Assembly (NCBI GenBank): GCA_020846935.1
Contig: JADLCY010000013.1
Span: 124,001 to 188,000, forward strand
Origin: Gemmatimonadaceae bacterium
GTDB lineage: Bacteria; Gemmatimonadota; Gemmatimonadetes; Gemmatimonadales; Gemmatimonadaceae
DNA length: 64,000 nt
Direction of reading: 5' to 3'
Shown: positions 1 through 64,000 of the stretch, one piece after another
Numbering within the stretch: the stretch's first letter is position 1
Layout: the number at the start of each line of letters is the position of its first letter
Translations under genes and position numbers: made by a program
The notes under the pieces: model-generated
The model's input: the letters and a program-made list of their open reading frames with translations, nothing else
Databases searched by the model: none
Told to the model about the DNA's origin: nothing

Positions 1-548
1 ACGTGTCGCGATTCGAGGCCGGGGGGGGCCGCATCGACCCACGCACGATCGCGCTCCCGGCATTCCTCGGCGACCTCGAGCGCACCTTCCGCGTGCTCGC
101 CATCCAGCGCGATGTCTCTTTCGAGGTCGCGCGAGAGAACGAGCTTCCGGCGGAGGTGGTGTGGGATCCGGAACAGATGAACGAGGTGCTGGGTAACCTG
201 TTGTCAAACGCGTTCAAGTTCACGACGAAGGGCGGATTGGTGCGGCTCCGCGTGCGACGCGAGGGCGACCAGGTCCAGATGACGGTATCGGACACCGGCG
301 CGGGCATTCCGGCGGCCCAACTGCCCTACGTGTTCGAGAAGTTCTATACGGCCGACAACCAGACGACGGGACTCAAGGGAACGGGCCTCGGCCTCGCCAT
401 CGCCAAGGGCATCGTCGGCGCCCACGGCGGCTCGATCTCGGTCCAGAGTTCCGTAGGTTCCGGCACCGCCTTCACGATCCTGCTGCCGCTGCGCGCGCTC
501 GCGGCGCGGGTCGTCAACCCCCGCACGGCCGAAGCCTCTTCTGCATGA
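1..548 (+). CDS. Sensor histidine kinase, C-terminal part (5' end outside window)
   Basis: The reading frame enters at base 3 and ends at TGA 546-548. It encodes the end of a two-component sensor kinase, which autophosphorylates and passes phosphate to a response regulator. The first visible residues resemble the end of the HisKA helix. A complete HATPase_c domain follows: N-box with NLLSNA at about residues 65-70, G1 box DTGAGIP at 97-103, F-box FEKFY at 111-115 and G2 box GTGLGL at 126-131. The sensing domain and phosphoacceptor histidine lie upstream of the window, so the stimulus is unknown. The stop overlaps the ATG of the next gene (ATGA), which suggests co-transcription. Confidence 0.9.
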   Translation, partial: VSRFEAGGGRIDPRTIALPAFLGDLERTFRVLAIQRDVSFEVARENELPAEVVWDPEQMNEVLGNLLSNAFKFTTKGGLVRLRVRREGDQVQMTVSDTGAGIPAAQLPYVFEKFYTADNQTTGLKGTGLGLAIAKGIVGAHGGSISVQSSVGSGTAFTILLPLRALAARVVNPRTAEASSA

Positions 549-1102
549 CCCGCACCGCCAACATTGCCCTGCTGCTCCCGCTCGTTGTCGCGTGCCACCG
601 ACCGCCCGCGGTCCCGCGCACCGTGCCGCCACCGGTGACGATCGTGCTGGCGGACAGCGCCCTTTCCGAGTGGCCCACCACCCTTGCCGACGCGTTGCGC
701 GCCGCAGAGGCCGGCAAGTTCGATGTCGCGGACCAGGCGCTGCTGCAGTACGGACTCAAACACTCGGGAACGCGCGAAGGCACGGAGAGTGACTTCTGGC
801 GCGCGGTGCTCAAGGCCGACCCCCTCAACGTGGGGCCGCAGGCCCGTGAACGCATGGCGTTGTTTGACGCCTACCTCGCGAGTGGGCCGACCGCGCCACA
901 CTACACCGAAGCCATGGTGTTTCGCCGTCTTCTCGAAACCGTCGACTCGGCTCGCGCAGCGGTCGCGTCCCTCCGCCAGGTGACCGACGCGCGTCAGCGT
1001 ACGCGCGAAGAGGAGATCCGCAAGCTCTCCGACGACCTCGATCGCACGATGGCGGAACTCGACCGCATCAAGAAGCGGCTGGCGCCGGTCAAGCAGCCGT
1101 GA
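545..1102 (+). CDS. Small predicted lipoprotein of unknown function
   Basis: This 185-residue protein begins with a short hydrophobic signal and a lipobox ending in Cys17 (LVVAC), so it is probably a lipoprotein exported by Sec and anchored after cleavage by LspA. The middle contains helical segments that could form one or two degenerate TPR-like hairpins. Residues from about 145 to 180 are highly charged and heptad-like, which suggests a C-terminal coiled coil. It starts inside the stop of the upstream kinase gene and may be an accessory protein of that system. It ends 21 bases before the convergent recG, with no obvious terminator between them. I do not recognise the family. Confidence 0.75.
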   Translation: MTRTANIALLLPLVVACHRPPAVPRTVPPPVTIVLADSALSEWPTTLADALRAAEAGKFDVADQALLQYGLKHSGTREGTESDFWRAVLKADPLNVGPQARERMALFDAYLASGPTAPHYTEAMVFRRLLETVDSARAAVASLRQVTDARQRTREEEIRKLSDDLDRTMAELDRIKKRLAPVKQP

Positions 1103-1123
1103 TCGCCACCTGATCGCGCGCCG

Positions 1124-3226
1124 TCATCCCACGCGAAAAAGCTCCAGGGCACGCGAGTAGCGATGGCCGATCGTTCGGCGGAGCGTCGCGTGCTCGGGCC
1201 GTGCGAGGGTGGGGTCGTCGGACAGGAGGCTCGTCGCGACGCGCTGTGCCGCCTCGAGCAGTGCCTCGTCCCGCACGGGGTCCGCGATCCGGAATGACGC
1301 GTCACCACTCTGCTGCTTGCCAAAGAGGTCGCCCATGCCGCGGAGCCGGAGGTCGGCGCGCGCGATCTCGAAGCCATCGTCCGTCGTCGTGAAGACGCGC
1401 AGACGCTCCGCGGCCTCCTCGCCGACGTCACCTAACAGGATGCAGTAGGACTCCTGGGCACCACGCCCGACACGCCCGCGGAGCTGATGGAGCTGCGACA
1501 GGCCGAACCGCTCGGGATGTTCGATGAGCATCACGGTGGCGTTGGCAACGTCGATGCCGACCTCGATGACCGTGGTGGCCACGAGCGCATCAATGGCGCC
1601 GTCGCGGAAGGATCGCATGATCGCGTCGCGCTCGTCGGCCGGCAGCCGCCCATGCAGCAGGGCGAGGCGAAAGCCGGCGAGCGCCCCGCCGGCCAGGTCG
1701 GCGTGCATGGTCGTTGCCGCCCTGAGGTCCACCTTTTCGGACTCCTCGATGACCGGGTAGACGATGTACGCCTGGCGCCCGGCGCGCAGCTGCGAGGTCA
1801 CGAACGCGAGCACCCGCGCGCGCGCCGACTCCGGCCGGTGCGCGGTCGTCACAGGCTGACGCCCCGGTGGCCGCTCGTCGATCGTGCTCACGTCGAGGTC
1901 GCCGTAGGTGGTCAGCGCGAGCGATCGGGGGATGGGCGTCGCCGACATCAGCAACATGTCCGGCGATTCGCCCTTGCCGCCTAACGCGGCGCGCTGCTCC
2001 ACGCCAAAGCGATGCTGCTCGTCGATGATCGCGAGGCCCAGGCGTCCGAAGCGCGTCGCCTCCTGCACCAGGGCGTGCGTGCCGATTGCGATCACCGGCG
2101 CGGTGGATGCCAGCTGCGCCTCGGCCTCGCGGCGCGCCGCGGTGCCCTGACTTCCCCAGAGGGGGACCGGGAAGATTGCGAGCGGCGCGAGCAGCTGGCC
2201 AAGCGATCGTGCATGCTGCTCCGCCAGCAGCTCGGTCGGCGCCATGAGCGCCGCCTGAAAGCCGTTCTCCATCGCCAGCAGCGCGGCGAACACCGCCACG
2301 ATGGTCTTGCCGCTGCCCACGTCTCCCTGGAGCAGCCGGTGCATGCGATGCGCCGAGCACATGTCCGCGGTGATCTCGCGAATCGCCCGTCGCTGTGCCC
2401 GCGTCAGCTCAAACGGCAGCGCCGCGGCGAGGCGGCTGGTGAGCGTCTTCTGCGCCTCGAACATGATGCCACGCCGCGGGGCCCGCGCCACGGCGTTCGC
2501 ACGCCGCTGCAGGATCTGCACGAACAGCAGTTCGTCAAAGGCCAGCCGGTTGCGCCCACGGATGGCATCACCGAGCGTGGCCGGGCGGTGCACGAGCTGC
2601 ATGGCCTCCGCAAGCGGCGGCACACCGACGGCATCGCGGATCGCTGCCGGCAGGTAGTCCTCCACCTGAGACGTGAGGGCGTCGAGGTGCTGCTCGATCA
2701 GGGCGCGGATCTGCCGAACGGTCACGCCCTCGGTCGCGCGATAGACGGCGAGCACGCGCCCCTGCTCCGCGTCATCGTCGTCGTCCGCCCCGAAGTTCAC
2801 GTACTCGCGCGGCTGCAGCTGCCGGCCGTGGTAGAAGCGACACGGCCCCGAAAGCAGCAGGAGATGCCCCTTGTCGATCGAACGATCGAGAAAGGGTTGA
2901 CCAGGCCACGAAACCTCGAGCAGGCCGGTGGGATCCCTGATCACGGCCTGGAAGATCCGCAGGCCGCGACGCGTCGGCAGGACGCCTTTGGAGATCACGC
3001 GACCGAGCACGGTGACATCCATGCCCGGCTGCACCGCCTGAATGGGCGTGATGGTGCTCGCGTCTTCGTAGCGATGCGGCACGTGGTACAGCAGGTCGCC
3101 CGCCGTATGAAGGCCGATGCGGTGCATGAGCTCCGCCCGGCGTTCACCGACGCCTTTGAGAAACTGGATCGGGGTCTCGAGGGCCACCCGCGGGCGCGCC
3201 GGCCCATCGCCGTGCGCGGCGCTCAC
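1124..3226 (-). CDS. recG: ATP-dependent DNA helicase RecG
   Basis: RecG is the monomeric superfamily 2 translocase that remodels stalled replication forks and Holliday junctions. The 700-residue length is normal. An N-terminal wedge/OB region (about 15-230) precedes the helicase core. Walker A is GDVGSGKT at 301-308 and the DEQH box, typical of RecG, is at 402-405. The C-terminal helicase part contains the arginine-rich QLRGRVGRG motif shared by RecG and Mfd. The start is GTG at 3226, 36 bases downstream of ftsY, so the two genes may be co-transcribed. The gene ends convergently with the lipoprotein gene. Confidence 0.97.
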   Translation of the reverse strand: MSAAHGDGPARPRVALETPIQFLKGVGERRAELMHRIGLHTAGDLLYHVPHRYEDASTITPIQAVQPGMDVTVLGRVISKGVLPTRRGLRIFQAVIRDPTGLLEVSWPGQPFLDRSIDKGHLLLLSGPCRFYHGRQLQPREYVNFGADDDDDAEQGRVLAVYRATEGVTVRQIRALIEQHLDALTSQVEDYLPAAIRDAVGVPPLAEAMQLVHRPATLGDAIRGRNRLAFDELLFVQILQRRANAVARAPRRGIMFEAQKTLTSRLAAALPFELTRAQRRAIREITADMCSAHRMHRLLQGDVGSGKTIVAVFAALLAMENGFQAALMAPTELLAEQHARSLGQLLAPLAIFPVPLWGSQGTAARREAEAQLASTAPVIAIGTHALVQEATRFGRLGLAIIDEQHRFGVEQRAALGGKGESPDMLLMSATPIPRSLALTTYGDLDVSTIDERPPGRQPVTTAHRPESARARVLAFVTSQLRAGRQAYIVYPVIEESEKVDLRAATTMHADLAGGALAGFRLALLHGRLPADERDAIMRSFRDGAIDALVATTVIEVGIDVANATVMLIEHPERFGLSQLHQLRGRVGRGAQESYCILLGDVGEEAAERLRVFTTTDDGFEIARADLRLRGMGDLFGKQQSGDASFRIADPVRDEALLEAAQRVATSLLSDDPTLARPEHATLRRTIGHRYSRALELFRVG

Positions 3227-3262
3227 GCGAGCGACCGGCGCATCAGGCGATCGCCGTCCACC

Positions 3263-4195
3263 TCAGGCCTCGAGAACCTCGCGGGCGAACGCGTCGGCAT
3301 CGAACGGCTCCAGGTCCGTCGCCTGCTCTCCCGTACCGATGAACTTCACCGGCACGTCGATCGCCTCATGCACCGCGACCACGATCCCTCCCTTGGCCGT
3401 GCCATCGACCTTGGTCACGACGAGTCCGGTGACGGCCACCGCGTCGGCAAACGTGCGCGCCTGCGCCACGGCGTTCTGCCCGATGGTGCCGTCGAGCACC
3501 AGCAGCGTCTCGTGTGGGGCCTCGGGGAGTCGACGCTTGATCACGCGCGCGACCTTCCGCAGTTCATCCATCAGGCTATCGCTCGTGTGGAGGCGACCGG
3601 CGGTATCGATGATGACCACATCGGCGCCGCGTGTCACGCCGGCGTCAATCGCGTCAAAGGCCACCGCCGCGGGATCCCCACCGGCGCGACCGCCAACAAA
3701 GGCCGCCCCCGTGCGCTCGGCCCACACGCGCAGCTGATCGATCGCCCCGGCACGAAAGGTGTCGCCGGCGCCGAGCACGACCTGCTTGCCCTCCGCGCGA
3801 AAGCGCGAGGCCAGCTTGCCGATGAACGTGGTCTTGCCTGCCCCATTGACTCCGACGACCAGGATGACCGTGGGGCGCGAGGCCGCGAGACGCAGCGCCG
3901 GATCGGCGTTACCACTGCGCAGCGCGCCGGCGATGCCTGACGAGAGCGCGCCGAGGAACTGGTCGTGCGACTTGACGTCGCCGCGCCTGGCGAGCCGGTC
4001 AAGGTCCTCCACCAGTCGCAGCGTCGTCGGGACGCCGAAGTCGGCCTCGAGGAGCAGTTCCTCCACGGCTTCGAGCGAACCCTCCTTGGCGCCTCGACGC
4101 GCCAGAACGGTGACGTCAGTGAGCGCGAGATCCTTGATCCGCTGCCACAGGGATCTGCGCGGAGTGTCGTCAGAACGGCGGAACAGTCGAGCCAT
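3263..4195 (-). CDS. ftsY: Signal recognition particle receptor FtsY
   Basis: FtsY is the SRP receptor GTPase that docks ribosome-SRP complexes at the membrane for co-translational insertion. The 310-residue protein has an N-terminal helical bundle (about 15-90) and the SRP GTPase NG domain. G1 is GVNGAGKT at 115-122, G3 is DTAGR at 197-201 and G4 is TKVDGTAKGG at 261-270. The GAGDTFRAG element of the SRP insertion box is also present. It is a short form without the long acidic A domain of Escherichia coli FtsY. It follows the VWA-like membrane protein gene by 42 bases and precedes recG. Confidence 0.97.
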   Translation of the reverse strand: MARLFRRSDDTPRRSLWQRIKDLALTDVTVLARRGAKEGSLEAVEELLLEADFGVPTTLRLVEDLDRLARRGDVKSHDQFLGALSSGIAGALRSGNADPALRLAASRPTVILVVGVNGAGKTTFIGKLASRFRAEGKQVVLGAGDTFRAGAIDQLRVWAERTGAAFVGGRAGGDPAAVAFDAIDAGVTRGADVVIIDTAGRLHTSDSLMDELRKVARVIKRRLPEAPHETLLVLDGTIGQNAVAQARTFADAVAVTGLVVTKVDGTAKGGIVVAVHEAIDVPVKFIGTGEQATDLEPFDADAFAREVLEA

Positions 4196-4237
4196 GAAGG
4201 AAAGGTAGCGGGAACTGTGCCCCGGGCCGCGCGGCGA

Positions 4238-6058
4238 TCAGCGCAATCCGCTCCGACGACGGATGATCCACTCCAGGCAAAACGCGGCGATCGCCAGCGC
4301 AAACAGGATCGGGAGGTCGCGCGCTCGCGGTCGCTCGCCAGAGGCCGCGCGCGTTCCATAATTGCCCGCGCGCACGGTGGGTCGGCGCGGCAGCAGCTCG
4401 GACGACGGATTCACCACAAGGAGCGATGCGCCGCCCGCGGCCTGGACATCGTATGTTCCGACCGGCAGCGGGGCCGATTCCGCGTCGATGCCCGTCGCGC
4501 CGAACCGCAGGGCGAGCGTATCGCTGCTCACCACCGAGTCAGCGCGGCGAGTGAGCACCACGCGCACCACGCTGTCCGCTTCTGCGCCTCGTCGCCACCG
4601 CACACGCTCGCCCTGTCGGATGGACGGGGCGTAGGGAATGGCGGCACGCACGTCCGACCGTTCGCCGGCAAGCCAGTCGAGGGCACTCCCCCACACGGCG
4701 GTGAACGCATCGGCACCCGCGCCCCCTCGAAAGCGCCAGCGCCAGTAGCCAGAGGCACCACTCACGAGCACCCGGCGCGGCGTCTCCCAGCCGACGATGG
4801 CCACGCGACGGTCGAGCCGACGAGCGCGTCGCGTCTCGAGCACCTCGAACTGGGCCTCCGGCAGGCTCGCGGCCACTTCGAGCGGCGGGAGCGAGTCCCA
4901 CGGCGTTCCGGTGAGCGCTGCACTCATCGGAGAGGGCGGCGCGCCGGTGGCAAACCACTCACCGGTGTTGCCGCCGGGTGGCGCGACCAGGGCAAGGGCT
5001 CCGCGCGTGACATCGCGCGGCGGCCCGAACAATGAGGTATCCCCATGCAGGACCACGAGCGGCGCGTTGCGGATCGCGCGACGCACCACGTCTTCGGAAA
5101 CCGAAGCCAGCGTGCCGTCCTCGCGCCATTGTCCGGGCGCAACGCGAAGGTAGGTCCGCGTGGGGAGCGCCGCGGTGCCGCGGAGCAGCGCCGCCAATTC
5201 GCGCGAATCGAGGTCCGGCGCCGTCGACACCAGCACGGCGGCCGCGGCCGACCCCACGTCGACGGCGGTGGCCGACGCGTCATTGCGTGGGTCGGCATCG
5301 CCGGTCGACGTGAAGGACGCTCGCAGCTCACGATCGCCGGCTGCGGTCCCCGCCCGGGCGGCAGGCGCCACAAAGCGCAGCGTCACCGCCCGCTCGCCGA
5401 ACGCGCCCAACGAATCGAGCGTCGCGGTGGCCACCTGGCGTCCGTCGAGCGTGAGCGCCAGCGTGCCCGCCCCGGCACCACCGCTCCCGGCTCCCACCGT
5501 AACGCGCACGTTGACCGTGTCGCCATCCGACGCCACACGCGGAGCAAGCACCTCCGTGACCGCTGCGTCGCGCGAACGGGCCTCAGGCGCGACCTCGACA
5601 CGGGATCCCGCCGGCAAGCCGGCGAGCGCGTCGGGGTCGTCGATCTCACCGTCAGTGTACACCAGCAGCGGGCGCCCCGAGGCGATTGCGCGTTCGACCA
5701 CCGGCCGGAGCCGGGACGCCGCATCCAGGCTCGGCGTCGCCGCCGTCGCCCGGCGCGAGGAGTCGCCGAATGCGATCACGGAGTCCGACGTCGCTTCCAG
5801 CGCCGCCGACCGCGACGCCACATAACGCGACGAGTCTCCACCCCGCAGCCAACTCGCGGATGCATCCAGGGCAACCAGGGGTCGCGCCGCGCGCGCCGTC
5901 CCGAGGATCACGTTGAGGGCCAGCGCGGCCGCGGTGGTCATGCCCACGGCCCGCAGGAGCATCGTGATGCGCTCGCCGCGTGCGCCGGCGAGAGCTTTGG
6001 GATACGCGATATACGCACCGGCGGCGCCGATGACGAGGGCGAGCAACCAGAGAATCAT
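4238..6058 (-). CDS. Membrane protein with degenerate von Willebrand-like region (BatA-like)
   Basis: This 606-residue protein has transmembrane helices at the N-terminus (about 1-20 and 35-55) and one near the C-terminus (about 580-600, followed by IIRRRSGLR). The region after the second helix contains VALDASAS, which looks like a weakened MIDAS motif, and YTDGEIDDP, as in von Willebrand A folds. The middle resembles bacterial CARDB/Ig-like repeats, followed by segments rich in beta structure. This topology recalls BatA-type membrane proteins of aerotolerance operons, but no MoxR ATPase or DUF58 gene is adjacent. Its function is unknown. The 133-base gap upstream shows nothing I can name. 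Confidence 0.8.
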   Translation of the reverse strand: MILWLLALVIGAAGAYIAYPKALAGARGERITMLLRAVGMTTAAALALNVILGTARAARPLVALDASASWLRGGDSSRYVASRSAALEATSDSVIAFGDSSRRATAATPSLDAASRLRPVVERAIASGRPLLVYTDGEIDDPDALAGLPAGSRVEVAPEARSRDAAVTEVLAPRVASDGDTVNVRVTVGAGSGGAGAGTLALTLDGRQVATATLDSLGAFGERAVTLRFVAPAARAGTAAGDRELRASFTSTGDADPRNDASATAVDVGSAAAAVLVSTAPDLDSRELAALLRGTAALPTRTYLRVAPGQWREDGTLASVSEDVVRRAIRNAPLVVLHGDTSLFGPPRDVTRGALALVAPPGGNTGEWFATGAPPSPMSAALTGTPWDSLPPLEVAASLPEAQFEVLETRRARRLDRRVAIVGWETPRRVLVSGASGYWRWRFRGGAGADAFTAVWGSALDWLAGERSDVRAAIPYAPSIRQGERVRWRRGAEADSVVRVVLTRRADSVVSSDTLALRFGATGIDAESAPLPVGTYDVQAAGGASLLVVNPSSELLPRRPTVRAGNYGTRAASGERPRARDLPILFALAIAAFCLEWIIRRRSGLR

Positions 6059-6191
6059 GGGGGAATGGTACGCACCGCGCCGAGCCCGACGGCGGTGACA
6101 AGGGGCGAAGCGCAGGAGCAGCGGCCGGCATGACGTCGAGCGCCCACAAGTTCAGCACCGGGCCACCGTTCCGGGAGTCCCGAATGTCAGG

Positions 6192-7460
6192 TCAGTCGTG
6201 ATCCCGCACCGTGTCCGATGGCGAGGAGGCGCCGTTCGCGTGCTGGTCGAGCCGCGCGAGCGCAATGGTCCGCGCCCGATCAAAGGCCGAGCGTTCTGAC
6301 GCCTCGAGCGGTGCGCCGGCGGTGGACGACAGCGCGGTCCTCGGGTTCTGCTGGACGCCACGCACCAGGACTTCAAAATGCAGGTGCGGCGCGGTCGCAA
6401 GGCCGGTCATACCGACGAAGCCGATGGTCTGGCCGATCCCCACCCGCACGCCGCGCCGGATGCCGGTCGCGAATCCGCGCAGATGACCGTACCGCGTGAC
6501 GAAGCCGTTGGGGTGGCGCACATCGATCACGTTGCCGAATCCGCTCATGCGTCCCGCCGTGACCACGACGCCGTCGCCGATCGACCGGACAGGGGTACCG
6601 GAGGACGCAGCATAGTCGGTGCCGCGATGACGCCGAACCACGCCGAGGATCGGGTGGCGCCGCATGCCGAACACCGAGGAGATCCGACGGAACTCGAGCG
6701 GCGCCCGGAGGAACATCGCCTGCATGCTGCGTCCGTCCTCGTCAAAGTATCGTGCTCGGCCTTCACTGCCTGGCAGTCGGATCACGCGCAGTCGCTTTCC
6801 CCCCGTGGTGTAGTCCACGGCGAGCACGTTGCCCACGCGCACGACGCCCGTGGTGGTCTGCTGTCGCTCGATGAGGACCAGGAAGGCATCACCCTCCTGC
6901 AGGTCGCGGCTCATGTCCAGGCGGTACTCGAAGACGTCGGCAACATCCCACGCGAGTTCGGCGCGCACATCCCGGGGCAGGTTTACGGCCCCTCGATCGA
7001 AGGCGTCGTAGAGATTCGCGCCAAGGGTTCCGCCGACGACCAGGGTGTCGGTCGTCCAGGGCAGCGACTCTTCGGCACCGACCCAGCCCGAATCGCTGCG
7101 ACGCAGGCGCAGCAGGCGGTCGACCGCGAGGTGGAGCACGATCTCCGACGGCACGGAGTCGGCGGACTCGGCGCCCAGTGTGATGCGCATCCCGGCGCGG
7201 AGGCGCCGAGGATCGAGGCCGGCGGTGGCCGCGTCCAACGCGTCCTGCGCTTCCTTGCCCGTGAGGCCGAGTCGATCGAGCAGCTCGGTGATGGTCTCCC
7301 CGCTGCCTAACGTGTCGACCCGGGTGACCCACGATGGCACCCGACGGCCGGAGAGGACGGTCCCGGCCTTTCGCTCCGGGAGCGGGCGCATGACAGCAAT
7401 GGCGCCCCAAGCCAGGAGCGCCACCGTGAGAAACGCCAGCACGCGACCCATCGGTCGCAT
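6192..7460 (-). CDS. M23 family metalloendopeptidase (periplasmic murein hydrolase)
   Basis: This is a secreted LytM/OapA-type zinc peptidase, predicted to cleave peptidoglycan cross-bridges. It has an N-terminal membrane anchor or signal (about 7-25), then a LysM/OapA-like substrate-binding region around 45-100. The C-terminal M23 domain has the metal motif HRGTDYA (HxxxD) near residue 285 and HLHFEV near 370, both intact. The layout matches MepM-like hydrolases. I chose the ATG at 7460, which overlaps the ftsZ stop as TGATG; an in-frame TTG at 7463 is also possible. The coupling to ftsZ suggests a role in septal wall splitting. Confidence 0.9.
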   Translation of the reverse strand: MRPMGRVLAFLTVALLAWGAIAVMRPLPERKAGTVLSGRRVPSWVTRVDTLGSGETITELLDRLGLTGKEAQDALDAATAGLDPRRLRAGMRITLGAESADSVPSEIVLHLAVDRLLRLRRSDSGWVGAEESLPWTTDTLVVGGTLGANLYDAFDRGAVNLPRDVRAELAWDVADVFEYRLDMSRDLQEGDAFLVLIERQQTTTGVVRVGNVLAVDYTTGGKRLRVIRLPGSEGRARYFDEDGRSMQAMFLRAPLEFRRISSVFGMRRHPILGVVRRHRGTDYAASSGTPVRSIGDGVVVTAGRMSGFGNVIDVRHPNGFVTRYGHLRGFATGIRRGVRVGIGQTIGFVGMTGLATAPHLHFEVLVRGVQQNPRTALSSTAGAPLEASERSAFDRARTIALARLDQHANGASSPSDTVRDHD

Positions 7461-8686
7461 CAATCCATCTGCCTCCGGATGAACGTCGGAATATCGAGAT
7501 CCTGAATCTGATCCGCGGGGCGCGCTGATGGCGAGGGGGGCGCGTGCGGCGTGGACGAGGCCGGCGGCATGAAGCGTCGGTTCGGATCCGGCGGCGCCGG
7601 CTTGGCGATGGCACGCGGCGGAGGCGGAGGCTGGATGGCCGTGCGCCCGGTGTTGATCGGAATCACCGTGCGCGAGTTCCCGCCCACCGCGGGCTGTGCA
7701 TGCGCCGTGACCCCGGTGTGTCCAAACGCGCGGTCGAACCCGGTGGCGATGACCGTGACGCGAATCTCGCCCTGCATGGCCGGCTCGTGCACGGCGCCAA
7801 AGATGATCTCGGCGTCATCGCCCGCGGCGTCATGCACGATCTCGGAGATCTGCGTGACCTCGCCCAGGGTGAGGTCGCCGCCGCCGGTGATGTTGAGCAG
7901 CACACCGGACGATCCGGCGATGGAGATGTTGTCGAGCAACGGCGAGGAGATCGCCTGCTGGGCCGCTTCCATCGCCCGGTTTTCGCCCCGACCGATTCCG
8001 GTGCCCATCAGCGCGGAGCCGCCGTTCTGCATGACGGTGCGCACGTCGGCGAAGTCGACGTTGACGAGGCCCGTGCGGGAAATGAGCGTCGAGATGCCCT
8101 GCGTGGCGTGCAGCAGGACCTCGTCCGCCTTCTTGAGCGCGTCCTGGAACGGGATACCCTTGCCGACGACCGCCAGCAGCCGCTCGTTGGGCACGACGAT
8201 CATCGTGTCCACGTGCACGCGCATGTCGGTGATGCCCATTTCCGCCTGGCGCATCCGCTTGCGTCCCTCGAAGAGGAACGGCTTGGTGACGATGCCGACC
8301 GTGAGCGCCCCGACGTCCTTTGCGAGTTCGCACACGATCGGCGCCGCGCCCGTCCCGGTCCCGCCGCCCATGCCGCAGGTCACGAAGACGAGGTCGGATC
8401 CGCTGAGAGCGCGCTGCACCTCGTCGCGATTCTCCTCGATCGCCTGCCGGCCGATCTCGGGGCGCGCCCCGGCGCCGAGCCCCCGCGTCAGCTTCTTGCC
8501 GATCTGGATCTTCACGTCCGACTTCGACGACAGGAGCGTCTGCGCATCGGTGTTGATCGAAATGAACTCGACTCCTTCGAGTCGCTCATCGATCATGCGA
8601 TTGACGGCGTTCCCACCACCGCCGCCGACGCCGACGACCTTCATCCTGGCGTTCTGGCTCGCGTTCTCCTCGAATTCGAAAATCAT
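7460..8686 (-). CDS. ftsZ: Cell division protein FtsZ
   Basis: FtsZ is the tubulin-like GTPase that forms the division ring. The 408-residue protein has the GTP-binding tubulin signature GGGTGTG at 107-113 and the N-terminal VGVGGGG loop at 18-24. A proline-rich, low-complexity linker covers about 325-395. The conserved C-terminal peptide ([13 protein letters not shown]) binds FtsA. The reading frame is open upstream to 8920, but the start must be the ATG at 8686, because homology begins there and a GGGGAG ribosome-binding site lies about ten bases before it. The 278-base gap to ftsA suggests ftsZ has its own expression signals. Confidence 0.97.
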
Positions 8687-8876
8687 TGCGCGCGGCACTC
8701 CCCTGTCAGCGGGAAACGGGCTTGCATGGACGTGAGGTCGAACGGTGGATCGCGCGTGACGCACCGCACGAACCGTGCGCCCGAGCTCGCGATCGCGCCA
8801 GAATATAATGCGAAGCCCGACAGAAGAAACGTGTGACTGAAGACAAGCGCTCGACGCAAGCGGGCAAGCATGCAAG

Positions 8877-8906
8877 AGCGGCGCCCTCGTTCGTGAGAGC
8901 GCCGCT
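8877..8906 (-). terminator. Hairpin downstream of ftsA
   Basis: Arms AGCGGCGC (8877-8884) and GCGCCGCT (8899-8906) form an 8-bp G+C-rich stem, extended by CTC/GAG after one mismatch. On the minus strand it lies about 60 bases past the ftsA stop. No clear U-run follows, so it could be a weak terminator, an attenuator or an mRNA-processing structure upstream of ftsZ. Confidence 0.4.
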
Positions 8907-8945
8907 TCTCCACATCGCACGCTGCGAATATCAGGTTTTTGACGT

Positions 8946-8953
8946 GCCTAACG
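8946..8953 (+). repeat. Dispersed octamer (G/A)CCTAACG, one of 15 copies
   Basis: This is an intergenic copy of a short motif found throughout the window. CCTAACG begins at 1980, 7306, 8947, 29204, 33489, 40252, 41932, 43755, 46158 and 59531 on the given strand. Its complement CGTTAGG begins at 27028, 28348, 30621, 50624 and 56281. Twelve copies are preceded by G and three by A. Copies occur in several reading frames and in gaps. The function is unknown. Confidence 0.6.
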
Positions 8954-8964
8954 ACCACGCACGC

Positions 8965-10224
8965 TCAAAAGAAGTCCTGCAACCACGTCTTCACCCGCTG
9001 GGCCAGCTTGTCCACATTGGGGGCCGCCAGCGCCACGCGACGCCCGCCCACCGTCGCGCTCCCCAGCGCCAGGCGGTTCGCCGCGTACAGCGTCAGGCCC
9101 ACCGCCGTCGAGTACCGCGGCGCCTCCACCGCGTCCGCAAGGCCACTCAACTGTTCCGATGGAACGCCCACGCGCACACCCGTGCCGAACACCTCGGCCG
9201 CCAGCTCCCCCACGCCGGGGTGCGCCGCGACGCCACCCGTCAGCACGATTCCCGCGCTCAGCCGACCGGCAAATCCCGCCGTATCGATCTCGCGAATGAC
9301 GTGATCGAAGATCTCGTCCACTCGTTGATGGATGATGTGCGCCAGCAGCTCCCGCGGCACCTGCCGCTCGCCCTGCGCCGCCGTCCCCGGCAACGAAATC
9401 ACTTCCGACGGGTCGACGAGCGGCTCGTACGCGCAGCCGTAGCGCTCCTTGATTCGCTCGGCGTCCACCTGGGTGAGACCCAACCCGTGCACGATGTCGT
9501 TGGTGACGTTGTTCCCCCCCAGGGCAATGGTACCCAGGTGGCGGATCTTTGCCTCGTGGAACACCGCCACGTCCGTGGTCCCGGCGCCCATCTCGATCAC
9601 GGCCACACCGAGTTCGCGTTCGTCGTCGGTGAGAACGGCCAGTGAGCTCGCCAGAGGCTTCACCACGAACTCCGCCACATGGTAGCCGGCTCGCTCGACG
9701 GCCTTGCGGAGGTTGCTGGCCGGCGACTGACCGATCGACACGAGGTACATCTCCGTCTCGAGCCGGGTCCCCAGCATGCCGACCGGGTCACGAACGCCTT
9801 CGTGCTTGTCGACCGTGTACTCCTGCGGAATGGCGTGCAGCAACTCACGGTCCGGAGGGATCGATTGCGCGCGCGCCACCGCGTTGGCGCGATCCACGTC
9901 GGCCTTGCCGATTTCATCGCCGGACACGGCGACGATGCCCTTGGAGGTCATCGCCTGCACGTGTTCGCCGGTGATCCCGACGTAACACGCCTCGACCTTC
10001 GCGCCCGCCATTTGCTCGGCGTCCGTCATGGCCTTGCGAATCGACTGCGTGGTCTCCTCGATGTCGGACACGACGCCGCGTCGCAGCCCGGTCGTCCGCG
10101 CCTGACCGAGGCCAAGCACCTTGATGCCGGGACGACGCGGCAGGTCGCCCACGACCTCGCCGATGATCACGGTAGTCTTGGCCGACCCGATGTCGAGTCC
10201 GGCGACGAGTCGTTCGGCGTTCAT
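8965..10224 (-). CDS. ftsA: Cell division protein FtsA
   Basis: FtsA is the actin-like ATPase that tethers FtsZ to the membrane and recruits late divisome proteins. The 419-residue protein has the phosphate-1 motif GLDIGSAKT near residues 9-17, the SHS2/1C insertion in the first third, the phosphate-2 motif EMGAGTTDV near 210 and the adenosine motif GIVLTGGVA near 325. The last residues (KLAQRVKTWLQDFF) form the amphipathic membrane-targeting helix. Its start overlaps the ftsQ stop by four bases. It is the last gene of the contiguous dcw run before the ftsZ gap. Confidence 0.97.
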   Translation of the reverse strand: MNAERLVAGLDIGSAKTTVIIGEVVGDLPRRPGIKVLGLGQARTTGLRRGVVSDIEETTQSIRKAMTDAEQMAGAKVEACYVGITGEHVQAMTSKGIVAVSGDEIGKADVDRANAVARAQSIPPDRELLHAIPQEYTVDKHEGVRDPVGMLGTRLETEMYLVSIGQSPASNLRKAVERAGYHVAEFVVKPLASSLAVLTDDERELGVAVIEMGAGTTDVAVFHEAKIRHLGTIALGGNNVTNDIVHGLGLTQVDAERIKERYGCAYEPLVDPSEVISLPGTAAQGERQVPRELLAHIIHQRVDEIFDHVIREIDTAGFAGRLSAGIVLTGGVAAHPGVGELAAEVFGTGVRVGVPSEQLSGLADAVEAPRYSTAVGLTLYAANRLALGSATVGGRRVALAAPNVDKLAQRVKTWLQDFF

Positions 10225-10943
10225 GGGAGGCGGACGATGACTTGGTCCTTGAAGCGAAGATCCAGCTCGGCGGGCACAATGCGCTGGCGCGCCAGGTCGC
10301 GCCGAACGGAAGATAGCTCGTCGAAGCGTTCGACGACGAGTCCGCGCAACGCCAACACGGGAACGTCCAGCAGCATCACGCGCAACTGGTCTCGACCCAC
10401 GAACCGAATCTCCGACACCTGCGCGTACATGGAGGGATTGTCGGCCTTGAGATCAGCGAGCAGACGAAAGATCGCCGTGTCCGCGCGCTCGACGATCGGC
10501 AGGTCGGTGACCACGCGCGCGGGATCGAGTGGCAGCGCGCGCCCCGACTCCTCATACGCCCGCATGCCTCGCGGCGCCGGGACCAGGGCGATCGGTTCGT
10601 TCTCGACGATCTCCATGACCAGTTTGTTCGGGAGCCAGCGACGCAGGGTCGCCGAGCGGACCTGCGGATGTCGTTCGACGCGCGCCTCCAGCGAGTCGAG
10701 TGGCATCCAGATCGACGTGAGCGTGTCGACGCGAAGGCGAGCCACCAGCTCGGCCGGCCGCGTGTAGCGCGTCCCGCGTACGTCCACTGACCGGACGCGG
10801 AAGAACGCGAGCGATCGCCCCCACCAGGGGATGGTGAGCACCGTGATCAGCAGGAGCGCCATCGCGGCGGCCGCCAGCCGTCGTCCCCACCGCGGCCCCG
10901 GGGAAGCCGAGTCCCGGGCGGACTCGGGTGCGTCGCTCGTCAT
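10221..10943 (-). CDS. ftsQ: Cell division protein FtsQ
   Basis: FtsQ is a bitopic divisome scaffold linking cytoplasmic and periplasmic division proteins. The 240-residue protein has a short cytoplasmic tail, one membrane helix at about 26-44, a POTRA domain beginning with VRSVDVRGTRYT near residue 50, and the FtsQ/DivIB beta domain containing LPNKLVMEIVENEP near 105-118. It overlaps ftsA by four bases and murC by four bases, so translation is probably coupled. In many bacteria murB and ddl lie between murC and ftsQ; both are missing here. Confidence 0.93.
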   Translation of the reverse strand: MTSDAPESARDSASPGPRWGRRLAAAAMALLLITVLTIPWWGRSLAFFRVRSVDVRGTRYTRPAELVARLRVDTLTSIWMPLDSLEARVERHPQVRSATLRRWLPNKLVMEIVENEPIALVPAPRGMRAYEESGRALPLDPARVVTDLPIVERADTAIFRLLADLKADNPSMYAQVSEIRFVGRDQLRVMLLDVPVLALRGLVVERFDELSSVRRDLARQRIVPAELDLRFKDQVIVRLP

Positions 10944-12328
10944 CCGCCGCGTGGCGCGGCGAGCCGCGCCAGCAGTTCGGGTCCGGTCCGCGTGATGTCA
11001 CCGGCTCCCATCGTCAACACGACGTCGCCCTCGCGGACCTCGCCGACCAGTGCCGCCGCCAGGTCCGCTCGCGCGCCGCGCCAGACGGGCCCACGGCCCC
11101 TCTCCATCAGGCGTGAGGCAATCAGATCGGACGTCACGCCGGGGATCGCCCGCTCACGCGCGGGGTAGATGTCGGCCAGGTAGCAGGCATCGGCGATCGC
11201 GAGCGCGTCGCCGAACTGCGACGCAAAATCCCGCGTGCGCGAATACAGGTGCGGCTGGAACGCGACGACGACGCGTCGGCCCGGGAACGCGGCACGCGCG
11301 GCGTCGAGGGTTGCGGCGACTTCGGTCGGATGGTGTGCGTAGTCATCCACCACGTCCACGCCCGCGGCGCGGCCGAGCCGCTGAAAGCGGCGTTCGACGC
11401 CGCTGAAGGCCTCGAGCCCGGCGCGCATCGCCTCGAGCGTCGCGCCTGACGCGAGGCCGGACGCGATCGCCGCAAGTGCGTTGCGCACGTTGTGCAGCCC
11501 GGGTACACGCAACACGACGTCGCCCAGACACTCGCCGTCGAAGTACACCGCCACCGCGGTACGGCCGTCGACCAGCGTCGAGGGCACGCCGCGCACCCGC
11601 GTGTTGGCCTCGCCCAGTCCGTAGCGCAGTACCTGCGCCCCACCGGTGACGGCGAGGCTCGCGGCGCCCGGATCGTCGTCGCAGAGCACGACCGTATGCG
11701 CCGGTCCGGCAAACTGCACAAAGGCGCTCCGGATATCATCGAGATCGCGATAGATGTCGAGGTGATCGGCTTCGACGTTCGTGATCACCGCCACGGTGGG
11801 GCGCAAGGCGAGAAAGGAGCGATCGTACTCATCGGCTTCGACGACGAACACCGAGTCACCACCGAGGCGCAGGTTGCCGCCCCACGCGCCCACACGACCT
11901 CCCACGATGCCCGTGGGTGCAAGGCCCGCGGCGGCGAGCGCTTCGGTGGTCATGACGGTGGTGGTCGTCTTGCCGTGCGTGCCGGCGATGGCCACCACCC
12001 GACCTGCGTTCACGACCTCGCCCAGGGCCTCGGCGCGCCGGATGACGGGGACGTTGGCCGCGCGCGCCGCGTCCAGCTCGGGATGCGATCGAGGCACGGC
12101 GGAGGTCACCACCACCGCGCGCGCGCCCGCCACATGCCGCGGATCGTGTCCGGTCTCGATCGCAACGCCGAGCGCCGCAAGGTCCGTCGCGCCCGCCGCC
12201 TGACTGTCACACCCGCTCACGCGCACGCCGCGCCGAACGAACAACTCGGCGAGCGCGCTCATGCCGGCGCCAGCGATCCCCATGAAGTGCACAGGGCGTG
12301 GATCTGAGGGATCGAGAAGGCTCGTCAC
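10940..12328 (-). CDS. murC: UDP-N-acetylmuramate--L-alanine ligase MurC
   Basis: MurC adds L-alanine to UDP-MurNAc, the first amino acid of the peptidoglycan stem. The protein has an N-terminal Rossmann region with HFMGIAGAGMS at about 14-24, the ATP-binding GTHGKTTT at 116-123, and the central and C-terminal Mur ligase domains. The frame is open to 12634, but that extension overlaps murG and does not look like MurC. I chose the GTG at 12328, which gives 462 residues, a normal length. No good ribosome-binding site is seen, so the start could be a few codons off. Confidence 0.95.
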   Translation of the reverse strand: MTSLLDPSDPRPVHFMGIAGAGMSALAELFVRRGVRVSGCDSQAAGATDLAALGVAIETGHDPRHVAGARAVVVTSAVPRSHPELDAARAANVPVIRRAEALGEVVNAGRVVAIAGTHGKTTTTVMTTEALAAAGLAPTGIVGGRVGAWGGNLRLGGDSVFVVEADEYDRSFLALRPTVAVITNVEADHLDIYRDLDDIRSAFVQFAGPAHTVVLCDDDPGAASLAVTGGAQVLRYGLGEANTRVRGVPSTLVDGRTAVAVYFDGECLGDVVLRVPGLHNVRNALAAIASGLASGATLEAMRAGLEAFSGVERRFQRLGRAAGVDVVDDYAHHPTEVAATLDAARAAFPGRRVVVAFQPHLYSRTRDFASQFGDALAIADACYLADIYPARERAIPGVTSDLIASRLMERGRGPVWRGARADLAAALVGEVREGDVVLTMGAGDITRTGPELLARLAAPRGG

Positions 12329-12357
12329 CGTGGGCAATCTACGTGCGGTGTCATGGA

Positions 12358-13455
12358 TCAGACGCGGCTCCGCAGCAACACGTCGAGGCGCGTGGCAATC
12401 ACGTGCGCGGCGTCGGGCCGCGCACGGCGCAGCGCGCCCTCGGTGAGCTCGCGGCGGCGTGCGGGGTTGGAACTCAGGCTCTGCACGAAGGCATTGAGGG
12501 CGGCCGGCGTGGCCTCCCTTTCCGAAATCCACGCGGCGGCCCCGGCGTCGCCGAGCGCGCGAGCGTTGGCCGTCTGGTGATCGGCCGCCGCCGTCGGTAA
12601 CGGGACCAGGTACATGGGGATGCCCCACGCGCACAACTCGGCGGTGATCGAGCCGGCGCGCGACACGGCCACGTCGGCGGCCGCGTATGCCTCCGCGATC
12701 GGGGCGAGATACGGCCGCACGCGTACCGTCGACGATTCGCGGCCCGCATGGCCTGTGTAGTGTGCCTTGCCCGTTCCCCAGATCACGCCGACTCCTGGCG
12801 GCAGCCCACCGGCGATCCAGGCGTCAACGAGCGCATTGAGGGCAGCCGACCCCTGTGAGCCACCGACCACCAGCGCGACGGTCGTCACCGTCGCATCGAA
12901 GCCCCACTCGGCACGGGCAGCGCCGCGATCCGGGCGCGGCGCCGGCGGTGGTTCGATCGGGTTGCCCACGTCGATCACGCGTTCGCGTACCTGCCCAGGC
13001 AAGCGCCTGGCAACCTCCGGAAAGCTGGCGTAGATCTCGCGGGCCCATCGGGAGAACCAGACGACGGTCTTGCCGGGGAAGGCATTGGATTCCTGCAGCA
13101 CAAACGGAATGCCGCGCACGCGCGCATACGCCAGCGTCGCGCTCGACGCGTAGCCTCCGGTGGCCACGACCAGGCGCGGACGTTCGCTGGCCGCGAGTCC
13201 GGCAACGGTGCGCCAGCCACTCACGAGGCCACGCAGCGTCGCCACATTGCGCCACGGCGCCGCGCGGTAGAGCGGATACAGGTCGAGCAACGTGTGCGGG
13301 AATCCGGTCGACGGGAGGACATCCCGCTCCAGTCCGCGCCGGGCCCCAATGAAGTGCGGCTCCACGTCCGGCCGGACCTGCACGAGCGCGCGTGCGATCG
13401 CCAGCGCCGGATACAGGTGTCCGCCCGTTCCGCCTCCGGTAAAGAAGACCCGCAC
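12358..13455 (-). CDS. murG: UDP-GlcNAc:lipid I N-acetylglucosaminyltransferase MurG
   Basis: MurG transfers GlcNAc onto lipid I to make lipid II on the inner face of the cytoplasmic membrane. The 365-residue GT28 protein carries the N-terminal glycine loop GGGTGGH at 7-13, a second glycine-rich loop at VVGGSQGSAALN near 205-215, and the UDP-GlcNAc-binding region RAGSITAELCAWGIP near 275. It sits immediately downstream of ftsW. This is the usual order. Confidence 0.97.
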   Translation of the reverse strand: MRVFFTGGGTGGHLYPALAIARALVQVRPDVEPHFIGARRGLERDVLPSTGFPHTLLDLYPLYRAAPWRNVATLRGLVSGWRTVAGLAASERPRLVVATGGYASSATLAYARVRGIPFVLQESNAFPGKTVVWFSRWAREIYASFPEVARRLPGQVRERVIDVGNPIEPPPAPRPDRGAARAEWGFDATVTTVALVVGGSQGSAALNALVDAWIAGGLPPGVGVIWGTGKAHYTGHAGRESSTVRVRPYLAPIAEAYAAADVAVSRAGSITAELCAWGIPMYLVPLPTAAADHQTANARALGDAGAAAWISEREATPAALNAFVQSLSSNPARRRELTEGALRRARPDAAHVIATRLDVLLRSRV

Positions 13456-14616
13456 TCAGCTCGCGCCGGCCGAAGGGTCCGTGGCCGCCGCGCCGTAGAT
13501 GCGCTCGCGGGCGCTGCCGATGTTCACCAGGATGCCGGTCACCAGAAAGGTCAGCACCAGGTTCGAGCGGCCATTCGAGAAGAAGGGCAGCGTGAGGCCG
13601 GTGTTGGGCAACAGGTCGATGACCACGCCGAGGTGGACATAGGCCGTGATCGCGACCATGCACGTGAGGCCGAGGGCAACGAGTCGGAGGAACGGCGTTC
13701 GCGCCTGGCGCGCGATGCGGAAGCCAAGCCACGTGTACAACCCGAACGCGAGAATCACCAGCGTGAACCCGATGAACCCCCATTCTTCACCAATGGTCGA
13801 CGCAATGAAGTCGTCCATGCCCATCGGGACCCAACCGTACTGTTGCCGCCCGCTGCCAAATCCGGTCCCCATGAAGCCACCCGAGCCGACCGCAATCAGC
13901 GACTGATACTGCTGGTCGGTGAGCTGCTGCGGCGCCTTGTCGGACCCGATGAAGGACCAGATTCGTGCCAGCGCGTAGTGGCGCTTCTGCAGCTCGTGCC
14001 AAAGGATCGGGGCCGCGAGCACACCGACGGCGATGAAGTGCCCGATGCGCACGTTGGCCGCGAACAGAACGATGCCCATGAGCAGCACGAACATCATCCC
14101 CATCGACAGGTCGGGCTGCACGAATGCGACGGCCGCCAGCACGCCGACCACACCGAGGAAGGCGGGCAGGCCCTTCGACAACCGGCGCATACGCTGCTCT
14201 CCCTTGCGAAGCACCAGCATCGCGGTCCAGACGACCACCGCGATCTTGGCGAACTCCGCCGGCTGCACGGAGCCGTTGAGCAGGAAGCGGCGCGAACCGA
14301 GAATCTGGCGGCCCACGCCGGGAATCAGGGTCGCGATCATGAGCACGATCGCCGTGATCATCATGGGCCACGCCCACTTCTCGAAGCGCTGCGCATCGAC
14401 CTTGGCGGCAATCGCGAAGACGACGACGCCCGCCAGCACGCCGGTCAGCTGCTGGAAGAAGTAGGTGGTGGCCGGAAGCCCCTTCTGCAGGGCAACGAGC
14501 GCGCTCGCGCTGAACAGCGTGGCGAGGCCCAGGGCGGTGAGGATCGCGGTGACGAGCACGAGGGCGCGAGCTTCCGCGCTCATCGCCCAGCGGTCACGAT
14601 GGGACGTGCCGCTCAT
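13456..14616 (-). CDS. ftsW: Peptidoglycan glycosyltransferase FtsW (SEDS family)
   Basis: FtsW is the SEDS polymerase that makes septal glycan strands from lipid II with its partner FtsI, which is encoded in the same cluster. The 386-residue polytopic protein has about ten membrane helices. Family motifs are visible: SVQPAEFAK in the middle, FVQPDLSMG with the conserved catalytic-site Asp near residue 175, and the C-terminal LPFFSNGRSNL signature. Its ATG overlaps the murD end. Its stop is directly adjacent to the murG start. RodA is the alternative, but the dcw context decides for FtsW. Confidence 0.95.
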   Translation of the reverse strand: MSGTSHRDRWAMSAEARALVLVTAILTALGLATLFSASALVALQKGLPATTYFFQQLTGVLAGVVVFAIAAKVDAQRFEKWAWPMMITAIVLMIATLIPGVGRQILGSRRFLLNGSVQPAEFAKIAVVVWTAMLVLRKGEQRMRRLSKGLPAFLGVVGVLAAVAFVQPDLSMGMMFVLLMGIVLFAANVRIGHFIAVGVLAAPILWHELQKRHYALARIWSFIGSDKAPQQLTDQQYQSLIAVGSGGFMGTGFGSGRQQYGWVPMGMDDFIASTIGEEWGFIGFTLVILAFGLYTWLGFRIARQARTPFLRLVALGLTCMVAITAYVHLGVVIDLLPNTGLTLPFFSNGRSNLVLTFLVTGILVNIGSARERIYGAAATDPSAGAS

Positions 14617-15983
14617 GGCCGGCCCAACTCCGCCGCCTGCGCAAAGGCGCGGCCCCGCTCTTCGTAGTTGTTGAACATGTCGTAGGACGAGCAGGCGGGA
14701 GACAGCAGGATGGCGTCTCCCCGGTGCGCCAGTTGGTGCGCCCGGCGCGTGACGGCATGAAAATCCCCCGTGACCTGTTCCACCGGGGCGTTGCCCTGCA
14801 GGTCCCGCAGGATCAGCGGCGCAGCTTCACCATAGGCAATGACGTGGCGACAGTGCCTGGCGATGCCAGCGAGGAGTGCGGTGTACGGCTCGCCCTTGTG
14901 GCGGCCACCGAGCAGCAGCACGGTGGGGCGCGTCATGCTCTCCAGGGCGACCAGCGCGCTCGCCACGTTGGTGGCCTTGGAGTCGTTGATCCATTGCACA
15001 CCGTCGAACTCGCCCACCGGCGCCAGGCGATGCGGCATCGGCTGGAACGAGGAGAGCCCCGCCGCGAGCTTCGCGCGCGCCCCGATGGAGCCGTGTGTGT
15101 CGGACGCCGCGATCACCGCGAGCGCGGCGGCGAGGGCGTTGGCCACGTTGTGGACGCCGAGCAGGTGCAGATCCCGCCTGGCTAACAGCGGCTCATCGGC
15201 CACGATCAGCTCGTCATGCCGACGATCGAGGAACGCGTCGCCGAGTCGACCCGCGGCGCTGAACCGCAGCACGGTGCCGGGCACGCCATCGATCATCGCG
15301 AGCGAGGCGGGATCATCGGCGTTGATGACCCAACGCGATCCGCGTCCGCCGTTGCGAAACAGGAGCGCCTTGTCTGCATAATACGCCTCGAGCGAGGCGT
15401 ATCGGTCGAGATGATCCGGTGCAAGGTTCGTGAGCACACCGACCACCGGCGCCAGCGCCGGTGTGTCGTGCAGCTGGAACGACGACATCTCGAGCGCGAT
15501 CCAGGCTGGCTGCACCTCGCGGATCGCGACGTCGCAGAGCGCCAGCCCGATGTTGCCCGCAGCCTCGGCGTCTTCCCCAATCGCGCGCAACAAGTGCGCG
15601 ATGAGCGCGGTCACGGTCGTCTTGCCGTTGGTCCCCGTCACCGCGATGATGCGCGTATTCGGCAGCGCCGAGAGGCCGACCTCCACCTCACTCACGACCT
15701 CCACGCCGGCATCGCGCGCGCGCACGAGCGGCGGCGCATCGGGAGGGACGCCCGGACTCGCCACGACGACGCGGGCCCCCGCGATGCGATCAAGATCGTG
15801 GCGTCCCGTGTCAGCCTCGGCGCCGGCCGCGCGCACCTGGGCCGCGCGCTCGCGAGTCGACGGCGCATCGGCCGCATCGGACGCGTAGACCTTCGCCCCG
15901 TGGCGCGCGAGCAGCAGCGACGCGGCTGCGCCGCTCTTGCCGAGTCCCACCACCGCAACCTCGCCCAGGGTCCAGTCGCGCAT
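14613..15983 (-). CDS. murD: UDP-N-acetylmuramoyl-L-alanine--D-glutamate ligase MurD
   Basis: MurD adds D-glutamate to UDP-MurNAc-L-Ala. The ATP loop GTNGKTT is at 117-123 and the N-terminal uracil-binding Rossmann motif VVGLGKSG at 11-18. The C-terminal domain contains NDSKATN and LLLGGRHKGE, both typical of MurD. The frame extends to 16355, but that part overlaps mraY; homology begins at the ATG at 15983, giving 456 residues and a 5-base gap after mraY. The stop overlaps the ftsW start as ATGA. A rare TTA leucine codon occurs near 15181. Confidence 0.96.
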   Translation of the reverse strand: MRDWTLGEVAVVGLGKSGAAASLLLARHGAKVYASDAADAPSTRERAAQVRAAGAEADTGRHDLDRIAGARVVVASPGVPPDAPPLVRARDAGVEVVSEVEVGLSALPNTRIIAVTGTNGKTTVTALIAHLLRAIGEDAEAAGNIGLALCDVAIREVQPAWIALEMSSFQLHDTPALAPVVGVLTNLAPDHLDRYASLEAYYADKALLFRNGGRGSRWVINADDPASLAMIDGVPGTVLRFSAAGRLGDAFLDRRHDELIVADEPLLARRDLHLLGVHNVANALAAALAVIAASDTHGSIGARAKLAAGLSSFQPMPHRLAPVGEFDGVQWINDSKATNVASALVALESMTRPTVLLLGGRHKGEPYTALLAGIARHCRHVIAYGEAAPLILRDLQGNAPVEQVTGDFHAVTRRAHQLAHRGDAILLSPACSSYDMFNNYEERGRAFAQAAELGRP

Positions 15984-15988
15984 CGGCG

Positions 15989-17140
15989 TCACCGCAGCTT
16001 GAGCGTGGCCAGCGCGACGAAGGCGCAGAAGATCCCGAGGATCCAGAACCGCACCACGACCTGTGACTCCTTCCAGCCCTTGAGTTCGAAATGATGGTGG
16101 ACCGGCGCACGCAGAAAGACCCGGTTCGCCTTCGCGTACTCGACGCCAAACCGGGCCTTGCGGTACTTGAACATGGTCCGCTGGAGGATCACCGACACGG
16201 TCTCCATCGCGAACACACCGCCCACGAACAGCAGGAGAAACTCGCTCTTCAGCAGCACGGCGATCGCGCCCAGCGCGCCGCCGAGCGCGAGCGAGCCGGT
16301 GTCTCCCATGAAGACCTGGGCCGGATACGTGTTGTACCACAGGAACCCGATACACGCACCGACCATCGACAGGCAGAAGATGGTCAGTTCGCCGGACCCG
16401 CGCAGGTAGAATAGTTGCAGGTAGGCGCTCGCGTCGATGCGACCCATCACGTAGGCGAAGAAGGCGAACGTGGTGATCGCAATCGCGCAGAGCCCCGCGG
16501 CCAGGCCGTCGAGGCCGTCAGTGAGGTTCACCGAGTTGGAAACGCCGGTGATGATGAACGTCACCCACGGCACGTAGATCCATCCGAGGCCCACGGTGAG
16601 CGGCACCAGCAGCACGTTCTTGAGGAACGGGATCGTGGTGGACGCGCCGGGGAGGTCGGACACGGGCCAGAGCCAGAGGATGAGCGCCAGCAGGAAGCCG
16701 ATGCCCACCTGCCCGGCGAGCTTGTAGCGCTCCACCAGCCCTTCGTTCTTCTTGCCTTCCCGCTTCTGTTTGAGCTTGAGGTAGTCGTCGAGGAATCCGA
16801 TGCCGCCCATCCACACGGTGACGAGCAGCGCCAGCGCGACGTAGCGCTGGTTGTCGAACCGCGCCCAGAGCAGCGTGGGGATGACGCCGCAGGCCAGGAT
16901 GATCAGGCCACCCATGGTCGGCGTGTCACCCTTGGCCTGGTGCGTGTCGGGTGTGCCCTCGCGCACCACCTGCCGCACCCGCAGCGCCTGCAGGCGGCGG
17001 ATGAGGGGCGGCCCGAACACGAACGTGAGGAGCAGCGCGGTGACCGCCGCCGCCGCCGCTCGCACCGAGATGTAGGTGATGAGCCGCAGGGGCGGAACGT
17101 CGTCGAGGAACCGGCTGAGCAGGAAATAGAGCAAGGCGTG
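15989..17140 (-). CDS. mraY: Phospho-MurNAc-pentapeptide transferase MraY
   Basis: MraY transfers phospho-MurNAc-pentapeptide to undecaprenyl phosphate, forming lipid I. It has about ten membrane helices. Family motifs include GTPDTHQAKGDTPTMGG near residues 63-79, the Asp-rich FLDDYLKLK and NLTDGLDGLAAG, and the C-terminal APVHHHFELKGW. I chose the TTG at 17140 because it puts LLYFLLSRF where other MraY proteins begin (MLY-LL). A TTG at 17158, directly after the murF stop, would add six residues. No strong ribosome-binding site is seen for either. Confidence 0.94.
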   Translation of the reverse strand, partial: HALLYFLLSRFLDDVPPLRLITYISVRAAAAAVTALLLTFVFGPPLIRRLQALRVRQVVREGTPDTHQAKGDTPTMGGLIILACGVIPTLLWARFDNQRYVALALLVTVWMGGIGFLDDYLKLKQKREGKKNEGLVERYKLAGQVGIGFLLALILWLWPVSDLPGASTTIPFLKNVLLVPLTVGLGWIYVPWVTFIITGVSNSVNLTDGLDGLAAGLCAIAITTFAFFAYVMGRIDASAYLQLFYLRGSGELTIFCLSMVGACIGFLWYNTYPAQVFMGDTGSLALGGALGAIAVLLKSEFLLLFVGGVFAMETVSVILQRTMFKYRKARFGVEYAKANRVFLRAPVHHHFELKGWKESQVVVRFWILGIFCAFVALATLKLR

Positions 17141-17158
17141 ATGTGGTCGGCGGTCCAA

Positions 17159-18541
17159 TCAGTGTGCGGCGGCCGGTTCCACCGGCACTCCCGCGCGCTC
17201 CTGCAATCTCGGTACGAGTCGTTCCAGGCGCGTGCCCCGCGATCCCTTGAGGAGCACCAGCGCATCGGGTGGCAGTCGCGTGGCGAGCAGCGGCCACGCC
17301 GCCTCCGCATCGGTCGCGGAGATGACGCGGGGGTCGCCAGGTGCCACGCGAGCGAACGCGTGCACAAACTCTCCAATGCCAACGATCACCCGGGCGCGTC
17401 CGGCGAGGGCGCGACGCGCAATGTCGTCGTGCAGGTCCGGTCCCTGCGGGCCCAGCTCCAGCATGGATCCCAGCACCACCACGCGCGGCCGTTCGGTCGC
17501 GATCGCGTCGAGTGTCGCCAGCGCCTCGCGGGCTGACGCAGGGTTCGCGTTGTAGGCATCATTGAGCACGAGGAACGGCCCGATGGTTTCGAGGGCGCTC
17601 CGCATCGACGGCGGCCTGAGCGCGGCCATGCCGGCGGCGGCGTCCTCGTCGGCGATGCCGCACGCCCGCGCCACGGCCACGGCAAGCAACGCATTCCGCA
17701 GGTTGTGGAGGCCGACGAACGGCACCGACACCCTCACCTCGGCGAGCGTGAACCAGCCGCGCGCCTCGTCGTCGAGCCCCCACGCGGTCGGGCGCACGTC
17801 ACCCGCGTCGAGCCCCGCCGCGATCACGCGACCGGCCCGCCCACGCGCCGCGTCCACGACCTCGGGCTGCGATGCCGGTGCCACCGCGAGTGGCACGCCG
17901 GCAAACACCGCACTCTCCTCGGCAAGCACGCCGGCCAGCGACCCGAGACCCTCGAGGTGCTCCTCCCCGATGCTGGTGACCACCGCCACGTCGGGACCAA
18001 CGATGGCCTGCAAGGTTGCGACTTCTCCTGGATGATTCGTCCCGATCTCGACCACGGCGACGTCCGCGTGGTCCGGAATGGCGAGCAGCGTCAGCGGAAC
18101 GCCGATGTGGTTGTTCAGGTTGCCCCGGGTCGCATGCACCGAGAGGCGGCCGCCGAGGGCCCCGGCAATGAGCTCACGGGTGCTGGTCTTGCCATTGCTG
18201 CCCGCGACCGCGATCACGGTGCCACCCCACACGCGCCGCCGAAACGACGCGAGTGCTCCGAGCGCTGCGGTGGTATCCCTGACGACGCAGGCGGGCACGC
18301 CGTGCCCTGCGACCGACCTCGGGTCGGATACCACGAGCGCCGACGCGCCCCGCGCCACCACGTCGCTCACGAACGCGTGGCCGTCAAAGTGGTCTCCACG
18401 GAGGGCAACGAAGACGTCGCCAGGCGCCAGCGTGCGCGAGTCCGTATGCACGCGCGCAAGCGGCGTGCTGCCGCGCGGGATTGCCCCCTGCCGCTCTGAC
18501 TGCAACGCGGCCGCCAATCGATCCAGGGTCCAGAAGCTCAC
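17159..18541 (-). CDS. murF: UDP-N-acetylmuramoyl-tripeptide--D-alanyl-D-alanine ligase MurF
   Basis: MurF adds D-Ala-D-Ala to the UDP-MurNAc-tripeptide, finishing the cytoplasmic precursor. The 460-residue protein has the three Mur ligase domains. The ATP loop GSNGKTST is at 114-121, the substrate region includes TRGNLNNHIGVP near 139, and the C-terminal domain contains LNDAYNANPAS. The start is a GTG that overlaps the murE stop as GTGA. The D-Ala-D-Ala ligase Ddl that supplies its substrate is not in this cluster. Confidence 0.96.
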   Translation of the reverse strand: MSFWTLDRLAAALQSERQGAIPRGSTPLARVHTDSRTLAPGDVFVALRGDHFDGHAFVSDVVARGASALVVSDPRSVAGHGVPACVVRDTTAALGALASFRRRVWGGTVIAVAGSNGKTSTRELIAGALGGRLSVHATRGNLNNHIGVPLTLLAIPDHADVAVVEIGTNHPGEVATLQAIVGPDVAVVTSIGEEHLEGLGSLAGVLAEESAVFAGVPLAVAPASQPEVVDAARGRAGRVIAAGLDAGDVRPTAWGLDDEARGWFTLAEVRVSVPFVGLHNLRNALLAVAVARACGIADEDAAAGMAALRPPSMRSALETIGPFLVLNDAYNANPASAREALATLDAIATERPRVVVLGSMLELGPQGPDLHDDIARRALAGRARVIVGIGEFVHAFARVAPGDPRVISATDAEAAWPLLATRLPPDALVLLKGSRGTRLERLVPRLQERAGVPVEPAAAH

Positions 18542-20013
18542 GCGCGCCTCTCACTGACGAGTTCCTGCACGATCGCCTTCTCGTCGAAGGCGTGCGACGT
18601 TGTACCGCGAATCTGATACGTCTCGTGTCCCTTGCCCGCGAGTACCACCAGGTCGTCCGGCCCGGCCTCTTCCAGCGCTCGCGCGATCGCCGCGCGGCGA
18701 TCCTCGATACGCAGGTGATCTCGCCGCGTCATGCCCGCCTCGATCTCGTCGAGAATGCGCTCGGGGTCTTCGGTCCGGGGATTGTCGCTGGTGAGGATCA
18801 CGAGATCGGCCTTGCGCTCGGCGATACCGCCCATGATCGGGCGCTTGCCGCGATCGCGATCCCCGCCGCACCCGAAGACCACGATGAGCCGCTGCGGGGC
18901 AAACGGGCGGACGGCATCGAGCGCACGCTCCATGGCATCGGGCTTGTGGGCGTAGTCACGCAGCACCGCGGGGCGTTCGAGCACGCGTTCGAGACGCCCG
19001 GGTACCTGCGGCAGGGTGCTCAGGCGTTCGGCAATGCAGGCCAGCGGAATACCGATCGCCCACGCAGCGGCCGCGGCGCCGAGCGCATTGGCCACGTTGA
19101 AGTCACCAATCAGCGGGAGCTGTACGGGACGTGTTTCGCCGCCGGCGGTGAGCATCCACGACGATCCGCCCGGCCCGAAGCGCATCTCGCGCGCCGAGAC
19201 CTCCGGCGCGCCGGCACCGAATCCATAGCGCACCACACGCGGCGCCGCAGGGAGTGCCGACCACGCGTCATCATCCGCGTTCACCACCACGGCCCCACCC
19301 GGCGCGACGAGCGAGACCAGGCGCGCCTTCGCGGCGAGGTACGCCTCCATGGTCGCGTGGTAGTCGAGGTGATCGCGCGAAAGGTTGGTGAAGACGGCGG
19401 CGGTGAACGCTACCCCGTCAACGCGTCGCTGGTCGAGCGCGTGTGACGAGGCCTCCATCGCCACATCCCGCACGCCGGCGTCGACGAGCGCGCGGAGTAC
19501 GCGCTGCAGCTCAATGGGGCCCGGCGTTGTGAGTCCCTGCCCACCAGGCCACGGAGTGCCCTCACCGCCGATAAGCACGCCCAGCGTCCCGATCGACGCC
19601 GCGCGACCGATCACCCCGTCCAGCAGGTGGCGTAGCATGGACACGGTGGTCGTCTTGCCGCTGGTGCCCGTCACCCCAACGACGCGCAGCCAGCGCGCGG
19701 GGAAGCCGTACGCCGCGGCTCCCACCACGGCCGCCGCCTGGCGCGAATCGCGCACGAGCAGCGCGGGCCCGGAGACCCCCGTCGCATCCTCGACGATCGC
19801 CAGCCCCATCCCACGCTCGGAGGCATCGCGCAACCAGTGGTGCCCGTCGGCGACGCTGCCACGCACGGCGACAAAGGCCCAGCCGGGGCGGACGGCGCGG
19901 CTGTCATCGCTTACGCCAGCGATCTCCACCGGCAGCGTCCCCTGCACACCTACGAGCAGTCCGGCCTCGTGCAGCGCCAGTCGCAGCCCCTCACCGCTGC
20001 ACAGCGCGCTCAT
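18538..20013 (-). CDS. murE: UDP-MurNAc-L-Ala-D-Glu--2,6-diaminopimelate ligase MurE
   Basis: MurE adds the third stem residue. The 491-residue protein has the ATP loop GTSGKTTT at 116-123, the carbamylated-lysine region around Lys229, and the motif DNPR at 410-413. DNPR is the known signature of enzymes that add meso-diaminopimelate rather than lysine, so the wall is predicted to be of meso-DAP type. The start overlaps the ftsI stop by four bases and the stop overlaps murF. Confidence 0.97.
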   Translation of the reverse strand: MSALCSGEGLRLALHEAGLLVGVQGTLPVEIAGVSDDSRAVRPGWAFVAVRGSVADGHHWLRDASERGMGLAIVEDATGVSGPALLVRDSRQAAAVVGAAAYGFPARWLRVVGVTGTSGKTTTVSMLRHLLDGVIGRAASIGTLGVLIGGEGTPWPGGQGLTTPGPIELQRVLRALVDAGVRDVAMEASSHALDQRRVDGVAFTAAVFTNLSRDHLDYHATMEAYLAAKARLVSLVAPGGAVVVNADDDAWSALPAAPRVVRYGFGAGAPEVSAREMRFGPGGSSWMLTAGGETRPVQLPLIGDFNVANALGAAAAAWAIGIPLACIAERLSTLPQVPGRLERVLERPAVLRDYAHKPDAMERALDAVRPFAPQRLIVVFGCGGDRDRGKRPIMGGIAERKADLVILTSDNPRTEDPERILDEIEAGMTRRDHLRIEDRRAAIARALEEAGPDDLVVLAGKGHETYQIRGTTSHAFDEKAIVQELVSERRA

Positions 20014-22040
20014 GGCCGGGTGAGCCTGACGAGTGATCCGGCCTTCACCTCCCGTCCTGCCGGCGGCTGGGTCAGACTGCCGCTCCCGGGGACGAGCACG
20101 ACGGCGAGCCCGGCGCGGTGCAGCACGCGCACGGCCACGCGCGTGGGCAGCCCGTGGACATCGGGCACCTGTACCGGTCGCGACGGTTGGGTGCCGCGCG
20201 TGGGCGGTTTTCGCAGGTCGATGGACACCGACGGCACGAGATCGGGCGTCGGAGTCGAGTCGACCAGCGGCACTGCGGGGAGCGCGTCGACCGTGTCCGG
20301 CTGCACCGTGTCCCGCGGCACGGAGCCTGATGACTCCACCTCGCCAGGAATCGGGTCGACCTCGCGGCGCTGTGCGGCGAGCTGCGTCCAGTCGAGTGAG
20401 GCATCCTGCGCCGCGAGCGCGCCCTCGATCACCGCGCGCGTCAGCGGCGCGGCCACCTTGCCACCGTAGATCGACTCCTCACGTGGATTGTCGATCTTGG
20501 CCAGCACCACGTACTGAGGATTCCTCGCCGGGAAGATGCCAACGAACGTGGAGGTGTACATCGCCGCGCCATAGCGTCCGTTGACCGTGCGACGCGCGGT
20601 GCCCGACTTGCCGGCCAGGGAGAATGTGGTCACGCTGGCGTCCACCGCCGTGCCGCTGTCCACCACGCTCTCCAGCATCGGCACCACCGACTGCGCCGCC
20701 GACGCGGCAAACACGCGGCGCAGCATGCGCGGCTGGTGTTCGTAGACCACACGATCGTCGGCGTCCCGGATCTCCTTCACGAGCGCCGGCTCGACGAGCA
20801 TGCCGTTGGTCGCCAGAGCGCTGTACGCTGCGGCGAGTTGGAGCGGCGTCACGGACAGTTCGTATCCGATGGCGTGCGAGGCGTGCGACTGCGCCGACCA
20901 GAACCGTGGTTCACGCAGTCGACCACCCGATTCCGAGGGATACGGGATGCCGGTCGGCGTGCCGAATCCGAGGTCACGCAGCAGTTCGAAGACCTCGTCA
21001 TCGGACAAACGCTCCGCAAACCGTGCGATGCCGACGTTCGAAGAAAAACGAATCACGTCGCGCAACGACATCGACCTGGCCTTGTGCACGTCGGTGATCA
21101 CGCGGCCGTGCACCTCGTATCGGCCGTTGTAGGTGTCGATCACCTCGTCGGCGCCGGCACGTCCGAGTTCGAGGAGTCGTGCTGCAAAGAACGGCTTGAG
21201 CGTGGATCCCGGCTCGTACGCCTCGATAAACGCGGTCACGCCGCCGGTCCGACCCCCAGGCCGCTGGCCGGAGAGGCAGCGGATCTCGCCGGTGCGCGGA
21301 TCGAGGACCACGACGTCTCCGCCATCGGCTCGCAATCGCGCGACGGCATCCTGCAGCGCCTTGTCGCAGATGTTCTGCAGCGTCTGGTTGATCGTGAGTC
21401 GGACCGTGTGCCCGCGCGCCGGCGGCTCGTCGAGCATGTCCGGCGACTCGTACCGCGCGCCCCGCAGGCCCTTCACGGCGCGCGTCCGACCCTCCGCGCC
21501 CAGCAGCAGGGAGTCGAGGTGCAGTTCGAGCCCCGCCGCTCCGCGTCCGTTGGCACCCACGGCGCCAAGCAGCTGTCGCGTACCCGGCGAGCGCACGTAG
21601 ACCCGATCCCCGACCGACGTGACATGCACGCCGTTCATTCGGACGAGCGACGCCACGCGCGACGGCAGGAAGCGATCGCGCAGTTCAACCCACTTGCGCG
21701 TGCGATCCGTGGCGCGCCGGACTTCGGCCGGCGCGATCCCGGCGGCCGCCATCGCCTTCTTCAGCGCGGGCACGTTCCTGACCTCGCCAATCGCCACCGA
21801 GAGGCGTACCAGCTCGCGGCTGTAGGCGATCGGGACGCCGTTCGCATCTTCGATGTCGCCGCGCGGCGCCGGGATGGACGCGACGGCGAACTGCTGGCGC
21901 ACCGCGGCCTGCGCCCACTTCTCATGCTGCCACAGCTGCACGTAGCCGGCGCGCGCAACCAGCGCGATCGCGAACGCGACGAGCACGGCATGCACCACCT
22001 GGGAACGCCGCAGCGGGCGCGGCGCTTCAGGATTGTCCAC
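20010..22040 (-). CDS. ftsI: Septal transpeptidase FtsI (class B PBP) with C-terminal PASTA domain
   Basis: This is the class B penicillin-binding protein that cross-links septal peptidoglycan. It has a membrane helix at about 14-33 and a dimerisation/pedestal domain. The transpeptidase motifs are STLK with catalytic Ser279, SSN at 333-335 and KSGT at 478-481. After a linker of about 80 residues rich in Pro, Asp and Thr, a single PASTA domain covers about 615-676. PASTA-bearing division PBPs are usual in Gram-positive SpoVD/PBP2x-type proteins and less so in diderms. The gene lies between ftsL and murE, as expected. Confidence 0.95.
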   Translation of the reverse strand: MDNPEAPRPLRRSQVVHAVLVAFAIALVARAGYVQLWQHEKWAQAAVRQQFAVASIPAPRGDIEDANGVPIAYSRELVRLSVAIGEVRNVPALKKAMAAAGIAPAEVRRATDRTRKWVELRDRFLPSRVASLVRMNGVHVTSVGDRVYVRSPGTRQLLGAVGANGRGAAGLELHLDSLLLGAEGRTRAVKGLRGARYESPDMLDEPPARGHTVRLTINQTLQNICDKALQDAVARLRADGGDVVVLDPRTGEIRCLSGQRPGGRTGGVTAFIEAYEPGSTLKPFFAARLLELGRAGADEVIDTYNGRYEVHGRVITDVHKARSMSLRDVIRFSSNVGIARFAERLSDDEVFELLRDLGFGTPTGIPYPSESGGRLREPRFWSAQSHASHAIGYELSVTPLQLAAAYSALATNGMLVEPALVKEIRDADDRVVYEHQPRMLRRVFAASAAQSVVPMLESVVDSGTAVDASVTTFSLAGKSGTARRTVNGRYGAAMYTSTFVGIFPARNPQYVVLAKIDNPREESIYGGKVAAPLTRAVIEGALAAQDASLDWTQLAAQRREVDPIPGEVESSGSVPRDTVQPDTVDALPAVPLVDSTPTPDLVPSVSIDLRKPPTRGTQPSRPVQVPDVHGLPTRVAVRVLHRAGLAVVLVPGSGSLTQPPAGREVKAGSLVRLTRP

Positions 22041-22338
22041 GACGCGTCACCGGCTTGGGCAGTTGAAAGATCCGGCTCGGATCGGGGCGATGCAGGCCGA
22101 GACGCCGCTCCACCAGCGGCTGCAGGCGCGCGAGGCTCTTGGCACTCCCCACGTCAGCCACGAGCTTCGCGCGCTCCGACACGAGCGTGGCCCGCTGCCG
22201 GTCCAGGCTGTGCAACGCGCGCGCGCGCGTCGCGCCGACCGTGCGGCGAGCCACGACGATGCTCGCCACGACGACGAAGCCGATGAGCACCAGCGCGATG
22301 CGCGCCCGCGCGCGCGGCGCTACGCGGCGCTTCGCCAT
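22027..22338 (-). CDS. ftsL: Cell division protein FtsL-like
   Basis: This 103-residue bitopic protein sits exactly where ftsL normally lies, between rsmH and ftsI. A basic N-terminus is followed by a membrane helix at about 16-33 and a periplasmic helix that could form the coiled coil binding FtsB/DivIC. Sequence identity in this family is very low, so the assignment rests on position and topology. I chose the ATG at 22338, which overlaps rsmH by 19 bases; the longer open frame to 22488 lies entirely within rsmH. Confidence 0.82.
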   Translation of the reverse strand: MAKRRVAPRARARIALVLIGFVVVASIVVARRTVGATRARALHSLDRQRATLVSERAKLVADVGSAKSLARLQPLVERRLGLHRPDPSRIFQLPKPVTRRGQS

Positions 22339-23270
22339 ACGCGGAGATGCGCACTTCGCGCGCGGGGATTGGCGGCCACCTCGTCGTCGCGCGCCACGAT
22401 CGGCTTGCGCTGCACGAGAGCGCCGCGCGCCTGCCCGCCGCACGTGCAAACCGGCTGCCGCGGCGGGCACGTGCAGCGTCGACTCCATGCCTGGAACGCG
22501 TGCTTCACGAGCCGATCCTCGCCCGAGTGATAGGCGATGACGGCAAACCGTCCCTCGGGGAGCAGTCGATCGCGCAGGGCTGGGAGCGCCGCGGCGAGGC
22601 CGGCGAGTTCGTCGTTGACGGCGATGCGCACGCCCTGAAAGAGTCGCGCGAAATCGGCCGGCCCGGCGCTCGGCCCGAGGACGGCGCGAATGGCACCAAC
22701 CAGGTCATCACTGATGGCAAACGGGGTTCGCTCACGTCGGCGCTCGATCTCACCCGCCAGTCGTGACGCCCTCGGCTCGTCGGCGTAATCAGCGAACGCG
22801 CGTTTGAGTTCGGCCCGGGGAGCTGCATTGAGCCATTCCCCTGCCGTGGCGGTCGAGTCGGCGCCCATGCGCATGTCGAGCGGAGCACCGCGCCGAAAGG
22901 TGAAGCCGCGGCCTTCGTCGTCGAGCTGGTGCGACGACACTCCCAGATCGAGCAGGATGCCGTCGAACATCTCGCCGTCCAGGTCGTCCACGAGATCCAG
23001 GTCCGCGTAGTTCCCGAGACGGACGCGGAGCTGTCCGCTCTGGATGTAGGGTGCGAGTCGCGTTGAGGCTTCGGAAACTGCGGCGGGATCCCGGTCGATG
23101 GCGCTGACCCGGACACCGCGTTCGAGGAGGGCAGCGGCGTGCCCCCCTCCCCCGAGCGTACCATCCAGGACGTGCCGTGCGTTGCCAAGCTGGTCAACGA
23201 CCTCGCGCGCGAGTACCGGTGCATGATACGCGCTCTGCCAGTTCATGCTGCCGGTGTCAGGACGGGTCAT
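22320..23270 (-). CDS. rsmH: 16S rRNA (cytosine1402-N4)-methyltransferase RsmH
   Basis: RsmH (MraW) methylates N4 of C1402 in 16S rRNA. The 316-residue protein has the SAM-binding loop DGTLGGGGH at 36-44, the LLDLGVSSHQLDD motif near 105, the helical insertion, and the C-terminal CTCPPRQPVCTCGG cysteine motif of many RsmH proteins. It is the first gene of the dcw cluster; the usual upstream mraZ is missing. The ATG at 23270 is the longest start, but Met9 at 23246 aligns better with other RsmH proteins and would leave room for the promoter described at 23269-23298. Confidence 0.96.
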   Translation of the reverse strand: MTRPDTGSMNWQSAYHAPVLAREVVDQLGNARHVLDGTLGGGGHAAALLERGVRVSAIDRDPAAVSEASTRLAPYIQSGQLRVRLGNYADLDLVDDLDGEMFDGILLDLGVSSHQLDDEGRGFTFRRGAPLDMRMGADSTATAGEWLNAAPRAELKRAFADYADEPRASRLAGEIERRRERTPFAISDDLVGAIRAVLGPSAGPADFARLFQGVRIAVNDELAGLAAALPALRDRLLPEGRFAVIAYHSGEDRLVKHAFQAWSRRCTCPPRQPVCTCGGQARGALVQRKPIVARDDEVAANPRARSAHLRVWRSAA

Positions 23271-23298
23271 ACTAAAGCCGAGGTGTCTGATGCGTCAA
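23269..23298 (-). promoter_or_regulatory. Candidate promoter of the dcw cluster
   Basis: On the minus strand, TTGACG (complement of 23293-23298, five of six matches to the -35 consensus) is separated by 18 bases from TAGTAT (complement of 23269-23274, four of six matches to the -10 consensus). The -10 touches the first possible rsmH ATG, so transcription from it would favour the internal ATG at 23246. This is sequence resemblance only. Confidence 0.4.
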
Positions 23299-23390
23299 GT
23301 AATTGTCACGAATGGAGTTATACACACGCCGTGCATGGTCCGCACACACGTCGGGAGGGGGAGCAAGGGTCACGGAGGGGCGTAGCGAGT

Positions 23391-23437
23391 CGCTGGAAAG
23401 CGACGAGGGCCCGCGGCGCGACGCCGACGGGCCCTCG
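23391..23437 (-). terminator. Two abutting hairpins downstream of the TPR gene
   Basis: A 10-bp perfect stem CGAGGGCCCG/CGGGCCCTCG (23404-23413 with 23428-23437) has a loop that can itself pair CGGC/GCCG. Directly beside it is GTCGCT-GGAA-AGCGAC (23391-23406). They lie 20-70 bases past the TPR stop and before the dcw promoter, which fits a strong terminator insulating the dcw cluster. A U-run is absent. Confidence 0.6.
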
Positions 23438-23458
23438 GAGCACTGCAGCCAGCGGCCC

Positions 23459-25159
23459 TTACTTGCAGTAGGCCTTGATCATCTGGTCCGGGTAGCTGCT
23501 GTATTGCTGGAGCTGCGCCATCACCGGGCCAAGCTGTTGCGCGAACGTCCGGCCGCCCTTGGGCAGGTTGATCTCGGCGTCGGTGAACAGGGTCTTGGCT
23601 TCACGGGACTGATCGCAGCTCTTGGCGGTATTCGCTTCCTGCAGAACGGCCGCGCCCAGCTGGAAGCTGATAACGCCGGTGAGGAAGTACACCGTTTCGG
23701 ACGGCTGCACCGCTTCGGCCAGTTTGAGCACTTCGAGCGCCTTTTGCGCGGTGGGCTTCTGCTTGTCCGTGTCGTACTGCTTGCGCAGCCGATCGGCAAT
23801 CGCCGTGTAGATTCCGGAGACCTGCGCCTTATCGTCGCCGGCCTCCTGCGCCAGCTTCACCGATGCGAGGGCTTCGTCGACCTGGCCCTGGTCCGCCTGA
23901 ATGCGCGCGATCTGCAGGTTGATGGCCGGGGTCTTTGGATTGATGGCGAGGAGCTTCTGGTAGGCGTTGAGCGCGACCGGCATCTGTCCCGTCTGGCGGG
24001 CAAACTGCGCGACGAGGCCCCACAGCCCCTCGTTGGTCGGGAACTTGGCGGTACCACGCGATGCGGCCTCGAGCGCCTTGGCCGTGTCGTTGGCGGCCAG
24101 GTACGCGGCCGCCTGACGGCCGAAGAAGTTGGTGTCGGCCGCGGCGGTATCGGTCTTGATCATGTCCTCGCCAATCGTCGCGGCCGCCGCGTAGTCCTTG
24201 ATCGCCAGGTAGATGCGGTACTGCAGGCGGATCAGGTTCGGATCACCCGGATTCAGCTTGACGGCTTCGTCGATGATCGGCTTGGCCACGGCAAACTGCC
24301 CGGTGCGTGCGATTGCCTCGACGATGGTCTCGGTGAGGCGGATGTTGGTCGGGTCGAGGGCGAGGAGGCGCGTGAGCGTCGAGATGTACTTCTCGTCCAT
24401 CTTCTTCGTCTCGTAGGCCTGCGAGAGGAGGAAGAGCGCTCGACGGTTGTCCGCGTGGAGCTTCGTGATCTCCTCGCCGATCCGGATGATCGAATCGGGC
24501 GGCTGCTTCTGGGACGCGGCGATCTCGAGCTGGCAGACTCGCGACATCACGGAGTTGGGGTACTCGCGGAGGCCCTTGGCGGCGTCACTGCTCGCGCCCG
24601 GGTACTGGTTCTGGCGCCACTTGAGAACGCAGCTCTTGACCTCTTCGATCGGCTTGCGCGCCGCTTCGATGGCGTCGGAGACGCCCTTGGCGAGGTCGCC
24701 CACCTTGGCCCCCGTCACCTTGGGCAACGGCTGCACCATGCCATCGCCACGCACCAGCAGGTGGTAGCCGTCGAATTCGTAGCCGGCATCGGTCTTGTTG
24801 ATCGTGCCTTCGACGTATTCTTCGGCCCGGATCAGGTTGGCCAGCTGCTTGGCATCGTTCTGGTTGAGCGGCTCCGTCTTGGAGTAGCCGGACTGCTCGA
24901 GCGCGTTGTCGATGTCGCTCTTGACGATGATCCACAGGGTGCGGCCCATGAAGTCCTGGCCCATGCGCTGACGAAGCTGGTCGGCGAACTGCCAGCCGAC
25001 GTTGCGTTCGTTGCTGCGGAAGACCGGAACCATGAACCGGGGCCCGGGCGTCTGCCCGCGCTGGAGCTGCTGGTCCTGGGCCGACAGTGCACCCGGTCCG
25101 AGCAGGGAGCCTGCGAGCAAGGTCGCGAGAGCGATCGCCTGATGCTGCCGTGCCTTCAC
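23459..25159 (-). CDS. Secreted tetratricopeptide-repeat protein
   Basis: The 566-residue protein starts with a Sec signal peptide (hydrophobic to about residue 22, cleavage after SAQ). Residues about 40-200 form an unrecognised N-terminal domain with two cysteines further on. From about 200 to 520 there are consecutive TPR-like helical hairpins, for example KLNPGDPNLIRLQYRIYLAI. It is predicted to be a periplasmic scaffold. The start is GTG at 25159, with an excellent GGAGG ribosome-binding site about nine bases upstream. Its neighbours give no functional hint; tRNA-Val lies 68 bases upstream. Confidence 0.88.
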   Translation of the reverse strand: MKARQHQAIALATLLAGSLLGPGALSAQDQQLQRGQTPGPRFMVPVFRSNERNVGWQFADQLRQRMGQDFMGRTLWIIVKSDIDNALEQSGYSKTEPLNQNDAKQLANLIRAEEYVEGTINKTDAGYEFDGYHLLVRGDGMVQPLPKVTGAKVGDLAKGVSDAIEAARKPIEEVKSCVLKWRQNQYPGASSDAAKGLREYPNSVMSRVCQLEIAASQKQPPDSIIRIGEEITKLHADNRRALFLLSQAYETKKMDEKYISTLTRLLALDPTNIRLTETIVEAIARTGQFAVAKPIIDEAVKLNPGDPNLIRLQYRIYLAIKDYAAAATIGEDMIKTDTAAADTNFFGRQAAAYLAANDTAKALEAASRGTAKFPTNEGLWGLVAQFARQTGQMPVALNAYQKLLAINPKTPAINLQIARIQADQGQVDEALASVKLAQEAGDDKAQVSGIYTAIADRLRKQYDTDKQKPTAQKALEVLKLAEAVQPSETVYFLTGVISFQLGAAVLQEANTAKSCDQSREAKTLFTDAEINLPKGGRTFAQQLGPVMAQLQQYSSYPDQMIKAYCK

Positions 25160-25227
25160 GTTCCTGACCTCCAGAGGGTTGTTGAAGCGTACACCGACCC
25201 GACCTGCAGGGTCCGGATGCCACCAGG

Positions 25228-25301
25228 TGGGCGAAGAGGGACTCGAACCCCCGACATCCTGCGTGTAAGGCAGGCGCTCTGACCAACTGAGCTATTCGCC
25301 C
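25228..25301 (-). tRNA. tRNA-Val (anticodon UAC)
   Basis: The minus strand folds into a complete cloverleaf: acceptor arms GGGCGAA/TTCGCCC, D-arm with AGTTGGT, anticodon stem CCTGC/GCAGG with loop CTTACAC carrying anticodon TAC, and T-arm GGGGGTTCGAGTCCC. TAC reads valine GUA and GUG codons. The discriminator base is A (25228). The genomic 3' sequence continues CCTGG, so the terminal CCA is not fully encoded and must be completed by the CCA-adding enzyme. Confidence 0.97.
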
Positions 25302-25367
25302 GGGCGGTACGAGACTCTCGCGTTGCTAAACGTGCCGTGCAGCCATCCCCTCCGCCATCCCAACGGC

Positions 25368-25535
25368 CTACTTGAGAATCGCCACCGGAATCAGGACGCA
25401 ATACCCGATGACGAGCAGAATCGGCGCCAGGGTCTCCCCACCACGCCACAGATCCACGAACCCGGCAAGGATCGTCAGGAGCGCGATCCCCCAAAACAAA
25501 AGCGGCCGCGATTGCGGCGTGTCCGGCGGTGCCAT
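25368..25535 (-). CDS. Small two-helix membrane protein
   Basis: A 55-residue ORF starts at ATG 25535. It is almost entirely two membrane helices (about 12-30 and 36-54) separated by a short WRGGE loop. Third-position G+C is high, as in its neighbours. It lies between the MA-type peptidase gene and tRNA-Val on the same strand. No family is recognised. The longer frame to 25577 adds only basic residues. Confidence 0.65.
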   Translation of the reverse strand: MAPPDTPQSRPLLFWGIALLTILAGFVDLWRGGETLAPILLVIGYCVLIPVAILK

Positions 25536-25592
25536 AGGGCGGAACGATACGGGCCGTCGTCGCCACGTGTCAAGCACAGACCTCCCATTACG

Positions 25593-26606
25593 TTACGATG
25601 AAGAACCGGGCTCCCGCGGCGGAGCCTGTGTCGGGTCGTCGACGCTCCGGAGCAGCGCCTCCAGCGCACTCTCGCGGTCCCGCTGTTCCGTGGCCGCATC
25701 CGACGCGCGCATCTGCGCCAACCGCACGCGATCGCGCCGCCGCCGGATCACATACAGCGGGGCGACGATCACGAGCAACGCGAGCGTGCCCACCGTCACG
25801 TCCGCGAACAACGCCAGCCCGCCGTACCGCCGTCGAGTCTGCTCGATCCAGCGGCGTTCGAAGCCGCCCAGCGTGAGTCCATACCCGCGTCGGAGCGCGC
25901 GATCCAGGCTCCCCTCCTCGCGCCAGTACCGAAAGAGCAGCGTCAGCCCGCGCGCCTCGTCGAGCGCCACCAGCTCCGCGACGGCCCGATACGACAGCGC
26001 GTACGCGGCGTCGGCCTCGCCGCTGCCCGCCGCGAATCCGGAGTCGAGACCGGCAAGGGTTCGATACCGACCGAGCGCCAGGCCAAGGTTGGCGGCGATC
26101 ACCTCCTCGCGGCCCCACTCGCCGGCCGCCCAGGACGCATACCCCTCGTCGAACCAGCGGGGCGGAAGGTCACCCAGCGCCTCATGCAGGGCGAGGTGAG
26201 CGAGCTCGTGCCGGAGAACCTGCCGCGGATCGCCCGCACTCGATGGCGCCGATCGACCCTGCATCACCACGCGCCGTTCGGCCGGGAAGGCAAACGCCGC
26301 CCCCCACTCCGGCGCGTGGTCACCGACCAGAGCGCGAAAACTCCGCTGGTCGGCCGCGATCTGGATGAGCACGGTCGCACTCGGCCGCGGCAATCCCGGA
26401 AACGTGTCCGTCGCCACCGCGCGCGCGGCCAGTGCGCTCGCGAGCAGGCTATCCTCGGGTTCGGCAACGATGGTGAAGCGCCCCCGATCGATGCGGACCC
26501 CCGTCGATTGCGCCCCGCCAACGTCGGCGAGGAGCCCCAGGATCAGCGCACCGGCTCGTGACCAGCGTCGACCTGCCGCAAGAGCTCGGCACAGCGCTCG
26601 GCCCAT
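25593..26606 (-). CDS. Membrane-anchored MA-type zinc metallopeptidase
   Basis: From the ATG at 26606 the product is 337 residues with an N-terminal signal (about 15-33). The gluzincin motif HELAH is at 133-137 and the third-ligand segment WFDEGYASW at 151-159, with Glu154 the likely third zinc ligand. This matches the peptidase MA-like family. A membrane helix at about 268-288 is followed by a basic, charged cytoplasmic tail. The active site should therefore face the periplasm. The start overlaps the end of the upstream TPR gene by 64 bases. The substrate is unknown. Confidence 0.85.
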   Translation of the reverse strand: MGRALCRALAAGRRWSRAGALILGLLADVGGAQSTGVRIDRGRFTIVAEPEDSLLASALAARAVATDTFPGLPRPSATVLIQIAADQRSFRALVGDHAPEWGAAFAFPAERRVVMQGRSAPSSAGDPRQVLRHELAHLALHEALGDLPPRWFDEGYASWAAGEWGREEVIAANLGLALGRYRTLAGLDSGFAAGSGEADAAYALSYRAVAELVALDEARGLTLLFRYWREEGSLDRALRRGYGLTLGGFERRWIEQTRRRYGGLALFADVTVGTLALLVIVAPLYVIRRRRDRVRLAQMRASDAATEQRDRESALEALLRSVDDPTQAPPREPGSSS

Positions 26607-27403
26607 GGATTGAACTTGTTCGTCTGTGCCCCGTCGCGCCACGCGTCCCGGGCGGAGCCGCGGTCACCGGCAAACCAGAGCGCACGACCCAGCTCATACC
26701 AGGCCTCGACCAGATTGGGACCGAGTTTGATGCTCTTGCGGAAGAAGTTCTGGGCGTCGTCGTACATCTCGCGCTCGAGATACAGCAGGCCGAGGTAGTA
26801 GTGCGCGTACAGCGTGGCCTTGCGGTCGTTGTCGAGGCGGATGGCGCGAGACAGGTGCTCGATCGCTTCCCCGAAGATCCGCTTCTTGAGGCAGATGTAG
26901 CCCACGTTGATGCGGGCCAGCGAGTTGAGCGGCTCCTTCATGAGGACGCGCTGGAAGTGCAGCAGCGCGTCATCGTATTTCTCCTGCAGCATGAGCGCCC
27001 AGCCAAGGATCGACATGGCCTGCGGATCGTTAGGCGCGAGGGCGAGCGCCTTGTCGAGCGCGGCGACGGCGCCGGCGTGATCGCCCAGCGACAGGAGGCT
27101 CCAGCCCTTCTCGATGAAGGTCGACGCGTTGAGGTGATCCTCGCGCGACGGCGCAGGCGGCGCGGGCGCGCCCAGCCCTTCATCGCTGGTGCCCGAGGGA
27201 TCGAGCAGCTTCCACTGCTCCACGAGGCTCTTCACCTGCGCCTTGAGCTGCTCCAGCGCCTGCAATTCGCGGTCGATGCCGCGGTAGAGCGTGATGATGC
27301 CGGCCTTGAGCTCATCGCGCCGGCCCGCGGCGCCGGGCGCGGCGATGGCGTCGGCGAGACTCGCGAACTCGCTGGCGAGCGGCGCGTGCAGGACCTCAGG
27401 CAT
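26543..27403 (-). CDS. TPR protein at the end of the chemosensory cluster
   Basis: This 286-residue soluble protein has an N-terminal helical region (about 1-65, coiled-coil-like), a short Pro/Ala linker, and five or so TPR units from about 95 to 275. It overlaps the upstream cheW by eight bases and is probably its operon partner. TPR proteins in chemosensory clusters usually act as scaffolds, but the partner here is unknown. A CCTAACG motif copy at 27028-27034 encodes Pro-Asn-Asp. Confidence 0.85.
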   Translation of the reverse strand: MPEVLHAPLASEFASLADAIAAPGAAGRRDELKAGIITLYRGIDRELQALEQLKAQVKSLVEQWKLLDPSGTSDEGLGAPAPPAPSREDHLNASTFIEKGWSLLSLGDHAGAVAALDKALALAPNDPQAMSILGWALMLQEKYDDALLHFQRVLMKEPLNSLARINVGYICLKKRIFGEAIEHLSRAIRLDNDRKATLYAHYYLGLLYLEREMYDDAQNFFRKSIKLGPNLVEAWYELGRALWFAGDRGSARDAWRDGAQTNKFNPWAERCAELLRQVDAGHEPVR

Positions 27404-27878
27404 TGGCCGCCTCCGTCACGCCCGAAGCGACGAGCGCGAGGCGCTCGCTCGCGCTGAAGAGGTGCGCCGCATCGAGCAGCAACACGAGCGCGGACCCTCG
27501 GCGCAGGGTGCCAAGGACCAGCGAGCCGGCCAGGCCGCGCACCAGGCCCGGCGGTGGGGCGAGTTCCCCGGCGGCATACGGCCGCACGTCCAGCACCTGA
27601 TCGACCACCATGGCGCACCAGTCGCCGTCGAGCGCGAGCAGGAGCAATCGCGTCTGCGCGCCGGCGTCCGTGACCTCCGCACCGAGCCGTCGCCGGATAT
27701 CGACGACGGGAATCACGCGCCCATCGAGTTCGACGATCCCTTCAATCCAGTCGGGCAGGCGCGGCACAGGCCTCGGCGTTACGTACCGCACGACGCGTTC
27801 GACGCCCTGCACGTCCACGGCAAAGAGATCCGCGCCGATACGGAACGTGACCGCCCGCGCCTGATCGAAGGTGCTCAT
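27396..27878 (-). CDS. cheW: CheW-like chemotaxis coupling protein
   Basis: CheW is the SH3-like adaptor connecting receptors to the CheA kinase. The 160-residue product covers the whole CheW domain, with the typical core near WIEGIVELDGRVIPVVDIRR. The frame is open upstream to 27995, but that part overlaps the next cheW and homology begins at the ATG at 27878, which overlaps the upstream stop as ATGA. It is one of three CheW proteins in the cluster. A longer C-terminal extension holds PYAAGELAPPPG. Confidence 0.9.
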   Translation of the reverse strand: MSTFDQARAVTFRIGADLFAVDVQGVERVVRYVTPRPVPRLPDWIEGIVELDGRVIPVVDIRRRLGAEVTDAGAQTRLLLLALDGDWCAMVVDQVLDVRPYAAGELAPPPGLVRGLAGSLVLGTLRRGSALVLLLDAAHLFSASERLALVASGVTEAANA

Positions 27879-28381
27879 CGTCCGCCTCGCGCGATCGCCG
27901 CAGCCGCGGCGGTGACCATGGCGCGGGCGTCCACGACGGCGAGCAATGTCGTGCCGTCCCAATGAACGGCGAGCAACAGGTCGTCGCCATCCCACGGCGG
28001 CTGGCGGAGGGCCGACAGCTCAATACTGCACACCTCATCGACGTCGTCCACCAGCAATCCGAGCTGCTCGTTCCCGCGCCGCATCACGAGGACCGTGCCA
28101 CCCTGCCCACCGTCCACACCGAGGAGCGCGGTGGCGCGAACGACGGCGAGCGACCGGCCGGCGTACTGACATACCCCGGCCATCGCCGGGTCGGCGGCGG
28201 GGAGCGGGTACAGCACCGGCGCCTCGACCACTTCTTCGACGGCGCGCACATCGCAGGCAAAAACCTCGTCGCCGACGCGAAAGACAAACAGCTCGGCGGT
28301 CCCGATGCGCGCACGCACCCGATCGCGAAAGCGAACGGGAACGGTCTCGTTAGGTATGACGGGGGTGCTGGCGGAAGGCAT
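27875..28381 (-). CDS. CheW-like chemotaxis coupling protein
   Basis: This is a second, divergent 168-residue CheW domain protein (LFVFRVGDEVFACDVRAVEEV, then GVCQYAGRSLAVVRATALLG). The usual strand with RG..P(V/I) is changed to YAGRSLAVV, so receptor or kinase specificity may differ from the other CheW proteins. It is translationally coupled to the downstream cheW. It follows cheB after a 95-base gap that holds a G+C-rich inverted repeat (about 28439-28453) but no ORF. Confidence 0.88.
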   Translation of the reverse strand: MPSASTPVIPNETVPVRFRDRVRARIGTAELFVFRVGDEVFACDVRAVEEVVEAPVLYPLPAADPAMAGVCQYAGRSLAVVRATALLGVDGGQGGTVLVMRRGNEQLGLLVDDVDEVCSIELSALRQPPWDGDDLLLAVHWDGTTLLAVVDARAMVTAAAAAIARGGR

Positions 28382-28476
28382 TCGGCAGTGGAATCATGCT
28401 CGCTGGATAGACCGTTCGCCGGTCGTGCGCGTCACGAGCCGGCGCGTCGCGCCGCCGAGCCATGGGCGCGCCCTCA

Positions 28477-29577
28477 TCATCGACCGCGTGACGCGGCGCA
28501 CAGGCGTGCCATCGCGTCGGGCATGGCCTCGAGCGGCAGCACGGCATCCGCTGCGCCAGCGGCGAGAACCGCCTGTCCCATGCCGCTCACCACGCACGTC
28601 TCGGGATCCTGTACGATCATCGCGCCCCCCCCGGCGCGAACCGCCCGAGCGCCCTGCGCGCCGTCGCGGCCCATCCCGGTCAGAACGACCCCGATGCACC
28701 CGGCACCGAAGACGGACGCGAGGCTCGCAAAGGTCACGTCGGCCGCTGGCCGGACGCCATGCACAGGTGCGTCGTCCCCGAGGACACAGCGCACCACATC
28801 GCGAGCACCGCGCGCGGCGCGCAGGTGCCAACCGCCGGCGGCCATGTAAACATGACCGGCCAGGAGCGGCATGCCGTCGCGCGCTTCGTGCACCGGACGT
28901 GGCCCGAGCTCGTGCAGGCGCGCAGCGAGGCTGCCAGTGAAGCCGGCCGGCATGTGCTGGACGATCACGATGGCCGGAACCAGCGCGCGGGGAATGGTCG
29001 GCACCAGCGCAGCAAGCGTGCGCGGCCCGCCCGTCGATGCCGCGATGGCGATCACCGACGTCGCCGCCGCTTCGGGTCGTGCACCGGTCACCGCCTCCGA
29101 GCGAATCGGCGACGCACGCCATCGACGCGGCTCAGGTACGGAACGAGCGAGTCGATCCACGCGACCGGTCCCCGCTTCGCGCAACGCCTGGAGCAGCCGA
29201 CGACCTAACGTCTCGACATCGAGCGTTTGCGCCCATGACGGCTTGCGCACGAAGTCCACGGCGCCGAGTTCGAGGGCGCGAATGGTTGCGTCGCCGCCGG
29301 CGGCGGCTTCCTGTCCGCTGAGCACGACGACGGGACGCGGGCACTCGCTCATGATGTAGCCAAGGGCCTCGAGTCCGCTCATGCCGGGCATCTCGATGTC
29401 GAGCGTCACGAGGTCGGGCCCGAGCGCGTGCACGAGTCGCACGGCCTCGTGCCCATCGGCGGCTTCGCCGGCCACGCGCAGATCGGCGCTGGCCTCGATC
29501 GCGTCGCAAACGACGCGACGGATGAACGCCGAGTCGTCGACCACCAGCACGCTGCGCCTAGAGGATCCGCCGGCCAT
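28477..29577 (-). CDS. cheB: Chemotaxis protein-glutamate methylesterase/deamidase CheB
   Basis: CheB removes methyl groups from, and deamidates, chemoreceptors when phosphorylated by CheA. The 366-residue protein has a receiver domain with the acidic pair Asp14/Asp15, phosphoacceptor Asp60 and Lys112. The C-terminal methylesterase domain has the catalytic triad Ser181 (in STGGP), His208 (in QHMP) and Asp305 (in GMGRDG). All key residues are intact. It overlaps cheD by 20 bases. No CheR or receptor gene is in the window, so its substrates are encoded elsewhere. Confidence 0.97.
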   Translation of the reverse strand: MAGGSSRRSVLVVDDSAFIRRVVCDAIEASADLRVAGEAADGHEAVRLVHALGPDLVTLDIEMPGMSGLEALGYIMSECPRPVVVLSGQEAAAGGDATIRALELGAVDFVRKPSWAQTLDVETLGRRLLQALREAGTGRVDRLARSVPEPRRWRASPIRSEAVTGARPEAAATSVIAIAASTGGPRTLAALVPTIPRALVPAIVIVQHMPAGFTGSLAARLHELGPRPVHEARDGMPLLAGHVYMAAGGWHLRAARGARDVVRCVLGDDAPVHGVRPAADVTFASLASVFGAGCIGVVLTGMGRDGAQGARAVRAGGGAMIVQDPETCVVSGMGQAVLAAGAADAVLPLEAMPDAMARLCAASRGR

Positions 29578-30055
29578 GGCGCATCGAGACGACGCGGACT
29601 TCCCCGGTCGCGACGTCGAAGTACACGCTGCGGCCGTAGTCGCCCCCGACGTCTTCGCCGATCAGGGGGATGCCGCTCGCCGCCAGCCGCTGCTTCACGG
29701 CATCGACGTTGCGCTCTCCCATGTTGACTCCCGACGAGAGGAGCGCGCCGAACATCGAGGCGCCGCCGACGATGCGTGCGACGGGCTGAGCCCGCGAGCC
29801 GTGGCGTCGCATCTCGTTCAGGAGGAACGGCACCGCGGTCGAGCCGAACTTGGCCGGGCGCGACCGGTCTCGCGACAAGGACTCGTGAGGCAGGAGCACG
29901 TGTGCGAGTGCGCCAACGCGCGCCACGCCGTCGTGCAGCATGACCGCCACGCACGACCCGAGCCCGACCGACGACAGGACGCCTCGTTCAACAAGGACGC
30001 CCCAGGCCGCGACCGGGACGTGCGTCTCGACGGGCACGAGCGTCGGCGTCGTCAC
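29558..30055 (-). CDS. cheD: Chemoreceptor glutamine deamidase CheD
   Basis: CheD deamidates specific glutamines of chemoreceptors and can activate the phosphatase CheC, which is encoded in the same cluster. The 165-residue protein has the conserved GLGSCVAV with nucleophile Cys35 and the LAHVLLP segment with His52. The start is GTG at 30055, overlapping the DUF4388-TPR gene stop as GTGA. The end overlaps cheB by 20 bases, so cheD and cheB are likely co-translated. Confidence 0.95.
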   Translation of the reverse strand: MTTPTLVPVETHVPVAAWGVLVERGVLSSVGLGSCVAVMLHDGVARVGALAHVLLPHESLSRDRSRPAKFGSTAVPFLLNEMRRHGSRAQPVARIVGGASMFGALLSSGVNMGERNVDAVKQRLAASGIPLIGEDVGGDYGRSVYFDVATGEVRVVSMRHGRRIL

Positions 30056-31668
30056 GCCGGTCGCCGGGCGCGATCGAGGTGCTGTCGGGCCGCGGGATTC
30101 TCCGGTGCCAGGGCAAGAGACCGCTCCCAGCAGCGCGTGGCATCATCGAGCTCGCCGCGAGCATGGCGCAGGTTGCCCAGCGCGAGCCACACGTCCCCCC
30201 CGAGGTCGGGCACGAGGCGCACGGCGCGCGCGTAACACTCGAGGGCATCGGTGGCCTGGCCCGCTGCGCCATGAAGGTCGCCGCGGTTCTTGTGCAACTG
30301 CGCGAGGGTCGGCGCCTCCTGCAGGCCGCGATCGAGATGGGCGGCCGCCTCGCCGCCGCGCCCACGCCGTTCGAGCACCACCGCGAGATTGTTGGCCAGC
30401 ACGGCATTGTGCGGGTGCAGCGACGCGCCCTCGGACAGGATGGCGATCGCGCGATCGAGTTCTCCGAGGTACGCCGCGGCAAGTCCGGCGTAGTGATACC
30501 ACGCCGCCGCGCGCGGCCGACCGTCGCCGCGGAGCGCCGAGGCGCGCAGGGCGACGTCGGCCGCCTCCACGTCGCCTCGACGCAGGGAGAGCACCGCTCC
30601 GGTCAGCAGCACCGATGGATCGTTAGGCAGGAGGCGCTCGGCGGTCGCGTGAGCGGCCCGGGCTTCGTCGAAGCGGCCGAGCTTCTCGAGCGCATAGGCG
30701 AGGTTGGCGTGCAGGGCGCCCTTGCCGGGCGCACGGGCCACCGCCCCTCGCAACACGCGCACGGCCTCGTCGTGGCGGCCCTGCCGGATCGCGAGCAGGC
30801 CAAGGTAGAACTCCGCCTGCACGTCGTGGGGCTGCAGGTCCGCCACGCGCCGGAACTCGCGCACGGCTTCGTCCAGCATCCCCGATTTGTAGAAGGCCAC
30901 GCCGAGGTTGCTGTGCTCGGCCACGCGCGTGGCAAGGGCCGGCGCGTCCTGCGTGCGGCGTCGCCCCACGCGATGGAGGAATCCCGCCGTGATCAGCCCG
31001 AACAGCGCCTTGCCCATCTCGAACTCGCCGAGTCCCGACAGGTCCATCAGGGCCGCGACGTCGCGGGTTCCATCGATCAATGGCAACACCGCATCCTGAT
31101 CCATCGTCAGCTCGACGCGGGACGCCTCGAGATGCGTCCGGTCGAGGGCAAACACGCAGTCGAATCCGGGAATCTTCTTCTCGATCAGGCTCCACTCATC
31201 GATGCGCCGCGCACCCTCGAGCAGCAGCGACTCGGGGTTGATCGATACGACGAAGTCCTGCTCGTCCGGCGTCACGTCCGCCTCGAACGAGAACGTGCCC
31301 TGCGTCCAGGTGAAGAGGTAGTACACTGCCTCCTCGATCTGCCGCTTGATGTGCTGGTGGAGTTCTTCGCGCGCCAGGAAGTCCTTCGCGACCAGGATCT
31401 CGCCCAGCCGCCGATCGGGCTGCGAGGCCTGCTCGGCGATGGCAATGTCCAGCTGCTCACGGGCGATGATCCCGTTGCTCACCAGCAGGTCGCCCAGCCG
31501 GTCGCGCCGGTTGACGATGCTCGCGAACGCAATGCGTCCCCGTTCGAAATAGATGCTTCCGAAGGCGTTCTTGTGCGTGACCGAGAGGCAACCGGTCTTC
31601 TTCCCCATCGCCAACAACTGGAGAACGTCCGTGAGGCTGGCCTCGCGCAGGGAACCGCGGATCGCCAT
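30052..31668 (-). CDS. DUF4388 (PATAN) protein with C-terminal TPR array
   Basis: The 538-residue product starts at ATG 31668, overlapping the upstream stop as TGATG. Residues 1 to about 240 form a DUF4388/PATAN-type region: LREASLTDVLQLLAMGKKTG, GSIYFERGRIAFASI, two LG(D/E)(L/I)LV repeats and TWTQGTFSFE. Residues about 260-535 form around eight TPR units. PATAN domains are known from cyanobacterial chemosensory regulators such as PatA. A partner role for the CheA/CheY or MglA proteins is inference from context. It is homologous in its N-terminal half to the protein at 34123-35271. Confidence 0.88.
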   Translation of the reverse strand: MAIRGSLREASLTDVLQLLAMGKKTGCLSVTHKNAFGSIYFERGRIAFASIVNRRDRLGDLLVSNGIIAREQLDIAIAEQASQPDRRLGEILVAKDFLAREELHQHIKRQIEEAVYYLFTWTQGTFSFEADVTPDEQDFVVSINPESLLLEGARRIDEWSLIEKKIPGFDCVFALDRTHLEASRVELTMDQDAVLPLIDGTRDVAALMDLSGLGEFEMGKALFGLITAGFLHRVGRRRTQDAPALATRVAEHSNLGVAFYKSGMLDEAVREFRRVADLQPHDVQAEFYLGLLAIRQGRHDEAVRVLRGAVARAPGKGALHANLAYALEKLGRFDEARAAHATAERLLPNDPSVLLTGAVLSLRRGDVEAADVALRASALRGDGRPRAAAWYHYAGLAAAYLGELDRAIAILSEGASLHPHNAVLANNLAVVLERRGRGGEAAAHLDRGLQEAPTLAQLHKNRGDLHGAAGQATDALECYARAVRLVPDLGGDVWLALGNLRHARGELDDATRCWERSLALAPENPAARQHLDRARRPA

Positions 31669-33485
31669 CAGCCCAGGTCCTCCAGCAAGCGCCCCGTCGG
31701 CTCCGGCCACTCGGCGACCACCTTCTCGGAGTCGAAGAAGAACGAATCAAGGGCGCGACGCGCCGAGGTCGCCTCGGTGACGCCGGCGCCAACGGCGACC
31801 GGTTCCCGCTCCTCGGGCACCATCGTCGGGTCTGCGGGCGCATCGATCGTCGGTGCGGCCGCCTCGTCGCCCTCGGGCACCGGCGTGTGGCGTCCGAGCC
31901 GATCCGCCGGTCCCGGCGGCGCCATGGTGACCACGAGCCCACGCTCGACGACCGTGCGCAGGCGATCGGCAATGCCGAGGTAGGCCGAGAGTGGGCGATC
32001 GCTGGTAAGCACCACCGGTCGCTGCTCGGCGCACACCGCGGTGAGGAGTCGCAGCAGCTCGTCCTGCACGGCCTCTCGTCCATCGATCGCCTGGAGACCG
32101 TCGATGATGAGTGCGTCGACCGCGCCGAAGCGCGAGCGCCAGGACTCGAGGCGTTCCTGGTGGATCGCCTCCGTCAGTTCATCGACCAGCGAAGACCCGC
32201 TCACGCAGGCAATGCTCCGACCGGCGCCATGACGGGCCGCGAGCACGTTGCCGATCGCATGCGCCAGGTGCGTCTTGCCTGACGCCGTTGGCCCCACGAT
32301 GAGCAGCGGGTTGGCAGCGCGTCCTGGCGCGTCCGTGATCGTGGCCGCGGCGTGCATGGCGGCCCGGTTCCCGGCGGTGCGCACGAGCGAGGCCATGCTG
32401 TACTCCGGCAGCGGTCCGGGCGGAGGGTCCGTCGCGGCGAGCGCACGGCGCACCAGCCGCTCCGCTTCGGGAAGCCGATCGGGATCACGAAAGACGGCCT
32501 GCCCGGCGAGCGACGGGTTGACCGCAATGGCCTGACTCTCGAGCGCGCGCAACCGTTCGGTGACCGCGGCGAACGCGGCATCGAGTTGCGGCACGTCAGG
32601 GGCTTCGGGGAGTTCGAGCGCCTGTTCGAGGATGGCAGTGCGAAAGCCCTGCCCGGACCACCACGCGATGCGCTCGCCGAGCCGAAGGCGCCACCCATCC
32701 ACCGAGGCCGCGACACCGCTCGCCACATCCTGCAGAAACGACGTGAACTCGTCGGACGGCCCGACCGCGACCGCACCCCCAATGACGTCGCGCACCTCAG
32801 CCACCGAGAGTGGTTCAGCGCTGCGCGACTGCCGGGCAATGAGCCGATGCAGCGCCGCTTCCATCTCGCGCACGCTCGCACTCGAGCCCCTGGCGAGTTC
32901 TTCGAGGACGCCGTGACCAAAGCTGGTGCGGCGGTCTGCGCATTTGCGCTGGAGGATGGCGACGCGCGTCCCGTGGTCGGGCGCGCCCAGGTCGACGATG
33001 AGCCCGCCGGAGAGTCGGTTGAGCAGCCGGTCGTCCACGTCGGCGATGTCGGCGGGCGCGCGATCCGAGGCCATCACGATCTGGCGGCCGCTGCTCTGCA
33101 GCGCGTTGAAGACGCGCAGCACCTCACTCTGCGTCTCACGGCGACCGGACAGGGCCTGGACGTCATCGAGCAGGAGGAGCCCCACGGTCAGGTAGCGCCG
33201 CTTGAACGCCTCGGCCTGTCCCGTTGCGATGGCAAGGTGCAATTCCTCGACGAACCCCTCGAGGGTCACGTACACGACCGAAAGCGTCGGGTGCAGTGAC
33301 TGTGCGCGGTGACCAATGGCGGCGAGCAGGTGCGTCTTCCCGAGGCCCGGCGGCCCGAACACAAAGAGCGGATTGTAAACCGCGCCCGGGTGCTCCGACA
33401 CGTTGCGCGCCGCCGACACTGCCAGGCGGTTGGCATCGCCGACCACGAAGGCCTCGAAGGTGAACTGCGCGTCGGGGAGCGTCAT
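31668..33485 (-). CDS. Protein with two tandem DnaA-like AAA+ modules, no DNA-binding domain
   Basis: Residues 8-220 match DnaA domain III closely: FTFEAFVVGDANRLA, Walker A GPPGLGKTH (44-52), Walker B LLLLDDVQ (103-110), sensor 1 ASDR (139-142), an arginine-finger-like region with Arg157, and sensor 2 SVREMEAAL (204-212). Residues about 362-525 repeat the fold: Walker A GPTASGKTH (398-406), Walker B ALIIDGLQ (458-465, second acidic residue replaced by Gly) and sensor 1 TSDRP (494-498). A helical linker joins them. The C-terminal DnaA helix-turn-helix is absent; instead there is an acidic linker and a tail with SFFFDSEKVV and GRLLEDLG. It lies four bases past the mglA stop. The frame extends to 33593, but homology starts at ATG 33485. 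Confidence 0.9.
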   Translation of the reverse strand: MTLPDAQFTFEAFVVGDANRLAVSAARNVSEHPGAVYNPLFVFGPPGLGKTHLLAAIGHRAQSLHPTLSVVYVTLEGFVEELHLAIATGQAEAFKRRYLTVGLLLLDDVQALSGRRETQSEVLRVFNALQSSGRQIVMASDRAPADIADVDDRLLNRLSGGLIVDLGAPDHGTRVAILQRKCADRRTSFGHGVLEELARGSSASVREMEAALHRLIARQSRSAEPLSVAEVRDVIGGAVAVGPSDEFTSFLQDVASGVAASVDGWRLRLGERIAWWSGQGFRTAILEQALELPEAPDVPQLDAAFAAVTERLRALESQAIAVNPSLAGQAVFRDPDRLPEAERLVRRALAATDPPPGPLPEYSMASLVRTAGNRAAMHAAATITDAPGRAANPLLIVGPTASGKTHLAHAIGNVLAARHGAGRSIACVSGSSLVDELTEAIHQERLESWRSRFGAVDALIIDGLQAIDGREAVQDELLRLLTAVCAEQRPVVLTSDRPLSAYLGIADRLRTVVERGLVVTMAPPGPADRLGRHTPVPEGDEAAAPTIDAPADPTMVPEEREPVAVGAGVTEATSARRALDSFFFDSEKVVAEWPEPTGRLLEDLG

Positions 33486-33489
33486 GTGC

Positions 33490-34095
33490 CTAACGCCCCG
33501 CCGGCTGCGGCGCCGCGAGGCGCTGGAGCACGAGCTGCGAGACCTTGCGCAGGGTCTCGAAGACCCCGGTTCCCGCCAGTGCATCGGCCGCAAAGCTCGG
33601 GACGCCGCGGAAGTTGAGGGCGGCGTCCAGTTCCCCGCGACTCATCACGAGGTCGGCGGGCAGATCCTGCTTGTTGTACTGCAGGACCAGCGGCAGCGCG
33701 CGCGCGTCCACGCCCTGCTCGGCAAGCACCTCATGCATGTCGCGGAGGCTTTGCAGGTTCTCCTCGCGTTGCCGGCGCTGCGAGTCGGCAACAAAGACCA
33801 CGCCGTCTGCACCCTGGAGCACGAGCTTGCGCGTCGAGCGGTAGTACACCTGCCCGGGCACCGTGTAGAGCTGGAAACGCGTGGCGAACCCGGACACGGT
33901 GCCCAGGTCGAGCGGGAGGAAGTCGAAGAAGAGCGTCCGTTCGCTGTGTGTCGCCAGCGACACCATCGAACCCCGTCGCTCCGGCGGCACGCGATCGTGG
34001 ATATAGTGCAAGTTCGTCGTCTTCCCCGAACGCCCGGGACCGTAGTAGACGATCTTGCAGGTCAGCTCCCGCGCCGGGTAGTTCACGAGCGGCAT
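33490..34095 (-). CDS. mglA: MglA-type small GTPase
   Basis: This is a Ras-like GTPase of the MglA family, which in Myxococcus sets cell polarity for gliding and type IV pili. The 201-residue protein has G1 GPGRSGKTT at 19-27, the MglA-type switch 2 TVPGQVYY at 78-85 (no Asp as in Ras DTAGQ) and G4 NKQD at 141-144. Its GAP (MglB) is not adjacent. It lies between the DUF4388 gene and the double DnaA-like gene. Its stop TAG falls within a CCTAACG motif copy (33489-33495). Confidence 0.93.
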   Translation of the reverse strand: MPLVNYPARELTCKIVYYGPGRSGKTTNLHYIHDRVPPERRGSMVSLATHSERTLFFDFLPLDLGTVSGFATRFQLYTVPGQVYYRSTRKLVLQGADGVVFVADSQRRQREENLQSLRDMHEVLAEQGVDARALPLVLQYNKQDLPADLVMSRGELDAALNFRGVPSFAADALAGTGVFETLRKVSQLVLQRLAAPQPAGR

Positions 34096-34122
34096 CGGTC
34101 CCTCCCGGCTTCGTGGCGGTGC

Positions 34123-35271
34123 TTACGCATCGACGGCCTCCAGCACCGCGGCGAGCTGCGAGGCGTGCGCGATGGCGTGCCGTGCCTGTTCGCCCAGCGG
34201 ACTCTCCGGACACGCGGCGAGCACGCGCTGCCATGACTCGATCGCCCGCGCAAGCTCTCCATGGCGCGCGGCCAGGCGGGCGCGCTCCATCAACGCCCCC
34301 GCGTGCGCGGCGTCGGCCTCCAGCGCGATGCGCAATTCCTCGGCGGCCTCCGCTTCGCGACCCTGGCGCAGGAGCACCCGGGCGAGGGTGGAGCGTGCTT
34401 CCGGATCCTGCGGCGCCAGCGAGACGGCAGTTGCTGCCCGCGCGAGCGCGTCATCGAGCCGTTCGGCCAGCAGCGCATCCCGCGCCTCGGCAAGGCACGT
34501 GGCCAGATGTTCGCCTGAACGGTCGGGCTCCGTCGCGTCCGTCGGCGCCAGCACGTCGATCACGGCGATGGTCGCGAGCCCGAACGCAATGCGGGCCACC
34601 TCGAACTCTGAACGCTCGAGCGTGCGCGCGATGGCGCGCAGGTCCTGCACGCCATCGACCAGCGACAGGACCTCCCACTCGTGCGGGAGCAGATCCAGTC
34701 GTGAAGGCGCGATGCCCTCCTCGGCCTCGGCCAGCACCGGGATCACGGCGAGGCTCGGGATGCGCTGCTGAATCTGCGTCCATTCATCGAGGCGTCGCGC
34801 ACCCTCCATGAGCAGCGACTCGGTGGGAAGGGCTACCATACCCTCGGCCCCCGCCGGTGCCTGTACGTCTTCCTCGGCAAACGAGAAGAAGCCCTCCTGC
34901 CACGACAGCAGTTCGAAGACGACGGTTTCCACCTGACGCATGATCGCGCGCTCGAGTTCGCGCACCGAGACGACGTGCTGCGCCACGAGGATCTCGCCCA
35001 GGCGCCGGTCCTCACCGGGGGCCTCCTGCACGGCGCGCGCCCGCGCGAGGTCCGCTTCCGTGATGCGTCCCGAGCGAAGCAGGAGCGCACCGAGCGGGTG
35101 CGGATTCGATCGAATCGTCGCTGCGACGATGCGTCCGACGCGAAAGTACACCGTCCCCTCGTTGTCGCGCAGGGCAGACGACACGCGAAGGCGTCCCGTC
35201 TTTCGGCTCAGGTCCAGCAGTTGAAACACGTCGTGGATGCCAAGCTCGCGGAGCGGTCCCTCGATCGCCAT
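34123..35271 (-). CDS. DUF4388 (PATAN) protein with short C-terminal TPR-like region
   Basis: The 382-residue protein has an N-terminal DUF4388/PATAN-type region (LRELGIHDVFQLLDLSRKTG, GTVYFRVGRIVAATI, LGEILVAQHVVSVRELE, SWQEGFFSFAE) up to about 225, then helical repeats to the end (DPEARSTLARVLLRQGREAEAAEEL and following). It parallels the protein at 30052-31668 but has fewer repeats. It abuts the 899-residue TPR gene without a gap and precedes mglA by 27 bases. It is probably cytosolic. Its role is unknown. Confidence 0.87.
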   Translation of the reverse strand: MAIEGPLRELGIHDVFQLLDLSRKTGRLRVSSALRDNEGTVYFRVGRIVAATIRSNPHPLGALLLRSGRITEADLARARAVQEAPGEDRRLGEILVAQHVVSVRELERAIMRQVETVVFELLSWQEGFFSFAEEDVQAPAGAEGMVALPTESLLMEGARRLDEWTQIQQRIPSLAVIPVLAEAEEGIAPSRLDLLPHEWEVLSLVDGVQDLRAIARTLERSEFEVARIAFGLATIAVIDVLAPTDATEPDRSGEHLATCLAEARDALLAERLDDALARAATAVSLAPQDPEARSTLARVLLRQGREAEAAEELRIALEADAAHAGALMERARLAARHGELARAIESWQRVLAACPESPLGEQARHAIAHASQLAAVLEAVDA

Positions 35272-37962
35272 CTAGGCCGCCTCCCCGTGCGCCGCGCCGA
35301 GCAGCCGCTCGCGCATGGCCATCGCCGTGCGGGCATCTCGTGCCGCACGCTGTGCGTATTCGCTGTCGGGCGCGAGACCCGCGACGCGTTCCCACCGCGC
35401 GAGGGCCAGTGCGTACTCGTGCTCCTCGGCCAGCAACACGCCCTCGAAGTAGAGCGCGGCGACGTGCTCCGGGACAAAGCGAAGAATGCGGGCGAAGGCG
35501 AAGCGCGCGTCGGCGCGCCGCCCCGCGAGAAACAGCGATTCACCCAGCATCGCCAGGGCGTCGAAGTGATACGGGTCGTCGATGAGGAGGGCGGCGAGCG
35601 GTTCGACGCTCTCCCCCGCGCGCCCCAGGTCGCGCCGAAGTCTGGCAAGCGCCAGCACGACGACGGCGTCTCCGGATGCGGCACCTGCGAGGGTTGCGAA
35701 GACCCCTTCGGCTCCGGCCACATCGCCGGCGTCCGCGAGCAGGTGCCCCAGTTCGCCCGCGATTTCGGCGTCGTCGGGCGCGAGAGCCCAGGCGGCGCGC
35801 ATCGCCGTCACAGCGTCGGGCACATCGCCCAGGCGCACGTGCAAGCGAGCTACCTCGCGGAGCACACGGGGTTCTGCCGCTGCCAAACGATGCGCAGCGC
35901 TCAGGCCCGTACGCGCATCGTCCGGGCGTCCCGTTTCCGCGCGGACGCAGGCGGCGAGCAACTGCACCTCGGCGCTCTCGGCTCGATGCGAGGCGAGCCA
36001 CTCCGCGGGCGCCGCCGCCTCGGCGTATCGCCCAAGCGCCACCAGGGCGCGCACCTCGCCTTCGGCGGCCGGTCCGTGCGCACTGTCGTGTCGGCGCGCT
36101 TCACGGAAGCGTTCGAGCGCCTCACCGCTCGCGCCGCGCGCGAGGAAGACGCTTCCGGATGCCACGAGCCCATCGACGCGGGGGCCTCCCGCTCCCATGA
36201 CGCGTCGGACCTCCGCCGCCGCGCGATCGTGGTCGCCTTCAGCCAGAAGCGTCCACACGCGCGCATAGGGCGACTCGCCGAGCGCCTCCACGCGGCCCTC
36301 CGGAGCCAGATCATCAAAGAGCGTTTCGAGTGCGCTCTCCTCGAAGGCAAACGAGCGGACCGTCGCGTCGCGCCGCGAACCACTGAATTCCGGCGGAACC
36401 TCCAGGCGCGTGGAGGCCTGCTCGATGTCCAGCTCGAACTTCTGCGGCGCGTAATACGCGTCCAGTTCGAGAGCGCGCTGCGTCTCACGCAGGGCGCCCT
36501 CGTGGTCTCCGAGGTTCGTGAGCGCAAACCCGAGGTTGTAGTGCGCCTCCGCGTACGACGGTCGCGCCTCGATCGCGCGCGAGTACGCGGTCCGCGCGTC
36601 GTCGAACCTCGACTGGCCCGCCAGCACCAGCCCCACGCCGTTCCAGGCCACCGGGTGTTCCGGCGAGAGGCGCAGCACCTGACGATAGGTGGCGAGCGCT
36701 CCCTCGACCTCGCCGTGCCTTACGAGCAGGTACGCGAGGTTGAGTCGGGCCTTGAGTCCCCCGGCGTCCAGGGCGAGCGCGCGCGCAAACGCGTCGCGCG
36801 CCTGCGCCACGTCGCCGGCATGGCAGGCGGCCACGCCGAGGTTGTTGAGCGCGGCCGCGTGCGCCGGGTCCGCGGAGAGTGCGCGACGATAGCTCTCGCG
36901 CGCCTCCACGTATCGGCCACCGTGATGCAGCGCCACGCCACGCGCATTCCACAGCCGGGCGTCATTCGGGCGCTCGGCCACGAGGGCTTCGTAGAGCGGC
37001 AGGGCCGCGGACGTGTCTCCGCGCAGCAACTGCACCTCGGCCATCGCCTGCCGGACGAGGAAGGCGTCCTCGCCGCGATCGAGCGCCTGGGCGAACTCGC
37101 GCAGCGCATCGTCGAGGTAGTGCTTGTGCCGGAACGCCAGGCCCAGGTTGTAGTGCGTCATCTGCGACGCGTCCTGATCTTCGTGAGCGAGGATGCCACG
37201 GGCTTCGCGCGCCACCCGCGCCTGCTCGTGCGACCCGCGGTCGAATCGCTCGAGGGAAAGGTTCGCACGCGCGCGCCCGAGGGCCGGGTTGAGGCGCAGC
37301 GCGCGCGCGGCGATCGCCTGCGCCGACTCGTGCTCCCCCAGATCGCCCAGCACGAAACCCAGCAGGTACGTCGCCTCGGCGTGATCCGGCGCCAACTCGA
37401 TCGCGCGCTCCAGCGCGCGCCGGGCCTCGTCGTTCATCCCGCGATGATACGCGACCTCTCCAAGTTGAAAGTGCACATCCGCGTCGTCAGGCTCGAGATC
37501 GAGGGCGTGCTGCAGCCACTGCGACGCGGAGACCAGATTCCCGGCCCTCGCTTCGGCAGCGGCGACCTGCCGCACGAGCGGCACGTCATCGGGCGCGTCC
37601 CGCAACAACACGCTGAACGCCGCCAGCGCCCGGGGAATGTCTCCAAGCAGCAGATGCATGCAGCCCAGCGACCACCGCGCCTCTCGATCCCGGGCATCGC
37701 GCGTCAGCTGCGCCTCGAGCGTCGCGAGCCGGTCGTCATAGTACCCGCTGGTGAAGTACGCGATCTCGATGTTGCGCTGCGCGATCGTCATGCGGGCATC
37801 GAGGTCGAGGGCGCGCGTGAACGCCCCCACGGACTCGGCGATCATGCCCTTGGTGAAGTAGAGCACGCCAAGGTTGTTGAGCGCGCCCGGGTCGGACGCA
37901 TCGATCCGATGCGCGAACGACCGCAGGATCGCCTGGTCGCGTGCCGAGGGCTGCGTCATCAT
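35272..37962 (-). CDS. Very long TPR protein
   Basis: From ATG 37962 (alternatives are GTG 37971 and ATG 37959) the product is 896 residues made almost wholly of tetratricopeptide repeats. About ten clear units fill 25-410, for example DPGALNNLGVLYFTKGMIAESVGAFTRAL. A variable insert (about 425-520) follows, then a second array to about 880. No signal peptide or catalytic motif is seen. It lies 30 bases past cheC and is followed without a gap by the DUF4388 gene. It is likely a cytosolic scaffold of the chemosensory/MglA system; that role is inferred from position. Confidence 0.85.
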   Translation of the reverse strand: MMTQPSARDQAILRSFAHRIDASDPGALNNLGVLYFTKGMIAESVGAFTRALDLDARMTIAQRNIEIAYFTSGYYDDRLATLEAQLTRDARDREARWSLGCMHLLLGDIPRALAAFSVLLRDAPDDVPLVRQVAAAEARAGNLVSASQWLQHALDLEPDDADVHFQLGEVAYHRGMNDEARRALERAIELAPDHAEATYLLGFVLGDLGEHESAQAIAARALRLNPALGRARANLSLERFDRGSHEQARVAREARGILAHEDQDASQMTHYNLGLAFRHKHYLDDALREFAQALDRGEDAFLVRQAMAEVQLLRGDTSAALPLYEALVAERPNDARLWNARGVALHHGGRYVEARESYRRALSADPAHAAALNNLGVAACHAGDVAQARDAFARALALDAGGLKARLNLAYLLVRHGEVEGALATYRQVLRLSPEHPVAWNGVGLVLAGQSRFDDARTAYSRAIEARPSYAEAHYNLGFALTNLGDHEGALRETQRALELDAYYAPQKFELDIEQASTRLEVPPEFSGSRRDATVRSFAFEESALETLFDDLAPEGRVEALGESPYARVWTLLAEGDHDRAAAEVRRVMGAGGPRVDGLVASGSVFLARGASGEALERFREARRHDSAHGPAAEGEVRALVALGRYAEAAAPAEWLASHRAESAEVQLLAACVRAETGRPDDARTGLSAAHRLAAAEPRVLREVARLHVRLGDVPDAVTAMRAAWALAPDDAEIAGELGHLLADAGDVAGAEGVFATLAGAASGDAVVVLALARLRRDLGRAGESVEPLAALLIDDPYHFDALAMLGESLFLAGRRADARFAFARILRFVPEHVAALYFEGVLLAEEHEYALALARWERVAGLAPDSEYAQRAARDARTAMAMRERLLGAAHGEAA

Positions 37963-37992
37963 GACCTGCACCGTGCGTCGCGAACCGTGCGT

Positions 37993-38613
37993 TCAGTCCA
38001 TGCGCATCGCGCGCAGGAGGGTGCGCAGCGACGTCATGTCCGGCAACAGCAGGAAGTAGCCGCGCAGACGTTCGGCCGCGTCCTGCATGAGGAACTCCGT
38101 CTCGACGCAGAACACGAGGTCGCGGTCGCTGCCGAACTGGAGGTAGGCCGTCGTGAGCACCGCCTGCGCCATGTCGATCGCGAGCGATGGCGGCGAGGGC
38201 ATCAGCATGAGTCCCATGAAATCGCTGAGGGCGTTCATGTACGCGCCGCTCAGGATGTTGCCCGCCTCGCGGATCGCCGACTGCTCCAGTTCGGACAGCT
38301 CGTCGCCACCGATGTGGGCGCGCCGGGTCATGATCTCGGCCATGCGGATGGCCGTCGGTCGCGGGAACACGAGGAGCGTGCGACCCGTGAGGTCACCCAC
38401 CATGTTCATCAGCACCGCCGCCACCGGTTCGCCCGGATCGCCGATGTGCGGCGGGACGTCTTCCAGGGGCGTGATGTTGATCGTCGGCACCGAGATCATG
38501 ATCGTCTGGCCCGTCATGAGTGACAGGGCCGTCGCCGCGTGACCGGCGCCGATGTTGGCGACTTCACGCAGCGCGTCCAGCTGCATCGGCTTGAGCGCGA
38601 GTAGGTCCTGCAT
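37993..38613 (-). CDS. cheC: CheY-P phosphatase CheC
   Basis: CheC dephosphorylates CheY-P and partners CheD. The 206-residue protein carries both active-site motifs: D13-x3-E17-x2-N20 in LDALREVANIG, and S112-x3-E116-x2-N119 in SAIREAGNIL. The rest shows the CheC/FliY fold pattern. The ATG overlaps the cheA stop as TGATG, so the kinase and phosphatase are translated together. FliY is excluded by the absence of its extra C-terminal domain. Confidence 0.95.
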   Translation of the reverse strand: MQDLLALKPMQLDALREVANIGAGHAATALSLMTGQTIMISVPTINITPLEDVPPHIGDPGEPVAAVLMNMVGDLTGRTLLVFPRPTAIRMAEIMTRRAHIGGDELSELEQSAIREAGNILSGAYMNALSDFMGLMLMPSPPSLAIDMAQAVLTTAYLQFGSDRDLVFCVETEFLMQDAAERLRGYFLLLPDMTSLRTLLRAMRMD

Positions 38614-40490
38614 CAGTGCTCCTGGAGAAGTCCGCCCACGTCGAGGATCAGGGACGCCGACCCGTCGGACAGGATCGCCGCTCCCGTGCAGGCGATCGCG
38701 TCCTTCGCCGCGTCGAACGCCTTCACGACGATGTCCTGTTGACCGTCGAGCCGGTCGACGGCGATCGCCGCCCGCCGATCCGTCACCTCGACAATGACGA
38801 TTTGCTGCCCCATCACGTCCCGCACGGGGAGCCCCACCAGCTGCCGCAGCGACAGCAGGGGCAACACCTCGTTCCGGAGCACAAACACCTGCCGGCCGCG
38901 GAGGGGCCGGACCGCGCCCGCTGCGGGCTGGAGCGTTTCGGTGACGTGCGTCAACGGCAGGGCGTACGATTCGTCCCCAACGCGCGTGATCACCGTGGGG
39001 ACGATCGCGAGGGTGACCGGCAGCCGCAGCTCGAACACCGTGCCCCGACCCTCGACCGTGGAGAACACCACGGTCCCGCCGAGGGCCCGCACCTTGGCCA
39101 GAACGGCATCGATGCCCACTCCACGCCCCGAGACTTCGCTGACCCGCTCGGCGGTCGAGAAGCCCGGTCGGGAAATGAGGCGTAGCACATCGTCGTCAGA
39201 GAGCTCTTCCGTGGTTTCAGGCACCCAGCCGCGCGACCTGGCCGTGGTCAGGATGCGTAGCCGATCGACCCCCCGACCATCATCGGCGACCACGATGACC
39301 ACCGCACTCCGTTCGCGGCGCGCGATCAGTTTGATGCGCCCAACCGACGGCTTGCCGGCGGCACGTCGCGCGTCCGGCGCCTCGATCCCGTGATCCACCG
39401 CGTTGCGGAGGAGATGCACGAGCGGATCCGCCACCTGCTCCAGCAGCGTTCGGTCCAGTTCGATCTCACGGCCCTCGAGCGTGAGCGCGACGTCCTTCCC
39501 CACGAGCCGGGCCGCGTCGCGCACCACGCGTGGAAACCGATCGAACACCTGCCAGACAGGGACCATTCGGCTCCCGAGCACCCCGTCCTGCAACTCACCG
39601 ATCAGTCGGGCGGCCTTCGCGACCGTCTCGTCGAGTGCGCCGTCTTCATGCGCGGCCGCGAGCACCTGCAGCCGGCCGCGCACGGTCACCAACTCTCCCA
39701 CCAGGTCGAGCAGGTGGTCGAGGCGACGCAGTTCGATGCGGACGTATCGCTGAAGGGGCGCCTTGAGATCCCGGGTCGCCCAGGCGTCGTCCGCCGTGGC
39801 GTTGCCGGCGGTGCGCGGCGAGGCGGGCGCGCTGATGCGCACCTCGCGCACGTCACCACAGCCACATACCAGTTCCCGGATCGTCTCGTCGTCCTCGGTG
39901 GTCTCGATGAAGACCGTGAAGCGGCCGTCGAATCCCTCCGCCCAGAGCGCCGCATCGGCCGGCTGCGTCCCGTGCACGGTACCAACGGTGCGCAGCTTGT
40001 CCGTGATGATCCGCGCCCGCGCGCCCGGCAGCGGCGCGTCGGGCTCGAGCTGGATGCGCACCGGCAGGCCAGCCAGGAGCAGCTCGGGCATCGCCGGCGA
40101 AACAGCCGACGGAGCGCCGGGTTCACCGGCGCCGGCCAGGCGGCGAACGAGCGACGCCACATCGAGAGCGGTCGGCCGCCCTTCGGTCGCCACCTCGACC
40201 GCGCGCGCCAGGGCATCCGCGGCCTCGAACAGCATGTCGATCGTCCCGGGGCCTAACGACTCTTCTTCGGCTCGCACCCGGGCCAGGCGCGTTTCCATCG
40301 CGTGGGACAGCTCAGTGACGGTGCTGTACCCCATCACCCCGCTCATCCCCTTGAGCGTATGGACCGATCGGAAAAGCGCGTCGATGGGCTCGCGCGCCTG
40401 GGGATCAGCCTCCAGCTGGAGCAACGCATGCTCCATGGCCGTGAGGTAGTCACGGCTCTCGGTGACGAACAGCTCGGCGTACTTGTTCAC
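38613..40490 (-). CDS. cheA: Chemotaxis histidine kinase CheA
   Basis: CheA is the sensory kinase that phosphorylates CheY and CheB. The 625-residue protein has the HPt domain with phosphoacceptor His44 (HTLKG), a regulator-binding region (about 155-225), the dimerisation helices with LLDLVGELVTVRGRLQ (about 260-275), the ATPase domain with HLLRNAVDHGIE and the DDGRGVD box, and a C-terminal CheW-like domain (about 490-620). All core motifs are present. The start is GTG at 40490, 15 bases downstream of cheY. A CCTAACG copy at 40252-40258 encodes the rare TTA leucine. Confidence 0.97.
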   Translation of the reverse strand: MNKYAELFVTESRDYLTAMEHALLQLEADPQAREPIDALFRSVHTLKGMSGVMGYSTVTELSHAMETRLARVRAEEESLGPGTIDMLFEAADALARAVEVATEGRPTALDVASLVRRLAGAGEPGAPSAVSPAMPELLLAGLPVRIQLEPDAPLPGARARIITDKLRTVGTVHGTQPADAALWAEGFDGRFTVFIETTEDDETIRELVCGCGDVREVRISAPASPRTAGNATADDAWATRDLKAPLQRYVRIELRRLDHLLDLVGELVTVRGRLQVLAAAHEDGALDETVAKAARLIGELQDGVLGSRMVPVWQVFDRFPRVVRDAARLVGKDVALTLEGREIELDRTLLEQVADPLVHLLRNAVDHGIEAPDARRAAGKPSVGRIKLIARRERSAVVIVVADDGRGVDRLRILTTARSRGWVPETTEELSDDDVLRLISRPGFSTAERVSEVSGRGVGIDAVLAKVRALGGTVVFSTVEGRGTVFELRLPVTLAIVPTVITRVGDESYALPLTHVTETLQPAAGAVRPLRGRQVFVLRNEVLPLLSLRQLVGLPVRDVMGQQIVIVEVTDRRAAIAVDRLDGQQDIVVKAFDAAKDAIACTGAAILSDGSASLILDVGGLLQEH

Positions 40491-40505
40491 GGCGGGTGGC
40501 CCGCC

Positions 40506-40868
40506 CTATCCCAGCACGCGCTGCACCGCCTCCAGGACGCGGCTCGGCTGGAACGGCTTGACCACGAAATCCTTCGCCCCGGCCTGGATGGCTTCGACCA
40601 CCAGGGCCTGCTGACCCATGGCGCTGCACATCAGCACGCGCGCCGCCGGATCCTGGCGGGTGATCTCGCGAACGGCGTCGATGCCCCCCATGTCGGGCAT
40701 CACGATGTCCATCGTCACGAGATCCGGCTTGAGCGTGCGGTACCGTTCCACCGCCTGCGCGCCCGTTTCGGCTTCACCGATGATGTCGAAGCCGGCCTGG
40801 GAGAGGATGTCCCCCAGCATGGTGCGCATGAAAATGGCGTCGTCGCAGATGAGTACGGAGTGGCTCAC
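40506..40868 (-). CDS. cheY: Chemotaxis response regulator CheY
   Basis: This stand-alone 120-residue receiver has acidic pocket Asp9/Asp10, phosphoacceptor Asp54 (TMDIVMPDM), Ser82 in the switch position and Lys104 (VVKPF). It lacks an output domain, so it should act by binding a target. CheC and CheA are encoded next to it. Whether the output is a flagellar switch, a pilus motor or the MglA system cannot be told from the window. Confidence 0.95.
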   Translation of the reverse strand: MSHSVLICDDAIFMRTMLGDILSQAGFDIIGEAETGAQAVERYRTLKPDLVTMDIVMPDMGGIDAVREITRQDPAARVLMCSAMGQQALVVEAIQAGAKDFVVKPFQPSRVLEAVQRVLG

Positions 40869-40905
40869 GTGGTCTCCCGGTGCCCGCCCGCGAGACGCCG
40901 CCGCC

Positions 40906-41322
40906 CTATGCCAGCGACTGCCTCACGAGCTCCTGCACGTCCACCAGCAGGACGACCGACTCGCCAAAGTGTCCCATTCCTGAAATGATCCGAGCACCAC
41001 CAGCCGTGGTGGCCGGGCCGTCAGCGAACTCGTCCGCAGGGATGACTTCCCGGACTTCGTCCACCAGGACGCCCAGCGTCTTGCCCTCGGCGGCCAGGAT
41101 GACCACGTCGGGGTCGGGGGCCTCCGACGGGTTTCCGGTCACGCGGTGCGCCAGATCGAGGACGGTGACGAGATGACCGCGCACATTCGCCAGGCCGCGC
41201 ACGTCGGCACTGGTGCCCGGAAGCCGCGTGGTCACCGGCATCGCGGTGATCTCCCGGACCGTTTCCGACGGGAGCGCGTAGAGGCGCCCCCCCGCCTGAA
41301 CGACAAGCACCTGTCGCGTCAT
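40906..41322 (-). CDS. cheW: CheW chemotaxis coupling protein, first gene of the cluster
   Basis: The 138-residue protein is a single CheW domain (GGRLYALPSETVREIT, VRGLANVRGHLVTVLDL, LGVLVDEVREV). It keeps the VRGLxNVRG segment usual for receptor- and CheA-binding CheW proteins better than its two paralogues downstream, so it is the best candidate for the core coupling protein. It overlaps the rluD end by four bases, so the chemosensory genes may be read from the same transcript as the lspA-rluD block. Confidence 0.93.
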   Translation of the reverse strand: MTRQVLVVQAGGRLYALPSETVREITAMPVTTRLPGTSADVRGLANVRGHLVTVLDLAHRVTGNPSEAPDPDVVILAAEGKTLGVLVDEVREVIPADEFADGPATTAGGARIISGMGHFGESVVLLVDVQELVRQSLA

Positions 41323-42320
41323 GCGCCGGCGCCCTCGTCGAAGAATGCGAACCGTTCGAGGGCCAGTGGGTCGTCAGCCAGCGTCGGATCGGAGGCCACG
41401 GTGGCCAGTGCCGTCCGGAGATCCGCCGGGAGCGGTGCCCGGAAGTCCATGGGCTGTCCGGTCGCCGGATGCGCAAAGCGCAGCCGCGCGGCATGCAGGA
41501 AATGACGCTTGGGCGGAAGCTTCACGAGCTTGCGGCCACCGCCCCCACCGTACGTGTCGTCCCCCACCACCGGGTGGCCGGCCGCGGCGAGGTGCACGCG
41601 GATCTGGTGCGTCCGGCCCGTATGCAGATGGGCGCGCAGCAAGTCGACGGCATCGAAGCGTGCCAGCCGGACGAAGGTGGTCTTTGCCGGCTTCCCGGTG
41701 GGTACGACGGCCATGCGCTGGCGGTCCCGCGGATCGCGGCCGAGGGGCTTGTCGATGACGAGCCGGTCGTCGTCGAGGTGCCCCCAGCACAGCGCCGCGT
41801 AACGGCGCACGATGGTACGGGCGGCGAGGGCGGCCGACAGCACCCGATGGGCGCGTTCGGTCCGCGCCACGAGGAGGAGGCCCGAAGTGTCCTTGTCGAG
41901 CCGGTGGACGAGTCCCGGGCGTTCCTCGCCGCCTAACGACGAGAGCGCGCCGCCCCGACCCACGAGCGCGTTCACGACCGTCCCGTCCCAGTTGCCAGGC
42001 GCCGGATGCACGACCATCCCCGCTTCCTTGTCGATCACGAGCACGTCGTTGTCTTCGTACAGCACGCGCAGGGGGATGTCCTGCCCCACGACTTCGCGGC
42101 CGGGCCGCGGCGGAATCCGCACGGTCACGCGGTCCCCGCGCACCGCCTTGTACGACGCCTTCTCCCGACGGCCTCCCACGTCGACGTGGCCAAGGGCGAT
42201 GAGCGTCGCGGCCTGCGTCCGCGACACATCGACGCGGGTTGCCACCAACAGATCGAGGCGGACATCGCTGTCCGCCTCGAGCTCGATGACGTGAACCGCG
42301 ATCGGTGCCTGCTCGGTCAT
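41319..42320 (-). CDS. rluD: RluD-family 23S rRNA pseudouridine synthase
   Basis: This enzyme isomerises specific uridines of 23S rRNA. The 333-residue protein has an N-terminal S4 RNA-binding domain (about 20-70) and the RluA-type catalytic domain with GLVHRLDKDTSGLL, catalytic Asp142 and HTGRTHQIRVHL. The gene is the counterpart of Bacillus subtilis ylyB, which also follows lspA. The start is ATG 42320, overlapping the lspA stop as ATGA; the open frame to 42383 is shadow. Exact target positions cannot be told from the sequence. Confidence 0.93.
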   Translation of the reverse strand: MTEQAPIAVHVIELEADSDVRLDLLVATRVDVSRTQAATLIALGHVDVGGRREKASYKAVRGDRVTVRIPPRPGREVVGQDIPLRVLYEDNDVLVIDKEAGMVVHPAPGNWDGTVVNALVGRGGALSSLGGEERPGLVHRLDKDTSGLLLVARTERAHRVLSAALAARTIVRRYAALCWGHLDDDRLVIDKPLGRDPRDRQRMAVVPTGKPAKTTFVRLARFDAVDLLRAHLHTGRTHQIRVHLAAAGHPVVGDDTYGGGGGRKLVKLPPKRHFLHAARLRFAHPATGQPMDFRAPLPADLRTALATVASDPTLADDPLALERFAFFDEGAGA

Positions 42321-42847
42321 GTCGCCCGCGTGGAGTCCCTCGCCACGGCCGCGGCGCGGGCCGCCGCCTTGTCTTCTCCCCACAGCACAACCGCGAGGAG
42401 GATCGCGCCGGTGCTGACCGCCATGTCGGCGACGTTGAACGTTGGCCAGCGCCGGTCACCCAACCCGACGTCGATGAAATCGACCACGCCGTCCGGGGAA
42501 ATGACGCGATCGACCAGGTTGCCGAGCGCGCCCGCCGTGACCAGGGCGATCGCGAGCAGCCGCCAGCGGTCACCAGGGGCCGTGTGCCGGTAGAGGTTCC
42601 ACAGAATCACCAGCGCGGCAATGGTGAGCCCCATGAAGATCCATCGGGAGTACGGGCCGAGGTGCAGCCCGAACGCCGCACCCGGGTTGTAGACCAGCGT
42701 CCAGCGCAGGAAGTCTCCCCACACTTCGCGTGGCACGTAGCGGGGCCAGAGCGTCGCTTCGGCAATCGCCTTGGTGACGCGGTCGGCGATGACCAGCACC
42801 ACGACGACCGGGAGGGCGAGCAGCGCCTTGCCGCTACTTCTTGGCAT
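42317..42847 (-). CDS. lspA: Signal peptidase II (prolipoprotein signal peptidase) LspA
   Basis: LspA removes signal peptides from prolipoproteins in the inner membrane; the small lipoprotein at 545-1102 would be a substrate. The 176-residue protein has four membrane helices and the two catalytic aspartates, Asp113 in NLVDR and Asp141 in FNVADM, plus NPGAAFG near 54-60. The start at ATG 42847 overlaps the end of the DksA-like gene by 14 bases. The frame is open to 43099, but that is the shadow of the DksA-like gene. Confidence 0.96.
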   Translation of the reverse strand: MPRSSGKALLALPVVVVLVIADRVTKAIAEATLWPRYVPREVWGDFLRWTLVYNPGAAFGLHLGPYSRWIFMGLTIAALVILWNLYRHTAPGDRWRLLAIALVTAGALGNLVDRVISPDGVVDFIDVGLGDRRWPTFNVADMAVSTGAILLAVVLWGEDKAAARAAAVARDSTRAT

Positions 42848-43250
42848 CTTCTTCCTTCTGCTTGCACTTGATGCAGTACCGCGCGTGCGGCAGCGCATCA
42901 AGGCGCTCGAAGGCAATATCCTCACCGCAGCTGTGGCACTTGCCGAAGGTCTCCGGGCTCTTGTACAGCCGCCGCAATGCCTGATCGATGTGCCAGAGGA
43001 AGCGCCCTTCCTGGCTGGCAAACAGGAACGCTTTCTCCCGCTCCATGGCATCGGTCCCCTGGTCCGCCATGTGGAACGAGTAGGAGCTGAGGTCGCCATC
43101 AGCCGACTGCGGCGTGGCCCCGAACAGGTCGTCGTGGTTACCCAGTTCCTTCTGGACGCGCCTGCGCTCCTCGAGCAGGCGCTTCTCGAAATGCTGGAGG
43201 TTCTTCTTGTTCATCGCCTTCGGCTTCTTGGCGCCGGTCGGTGTCGCCAT
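42834..43250 (-). CDS. DksA/TraR-family zinc-finger protein
   Basis: The 138-residue protein has an N-terminal coiled coil (about 15-95) and a C4 zinc finger with Cys105, Cys108, Cys126 and Cys129 (CHSCG...CIKC). DksA-family proteins enter the RNA polymerase secondary channel and modulate transcription with ppGpp. The position between ileS and lspA is that of B. subtilis ylyA (yteA/dksA-like). The coiled-coil tip keeps acidic residues (MADQGTDAMERE), but true DksA activity is not proven by sequence. Confidence 0.92.
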   Translation of the reverse strand: MATPTGAKKPKAMNKKNLQHFEKRLLEERRRVQKELGNHDDLFGATPQSADGDLSSYSFHMADQGTDAMEREKAFLFASQEGRFLWHIDQALRRLYKSPETFGKCHSCGEDIAFERLDALPHARYCIKCKQKEEDAKK

Positions 43251-43252
43251 GT

Positions 43253-46200
43253 CTAGGGGTCCACGCGCAAGGCAACGCGCGCCTGGAGTCCATCGAGCTC
43301 CACGGCCTGCGCTGCATGGTCGTCAGGTGCGTCCGGCCCGCCCACATCCACGTGGCGAGCCAGCACTTCTCCAGCCATCCAATCTATATACTCCCGGACC
43401 GACTGTTCGATTTCCGCGTCTCCCCGGACCCGGAGCCGGATCCGGTCCGAGACGGCCAGGCCGGCGTCCTTGCGCATCCGCTGGATCCGGCTGACCAGTT
43501 CACGCGCGAGGCCTTCCCGACGCAGTTCGGGCGTGATGGTCGGGTCGATGGCGACGAACCGACCACCTGCCTCCTTCACCACCAGGTCGCCCACCGCTCG
43601 CCGGACGATCGACAGGTCGTCGCTGGCCACCGGGTGCGACTCGCCGCCAACCAGGATCACGACGGGTTCGCCGCCCTCGAATCGGCGCAGGTCTGCGGAA
43701 CTCAGTCCCTGCACCGCCTTCGCGGCCAGGGGCGTCGCCTTGCCGAAGCGGCTGCCTAACGACTTGAAGTTCGGCCGGGCCTCGAGCGTCACCAGATCGT
43801 CCGCCGAGGACAGCAGGCTCACCGCCTTGATGTTGAGCTCCAGCGCCAGGACCGGCAGGAGCACCTGCACGCCATCGACGCGGCCGGCCGGTACGACGCA
43901 CTGTGCCCGCGACAGCGGACGCCGGACGTTGATCGATGCCTCTTCCCGCGCCGCGCGCCCGAGACGCGACAACTCGCGGATGTCTTCCATGGCCTCCTCG
44001 AGGGCCGGCTCCGAGTACCCGCGCGGGCGCACGAAGGACTCCAGGTGCACCGTCGACCCGGTCAGCTCGCGATGGATCCAGTCCGAGATGTACGGCGCGA
44101 TCGGCGCCACCAGCCGACACACCGTCACCAGCACTTCGTGGAGCGTCGCGAAGGCCGCCGCGTTGTCGGGCGAGGTCACGTCGTAGAAGCGCGACCGCGT
44201 CTGTCGCACGTACCAGTTCGAGACGTCGTCGACCAGGAAACTCATGATCAGCCGCGAGGCTGCGGTGGCGTCGTATCCCGTCAGCGCCGCGTCCACGGCC
44301 GCCTCAACCGAGGTGAGCCGCGACAGAATCCATCGGTCCATCGTCGGACGCTCGGCGGCCGGCGCCACCGGTTGCTCCGGGCGCCATCCGTCATTCGCGT
44401 ACTGGGCGAAGATGCCCGAGTACACGTTGCGCAGCGTCATCAGAAACCCGGCCGCCGTGTCACGGATGACGCTCTCGTCGAAGCGTTTGGGCGCGCCGAG
44501 CTGCGACGACGCGACCAGGAAAAGTCGCACCGCATCGGCGCCGTGCCGGGCCACGACCTCGAACGGATTCACCACGTTGCCGAGGCGCTTGGACATCTTC
44601 ACGCCGTTGGCATCGAGCACGAGGTCGTTCACCACAACGGTGCGATACGGCGCCGTTTCGAACGTGTGACCTCCCACGCCGTTGTTCGGCAGTGCGTCGC
44701 CGAGTCCCGCCGCGATGGCCAGCAGGGAGTAGAACCATCCGCGCGTCTGGTCGAGCCCTTCGGCGATGAAATCGGCCGGATACTCGCGCTCGACGCGCTC
44801 GCGGTTCTCGAACGGGTAGTGCCATTGTGCAAACGGCATCGCGCCGGAGTCGAACCAGGCATCGATGACTTCCGGCACACGGCGCATTGTGCCGCCGCAT
44901 GCACACGACCAATGCCAGTCGTCGATGAACGGCTTGTGCGGATCGAAGTCGGCCGGCAACGGTCGTTCAGCCCGGCGCGAGAGCTCGGCAAACGAGCCCA
45001 CGACCTCGAGATGCCCCGCGTCGCGGTCACAGACCCAGACGGGCAACGGCGTGCCCCAGTAGCGGTCACGCGAGATCGCCCAGTCGATGTTGTTCTGCAG
45101 CCAGACCCCAAACCGGCCGCTGCCAACTTCCTCCGGATGCCAGTCGACGTTGGCGTTGCGCGCCAGCATGTCCTCCCGGTACCCGGTCGTGCGCACGAAC
45201 CACGACTCGCGGGCGTAGTACAGCAGCGGCGTGCTGCATCGCCAGCAGTGCGGGTACGGGTGTCGCATCGTCCCGGCCTTCCAGAGCACGTCCCGCCGCT
45301 CGAGTTCCTCGACCAGTACGCGATCGGCATCCTTGACCCACAGACCACCAACCAGCGGAACCGAGGTCTCGAAGCGCCCGCGCAGGTCCACCGGATTGAG
45401 CATTGCCAGCCCGTGCGTTCGGCCGATGGCGTAGTCGTCCTGGCCAAAGGCCGGCGCCATGTGGACGATTCCGCTGCCGTCGCCCTCGGACACGAAGTCC
45501 GCACCGACGATCAGTTCGTGCTCCCGGTCTCCCTCGGGGTAAGCAACGAGATCCAGTGGACGTCGATAGCGTCGCCCAACCAGCTCGCTGCCGGCAAGGT
45601 GTCGCACGACGTCCCACCGATCCGCATAGTCGGCGCCGAGCACCGCGGCCGCGCGCGACGTCGCGAGGACGATGGTCCAATCGCCGACATTCCGCTTCTT
45701 CAGCTCGACGTAGCCAATGTCGGGATGGACCGCGAGCGCCACGTTCGAGACGAGGGTCCAGGGCGTCGTCGTCCACACGATGAGCCGTCGCCGCACGCCC
45801 GCCGCGCTCGCAGCCGGATCGACGAGATCCAGCGCCACGAACACCGAGGGATCTTCGACGTCCTGATAGCCCTGGGCGACCTCATGCGACGACAGCGACG
45901 TGCCGCAGCGCGCGCAGTACGGCAGAATCTTGTGCCCCTTATAGAGGTACCCACGCTCGTGCAGCGTCTTGAGCGCCCACCACTCGCTCTCGATGTATGC
46001 GTTGTGGTACGTGACGTACGGGTGCTCGTAGTCGAGCCAGTGCGCGATACGCTCGCAGAGCTGCTCCCACTCGGCGCGGTACTTCCAGACGCTTTCGCGG
46101 CACTTGCGATTGAATGCCTCGATGCCAAGGGCCTCGATGTCCGGCTTGCCCTTGATGCCTAACGCCTTCTCGACTTCGATCTCCACCGGGAGCCCGTGCG

Positions 46201-46471
46201 TGTCCCACCCGGCCTTGCGTGGCACGTGGTGCCCATGCATGGCCCGATGCCGGCAATAGAGGTCCTTGACGGTGCGCGCGAACACGTGGTGAATGCCCGG
46301 GCGTCCGTTGGCCGTCGGCGGCCCGTCGAAGAACACGTAGGGCGTGCCGTCCTTCCGGAGTTCGACTGAGCGCTCGAACAGGCGCTCCACTCGCCACGCG
46401 GCCAGGATCTCCTGCTCGAGGTCATCCGCCGAGCGGTCGGCCGGCAGCAGCCGGTAGGGGCGCGCGCTCAC
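43253..46471 (-). CDS. ileS: Isoleucyl-tRNA synthetase (long, type 2 form)
   Basis: IleRS charges tRNA-Ile. The 1072-residue class I enzyme has the HIGH-equivalent PGIHHVF at 58-64, a CP1 editing domain with GWDTHGLPVE shortly after, and KMSKR at 625-629. Length and signature (PPTANGRPGIHH) fit the eukaryote-like type 2 IleRS. Type 2 enzymes are often insensitive to mupirocin; that is family knowledge, not seen here. The start is GTG 46471, overlapping the punA stop as GTGA. The end lies two bases before the DksA-like start. Confidence 0.96.
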   Translation of the reverse strand: MSARPYRLLPADRSADDLEQEILAAWRVERLFERSVELRKDGTPYVFFDGPPTANGRPGIHHVFARTVKDLYCRHRAMHGHHVPRKAGWDTHGLPVEIEVEKALGIKGKPDIEALGIEAFNRKCRESVWKYRAEWEQLCERIAHWLDYEHPYVTYHNAYIESEWWALKTLHERGYLYKGHKILPYCARCGTSLSSHEVAQGYQDVEDPSVFVALDLVDPAASAAGVRRRLIVWTTTPWTLVSNVALAVHPDIGYVELKKRNVGDWTIVLATSRAAAVLGADYADRWDVVRHLAGSELVGRRYRRPLDLVAYPEGDREHELIVGADFVSEGDGSGIVHMAPAFGQDDYAIGRTHGLAMLNPVDLRGRFETSVPLVGGLWVKDADRVLVEELERRDVLWKAGTMRHPYPHCWRCSTPLLYYARESWFVRTTGYREDMLARNANVDWHPEEVGSGRFGVWLQNNIDWAISRDRYWGTPLPVWVCDRDAGHLEVVGSFAELSRRAERPLPADFDPHKPFIDDWHWSCACGGTMRRVPEVIDAWFDSGAMPFAQWHYPFENRERVEREYPADFIAEGLDQTRGWFYSLLAIAAGLGDALPNNGVGGHTFETAPYRTVVVNDLVLDANGVKMSKRLGNVVNPFEVVARHGADAVRLFLVASSQLGAPKRFDESVIRDTAAGFLMTLRNVYSGIFAQYANDGWRPEQPVAPAAERPTMDRWILSRLTSVEAAVDAALTGYDATAASRLIMSFLVDDVSNWYVRQTRSRFYDVTSPDNAAAFATLHEVLVTVCRLVAPIAPYISDWIHRELTGSTVHLESFVRPRGYSEPALEEAMEDIRELSRLGRAAREEASINVRRPLSRAQCVVPAGRVDGVQVLLPVLALELNIKAVSLLSSADDLVTLEARPNFKSLGSRFGKATPLAAKAVQGLSSADLRRFEGGEPVVILVGGESHPVASDDLSIVRRAVGDLVVKEAGGRFVAIDPTITPELRREGLARELVSRIQRMRKDAGLAVSDRIRLRVRGDAEIEQSVREYIDWMAGEVLARHVDVGGPDAPDDHAAQAVELDGLQARVALRVDP

Positions 46472-47301
46472 AGGCGCCCCACCACGCCTGCCACCAGAGT
46501 CGTCAGGCCCGGCTCGGCCTTTGCCGCGATCGCGATGATGCGATCGAGACTCGCGGGCTCCAGGGCATCGGGCAGGCACATGTCGGTGATGATCGAAAGC
46601 CCCAGCACGCGCATGCCGCCATGCACCGCCACGATGACTTCCGGCACCGTGGACATGCCCACCACATCGGCGCCAATCGAGCGAAGGAACCGGTACTCCG
46701 CCTTCGTTTCCAGCGCGGGCCCCGTCACCGCCACGTAGACGCCCTCGCGCAGCGTGAGCCCCAGACGACCGGCTTCGTCACGCGCGAGCGCGCGAAGGTC
46801 CGCCGCATACGGCTCCGACATGTCCGGGAATCGTGGCCCCAGGCGGTCGTCGTTGCGACCGATGAGCGGGCTGTCGCCCAGCAGGTTGATGTGGTCGGCG
46901 ATCAGCATGAGGTCACCGGCGTTCCAGAGCGGATGCATGCCTCCGCACGCGTTCGAAACGACGAGCGTACGTGCGCCAAGCGCGCGCAGCACCCGCACGG
47001 GGAACGTGACCTGCTGCAACGAATACCCCTCGTACCGGTGGAATCGGCCCTGCATCGCGATCACAACCTTGCCGGACAGCGTGCCGCAGATCAGCCGGCC
47101 GGCGTGCGATTCCACCGTGGAGAGCGGAAAGCCCGGAATGTCCCCGTAGTCGATGGTGACGTCGGCCGCGATACGCGCGGCCAGCCCACCAAGTCCGGTG
47201 CCAAGAATGATGGCCGCCTCCGGCGGGCGCCCGAACCGGGCGCGCACCACGGCGGCCGCCCGTTCGATCGTCTCGAACGTGTGTAGCGAGGTGTCGGGCA
47301 T
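46468..47301 (-). CDS. punA: Purine nucleoside phosphorylase (trimeric type)
   Basis: This enzyme splits inosine and guanosine with phosphate to the base and ribose-1-phosphate in purine salvage. The 277-residue protein has the PNP/MTAP family 2 features: LGTGLGG at 34-40, the phosphate-binding MQGRFHRYEGY, SNACGG, ALETKAEYRFL and the base-site region GMSTVPEV near 215. It sits between divIVA and ileS, where the B. subtilis gene block has nothing, and is fused to ileS by a 4-base overlap. Confidence 0.94.
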   Translation of the reverse strand: MPDTSLHTFETIERAAAVVRARFGRPPEAAIILGTGLGGLAARIAADVTIDYGDIPGFPLSTVESHAGRLICGTLSGKVVIAMQGRFHRYEGYSLQQVTFPVRVLRALGARTLVVSNACGGMHPLWNAGDLMLIADHINLLGDSPLIGRNDDRLGPRFPDMSEPYAADLRALARDEAGRLGLTLREGVYVAVTGPALETKAEYRFLRSIGADVVGMSTVPEVIVAVHGGMRVLGLSIITDMCLPDALEPASLDRIIAIAAKAEPGLTTLVAGVVGRL

Positions 47302-47352
47302 GAGCGGCGAAAGTGTCCAGTCCTGGTCGAGCGATGGTATCCGGTCGCGTGA

Positions 47353-47907
47353 TCAGTCCTTCACGACGGAGTCCAGCCAGAGCGGCGTCGCGGCGGGAAT
47401 GGTGGCCGGTTCGGCCACGGCTGGCGCGCGCACCGCCGGGCCCGGGCTCGCTTCCGCGGCCTCGATCTCCGCCAGCTGACGCTCCACGAGGCTCCGCAAC
47501 TGCAGCAGGTAGGCACGCCTCTGCTTCACCAACCCATCGAGATCGGCCTCGATCCGGCGCGACTCGTTATGCGCGGCAGCCACGATCCGATCGCCTTCAG
47601 CCTTCGCCTCGCGCAGGATCAGTTGTGCCTCGCGCTCGGCCTGTTCCTTGACCTCCGCGCGCAGCTGTTGCGCGGAGATCAGCGCTTCGTTGATGGCCTT
47701 GTCTCGTTCCCGAAACGCGCGCAACTGCTCGTGAAAGCCCTGCGCCTTGGCCTCGAGCCCCTGCGCGTTGCGCAGCAGGCGTTCGACCTCGTTGGCGACC
47801 TGCTCACGGAACTGGTCGACCCGGGCCCGATCGTAGCCGCGCAGCGCGTTGCCGAAGTCAAAGCGGCGAATGTCGAGCGGGGTGAGGTGAAAGGCATCGT
47901 CGGCCAT
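47353..47907 (-). CDS. divIVA: DivIVA-domain protein
   Basis: DivIVA-family proteins are coiled-coil proteins that sense negative membrane curvature at poles and septa. The 184-residue protein begins with the typical membrane-binding module (FHLTPLDIRRFDFGNALRGYDRARVDQF, about 6-33), then long coiled coils (about 40-150), and a Pro/Ala-rich tail ending in PLWLDSVVKD. It directly follows yggS. With MglA in the neighbouring cluster, a role in pole marking is conceivable but not shown. Confidence 0.92.
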   Translation of the reverse strand: MADDAFHLTPLDIRRFDFGNALRGYDRARVDQFREQVANEVERLLRNAQGLEAKAQGFHEQLRAFRERDKAINEALISAQQLRAEVKEQAEREAQLILREAKAEGDRIVAAAHNESRRIEADLDGLVKQRRAYLLQLRSLVERQLAEIEAAEASPGPAVRAPAVAEPATIPAATPLWLDSVVKD

Positions 47908-48590
47908 TACGCTCGCGCTCCAAAGAGAATCGAACCCAAACGGATCATCGTGGCTCCCTCCTCGACCGCCACCTCGAAGTCACTCGACATGCCCATCGAC
48001 AGCTCTCGCGCACTCGCGTGCCCTGCGACCTGCAGTCGACCCAGGGCGGCGCGCGCACCACCAAACGTCTGTCGCAGCACGCCTTCGGACGCATCGAGCG
48101 GCGCCATGGTCATCACCCCCCGCACGACCACCCCACGCAACGTCCTCAGCACGTCAGCATTCGCCTCCAGTTCCGCCGCCGCAAAGCCACCTTTGCTCTG
48201 CTCGCCAGAGACATTCACCTGCACCAACACGTCCAGTGGCCTGCCGCGCGCCACCCCTTCCGCCGAGAGCGCCTCGGCGAGCCGCAGACTGTCCACCGAG
48301 TGCACGAGAGCGAATCGGCCGGCGTGCCGCGCCTTGTTGCGCTGCAGGTGTCCGATCAGGTGCCATTCGACCGGAACGTCGACCTGGTCCATCTTCTCGA
48401 GCGCTTCCTGCACGCGATTTTCACCCACCCGCTGCACCCCCGCGTCCCAGGCAGCCAACACGGCGTCCGGACCGTAGGTCTTGGTCACTGCGACAAGTTC
48501 CACGGCCTGATCATGGCCCCCACGGGCCACTGCGGCCGCTACGCGCCCACGGATTTCCTGCACGCGTGCAGCAAGGCCCGAAAACGGCAT
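47907..48590 (-). CDS. yggS: YggS-family pyridoxal phosphate homeostasis protein
   Basis: This fold type III PLP-binding protein controls vitamin B6 and amino acid homeostasis. From ATG 48590 the product has 227 residues, with the PLP lysine Lys37 in AVTKTYG, IGHLQRNKAR, LVQVNVSGEQSKGGF and the C-terminal SMGMSSDFEVAVEEGATMIRLGS. It is the counterpart of B. subtilis ylmE. A TTG at 48608, overlapping the upstream stop, would add six residues. The divIVA start follows without a gap. Confidence 0.95.
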   Translation of the reverse strand: MPFSGLAARVQEIRGRVAAAVARGGHDQAVELVAVTKTYGPDAVLAAWDAGVQRVGENRVQEALEKMDQVDVPVEWHLIGHLQRNKARHAGRFALVHSVDSLRLAEALSAEGVARGRPLDVLVQVNVSGEQSKGGFAAAELEANADVLRTLRGVVVRGVMTMAPLDASEGVLRQTFGGARAALGRLQVAGHASARELSMGMSSDFEVAVEEGATMIRLGSILFGARA

Positions 48591-48604
48591 AACGCAAGAA
48601 GCTA

Positions 48605-50563
48605 TCAATAGTTACACGTCGTTTCAAGCAGGCCACCGCCTCCTCGTTGGCCGGGCGCCTGCGCGACGGCGACCTCGGGACATTGCAGGAGTCGCATCAC
48701 GTAGCGCCCGGTGCCGTCACGTAGAGCTCGCGTGTCGCTCGAGACGCCCAGCGAGCGAAGCGCACTCGCACTGCGCACCGCGGCCGATCGATCCACGGAT
48801 TGATCCTGGGCCGCAGGCTCGCGCACGTACACCAGCCCCAGGAAACGCCAACCCGATCCCATCGAGAGCCGTTCCGATCGCGAGACCCCGACCGCCACGG
48901 CCAGCGGTCGACCTTCGCGCGCCGCGGCGGCAGCCATCTGCTGCAGCGTGACGGTTGTCCCGCGCCAGCGGCCGGCTGACGCCGAGTCGAGCAGTCGGGC
49001 GCGACGCGCGAGCTCGGCGCGATACCAATCAGCGGGCAAGAGCGGAACCGTAACCGGAGTGATGTCAGGGCGCACGCCGCGCACGTGCTGCGCCCACCAG
49101 GCGGCATACGAGTCGTTGTCGCCGGCAAGAATCAGCACCGCGTTCGGCGGTGCGGCGCGCAGGGACTCGATGCCCAGCGCGGCCGCCAACTGCGCGTCGG
49201 GGTGTCGACGTCGATTCGTGGACGCCCAGTTCAGCAGCAGGGGAAGCACCGCCGTGGCCGACACGAACGCGGCGATCCAGCGCCTGGACGCATCGCGGGC
49301 GAACGCCGCGATGCCGGTTCCGGCCCAGAGTCCCCAACAAGCAAAAGCAAGCGCGAAGAAGTAGTCACGTTCGCGCGCCTCACGAGGCGCACCGTCCGGC
49401 AGCACGCCCCACCCGTACGAAGGTCCGGCGCGCAGGTTGAGCATGCCGACGACGCCGATCGACGCAGCAACGCAGAGCAGGCCCAACGCACGAAAGCCGC
49501 GTGCGTCCCGGGCACGGTGCGCCACGGCCCCGCGAATGCCGAGCCCAGCGAAGGCGATCGTGACCGGCGTACGAAGCAAGGACGGCCCCGGCGCATCGTC
49601 GACACCAAGCGCAAACTGCCAGTCCGCGTACTGAATCAGGTTTCCCAGCTGGAGCCACAGCGGCGCGCGGCGCGGCCAGAACGGCGGCACGTCGTATTGC
49701 GTGCGGCCGATCACATCGAGCAGCGACTGCCATGTGACGGGATTGCCCTGGTTCACCGCCGGGTCGTGTGCGGCGCGCACGAGCATGACGAGGACGAACG
49801 TGGCCCCAAGCACGGAAAGCATCACGGCCAGTATCCCGTCGAGGCGACGGCTGTCCTGGCCTCCGGCGGCGAGCGCGATGGACACCAGCGCAAACGCACC
49901 CCCGACCGCGATCACCAGCGGCGACGTGACGCCGATGCCAACGGCGACGAGCCACGCCGCGAGCGGCGCGAGCGAAGCGCGCAACGAAAGGGAGCCACCC
50001 GAGTCGGTCGCCGCCAACAGCACCGCCGCCGGCCCAGCAACGAGCGCGCTGATATGCAGCGGCACCGCAAGGCCAAAGCAGAACGCCAACAGAGCCCGAT
50101 GGCGAGAGGACCAGGAGCGACCTGCCTGGTCCCCGACCCACACCATCACGGCCCCCAGGCAGAGCGCCCAGGCGTACACCTCGGTCTCGGTGGCGCTCTG
50201 CCACACGGCGCTCACCAGGCCGGCGACCAGGCCTGCGCTGACGGTTGGCCCGACTCCGGCACGTGCCACGAAGACCTGCACGAGGAGCGCTATGCCCAAC
50301 GCGCTGGCCACGGCGGAACCCGCGTTGACCGCGACCGTGAAGTCGAGGGGAGCGAGGGCGAGTGACCACGCCCGAGCCAGGTAGATGAACAGGGGCGTGC
50401 CCGGCGGGTGCGGGATACCCAGCGTGCGTACCGCGGCGAGAAACTCGCCGCTGTCCCACAGCGTGACGGAAGGCGCGAGGGTCGCCAGGTAGACGCCGAG
50501 AAGCATCACGCCAACCGTGGCGGCCGGGTGCCGCCGCACCGTCGCGCTGACTCTGGGGAGCAT
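48605..50563 (-). CDS. DUF2723 polytopic membrane protein
   Basis: The 652-residue product from ATG 50563 has about ten membrane helices. The N-terminal periplasmic loop has the family signature LWDSGEFLAA...LGIPHPPGTPLF (about 36-60), which resembles the active-site loop of GT-C/O-mannosyltransferase-like enzymes. A soluble periplasmic region with GDNDSYAAWWAQ begins near residue 470. Such proteins are suspected lipid-linked glycosyltransferases, but no substrate is known to me. Upstream TTG/GTG codons at 50584 and 50581 lie in the hairpin after ftsH and are unlikely starts. Confidence 0.88.
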   Translation of the reverse strand: MLPRVSATVRRHPAATVGVMLLGVYLATLAPSVTLWDSGEFLAAVRTLGIPHPPGTPLFIYLARAWSLALAPLDFTVAVNAGSAVASALGIALLVQVFVARAGVGPTVSAGLVAGLVSAVWQSATETEVYAWALCLGAVMVWVGDQAGRSWSSRHRALLAFCFGLAVPLHISALVAGPAAVLLAATDSGGSLSLRASLAPLAAWLVAVGIGVTSPLVIAVGGAFALVSIALAAGGQDSRRLDGILAVMLSVLGATFVLVMLVRAAHDPAVNQGNPVTWQSLLDVIGRTQYDVPPFWPRRAPLWLQLGNLIQYADWQFALGVDDAPGPSLLRTPVTIAFAGLGIRGAVAHRARDARGFRALGLLCVAASIGVVGMLNLRAGPSYGWGVLPDGAPREARERDYFFALAFACWGLWAGTGIAAFARDASRRWIAAFVSATAVLPLLLNWASTNRRRHPDAQLAAALGIESLRAAPPNAVLILAGDNDSYAAWWAQHVRGVRPDITPVTVPLLPADWYRAELARRARLLDSASAGRWRGTTVTLQQMAAAAAREGRPLAVAVGVSRSERLSMGSGWRFLGLVYVREPAAQDQSVDRSAAVRSASALRSLGVSSDTRALRDGTGRYVMRLLQCPEVAVAQAPGQRGGGGLLETTCNY

Positions 50564-50584
50564 CGCGCGCAAAGCTAACACCAA

Positions 50585-50618
50585 ACCGCCCCGGCAACCG
50601 TGGGGTCACCGGGGCGGT
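50585..50618 (-). terminator. Hairpin downstream of ftsH
   Basis: Perfect 10-bp arms ACCGCCCCGG (50585-50594) and CCGGGGCGGT (50609-50618) enclose a 14-base loop that can pair further (ACC/GGT). On the minus strand it begins 22 bases after the ftsH stop and is followed by TTGG rather than a U-run. It probably ends the tilS-hpt-ftsH transcript, at least partly. A CCTAACG motif copy (50624-50630) lies between stop and stem. Confidence 0.65.
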
Positions 50619-50639
50619 AGAATCGTTAGGTCGCCTGCG

Positions 50640-52616
<1,977 letters not shown>

Positions 52617-52632
52617 GTGACGCGTGTGAGTC

Positions 52633-53184
52633 CTACTGCAGGCTGGCTACGTACGGCAGATGCCGAAAGTTTTCCGCGTGGTCCAGTCCATACCCCACAA
52701 GGAACTCGTTGGGTGCATCGAATCCAACGAACTTCGTCGGGTGCGGCAGGAACGTGGCCACGTGCTTGTCGAGCAGCGCACAGACTTCGATGGACCGGGG
52801 CTGGCGCGCGCGGAGCACATCGATCACCCGGCCGAGCGTGCGCCCGGAATCCACGATGTCCTCCACCAACAATATGTGCTTCCCCTCCAGGCGTGTTTCC
52901 GGATCGTACACCAGCCGCACGTTGCCACTGGAGACGACGTCGCTGCCGTACGACGACACGACGAGAAAATCCACCTGTAAGGGCCGCATGATGCTGCGGA
53001 CCAGGTCGCTGACGAAGATGAAACTCCCCTTCAGCAACCCAAGGACGAGGAGATCCCCGTCCGGATACGAGTCGGTGATCGCCTGTCCGAGTTCCCGGAC
53101 CCGGGCCTCGATCTGCTCGGCGGTGATCGCGATACGCTTCACCTGACGGCCAAGGAGGCGCGGGTCAGCTACTGGGGCGCTCAC
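52633..53184 (-). CDS. hpt: Hypoxanthine phosphoribosyltransferase
   Basis: This enzyme converts hypoxanthine (and guanine) with PRPP to the nucleotide. The PRPP-binding loop is ILLVEDIVDSGRT and the flexible loop YGSDVVSSG; the C-terminal FVGFDAPNEFLVGYGLDHAE is typical for HPRT. From GTG 53184 it has 183 residues, overlapping tilS by 20 bases. A GTG at 53142 (VKRIAIT) also fits family alignments and avoids the overlap; neither has a clear ribosome-binding site. The order tilS-hpt-ftsH is conserved with Bacillus. Confidence 0.94.
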   Translation of the reverse strand: MSAPVADPRLLGRQVKRIAITAEQIEARVRELGQAITDSYPDGDLLVLGLLKGSFIFVSDLVRSIMRPLQVDFLVVSSYGSDVVSSGNVRLVYDPETRLEGKHILLVEDIVDSGRTLGRVIDVLRARQPRSIEVCALLDKHVATFLPHPTKFVGFDAPNEFLVGYGLDHAENFRHLPYVASLQ

Positions 53185-54484
53185 ACACCAATCGGCGGAT
53201 CGGTCTGCCGGACCGGACGGGTTCCGCAAAATCGCGGCGCACTCCTGGAATCCAGATAATCTCGCCGTCTGCTACGACGACGGGCCACCCCCTCCGCGCG
53301 GGACCGGGGATGCCGACGTCCGAAAGGAAACGCGCGACGCGGCGCGTGAGGCGGCCCGGCCCTCCGTGCAACCGATCTCCCGGCGTCCACTCGCGAACTT
53401 CGAGGCGCGCCGCAGCCGGGACCCAGGTCTCCCACGCCTGCGGCACGACGGGGCCTGATGGCGCGAACTGCGGAGCGCCCAGCGTGAACCGCCACGGCCC
53501 GAACGTCGAGTCGCCATCACGAAGGGTCACGGCTGCGCTCGCGTGCCGCACGAGCGGCTGGAGCACCACACCTTCACGCACACGCATGGCCTCGATCCCA
53601 CCAGACAACTGGAGGCGATACCCGGTGGGCGCCCGCTGGTCCAGCGCCGAAAGTCGCACGAGGCCGCGGCGATCGAGCACGATGCCGTTTCGCTGCAGGA
53701 TCGACTGCCACGCCAGCGCGCGAGCCTCGCGATCGAGCGCCGAGAGCAGCGAGGCGTCGATCGTGAGGGTCTGGCCAGTGCGTGAGACCTCCCATCGTGT
53801 CGCGATCCCATCGACGGTCGCACGCACGGCGGCAGCCTTGCGGCCAAGCGCCATCAGCTCGGCGGGAAGCTGGGGCCTCACGGCCACGAGTGCCGGGAGC
53901 AGGTCGAGTCGCACGCGATTCCGAAAGAAACGACGATCGGCGTTGGAGGGGTCCTCCACCCACGCAAGCTCCCGGTCGCTCGCCAACTCGGCGAGGTCGC
54001 TCCGCCGAGTCTCGAGAAAGGGGCGCGCGACGCCGGGCGTGTTGGCCAGGAGGCCCGCGAGTCCGCGGGCGCCGGTTCCTCGAAGGATGCGCATGACCAC
54101 CGTCTCGAGCTGATCATCAGCGGAATGCGCGGTCACAACCACGGCATCGTGCGCCGCCGCCCGCTCGCGCAGGAACCTCCACCGCGCCTCGCGCCACGCG
54201 GCCTCGGTGGATGCAACGGACCCGGCGCGCCCCGAGTGCACGGCGAGTCCCGCGGCGCGCGCGCGCTCGACGACGAACTGCGCCGCTTCGGTGGCACGAG
54301 GACCCGAACCGTGATCGAATGTGGCAACGCATACGTCTCTGCGCCCGGTGAGACGCTCCGCCACCAACGCCAGCAGGCACATGGAATCCAGACCTCCGGA
54401 GACGGCGAGAAGGAGGCGGTCATGACTCGCAAGGAGCCGATCGATGGCGCCTGCGGGGCCGGTGGCCTGGGGTGGCGTGCGCAC
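53165..54484 (-). CDS. tilS: tRNA(Ile)-lysidine synthetase TilS
   Basis: TilS attaches lysine to C34 of the AUA-reading tRNA-Ile, changing its decoding. The 439-residue protein has the PP-loop SGGLDS at 29-34, the HSADDQLETVVMR motif near 119-131, the RNRVRLDLLP segment, and a C-terminal TilS domain with a tRNA-binding fold (about 330-430). The start is GTG 54484. The gene is divergent from the small membrane protein gene at 54576; the 91-base gap between them must hold promoters for both, but I see no convincing boxes. Confidence 0.94.
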   Translation of the reverse strand: MRTPPQATGPAGAIDRLLASHDRLLLAVSGGLDSMCLLALVAERLTGRRDVCVATFDHGSGPRATEAAQFVVERARAAGLAVHSGRAGSVASTEAAWREARWRFLRERAAAHDAVVVTAHSADDQLETVVMRILRGTGARGLAGLLANTPGVARPFLETRRSDLAELASDRELAWVEDPSNADRRFFRNRVRLDLLPALVAVRPQLPAELMALGRKAAAVRATVDGIATRWEVSRTGQTLTIDASLLSALDREARALAWQSILQRNGIVLDRRGLVRLSALDQRAPTGYRLQLSGGIEAMRVREGVVLQPLVRHASAAVTLRDGDSTFGPWRFTLGAPQFAPSGPVVPQAWETWVPAAARLEVREWTPGDRLHGGPGRLTRRVARFLSDVGIPGPARRGWPVVVADGEIIWIPGVRRDFAEPVRSGRPIRRLVCERPSS

Positions 54485-54575
54485 CCTCGCAATCTATCGA
54501 CCGCGCTCGCGGCTACCGGGCGGCGCAGCGCGGGTCTATCTTGCCCGCAGGAACTTCCCCTCACCGAGGCCACAC

Positions 54576-54755
54576 GTGGAGACGCACGGACCGCTGGGCA
54601 CGCTCTGGGCCGGACTCGGGCTCGGCGCCTTCTTCCTCGCCCTGACCTGGGTCAACCTGTTGTTGGGGCATTTTCTCACCCCGCTCTTTCTCATGCCGCT
54701 GACGTGGATCCAGGACGCGGTGGCAGCGCGAAAGCAGAAGCAGGGTCAACGCTGA
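54576..54755 (+). CDS. Small membrane protein
   Basis: A 59-residue product starts at GTG 54576 with a GAGG ribosome-binding site six bases upstream. One long hydrophobic stretch (about 11-41) can form one or two helices, then a short basic tail ends in ARKQKQGQR. The open frame extends to 54444, but the extra part is antisense to tilS and looks non-coding. A strong hairpin follows at 54787. No family is recognised. Confidence 0.55.
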   Translation: METHGPLGTLWAGLGLGAFFLALTWVNLLLGHFLTPLFLMPLTWIQDAVAARKQKQGQR

Positions 54756-54786
54756 CACCAGTCGGCTCGAGTCTTCGTAAGAGAAG

Positions 54787-54817
54787 CGTGGGACGCGGCC
54801 GGCTGCTGCGTCCCACG
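54787..54817 (+). terminator. Hairpin between the small membrane protein gene and lemA
   Basis: Perfect 10-bp arms CGTGGGACGC (54787-54796) and GCGTCCCACG (54808-54817) with an 11-base loop, followed by AATCGTTTCC. The T-containing tail is the best seen in the window. It lies 32 bases past the stop at 54755 and 36 bases before lemA. Confidence 0.7.
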
Positions 54818-54852
54818 AATCGTTTCCGCGGTGTCCTTCACCGGAGTCCGAC

Positions 54853-55410
54853 ATGATCGTCGTCCTGTTGGTGCTCGTCGTCCTCGCGCTGTGGTTTGCT
54901 GGCGCGTACAACGGGCTGATCGCGCTCAAGAATCAGGTGATGAACGGCTGGAAGCAGATCGACGTGCAGCTCAAGCGTCGCCATGACCTGATCCCGAACC
55001 TCATATCGACGGTCAAGGGCGCGATGAACTTCGAGCGCGAAACGCTGGAGGCGGTGGTGGCGGCGCGCAACAAGGCGATCCAGGTGGAGTCGTCTGGCGC
55101 CGGCGTCCGGGAGACGGCGGCCGCCGAATCGCAGCTGAGCGGCGCGCTCACGCGCCTGCTTGCCGTGGTGGAGGCGTATCCCGACCTCAAGGCCACGGGG
55201 AACATCGCCCAGTTGCAGGAAGAGCTGACGAGCACGGAGAACAAGATCGCGTTCGCGCGACAGCACTACAACGACGTGGCCACGCAGTACAACACGAGGC
55301 AGCGACAGATCCCCACGGTGTTCATCGCGGGCTTTGCGGGAGCGAGCCCGGTGGAGCTGTGGGAGATCGAGGATGCGGCTGAGCGCGCGGTCCCGAAGGT
55401 CGAACTCTAG
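54853..55410 (+). CDS. lemA: LemA family protein
   Basis: LemA proteins are membrane proteins with a helical bundle, often encoded beside HtpX-type proteases; their precise function is unclear. The 185-residue protein has an N-terminal membrane helix (about 2-18) and the family core: NGWKQIDVQLKRRHDLIPNL, VEAYPDLKA, and an ENKIAFARQHYNDVATQYN segment near 130-150. The following M48 protease gene, 65 bases away, supports a functional pair. A hairpin lies between the two genes. Confidence 0.95.
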   Translation: MIVVLLVLVVLALWFAGAYNGLIALKNQVMNGWKQIDVQLKRRHDLIPNLISTVKGAMNFERETLEAVVAARNKAIQVESSGAGVRETAAAESQLSGALTRLLAVVEAYPDLKATGNIAQLQEELTSTENKIAFARQHYNDVATQYNTRQRQIPTVFIAGFAGASPVELWEIEDAAERAVPKVEL

Positions 55411-55426
55411 GCATCCCGCGCAGGGG

Positions 55427-55451
55427 CCGGAGCCCGGGCAGCGGGCTCCGG
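55427..55451 (+). terminator. Hairpin between lemA and the M48 protease gene
   Basis: Perfect 10-bp arms CCGGAGCCCG (55427-55436) and CGGGCTCCGG (55442-55451) with a 5-base loop lie 16 bases past the lemA stop and 24 bases before the protease ATG. There is no T-run. It may reduce read-through so that lemA is made in excess over the protease, or act as an mRNA stabiliser. Confidence 0.45.
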
Positions 55452-55475
55452 ACGCCTGTCGCCGCCCCGATCGCC

Positions 55476-56474
55476 ATGGACGCCCCCGTCGACCTCTTCA
55501 CGCAACAGGCCCGCAACCGGTCGCGCTCCCGCTGGGTCGTGCTCGGGTTCATCGTGTTCTTCGCCTGGCTCGGTTTCGGCGGCGACTGGATCGCGATGGC
55601 CTACACGGCGGGAGCGGAACCGGAACAGTACCGGCACGTGGTGCCGTGGTTCGGGATCGCGCTGACGCTCGTCGCCGGGGGCATGGCCGCCTGGGCCTGG
55701 AGGCGCGGCCCTGGCAGCGTGTTGTGGTCGACCAGCGCCCGCGAGGTCGTGACGCCCGCCACCGACGCCGAGCGTCGGTTCGTAAACGTGGTCGAGGAGA
55801 TGTGCGTGGCGAGCGGCCTTCCGCGGCCGCGCACGTGGATCGTGCCTGACGAGGACCCGAACGCGTTCGCGACGGGGCACGACGAACGGCAGGCGCACAT
55901 CGCGGTCACGCAGGGCCTGCTCGACACCCTCACGCGCGAAGAGCTGCAGGCCGTGATCGGTCACGAGATGGGGCACGTGCGCAATCTCGACGTGCGCCTG
56001 ATGACCCTGCTCGCGGCGCTCGTCGGAACCGTCACGCTGCTCGGCGACGGCATGTGGCGGATGATGCGCGGGACGGGTCGGATGCGCATGGCGGGATCCC
56101 GCGGCGGCAAGAAGGGCGGCAATCCGCTGCTGCTCGTGGCCCTGGTCCTCTGGGTCGTGAGCTGGCTGCTCGCCCCGCTGATCCTGCGGCTGCTGGCGCT
56201 GTCCGTGTCACGGGAGCGCGAATACCTGGCGGACGCCATGAGCGCCCAGTTCACGCGCAACCCGCTGGCGCTGGCATCTGCGTTAGGCAGGATCGAATCG
56301 GCCGCAGGGCCGACGCGCGCGATCAAGCGCGGCAGTGCGCACCTGTGCATCGCCGATCCACTCGGTCGCGTCGCGGCGGCCTCGCGCTGGGGGGCGAGCC
56401 ACCCCCCGATGGCGCAGCGCATCGCCAGGCTGGAGGCCATGGCGCACGCGAGCAGCGTCACACGCGAGGCGTGA
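55476..56474 (+). CDS. htpX: M48 family membrane metalloprotease (HtpX-like)
   Basis: This is an integral-membrane zinc protease of the HtpX/Ste24 group, used in membrane protein quality control. The 332-residue protein has membrane helices at about 20-42 and 57-75, the zinc motif HEMGH at 163-167, two more hydrophobic segments (about 173-190 and 220-245) and the third ligand in SREREYLAD near 254. It pairs with lemA upstream. The N-terminal helices are spaced as in other LemA-associated M48 proteases. Confidence 0.93.
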   Translation: MDAPVDLFTQQARNRSRSRWVVLGFIVFFAWLGFGGDWIAMAYTAGAEPEQYRHVVPWFGIALTLVAGGMAAWAWRRGPGSVLWSTSAREVVTPATDAERRFVNVVEEMCVASGLPRPRTWIVPDEDPNAFATGHDERQAHIAVTQGLLDTLTREELQAVIGHEMGHVRNLDVRLMTLLAALVGTVTLLGDGMWRMMRGTGRMRMAGSRGGKKGGNPLLLVALVLWVVSWLLAPLILRLLALSVSREREYLADAMSAQFTRNPLALASALGRIESAAGPTRAIKRGSAHLCIADPLGRVAAASRWGASHPPMAQRIARLEAMAHASSVTREA

Positions 56475-56579
56475 TCCACGACGATCGCCCGCACGGACCG
56501 GGCTGCTAGCTTTCCCGGGACGGGCCGTATCGGCGACGTCAGCCTCGTCAGGCGCCCGGTGACTTCGACCCCCGCGCCC

Positions 56580-59468
56580 ATGCCGGCCCGCTCGATCACT
56601 CGATCGTTTGTCGCGCTCGCCCTCGTCTTCGCCTCCGCGAACGCCGAGGCGCAGTACCTCACGCGACCCACGATCCCCTGGGAAACGATCACCACCACGT
56701 CGTTCCGATTTCACTATCCGGCGTCGATGCGCACGTGGGTCCGACCGATCGCGGAACGCATGGAGCAATACGCCAGCGCGGTGAATCAGCTCGTCGGCAG
56801 TCGACCCGGCCGCCGCGTCACCGTGATGGTGGAGGATCCGACCAACGTCGCCAACGGCTTCGCCATTCCGCTCCTCGACAGCCCGACCATCTTCCTGTGG
56901 CCCACGCCGCCGACGCCGTCACCGACCTTTGGCACGCATCGCGGCTGGGGCGAAGTGCTGGCGGTTCACGAGTACGCCCACATCGCGCACCTGACCGTGC
57001 GCCCGCGCAACGCCACGGAGCGCCTGCTGTGGCGCATGCTCCCGGCGCGCGTGGGGCCGGTGGCGCGCAAGGCGCCGCCCTGGGTCTTCGAAGGCTACGC
57101 CACGTACATCGAAGGGAGACTCACTGGCAGCGGCCGCCCCAACAGCGTCGGGCGCCCGGCGATCCTGCGCCAATGGGCCCTCGAGGGGCAGCTCCCTCGT
57201 TATGCGGAGCTCAATGGCACGAGAGGCTACCTCGGTGGCGCGATGCGCTACCTCGTGGGATCCGCGTTTCTCGAGTGGCTGGCCGTGCGGCGTGGTGATT
57301 CCTCGCTGCAGCACCTCTGGCGCCGCATGAGCGCCGTCGAGCGCCGATCGTTCACCGAGGCGTTTCGTGGTGTGTATGGCGCGCCGCCCGACGAATTGTA
57401 TGGGGCCTTTGCCACCGACGTCATGGAGAAGGCGCTCGACGTGCGGCGCACCCTGCGACAGGCGGGACTCGTGGAAGGGGACCTGGTCCAGCGCCTCGCC
57501 TGGGGCACGGGCGACCCTGCGGTCTCGCGTGACGGGCGCCTCGTCGCGGTGGTCGTCCGATCCGCCACCGGCCCGGCGCGCGTGCTGGTGTGGCGCACCG
57601 CGAACGAAGGGCTCGACAGCGGGGTCGTGCGCGGCCGTCGGCAACAGCTCGCGCGCGATCCGCAGGACGTGATGCCGTACGACTCGTTCCCCCCGCACAA
57701 ACGGGCCGTCGCCACCCTGCACCCTTCGCGCGGCCGCGGGCACGATGCCCCACGCTGGTTCGCGGACAATCAGCGACTGCTGCTCTCGCGCGATGAGACG
57801 CTTGGCGATGGCGCCACACGACCCGACCTGTTCATCTGGAATCATGCCTCGGGTCGCCTTCGCCGCGTGACACGGGGAGCGGGCATCCGCTCGGCCGATC
57901 CCGCGCCTGATGGGCGGACCGCGGTTGGTGTGCGGTGTCGCGCCGGCATCTGTGACGTGGTTCGCGTGGACCTCGAACGTGGCTCGTGGACCACGATCGC
58001 CGCGGGGTCGCCAACGGTGGTGTTCCACCGAGCCAGGCTCTCCAACGATGGGCAGCGGATCGCGGTCTCGGTGCAGCGCGACGGCGTCTGGAGCGTGTCG
58101 ATCCTGGACGCGCGAACCGGCGCCGAAACGTCGCTACCGGCGCGCGACGGCGTGGCGCGCTATTCGCCCAGCTGGACGCCCGACGGTCGACTCGTCACGG
58201 TGAGCGAGGCCGGAGGCATCGCCAACCTGGAGGTGCTGGACCCCGCGACGCACGAGGGGCGGGCGATCACTCGCGTCACCGGCGGTGTGGCCGGGCCCGA
58301 CGTGGGGCCGGACGGCCGCGTGTGGTTCCTCAACCTGCACGCGCGCGGTTACGATCTTCGCCGCGTGCCGAGCGGGGCGCCGGCTGCCACGGTGGTGTCG
58401 CTCGATCCACGATCGTTCCCGGCGGCACCGCGGCGCGCCGAGCCCGGGCGCACGTTTGCGCCGGGGCCGATCAACGGACCGTCCGACTATGCACTCGGGC
58501 CCCGCGGGTGGCGCGCGCTCCCGGGCATCAGCGTCGGCCCGGATGGCGACATGGGGAGCCTGATGGTCGGCACCGTCGACCCGGTGGGACGGTGGAGCAC
58601 GCTGCTGCAGGGCGCCTACGGACAGCGCGGGGCGTGGCGCGGAGGATCAGCCATGACGACGTTCCGCACGACGCTCGTCGAGATCGACGGGAGCCTCTGG
58701 TACGGCGATCACGCACCATCAAAGCAGCGCTCCGGATCGTTTGCCTCGCTCAACATCGACTCGCGCTTCACTGGCCTGGGCGTCTCGGCTCGCAAGGGGC
58801 GCGAGCTGTCCGCTTACGGGTGGGCGCTGCGCGCCGGCGGAAGCGCGGGTCGCGTGGACGGGAACCAGCTCGACGCGGCCTCACGGGCCATGGGCTTTGG
58901 TGAAGTGCGCGGTCGTCTTTCGTTGCCGCTGCGTGGGGCGACCATCACGCCGCGCGTAGCGGCGTCGGTCACCGAAGGGAGCACCGATGGCGATCGGTGG
59001 ACACGACGCCTCGTCACCGCCTCGCTGACCGTTGGCGGCGCACGTCGCGAGCTCCGACTCGAAGCAACGCGCGGATCGGTGACCGAACCCGGGCCCGGTG
59101 AGTTTGGCCGCGCGTTCGAACAGTTCGCGGTCGGTGGGGCCTACCTGCCCTTCATCGATCAGGCGTACCTGAGTCAGCGGATCTCCCTGCCGTCGGTGCC
59201 GGTGGGCTACACGTCAGGTCGCCGGGTCGAGATGTATCGCGCGTCGATGCGCCTGTTCAGGGTGCACCCGTACGCGACGTGGATTGCCGCGGGCGACAGT
59301 GTCACGAGCTACCGGCGGGTGCTGGGGCTCGAGAACGAGTTCGCCTTTCCCACGATCGGGTTCGTGACGCTGCCGTCGACGCGCATCCGCTTTGGTGTGG
59401 GGTACTCGCTCGATGAGCCCTACGAGGAGAAGATGCGTCCCTACGTCAGCGTGACGTATAGACCCTAG
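56580..59468 (+). CDS. Secreted MA-type peptidase fused to beta-propeller and predicted outer-membrane barrel
   Basis: From ATG 56580 (a GTG at 56559 is also open) the 962-residue product has a clean signal peptide (about 1-24, cleavage after AEA). Residues 40-300 form an MA-type metallopeptidase with HEYAH at 130-134 and WVFEGYATYIEG with Glu171. Residues about 310-640 hold TolB/PD40-like propeller repeats (DPAVSRDGRLVAVV, ADPAPDGRTAVGV, SPSWTPDGRLVTV, GPDVGPDGRVWFL). From about 660 the sequence alternates in short amphipathic strands and ends with YVSVTYRP, as outer-membrane barrels do. It is likely surface-linked. The substrate is unknown. Confidence 0.87.
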   Translation: MPARSITRSFVALALVFASANAEAQYLTRPTIPWETITTTSFRFHYPASMRTWVRPIAERMEQYASAVNQLVGSRPGRRVTVMVEDPTNVANGFAIPLLDSPTIFLWPTPPTPSPTFGTHRGWGEVLAVHEYAHIAHLTVRPRNATERLLWRMLPARVGPVARKAPPWVFEGYATYIEGRLTGSGRPNSVGRPAILRQWALEGQLPRYAELNGTRGYLGGAMRYLVGSAFLEWLAVRRGDSSLQHLWRRMSAVERRSFTEAFRGVYGAPPDELYGAFATDVMEKALDVRRTLRQAGLVEGDLVQRLAWGTGDPAVSRDGRLVAVVVRSATGPARVLVWRTANEGLDSGVVRGRRQQLARDPQDVMPYDSFPPHKRAVATLHPSRGRGHDAPRWFADNQRLLLSRDETLGDGATRPDLFIWNHASGRLRRVTRGAGIRSADPAPDGRTAVGVRCRAGICDVVRVDLERGSWTTIAAGSPTVVFHRARLSNDGQRIAVSVQRDGVWSVSILDARTGAETSLPARDGVARYSPSWTPDGRLVTVSEAGGIANLEVLDPATHEGRAITRVTGGVAGPDVGPDGRVWFLNLHARGYDLRRVPSGAPAATVVSLDPRSFPAAPRRAEPGRTFAPGPINGPSDYALGPRGWRALPGISVGPDGDMGSLMVGTVDPVGRWSTLLQGAYGQRGAWRGGSAMTTFRTTLVEIDGSLWYGDHAPSKQRSGSFASLNIDSRFTGLGVSARKGRELSAYGWALRAGGSAGRVDGNQLDAASRAMGFGEVRGRLSLPLRGATITPRVAASVTEGSTDGDRWTRRLVTASLTVGGARRELRLEATRGSVTEPGPGEFGRAFEQFAVGGAYLPFIDQAYLSQRISLPSVPVGYTSGRRVEMYRASMRLFRVHPYATWIAAGDSVTSYRRVLGLENEFAFPTIGFVTLPSTRIRFGVGYSLDEPYEEKMRPYVSVTYRP

Positions 59469-59703
59469 CGCCGACGGACCAACGAGGGGCGGCAGACCGG
59501 CACCGCTTCCGCCGGCCCGGTGGCACCGCGCCTAACGTGGTCTGCGGCGGCCGAGTGCCTGGCACGGGACTCCGCGTGTGGCGGGCGTCGGGCCGGCGCA
59601 AGGCCCACGTGCCCGCGACCCCCGCGTCGGAGCGCTCGCGTCGCCTTGTCTTTGCGTGGTCACCCACCGACATTCCGGCCCGTCCAAGCCATGGGAGTTA
59701 CGC
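59469..59703 (+). promoter_or_regulatory. Upstream region of the transhydrogenase operon
   Basis: This 235-base gap contains no convincing ORF. A GGGAG ribosome-binding site lies about seven bases before the pntAA ATG. A weak promoter-like pair, TTGTCT and GACATT with 17-base spacing, ends about 30 bases before the ATG. One CCTAACG motif copy is at 59531-59537. Promoter assignment is tentative. Confidence 0.4.
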
Positions 59704-60807
59704 ATGTGGATCGGGGTTCCCCGCGAGAGCGCGCCCGGCGAGCGGCGTGTTGGTCTCGTCCCGGACAGCGTTGCCCGCCTCGTTCGGTCCGGGGTGAGCG
59801 TGCGCGTGCAGCGCGGCGCGGGCGTCCCCGCCTTCTGCTCCGATGATGCGTTCGCGACCGCGGGAGCCGAACTTGTGGACGACGCGCGATCGATCCTCGG
59901 CACGTGCGACGTGGTGGTGAAGGTCCAGAAGCCATCGCTGGACGAGGCGGCGGCCCTGCGCGAAGGCAGCATCCTCATTTCGCTCCTGCCAGCGGCGACG
60001 AGTACGGACGTACTGGAATGCCTGACGTCGCGTCGGGTCACGGTACTGGCGCTCGAACGCGTGCCGCGCATCACGCGCGCGCAGTCGATGGACATCCTGT
60101 CGTCGCAGGCCACGGTGGCCGGGTACAAGGCGGTGCTGATCGGTGCGGCGGCGACGTCCAAGCTGTTGCCGATGCTGACGACCGCCGCGGGGAGCATCCC
60201 ACCGGCAAAGGCGTTCGTCATCGGGGCCGGCGTCGCCGGCCTCATGGCTATTGCCACCGCACGTCGCCTTGGCGCGACGGTGTCGGGCTTCGACATTCGC
60301 GCGGCCGCACGGGAGCAGGTCCTCTCGCTCGGCGCGACGTTCGTCGGGCCCGACCCCTCGAAAGACGCAGAGGTGGCCGGTGGCTACGCGCGCGCGCAGA
60401 CCGCCGACGAGCAGGCGCAAACGATGGCGGCGCTTGCGGCGCACCTTCGCGACCAGGATCTCGTGATCACCACCGCGCAGATCCCGGGTCGCTCCGCGCC
60501 GCGCCTGATTACCGCCGACATGGTCGGCACGATGCGCCCGGGCGCGGTGATCGTGGACCTCGCCGCAGAGACCGGAGGCAACTGTGAACTCACGGTCCCG
60601 GGCGAGACGCGCGACGTGAACGGGGTGCAAGTCATCGGCGCCGTCAACGTCGCGGCGTCCGTGCCGTATCACGCGTCGGTGATGTTCGCCAAGAATGTGC
60701 TCACGCTGCTGCAGCACATGATCAAGGATGCCGCGATCCCGATCAACCTCGAGGACGAGATCGTCGGCCCGATGTGCCTCTCCCACGCCGGCTCCGCCCG
60801 CTCATGA
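59704..60807 (+). CDS. pntAA: NAD(P) transhydrogenase subunit alpha part 1
   Basis: This is the soluble NAD(H)-binding domain I of proton-translocating transhydrogenase, which uses the proton gradient to reduce NADP+ with NADH. The 367-residue protein has the alanine dehydrogenase-like signature RESAPGERRV at 7-16 and the nucleotide loop GAGVAG at 174-179. The membrane part found in E. coli PntA is encoded separately downstream, so this is the three-gene form. The start at ATG 59704 has a good ribosome-binding site. The stop overlaps the next start as ATGA. Confidence 0.95.
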   Translation: MWIGVPRESAPGERRVGLVPDSVARLVRSGVSVRVQRGAGVPAFCSDDAFATAGAELVDDARSILGTCDVVVKVQKPSLDEAAALREGSILISLLPAATSTDVLECLTSRRVTVLALERVPRITRAQSMDILSSQATVAGYKAVLIGAAATSKLLPMLTTAAGSIPPAKAFVIGAGVAGLMAIATARRLGATVSGFDIRAAAREQVLSLGATFVGPDPSKDAEVAGGYARAQTADEQAQTMAALAAHLRDQDLVITTAQIPGRSAPRLITADMVGTMRPGAVIVDLAAETGGNCELTVPGETRDVNGVQVIGAVNVAASVPYHASVMFAKNVLTLLQHMIKDAAIPINLEDEIVGPMCLSHAGSARS

Positions 60808-61106
60808 CGATCATCCTTCAGATCTACGTCTTCATCCTCGCCGCCTTCCTGGGCTACCAGCTCATCAGCCGGGTCCCCGCCCTGCTCCACACGCCGCTGA
60901 TGAGTGCCACCAACGCCATCGCCGGCATTTCGCTGGTTGGCTCGCTGATCGCGGCCGGCGGCCGGTATGGCACGTTCGCCACGGTCCTCGGGTTCGTCGC
61001 CGTGATCATGGCCACGATCAACGTCGTCGGCGGCTTCCTGCTCACCAACAAGATGCTCGCCATGTTCCGCAAGGACGGCGGGGCCCCCAAGCCACACGGG
61101 AAATAG
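60804..61106 (+). CDS. pntAB: NAD(P) transhydrogenase subunit alpha part 2
   Basis: The 100-residue protein is the small membrane part of the transhydrogenase alpha chain, with three membrane helices (about 2-20, 33-53 and 60-82). Conserved features include FLGYQLISRVP and TPLMSATNAIAGI. It overlaps pntAA by four bases and precedes pntB by three bases, so the three subunits are made together. Confidence 0.95.
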   Translation: MTIILQIYVFILAAFLGYQLISRVPALLHTPLMSATNAIAGISLVGSLIAAGGRYGTFATVLGFVAVIMATINVVGGFLLTNKMLAMFRKDGGAPKPHGK

Positions 61107-61109
61107 CCG

Positions 61110-62522
61110 ATGCCGACCCTCTCGGGCCGCGAACTGGCGATCCAGCTCACCTACGTCCTGGCGTCGATCGCGTTCATCGTCGGCATCCGGGGCCTGACGC
61201 AACCGGACAAGGCGCGACGCGGCATCCAGATCGCCGCGGTGGGCATGCTGCTCGCCGTCATCGGGACCCTGGTGTCCGCGCAGATCCTGACCTACACGTG
61301 GATTGCGGCCGGGCTCGTCATCGGCACGGTGATCGGCTACCCGCTGGGCGTGAAGGTGCCAATGACGGCGATGCCGCAGCGCATCGCCATCGCGCAGACG
61401 TTCGGCGCCTCGGCCGCCACCCTCGTCGGCGTCGCCGAGTATCACCATGCCTACCACGCCACCGGCGCCACCGGCCTCAGCGCGTTCACCATGGGCGCCC
61501 TCGGCCTCGAGGTCATGCTCGGCGCGCTGACGGTCTGCGGCTCGCTCATCGCCTTCGGCAAGCTGCAGGAGCTGCTCCCCGGTCGACCCATCACCTTCGC
61601 CGGGCAGAACTACCTCAACTTCGCGCTCGTCGGGCTGGCGCTCGTCCTGCTGGTCGCGCTGATCCTCGACCCGGCCGACTCGCGGCTCTTCTACGGGCTG
61701 ATTGCCCTCGCGTCCGTGATCGGCTTCTCGCTGGTGCTGCCCATCGGCGGCGCCGACATGCCCGTCGTCATCGCGCTGCTCAACTCGTACGCCGGCCTGG
61801 CCTCGGCGGCGACGGGCTTTGCGCTGGGCAACATGATCCTGATCATCTGCGGTGCGCTTGATGGCGCGTCAGGCGTGATCCTCTCGGTGCTGATGAGCAA
61901 GGCCATGAACCGTTCGTTTCGCTCGGTGTTGTTTGGCGCGTTCGGCAGCGAGAGCGGGTCGGCCGCGACCGGGGGCAGCACCGCCGCAGGCACGGTGCGA
62001 TCGGTGAGCGTCGAGGACGCCGCCGTACAGATCGCCTACGCCAACCAGGTGGTCGTCGTCCCGGGCTACGGCATGGCGGTCGCCCAGGCGCAGCACGTGG
62101 TGCGCGAACTGGCCGAACTGGTGGAGAAGCGCGGCGGCGACGTGAAGTACGCGATCCATCCCGTCGCCGGGCGCATGCCCGGCCACATGAACGTGCTGCT
62201 TGCCGAAGCCAACGTCCCGTACGATCGGCTGTTCGACATGGACGAGATCAACGACAAGTTCGAGAGCACCGACGTGGTGCTCGTGATTGGCGCCAACGAC
62301 GTGGTGAATCCCGCGGCACGGTCCGATCCGGCGAGCCCGATCTACGGCATGCCGATTCTTGACGTCGACAAGGCACGCGCGACGATCGTGCTCAAGCGCT
62401 CAATGGCCGCAGGCTTTGCGGGCATCGAAAACGAACTGTTCTACATGCCGAAGACGGCCATGCTCTTTGGCGACGCCAAGGCGAGCCTCACCAAGCTGGT
62501 CGCGGAGGTCAAGCAGATCTGA
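61110..62522 (+). CDS. pntB: NAD(P) transhydrogenase subunit beta
   Basis: The 470-residue beta subunit has about eight to nine membrane helices forming the proton path (about 8-260) and the C-terminal NADP(H)-binding domain III with VVVPGYGMAVAQAQ near 312, YAIHPVAGRMPGHMNVLLAEA and GANDVVNPAA. It converges on the glycosyltransferase gene, with only 20 bases between the stops and no visible terminator. Confidence 0.96.
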   Translation: MPTLSGRELAIQLTYVLASIAFIVGIRGLTQPDKARRGIQIAAVGMLLAVIGTLVSAQILTYTWIAAGLVIGTVIGYPLGVKVPMTAMPQRIAIAQTFGASAATLVGVAEYHHAYHATGATGLSAFTMGALGLEVMLGALTVCGSLIAFGKLQELLPGRPITFAGQNYLNFALVGLALVLLVALILDPADSRLFYGLIALASVIGFSLVLPIGGADMPVVIALLNSYAGLASAATGFALGNMILIICGALDGASGVILSVLMSKAMNRSFRSVLFGAFGSESGSAATGGSTAAGTVRSVSVEDAAVQIAYANQVVVVPGYGMAVAQAQHVVRELAELVEKRGGDVKYAIHPVAGRMPGHMNVLLAEANVPYDRLFDMDEINDKFESTDVVLVIGANDVVNPAARSDPASPIYGMPILDVDKARATIVLKRSMAAGFAGIENELFYMPKTAMLFGDAKASLTKLVAEVKQI

Positions 62523-62542
62523 ACCAGCGAGGGATCGGGTAG

Positions 62543-63670
62543 TCATGAGCTGAGGGGGCGTCCCCGCCATTGCCGCGGACGCCTGAGCGTCGACCAGAGC
62601 AGGCGCAGCGCGGCCAGTGGATCCGCGAGTGGTGAGAGGTAGAAGCCGATGGTGCGTTCGGCATAGCTCGCCCTGAGCGCGCCGAGCATGGCAACGCGAA
62701 TCGCGACCAGGGCCGCGTTCACCCCGAGCAGGGCGCCGCTGCGGGGCGCTGCCCCGCAAGCCGCGAGCAGCACATACGGCACGGGCACGCCCTGCGCGAA
62801 GAGCACCAGGACCACGTCGAGCCATTGGCGAGCCCTCGTCGTGGCGTCGGAGAGATCGAACGAACGCCCCCACTCGCGCCACATCTGCCCGACCGACGTG
62901 TACGCGCGCACATCGTACAGCCGAGAGCCATCCAGGAAGTCCACGCGCACCCCCCGGCGCGCGAGCACGCGCGCCAGCGTGACGTCGTCGGCCCAGGAGC
63001 GGCGCGCGAGTTCGTAGCCACCGTGCGCGAGCAGTACGTCGCGGCGCGCGAGAAAACACTGGCCGTTGGCCAGCACCGTGTTCGGCTCGGGGCGCCTCGC
63101 ACCGGCAGCGCCTGTGCGGTATACGAGCGAGACGAGCATCGACGGCTGGATCCACTGCTCCGCAGCGGTCATGCCCACGAACCGCGGGGAGAACGACACG
63201 ACTTCGCTTGCGGTGTCGCGGGCTGCCGCGATCACGCCGGCCACCATGCCTGATCGCGCTTCGGTATCCGCGTCGACGCCAAGCACCCACTCTCCGCGCG
63301 CCAGCGAAAGGCCGTGCTGCAACGCCCATACCTTGCCGATCCAGCCGGGCGGGAGTGGTGGATCGACGACGAGGCGTATGCGCCGGTCGCGTGCCGCGGC
63401 CGCGAGCACCAGACGGTCCGTGCCATCGTCGGAGCCCGAGTCGACCACGAGGATCTCCGTCAGCGGGGCGCCCTGCCGCGCGAGACCATCGAGGCAGCGC
63501 GAGACTCTGGCTGCCTCGTTGTAGGTCGGAACGATGACACTGACGGTCGTGTCGTGCACGCCGTCAGCACGCGGCGCCACCGGCGGTCGCCGCGTGCGAC
63601 CGGGCGCCAGCCGCGTGAGGACCAGTGCGAGCGCCACCCCCTGAAGCGCCAGCAGCGCGATCAGCAGCAC
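62543..63670 (-). CDS. Family 2 glycosyltransferase, membrane-bound
   Basis: The product (375 residues from GTG 63670; a TTG at 63691 is also open) has an N-terminal membrane helix, then a GT-A domain: VSVIVPTYNEA, DSGSDDGTD, LPPGWIGKVWALQHGL, the DxD-like DADTE and the acceptor-site RSWADDVTLAR. C-terminal hydrophobic segments follow. The PPGWxGK signature is found in carotenoid-glycosylating and hopanoid-associated (HpnB-like) transferases, so a lipid or terpenoid acceptor is plausible but not shown. I chose the later start because a small ORF upstream overlaps the earlier one. Confidence 0.86.
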   Translation of the reverse strand: MLLIALLALQGVALALVLTRLAPGRTRRPPVAPRADGVHDTTVSVIVPTYNEAARVSRCLDGLARQGAPLTEILVVDSGSDDGTDRLVLAAAARDRRIRLVVDPPLPPGWIGKVWALQHGLSLARGEWVLGVDADTEARSGMVAGVIAAARDTASEVVSFSPRFVGMTAAEQWIQPSMLVSLVYRTGAAGARRPEPNTVLANGQCFLARRDVLLAHGGYELARRSWADDVTLARVLARRGVRVDFLDGSRLYDVRAYTSVGQMWREWGRSFDLSDATTRARQWLDVVLVLFAQGVPVPYVLLAACGAAPRSGALLGVNAALVAIRVAMLGALRASYAERTIGFYLSPLADPLAALRLLWSTLRRPRQWRGRPLSS

Positions 63671-63846
63671 GTCAGCTGCGATGCCGCGCAATCCGGGTCA
63701 ACGCCACGCGTGACGGGCCAGCTCACGTGCGGCGGCCCGAACGCGAGCATGATGTACCAGGCGACCACGCGACGACCCGTAGCGTCGCGCCGCGGCGTCA
63801 CCAGCTCGACGCCGCGGTCGCTCGGCTCGCTCACGCTCGCGGCCAC
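63661..63846 (-). CDS. Small hypothetical ORF between S9 peptidase and glycosyltransferase genes
   Basis: A 61-codon frame starts at GTG 63846, just after the S9 peptidase stop, and ends ten bases into the glycosyltransferase gene. Nearly all third codon positions are G or C, as in real genes here. The product has a hydrophobic-aromatic stretch (VVAWYIMLAFGPPHVSW) and three cysteines near the end (CAASQLTCC). It shows no signal peptide or known motif. It could be a real short gene or chance in a G+C-rich gap. Confidence 0.4.
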   Translation of the reverse strand: MAASVSEPSDRGVELVTPRRDATGRRVVAWYIMLAFGPPHVSWPVTRGVDPDCAASQLTCC

Positions 63847-63850
63847 ATCC

Positions 63851-64000
63851 CTACTGCGCGGTCGTCGTCACGTCCGGCTTGAGCCAATAGGTGAACCATT
63901 GGCGCAGGCGACCGAGCCGATCCACGAGCAGCCACGGCTCACCCGTGCGCGAGAGGTCGTGTGTCGAACGCGGGTACCGCACCAGCTCGACCGGCGTGCC
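63851..64000 (-). CDS. S9 family peptidase, C-terminal end (5' part outside window)
   Basis: The minus strand is open from the window end to TAG at 63851-63853. The 49 visible residues (GTPVELVRYPRSTHDLSRTG, then EPWLLVDRLGRLRQWFTYWL) match the extreme C-terminus of prolyl oligopeptidase-family acylaminoacyl peptidases. The His in STHDL is the expected catalytic-triad histidine. The rest of the gene lies beyond 64000. The gene probably heads the small ORF and glycosyltransferase genes that follow it. Confidence 0.8.
   Translation of the reverse strand, partial: GTPVELVRYPRSTHDLSRTGEPWLLVDRLGRLRQWFTYWLKPDVTTTAQ

Follow-up and report, generated by a model that had tools for sequence, protein, structure and literature searches.

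What does a DnaA-type ATPase do when it is encoded in the middle of a chemosensory operon? Domain III of DnaA is a dedicated replication switch, and those of its relatives without a DNA-binding domain that we know of (Hda) still regulate replication. The window analysed here, a stretch of 64,000 nucleotides from a Gemmatimonadaceae bacterium, contains a gene whose product, referred to below as DnaA2, had been predicted from the sequence alone to hold two successive DnaA-type AAA+ modules and no DNA-binding domain, and to serve signalling or polarity rather than replication.

The locus and its gene order

The open reading frame originally predicted is real, with the same coordinates (Table 1), and is encoded on the minus strand, with its ATG at 33485; the plus-strand reading of the same interval is interrupted by stops. 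DnaA2 starts 4 nt past the mglA stop, and its own TGA stop and the ATG of the next gene overlap as TGATG. The minus-strand order is rluD, CheW, CheY, CheA, CheC/X, a large TPR protein, PATAN1-TPR, MglA, DnaA2, PATAN2-TPR, CheD, CheB, CheW, CheW, and TPR, which agrees with the earlier placement of the gene directly after mglA and between two PATAN genes, PATAN1 and mglA being upstream and PATAN2 downstream. Chance or a frame artefact was considered as an explanation of this reading frame and ruled out, since relatives across the phylum conserve the protein with its motifs in register.

Table 1. Coordinates within the window of DnaA2, its parts, and the neighbouring genes.
Feature	Position	Strand	Basis or remark
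DnaA2, tandem DnaA-type AAA+ protein, 605 aa	31668..33485	-	two PF00308 domains
Module 1 (residues 6-238), complete DnaA domain III including the lid	32772..33470	-	Pfam, active-site residues, fold
Helical linker, residues 246-352, carries motif A	32430..32750	-	no Pfam match
Module 2, residues 361-525, AAA+ core without lid	31911..32405	-	profile match, residues, fold
Motif B, C-terminal, residues 580-605	31671..31748	-	conserved in 0-, 1-, and 2-module relatives
mglA, Ras-like GTPase	33490..34095	-	Arf/Ras family match
PATAN2: DUF4388 (PATAN) + TPR, obligate neighbour	30052..31668	-	start codon overlaps DnaA2 stop
PATAN1: DUF4388 (PATAN) + TPR	34123..35271	-	
Large TPR protein	35272..37971	-	
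CheC/CheX-type phosphatase	37993..38613	-	
CheA histidine kinase	38613..40490	-	
CheY-like receiver	40506..40868	-	
CheW	40906..41322	-	
CheD	29558..30055	-	
CheB	28477..29577	-	
CheW	27875..28381	-	
CheW	27396..27995	-	
TPR protein, conserved last gene of operon block	26543..27403	-	

Two DnaA domain III-type modules without a DNA-binding domain

Pfam finds PF00308 (Bac_DnaA) twice in DnaA2 (285 bits in total, E 2.6e-85). In a genome-wide search, module 1 reached 179.8 bits (E 1.2e-52) and module 2 112 bits (E 8.4e-32), and with such values the similarity to DnaA is not due to chance; the only other match was the true DnaA of the genome, encoded on another contig (225 bits). The fold closest to the AlphaFold model of module 1 is that of DnaA domain III (Z 31.7, 1.3 Å over 237 residues), with Hda at 20.9 and IstB at 19.3, and this module shares 38% identity with B. 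subtilis DnaA over 237 residues. Module 2, modelled alone, is also closest to DnaA (Z 17.8, 2.5 Å over 159 residues), with IstB at 14.9, DnaC at 14.1, and Hda at 14.0. The alignments behind these models were thin, comprising 4 and 2 sequences, and the mean pLDDT values were 73 and 77. By HMM, tree, and fold, the two modules belong to the DnaA clade and neither is placed outside it; in the phylogeny the family stands apart from the true DnaA with a support of 100/93, module 2 forming one clade with a support of 100. The two modules of the original prediction are thus borne out by the repeated PF00308 domain, the profile search, the tree, and the fold.

Neither a Pfam family nor PF08299 at E<=1 was found in the linker and tail of DnaA2, so the absence of a recognisable DNA-binding domain holds as far as Pfam can tell. 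Domain I (PF11638) was not found by Pfam either, and the protein opens at the FEAF segment of domain III. The same scan of the genome's true DnaA returned PF08299 (the helix-turn-helix, 86 bits) as well as PF11638. Searched against PDB sequences, the linker gave no convincing match (best E 0.27).

IstB, DnaC, and DnaI belong to the same AAA+ clade as DnaA2 and provide the next-best folds, but their HMM and fold scores are lower (101.7 bits for NF038214, the IstB/IS21 helper family, below its cut-off of 200), and DnaA2 has no transposase or helicase context. A role in anti-phage defence was also considered, and only weak generic AAA+ matches were obtained.

Conservation of the ATP site and of the ssDNA-contact residues

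Module 1 of the window protein holds the Walker A K50, the Walker B D107/D108, R153, the arginine finger R157 (R285 in DnaA; PMC5448010), and the sensor 2 R206, and the complete domain III that had been read in it, with Walker A and B, sensor 1, arginine finger, and sensor 2, is present in full. These residues were compared in 43 family proteins and 29 true DnaAs, both from Gemmatimonadota, with the E. coli residue numbers set on the alignment by hand. In module 1, the Walker A Lys and the Walker B DD are invariant (43/43 each), while the sensor 1 Asp and the arginine finger are each found in 39/43 proteins and the sensor-2 Arg in 38/43. The ssDNA-contact residues K243 and V211 of the H/B motifs of E. 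coli DnaA (PMC8235120) behave very differently: the equivalent of K243 is Lys in 29/29 true DnaAs versus only 4/43 module 1s, and that of V211 is I/V in 29/29 true DnaAs, whereas H, T, A, or E predominate at this position in the 43 module 1s. In the window protein, both positions are changed in both modules. As judged from its residues, module 1 has retained the full ATP switch and lost the grip of DnaA on ssDNA.

The second module is less uniform. In the window protein it keeps the Walker A motif that had been assigned to it (GPTASGKT), but the earlier account needs a correction, as the module is degenerate in the window species: its Walker B is DG instead of DD, there is a Val at the arginine-finger position, and lid and sensor 2 are missing. 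Unlike in the window species, module 2 is intact in many relatives. In families f1-f3, most copies keep both the ATP-site and the ssDNA-contact residues (I/V in 23/27, K in 21/27), whereas in families f4-f5 the ATP site is largely lost, with the arginine finger present in 9/9. These patterns are read as a decay of module 2 that takes different ways in different lineages.

DnaA2 shares with DnaA the AAA+ fold, the Walker A and B motifs, sensor 1, the arginine finger, and sensor 2, and differs from it in lacking both domain I and the helix-turn-helix of domain IV, in its two modules, in the lost ssDNA contacts of module 1, and in the location of its gene in a che/mgl operon, with a separate true DnaA in the same genome.

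Two motifs shared by proteins with two, one, or no modules

The linker carries motif A, EFxxFLxD(V/I)xxxVxxxVExW, followed by W.GEG(F/Y)xTxxLE and FRDPDRLxEAE, while the C-terminus carries motif B, FFxDxEKVVxxWPxxxxRLxEEL, which is found in relatives with no, one, or two modules. Both motifs are retained wherever family members have a complete C-terminus. Proteins with two modules occur in families f1-f5, and those with a single module in f6, f9, and genus g8 of f1. In genera g3 and g13, the reading frame lying between mglA and PATAN2 is short and lacks an AAA+ domain, yet it still presents motif A (as EFxxFLxDV...V) and motif B (as VxEWP....RxIEEL), detected with two separate HMMs (E 2e-5 to 1e-3 for one and 4e-5 to 2e-4 for the other, in a set of 2968 ORFs). 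In g22, the AAA+ part is gone, and the linker and motif B remain. Due to this retention in relatives without the ATPase, motifs A and B look like the constant core of the family, and the ATPase looks like an add-on that would have been lost at least in g3, g13, and g22.

Regarding the one-module forms, a duplication occurring after their lineages had split is disfavoured (AU p 0.0175), and they are therefore probably losses. This point is not settled, as the models differ in how well they support the module 1 clade, with only 40% for plain LG versus 100/99 in the other tree.

Distribution of the family and of its operon

A search of 298 Gemmatimonadota genomes revealed relatives of DnaA2 in most families of the phylum. 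The 43 loci that were read correspond to 42 genomes (L034 and L037 are apparently one contig). In families f1, f2, f3, f4, f6, and f9, DnaA2 lies between MglA and PATAN2 in a conserved operon, with the consensus CheW-CheY-CheA-CheC-TPR-PATAN-(Roadblocks)-MglA-DnaA2-PATAN/TPR-CheD-CheB-CheW-TPR, and the next recognised upstream gene is MglA in all but one of the loci of these families. Most operon genomes encode a TPR-Roadblock, a Roadblock, and an MglB-like protein between PATAN1 and MglA; these three Roadblock/MglB-like genes are absent at the operon site in the genus of the window. Family f5 has no Che or Mgl genes at the locus, where rluD, DnaA2, and PATAN2 are found together, and its MglA gene is in a separate locus beside cinA and pgsA. 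The link to Che proteins is therefore not obligatory. True DnaA is additionally present in every genome examined. Plasmid records contained only true DnaAs and no tandem DnaA2, and a single scan of genome contigs with a DnaA2 query gave matches in Gemmatimonadota alone, although the short exact-peptide seeds used make it a weak test of other phyla.

No description of DnaA2 was found in the open-licence literature, nor any paper linking a DnaA-type ATPase with MglA or PATAN, or Gemmatimonadota with MglA. Automated annotation may have hidden the family under the name DnaA: six two-module relatives scanned against TIGR00362 (DnaA) scored 350-523 bits and the window protein 379, above the cut-off of 343.9, because the two modules add up. 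This inference comes from the scores and not from public annotation. As all the two-module proteins scanned pass the DnaA cut-off, anyone looking for dnaA or oriC in a Gemmatimonadota genome could choose the wrong gene.

Partners and proposed mechanism

Co-occurrence was studied in 80 genomes outside the order of the window, of which 40 were scored as DnaA2-positive and 40 as negative; none of the counts for MglA, PATAN2, PilT, or FlhA is corrected for phylogeny. PATAN2 was present in 40/40 positive versus 2/40 negative genomes, and both exceptions, on reading, encode DnaA2, so that the pairing becomes 42/42 versus 0/38. In the tested genomes, the obligate partner of DnaA2 is the downstream PATAN-TPR gene, and not mglA. 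In one MAG (G216), both proteins form a single ORF of 1051 codons; this fusion is only suggestive, since its congener G221 encodes them as two genes.

According to these data, it is proposed that DnaA2, a paralogue of DnaA domain III without a role in replication, works in the MglA/chemosensory pathway of Gemmatimonadota as a scaffold or adaptor under the control of ATP, with clustered PATAN2 acting on the type IV pilus motor. We hold this proposal with little more than even confidence: the two DnaA-type modules, the ATP site and arginine finger of module 1, its lost ssDNA grip, the pairing with PATAN2, and the constant motifs follow directly from the sequences, and oligomerisation, binding, and output are all inferred. 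ATP would drive a DnaA-like head-to-tail assembly of module 1, in which the arginine finger would act on the ATP of the neighbouring molecule, and this assembly would bring copies of motifs A and B together. The two motifs may bind PATAN2, and perhaps MglA, although no binding data are available. Clustered PATAN2 is hypothesized to act on the pilus motor because cyanobacteria have regulators whose PATAN domains bind PilB, the pilus extension motor (PMC10519157, PMC9090330). MglA and the Che proteins may set the place or the timing of this action, and the assembly may be reset by hydrolysis of ATP or else by the state of module 2. The simplest pathway would thus run from the Che array and MglA through DnaA2-PATAN2 to the pilus motor.

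Two known systems can be compared with this pathway. The MglA-MglB-RomR/Frz system of Myxococcus xanthus also comprises a Ras-like MglA, Roadblock proteins, a chemosensory array, and control of type IV pili, and no DnaA-type ATPase is known in it. The PATAN-REC regulators of Synechocystis (PixE, PixG, and others) likewise place a PATAN domain in type IV pilus control; in PATAN2, by contrast, this domain is joined to TPR repeats instead of a receiver, and its partner is a DnaA-type ATPase. In Myxococcus, the type IV pili are under the control of MglA (PMC7519303, PMC7668184). The M. xanthus mglA gene is not near its signalling partners, and a survey of prokaryotic Ras-like GTPases describes MglA genes that are sometimes near PATAN genes, with DnaA unmentioned in its text (PMC4316618).

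Alternative explanations

DnaA2 might instead use its ATPase to remodel or regulate MglA itself, for instance as an exchange or release factor, without being a scaffold for PATAN2. In fact, mglA is usually directly upstream, no DnaA2 was found without MglA in the tested set, where MglA is present in 40/40 positive versus 14/40 negative genomes (p 6e-11; by genus 30/30 versus 7/23, p 2e-8), and the operonic Roadblock (MglB-type) genes have been lost in the genus of the window. Nevertheless, the pairing with PATAN2 is tighter, 14 of the 40 genomes scored as negative hold MglA, and in f5 the MglA gene is elsewhere. We regard this role as unlikely.

The paralogue could also act as Hda does, with its arginine finger contacting domain III of the true DnaA and so coupling signals for motility or polarity to the cell cycle or to the initiation of replication. 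Hda and HdaA are, like DnaA2, relatives of DnaA domain III without a DNA-binding domain, a true DnaA is present in all genomes examined, module 1 has both its arginine finger and its sensor 2 and is nearer DnaA domain III than Hda, and module 2 of f1-f3 conserves much of the ssDNA-contact set. On the other hand, Hda has one module and an N-terminal clamp-binding motif, whereas DnaA2 has two modules, is nearer DnaA, and begins with MTLPDAQFTFEAF, without a QLxLPL-type motif; its score against TIGR03420 (Hda) is 125.2 bits, below the cut-off of 194.8, and the best relative among the matches listed reaches 181. Moreover, the presence of DnaA2 follows PATAN2 and MglA rather than the universal DnaA, and lineages without the ATPase retain the operon position and the motifs. 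A Hda-like role is therefore less likely and not excluded, and we consider it rather improbable.

The same low credence is given to a flagellar output, in which the operon would be a swimming chemotaxis system and DnaA2 an accessory chemotaxis protein. CheC, CheD, and CheB are encoded in the operon, and the genome of the window encodes FlhA in addition to a PilB above cut-off, so that the output there could be flagellar. FlhA, however, has no clear association with DnaA2 (8/40 versus 3/40, p 0.19) and was not detectable in 32/40 positive genomes, while PilT is found in 39/40 of them versus 27/40 of the negative ones (p 7e-4; weak by genus, p 0.07). By co-occurrence, uncorrected for phylogeny as stated, pili fit the output better than flagella. 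Finally, it is hardly credible that DnaA2 is a paralogue in decay with little function left: module 2 has lost different active-site parts in different lineages, that of the window included, and some lineages have lost one or both modules, but the active site of module 1 hardly varies even between deeply diverged members, those with a complete C-terminus retain motifs A and B, and the gene position and translational coupling are conserved.

The assignment to signalling or polarity instead of replication, already made from the sequence, is supported by the operon conserved across the phylum, the complete co-occurrence with PATAN2 and MglA in the tested set, the lost ssDNA residues of module 1, and the loss of the ATPase in some lineages that keep the operon.

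Significance

The broader reading, in which a DnaA-family ATP switch has moved from replication to a nucleotide-gated scaffold in MglA polarity and type IV pilus control, with tandem, single, and ATPase-less forms built on one constant two-motif adaptor, remains tentative and falls just short of an even chance in our estimation. The series of proteins with no, one, and two modules at one locus provides natural variants for testing the contribution of the ATPase. If the reading is true, the ATP-dependent assembly module of DnaA would be reusable for cell polarity, in a chemosensory/MglA operon found across a phylum. The analysis suggests that, in one bacterial phylum, a replication switch has been reused in the control of surface movement.

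Two-module proteins and the DnaA model

Two-module members of the tandem DnaA-type AAA+ family DnaA2, both the window protein and relatives, pass the DnaA cut-off of TIGR00362 (NCBIfam) without DnaA domains I or IV, neither of which is needed to pass it.

In one relative, G216, a single 1051-codon ORF spans DnaA2 and PATAN2, which could be either a natural fusion or a stop lost in the MAG. In another, G079, mglA and PATAN2 flank a strongly eroded one-module DnaA2 remnant that extends to the conserved C-terminal motif B.

Neighbouring genes

In the genus of the window, no gene intervenes between PATAN1 and mglA; in most relatives, this interval holds three genes, encoding TPR-Roadblock, Roadblock and MglB-like proteins. 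An MglB-like gene is retained on a different contig, adjoining a second mglA, in the order dnaX-recR-mglB-mglA-pgsA-cinA. Compared with the operon MglA, this second MglA reads with an additional stretch close to its C-terminal part. A peptidase-like gene, whose product has a C-terminal membrane helix, is kept 3' of the operon, including in family f5, where the Che/Mgl genes are absent from the locus.

Coordinates of the features discussed
Feature	Location	Positions
DnaA2	window	31668-33485
DnaA2-PATAN2 ORF	G216, L122	2735-5887
DnaA2 remnant locus	G079, L109	7271-11023
PATAN1-mglA interval	window	34095-34123
PATAN1-mglA interval	relative, L035	6661-8358
PATAN1-mglA interval	relative, L040	6816-8601
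Second mglA copy and MglB-like gene	G000 contig 11, L118	8223-9413
Peptidase-like gene	window	25593-26642
Peptidase-like gene	f5, L065	12888-14099

Follow-up and report, generated by a model that had tools for sequence, protein, structure and literature searches.

A tandem DnaA-like ATPase with a conserved C-terminal tail, a putative adaptor in an MglA/PATAN chemosensory operon of Gemmatimonadota

The locus among described systems

DnaA domain III and the Hda/IstB/DnaC-type AAA+ helpers are the closest described counterparts of the protein examined here. Domain III shares with its first module the fold, Walker A, the paired aspartates (DD) of Walker B, the arginine finger and sensor 2, while the helpers share its DnaA-clade AAA+ core; its second module has an IstB family match at 1.6e-24, with 391-501 as the best stretch. 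As to gene neighbourhood, the accessible part of one report describes MglA and DUF4388 (PATAN) proteins side by side (PMC4316618), the same pairing as in our operon, and the term 'dnaa' is absent from its main text. The SgmX/FrzS/SopA network of Myxococcus, in which TPR and adaptor proteins control type IV pili with MglA (accessible part of PMC11580455), also has MglA, a TPR protein and adaptors in common with the operon, a likeness of parts; it differs in that this part of the report mentions no AAA+ adaptor. In the open-licence PMC literature we found no paper joining a DnaA-like protein with DUF4388 or MglA, no relevant paper on DnaA paralogs or on DnaA with chemosensory systems or Gemmatimonas, and on DUF4388 nothing beyond the subject of nitrite reductase.

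The window, by which we mean the whole 64,000-nucleotide stretch of DNA analysed, comes from a Gemmatimonadaceae bacterium. Its relevant genes are:

34123..35271, minus strand, second DUF4388 + TPR protein (DUF4388_1; Pfam)
33490..34095, minus strand, MglA-like small GTPase (Pfam, genome comparison)
31668..33485, minus strand, tandem DnaA domain-III-like AAA+ protein of 605 aa (Pfam and TIGR00362 matches, modelling)
30052..31668, minus strand, DUF4388 (PATAN) protein with an MshEN-type c-di-GMP motif and then TPR (DUF4388_2; Pfam, NCBIfam, neighbourhood), the favoured partner of the tail

Read along the minus strand, the operon runs CheA-CheC-TPR-DUF4388_1-MglA-tandem ATPase gene-DUF4388_2-CheD-CheB-CheW-CheW-TPR-peptidase, and it is conserved in relatives. 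MglA stands adjacent to DUF4388 proteins, as in MglA-PATAN operons. This context, in which the operon offers neither a clamp nor a transposase as partner, and the tail set the 605-aa protein apart from the Hda/IstB/DnaC-type helpers. In one relative (locus L049) Roadblock-like frames were seen by eye between DUF4388_1 and MglA (5816-7604) and a CheR-like frame after DUF4388_2 (11624-12601); none of these is present in the window's operon, and the two Roadblock matches of its own genome lie elsewhere, one of them beside an MglA paralogue.

The open frame of the ATPase gene spans 31668-33593 (minus strand) and is real, with the ATG at 33485 (MTLPDAQ..., 605 aa) as the most likely start. The protein matches Pfam Bac_DnaA (E 2.6e-85) and, over two matched stretches, scores 379 bits against the 343.9 cut-off of the NCBIfam DnaA equivalog TIGR00362, so genes like this one are likely misnamed DnaA. 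It differs from DnaA in having two modules, a helical middle domain and a tail: module 1 (1-226) is followed by a weak linker, the middle domain (266-358), module 2 (359-520), a disordered linker and the tail (579-605). Linker and tail thus form the C terminus where DnaA would carry the helix-turn-helix of domain IV, and neither domain IV nor a C-terminal DnaA family was found among the best 25 of 32 Pfam matches, to E 0.04. A separate single-module DnaA-like frame of 467 aa is present in the same genome at C8:287105. The full-length AlphaFold2 model averages pLDDT 87.5. The two modules and the middle domain lie near 95, and values fall below 50 at 238-261 and 543-578; the latter stretch agrees with the disordered-looking linker that the first-pass annotation had placed ahead of the tail. 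Between the modules lie:

32691..32756, minus strand, motif 1 (244-265, DEFTSFLQDVA...), a short conserved stretch N-terminal to the middle helical domain
32412..32690, minus strand, middle helical domain (266-358; sequence comparison and model)

Motif 1 overlaps the low-confidence stretch 238-261 and recurs in most of the mini-proteins described below.

Two ATPase modules and the decay of the second

We compared the modules in an alignment of 74 full tandem proteins, namely the window protein and 73 chosen from two lists (29 and 61 references); we left out loci repeated from the first list as well as some near-copies, and a few rows may still represent one species with two labels. The motifs concerned are:

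33330..33356, minus strand, module 1 Walker A GPPGLGKTH (44-52), K in 74/74
33153..33176, minus strand, module 1 Walker B LLLDDVQA (104-111), DD in 74/74
32268..32294, minus strand, module 2 Walker A GPTASGKTH (398-406), intact in the sequence
32088..32111, minus strand, module 2 Walker B LIIDGLQA (459-466), with D462 kept and the second acid changed to G463 (sequence, alignment)
31938..31961, minus strand, module 2 box VII LRTVVERG (509-516), with V512 at the arginine-finger position (alignment)
31842..31895, minus strand, GRHTPVPEGDEAAAPTID (531-548), where relatives have the module 2 lid (in 7/7 lid-less subclade proteins)

Module 1 is a complete DnaA domain III: its fold matches that domain with Z 32, 38% identity and 1.2 A, the window protein has all catalytic residues, and across the alignment the arginine finger is R in 70/74 rows and the sensor-2 residue R in 72/74. 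An earlier proposal that module 1 is the active one fits this full residue set, from which ATP turnover may be expected.

Module 2 of the window protein carries the perfect Walker A described before, at 398-406, and a Walker B (459-465, LIIDGLQ) that has indeed lost its second acid; sensor 2 is absent, as also reported, together with the rest of the lid, and GRHTPVPEGDEAAAPTID stands in its place. What had been overlooked is the loss of the arginine finger, since the position of V512 is R in 70/74 rows. Thus, of the features of an active AAA+ module, Walker A is present, whereas the second Walker B acid, the arginine finger and the sensor 2/lid are gone. Because Walker A is kept while the water activator, finger and lid are missing, the suggestion that module 2 binds but does not hydrolyse ATP is the natural reading for the window protein. 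It is not a rule of the family: module 2 has an intact Walker A, DD and finger in 49 of the 74 rows, an outcome that the first-pass annotation had itself named as a refutation. The idea that Gly replaces Asp throughout the orthologues was rejected, and the asymmetry, real in the window protein, is lineage-specific decay.

The remaining rows show how this decay differs. Both Walker motifs are lost and the finger kept in 12; Walker A is kept, the acid lost and the finger kept in six; Walker A is lost with DD and finger kept in three; Walker A is kept with acid and finger lost in two (the window protein and L003); and Walker A is kept, with E-D and no finger, in a further two (L004, L006). A finger is missing from four proteins, that of the window and those of three genomes labelled as the same genus, in which module 2 is best read as a nucleotide-binding pseudo-ATPase of structural use only. 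Decay has run the opposite way in one group, where both Walker motifs are gone and the finger is kept, as against Walker A kept and finger, acid and lid gone in the window's genus. The 12 rows of the former kind include genomes of family f5 (e.g. L088, L089, L107), in which both Walker motifs are destroyed and the box VII arginine is retained; this combination suggests that module 2 could there be a finger donor for module 1.

Mapped onto a quick-method tree of the neighbouring DUF4388_2 protein (78 rows, support by SH-aLRT only), the architecture labels require 10 changes, with four proteins cut at contig ends (L044, L074, L075, L083) scored as full because their module 2 with its lid is present. 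Five changes concern forms that lack module 2 but keep module 1, the middle domain and the tail (at least three forced by starred branches), three the lid-less forms (at least two forced) and two the mini-proteins (at least one forced). In the window's subclade the seven lid-less proteins, that of the window among them, share R.TPV..GDEAAAP.ID in place of the lid. AlphaFold2 predicts this sequence to be disordered, it is found at a single place in the window's own genome (E 2e-15, next 0.2), and the motif could be a third docking motif.

A tail that outlives the ATPases

The C-terminal end of the gene comprises:

31671..31751, minus strand, C-terminal tail (579-605), with W593 invariant (alignments, profile)
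31666..31670, minus strand, TGATG stop/start overlap with the downstream gene, directly preceded by GAG-GAC codons, a Shine-Dalgarno-like site

Both sequences quoted previously for this region, SFFFDSEKVV and GRLLEDLG, lie within 579-605. The tail has the consensus EKxVWxWPDxxxRxIEExR and sits at or very close to the C terminus; W593 is kept in 74 of 74 rows, E587 in 71, E602 in 70, P594 in 65 and K588 in 62. It is thus far from freely variable. The expectation that it would be the best conserved part outside the ATPases is borne out only narrowly, since mean column conservation is 0.61 for the tail core and 0.53 for the whole tail, equal to the 0.53 of the middle domain (module 2 core, 0.57).

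In the window's own genome a tail profile finds only the tail of the 605-aa protein (E 2e-13, next 0.6), and in our phylum sample it matches 203 of 346 genomes, at one place each (two in one). In a wider search, aimed beyond the phylum, the tandem-ATPase/tail family accounts for 23 of the best 80 loci listed, 22 of them titled Gemmatimonadetes, Gemmatimonadaceae or Gemmatimonadales and one uncultured bacterium; of the 57 listed loci without the family, the 11 inspected were all single-module DnaA-like frames.

The tail is retained nearly throughout, also where both ATPases have been lost. We rejected the view that it belongs to the tandem ATPase only: it also occurs in mini-proteins and truncated forms. 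Module 1, middle domain and tail make up the protein in G021, G129, G132 and those members of families f6 and f9 that were sampled; middle domain and tail without ATPases are found in G019 and G034; and four genera (g5, g7, g8, g30) have ATPase-free mini-proteins of about 60-75 aa. In the latter the tail is accompanied by a short motif that resembles the beginning of the middle domain (matched at E 2e-2 to 2e-6; undetected in g5). Their dN/dS is 0.05-0.09 in g30 and 0.17-0.29 in g7, and in g5 one pair is saturated and a more distant pair gives 0.50; judged from these sequences, the mini-proteins are under purifying selection. The series from tandem ATPase through lid-less, single-module and middle-domain-only forms to the mini-protein amounts to a natural dissection of the indispensable part, and a 60-aa mini-protein allows the question of the partner to be put directly.

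Candidate partners and a proposed role

The first-pass annotation took the tail for a docking peptide, perhaps for MglA or a PATAN protein. Its conservation is consistent with docking, and gene neighbourhood and one natural fusion lead us to favour the PATAN option over MglA. DUF4388 occurs in 237 of the 346 genomes, including all 203 that carry the tail. Of 80 loci fetched, three were dropped since the DUF4388 gene was missing from the stretch; in all 77 others the tail/ATPase frame ends -19 to +168 nt from the DUF4388_2 start or is fused to it, an adjacency that counts as independent evidence for 45 loci because 32 had been drawn at DUF4388 or MglA hits. The fusion, in genome G231 (L097, 3114-6269, reverse complement), joins tandem ATPase, tail and DUF4388-MshEN-TPR in one frame of 1051 aa; its module 2 is without Walker A and Walker B. 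Among the 34 DUF4388 genomes missed by the tail HMM, 20 show a tail by eye and 10 involve contig ends, a partial domain or only another DUF4388 gene. The last four speak against a DUF4388 partner, as the tail has lost its Trp in G080 and G313 and no tail gene accompanies DUF4388_2 in two resolved genomes (G043, G047). Nor did AlphaFold2 dock the tail of the natural fusion on its DUF4388 domain (tail pLDDT 29-39), in a single-chain run with aligned rows for DUF4388 only, none for the tail, and the TPR part absent; the partner is accordingly one that we infer.

Adjacency to the DUF4388 gene may reflect translational coupling and not binding. The EE of the tail end is usually spelled GAGGAG or GAGGAN, about 7-9 nt ahead of the overlapping ATG, which makes it a plausible ribosome-binding site for the downstream gene. 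It would be rather improbable, in our judgement, that selection preserves the tail chiefly at the RNA level, its peptide having no partner, even though Shine-Dalgarno-like sites occur in 52 of 57 scored tails alongside the TGATG overlaps, the terminal Glu codons are GAG in 94/104 cases against 2138/2815 elsewhere (Fisher p 4e-4), and in the fused gene, where such a site is superfluous, EE is gone and KVVWDWP remains. A Shine-Dalgarno role accounts for part of the conserved GRLLEDLG end but not for EK..W.P: E587, K588, W593 and P594 lie some 30-60 nt before the start codon, beyond the reach of any such site, and the mini-proteins evolve with dN/dS of 0.05-0.29 within two genera. The codon test gives no clean split between RNA and protein constraint, since E587, which cannot belong to a Shine-Dalgarno site, has a similar GAG excess (52/60, p 0.06).

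Docking of the tail on MglA, with the DUF4388 gene merely a neighbour, seems to us unlikely. MglA adjoins the tail gene upstream in 48 of the 77 loci (three at only 40-43% identity) and MglA-PATAN neighbourhoods are known (accessible part of PMC4316618); mild support also comes from G007 and G292, which have no MglA at the locus and carry an altered tail (ENFVHRW). Yet 21 loci with sufficient upstream sequence have the tail gene and no adjoining MglA (eight more are not judgeable), and the genus with the most strongly selected mini-proteins has no operon MglA genome-wide, although a distant paralogue of MglA, encoded at another site in the genome, might still fill the role. We think it very unlikely that the tail bends back onto the ATPases of its own protein for autoregulation or joins the subunits of the oligomer: it does reach pLDDT 62-74 in the full-length model, above the linker at about 40, but is kept in mini-proteins that have neither ATPases nor middle domain.

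We therefore return to the DUF4388-MshEN-TPR protein as partner and consider it somewhat probable, overall, that the gene product is an ATP-gated adaptor which docks on that protein by its tail and whose module 2 is, in this genus, a pseudo-ATPase; our confidence in the anatomy of modules and tail is higher. The product would act in the MglA/PATAN chemosensory operon and not as a replication initiator. Module 1 would bind and hydrolyse ATP, its ATP binding controlling assembly, while the tail and the short motif before the middle domain would form a linear docking element tethering the downstream, translationally coupled DUF4388-MshEN-TPR protein, itself controlled by c-di-GMP; a part in motility or polarity may be supposed. 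More tentatively still, it is possible that a DnaA-derived tandem ATPase was captured in Gemmatimonadota as a regulator of an MglA/PATAN operon, its irreducible core being two short linear motifs and not the ATPase, with a stand-alone form of about 60 residues in some genera that by itself tethers the PATAN-TPR protein, and its module 2 decaying oppositely by lineage. If so, replication-type AAA+ machinery would have been recruited for bacterial surface signalling.

Binding of c-di-GMP by the DUF4388_2 protein is predicted from its MshEN motif NF053729, which scores 52.7 bits against a cut-off of 38 in the product of 30052-31668. The DUF4388 domain of the fused relative also matches the fold of MshE with c-di-GMP (5htl; E 6e-3), at 45% identity across 56 columns, and the helical insertion of PATAN may itself be an MshEN module. 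The protein of 34123-35271 likewise has an MshEN-type motif inside its DUF4388 domain, at 34.8 bits, just under the same cut-off.
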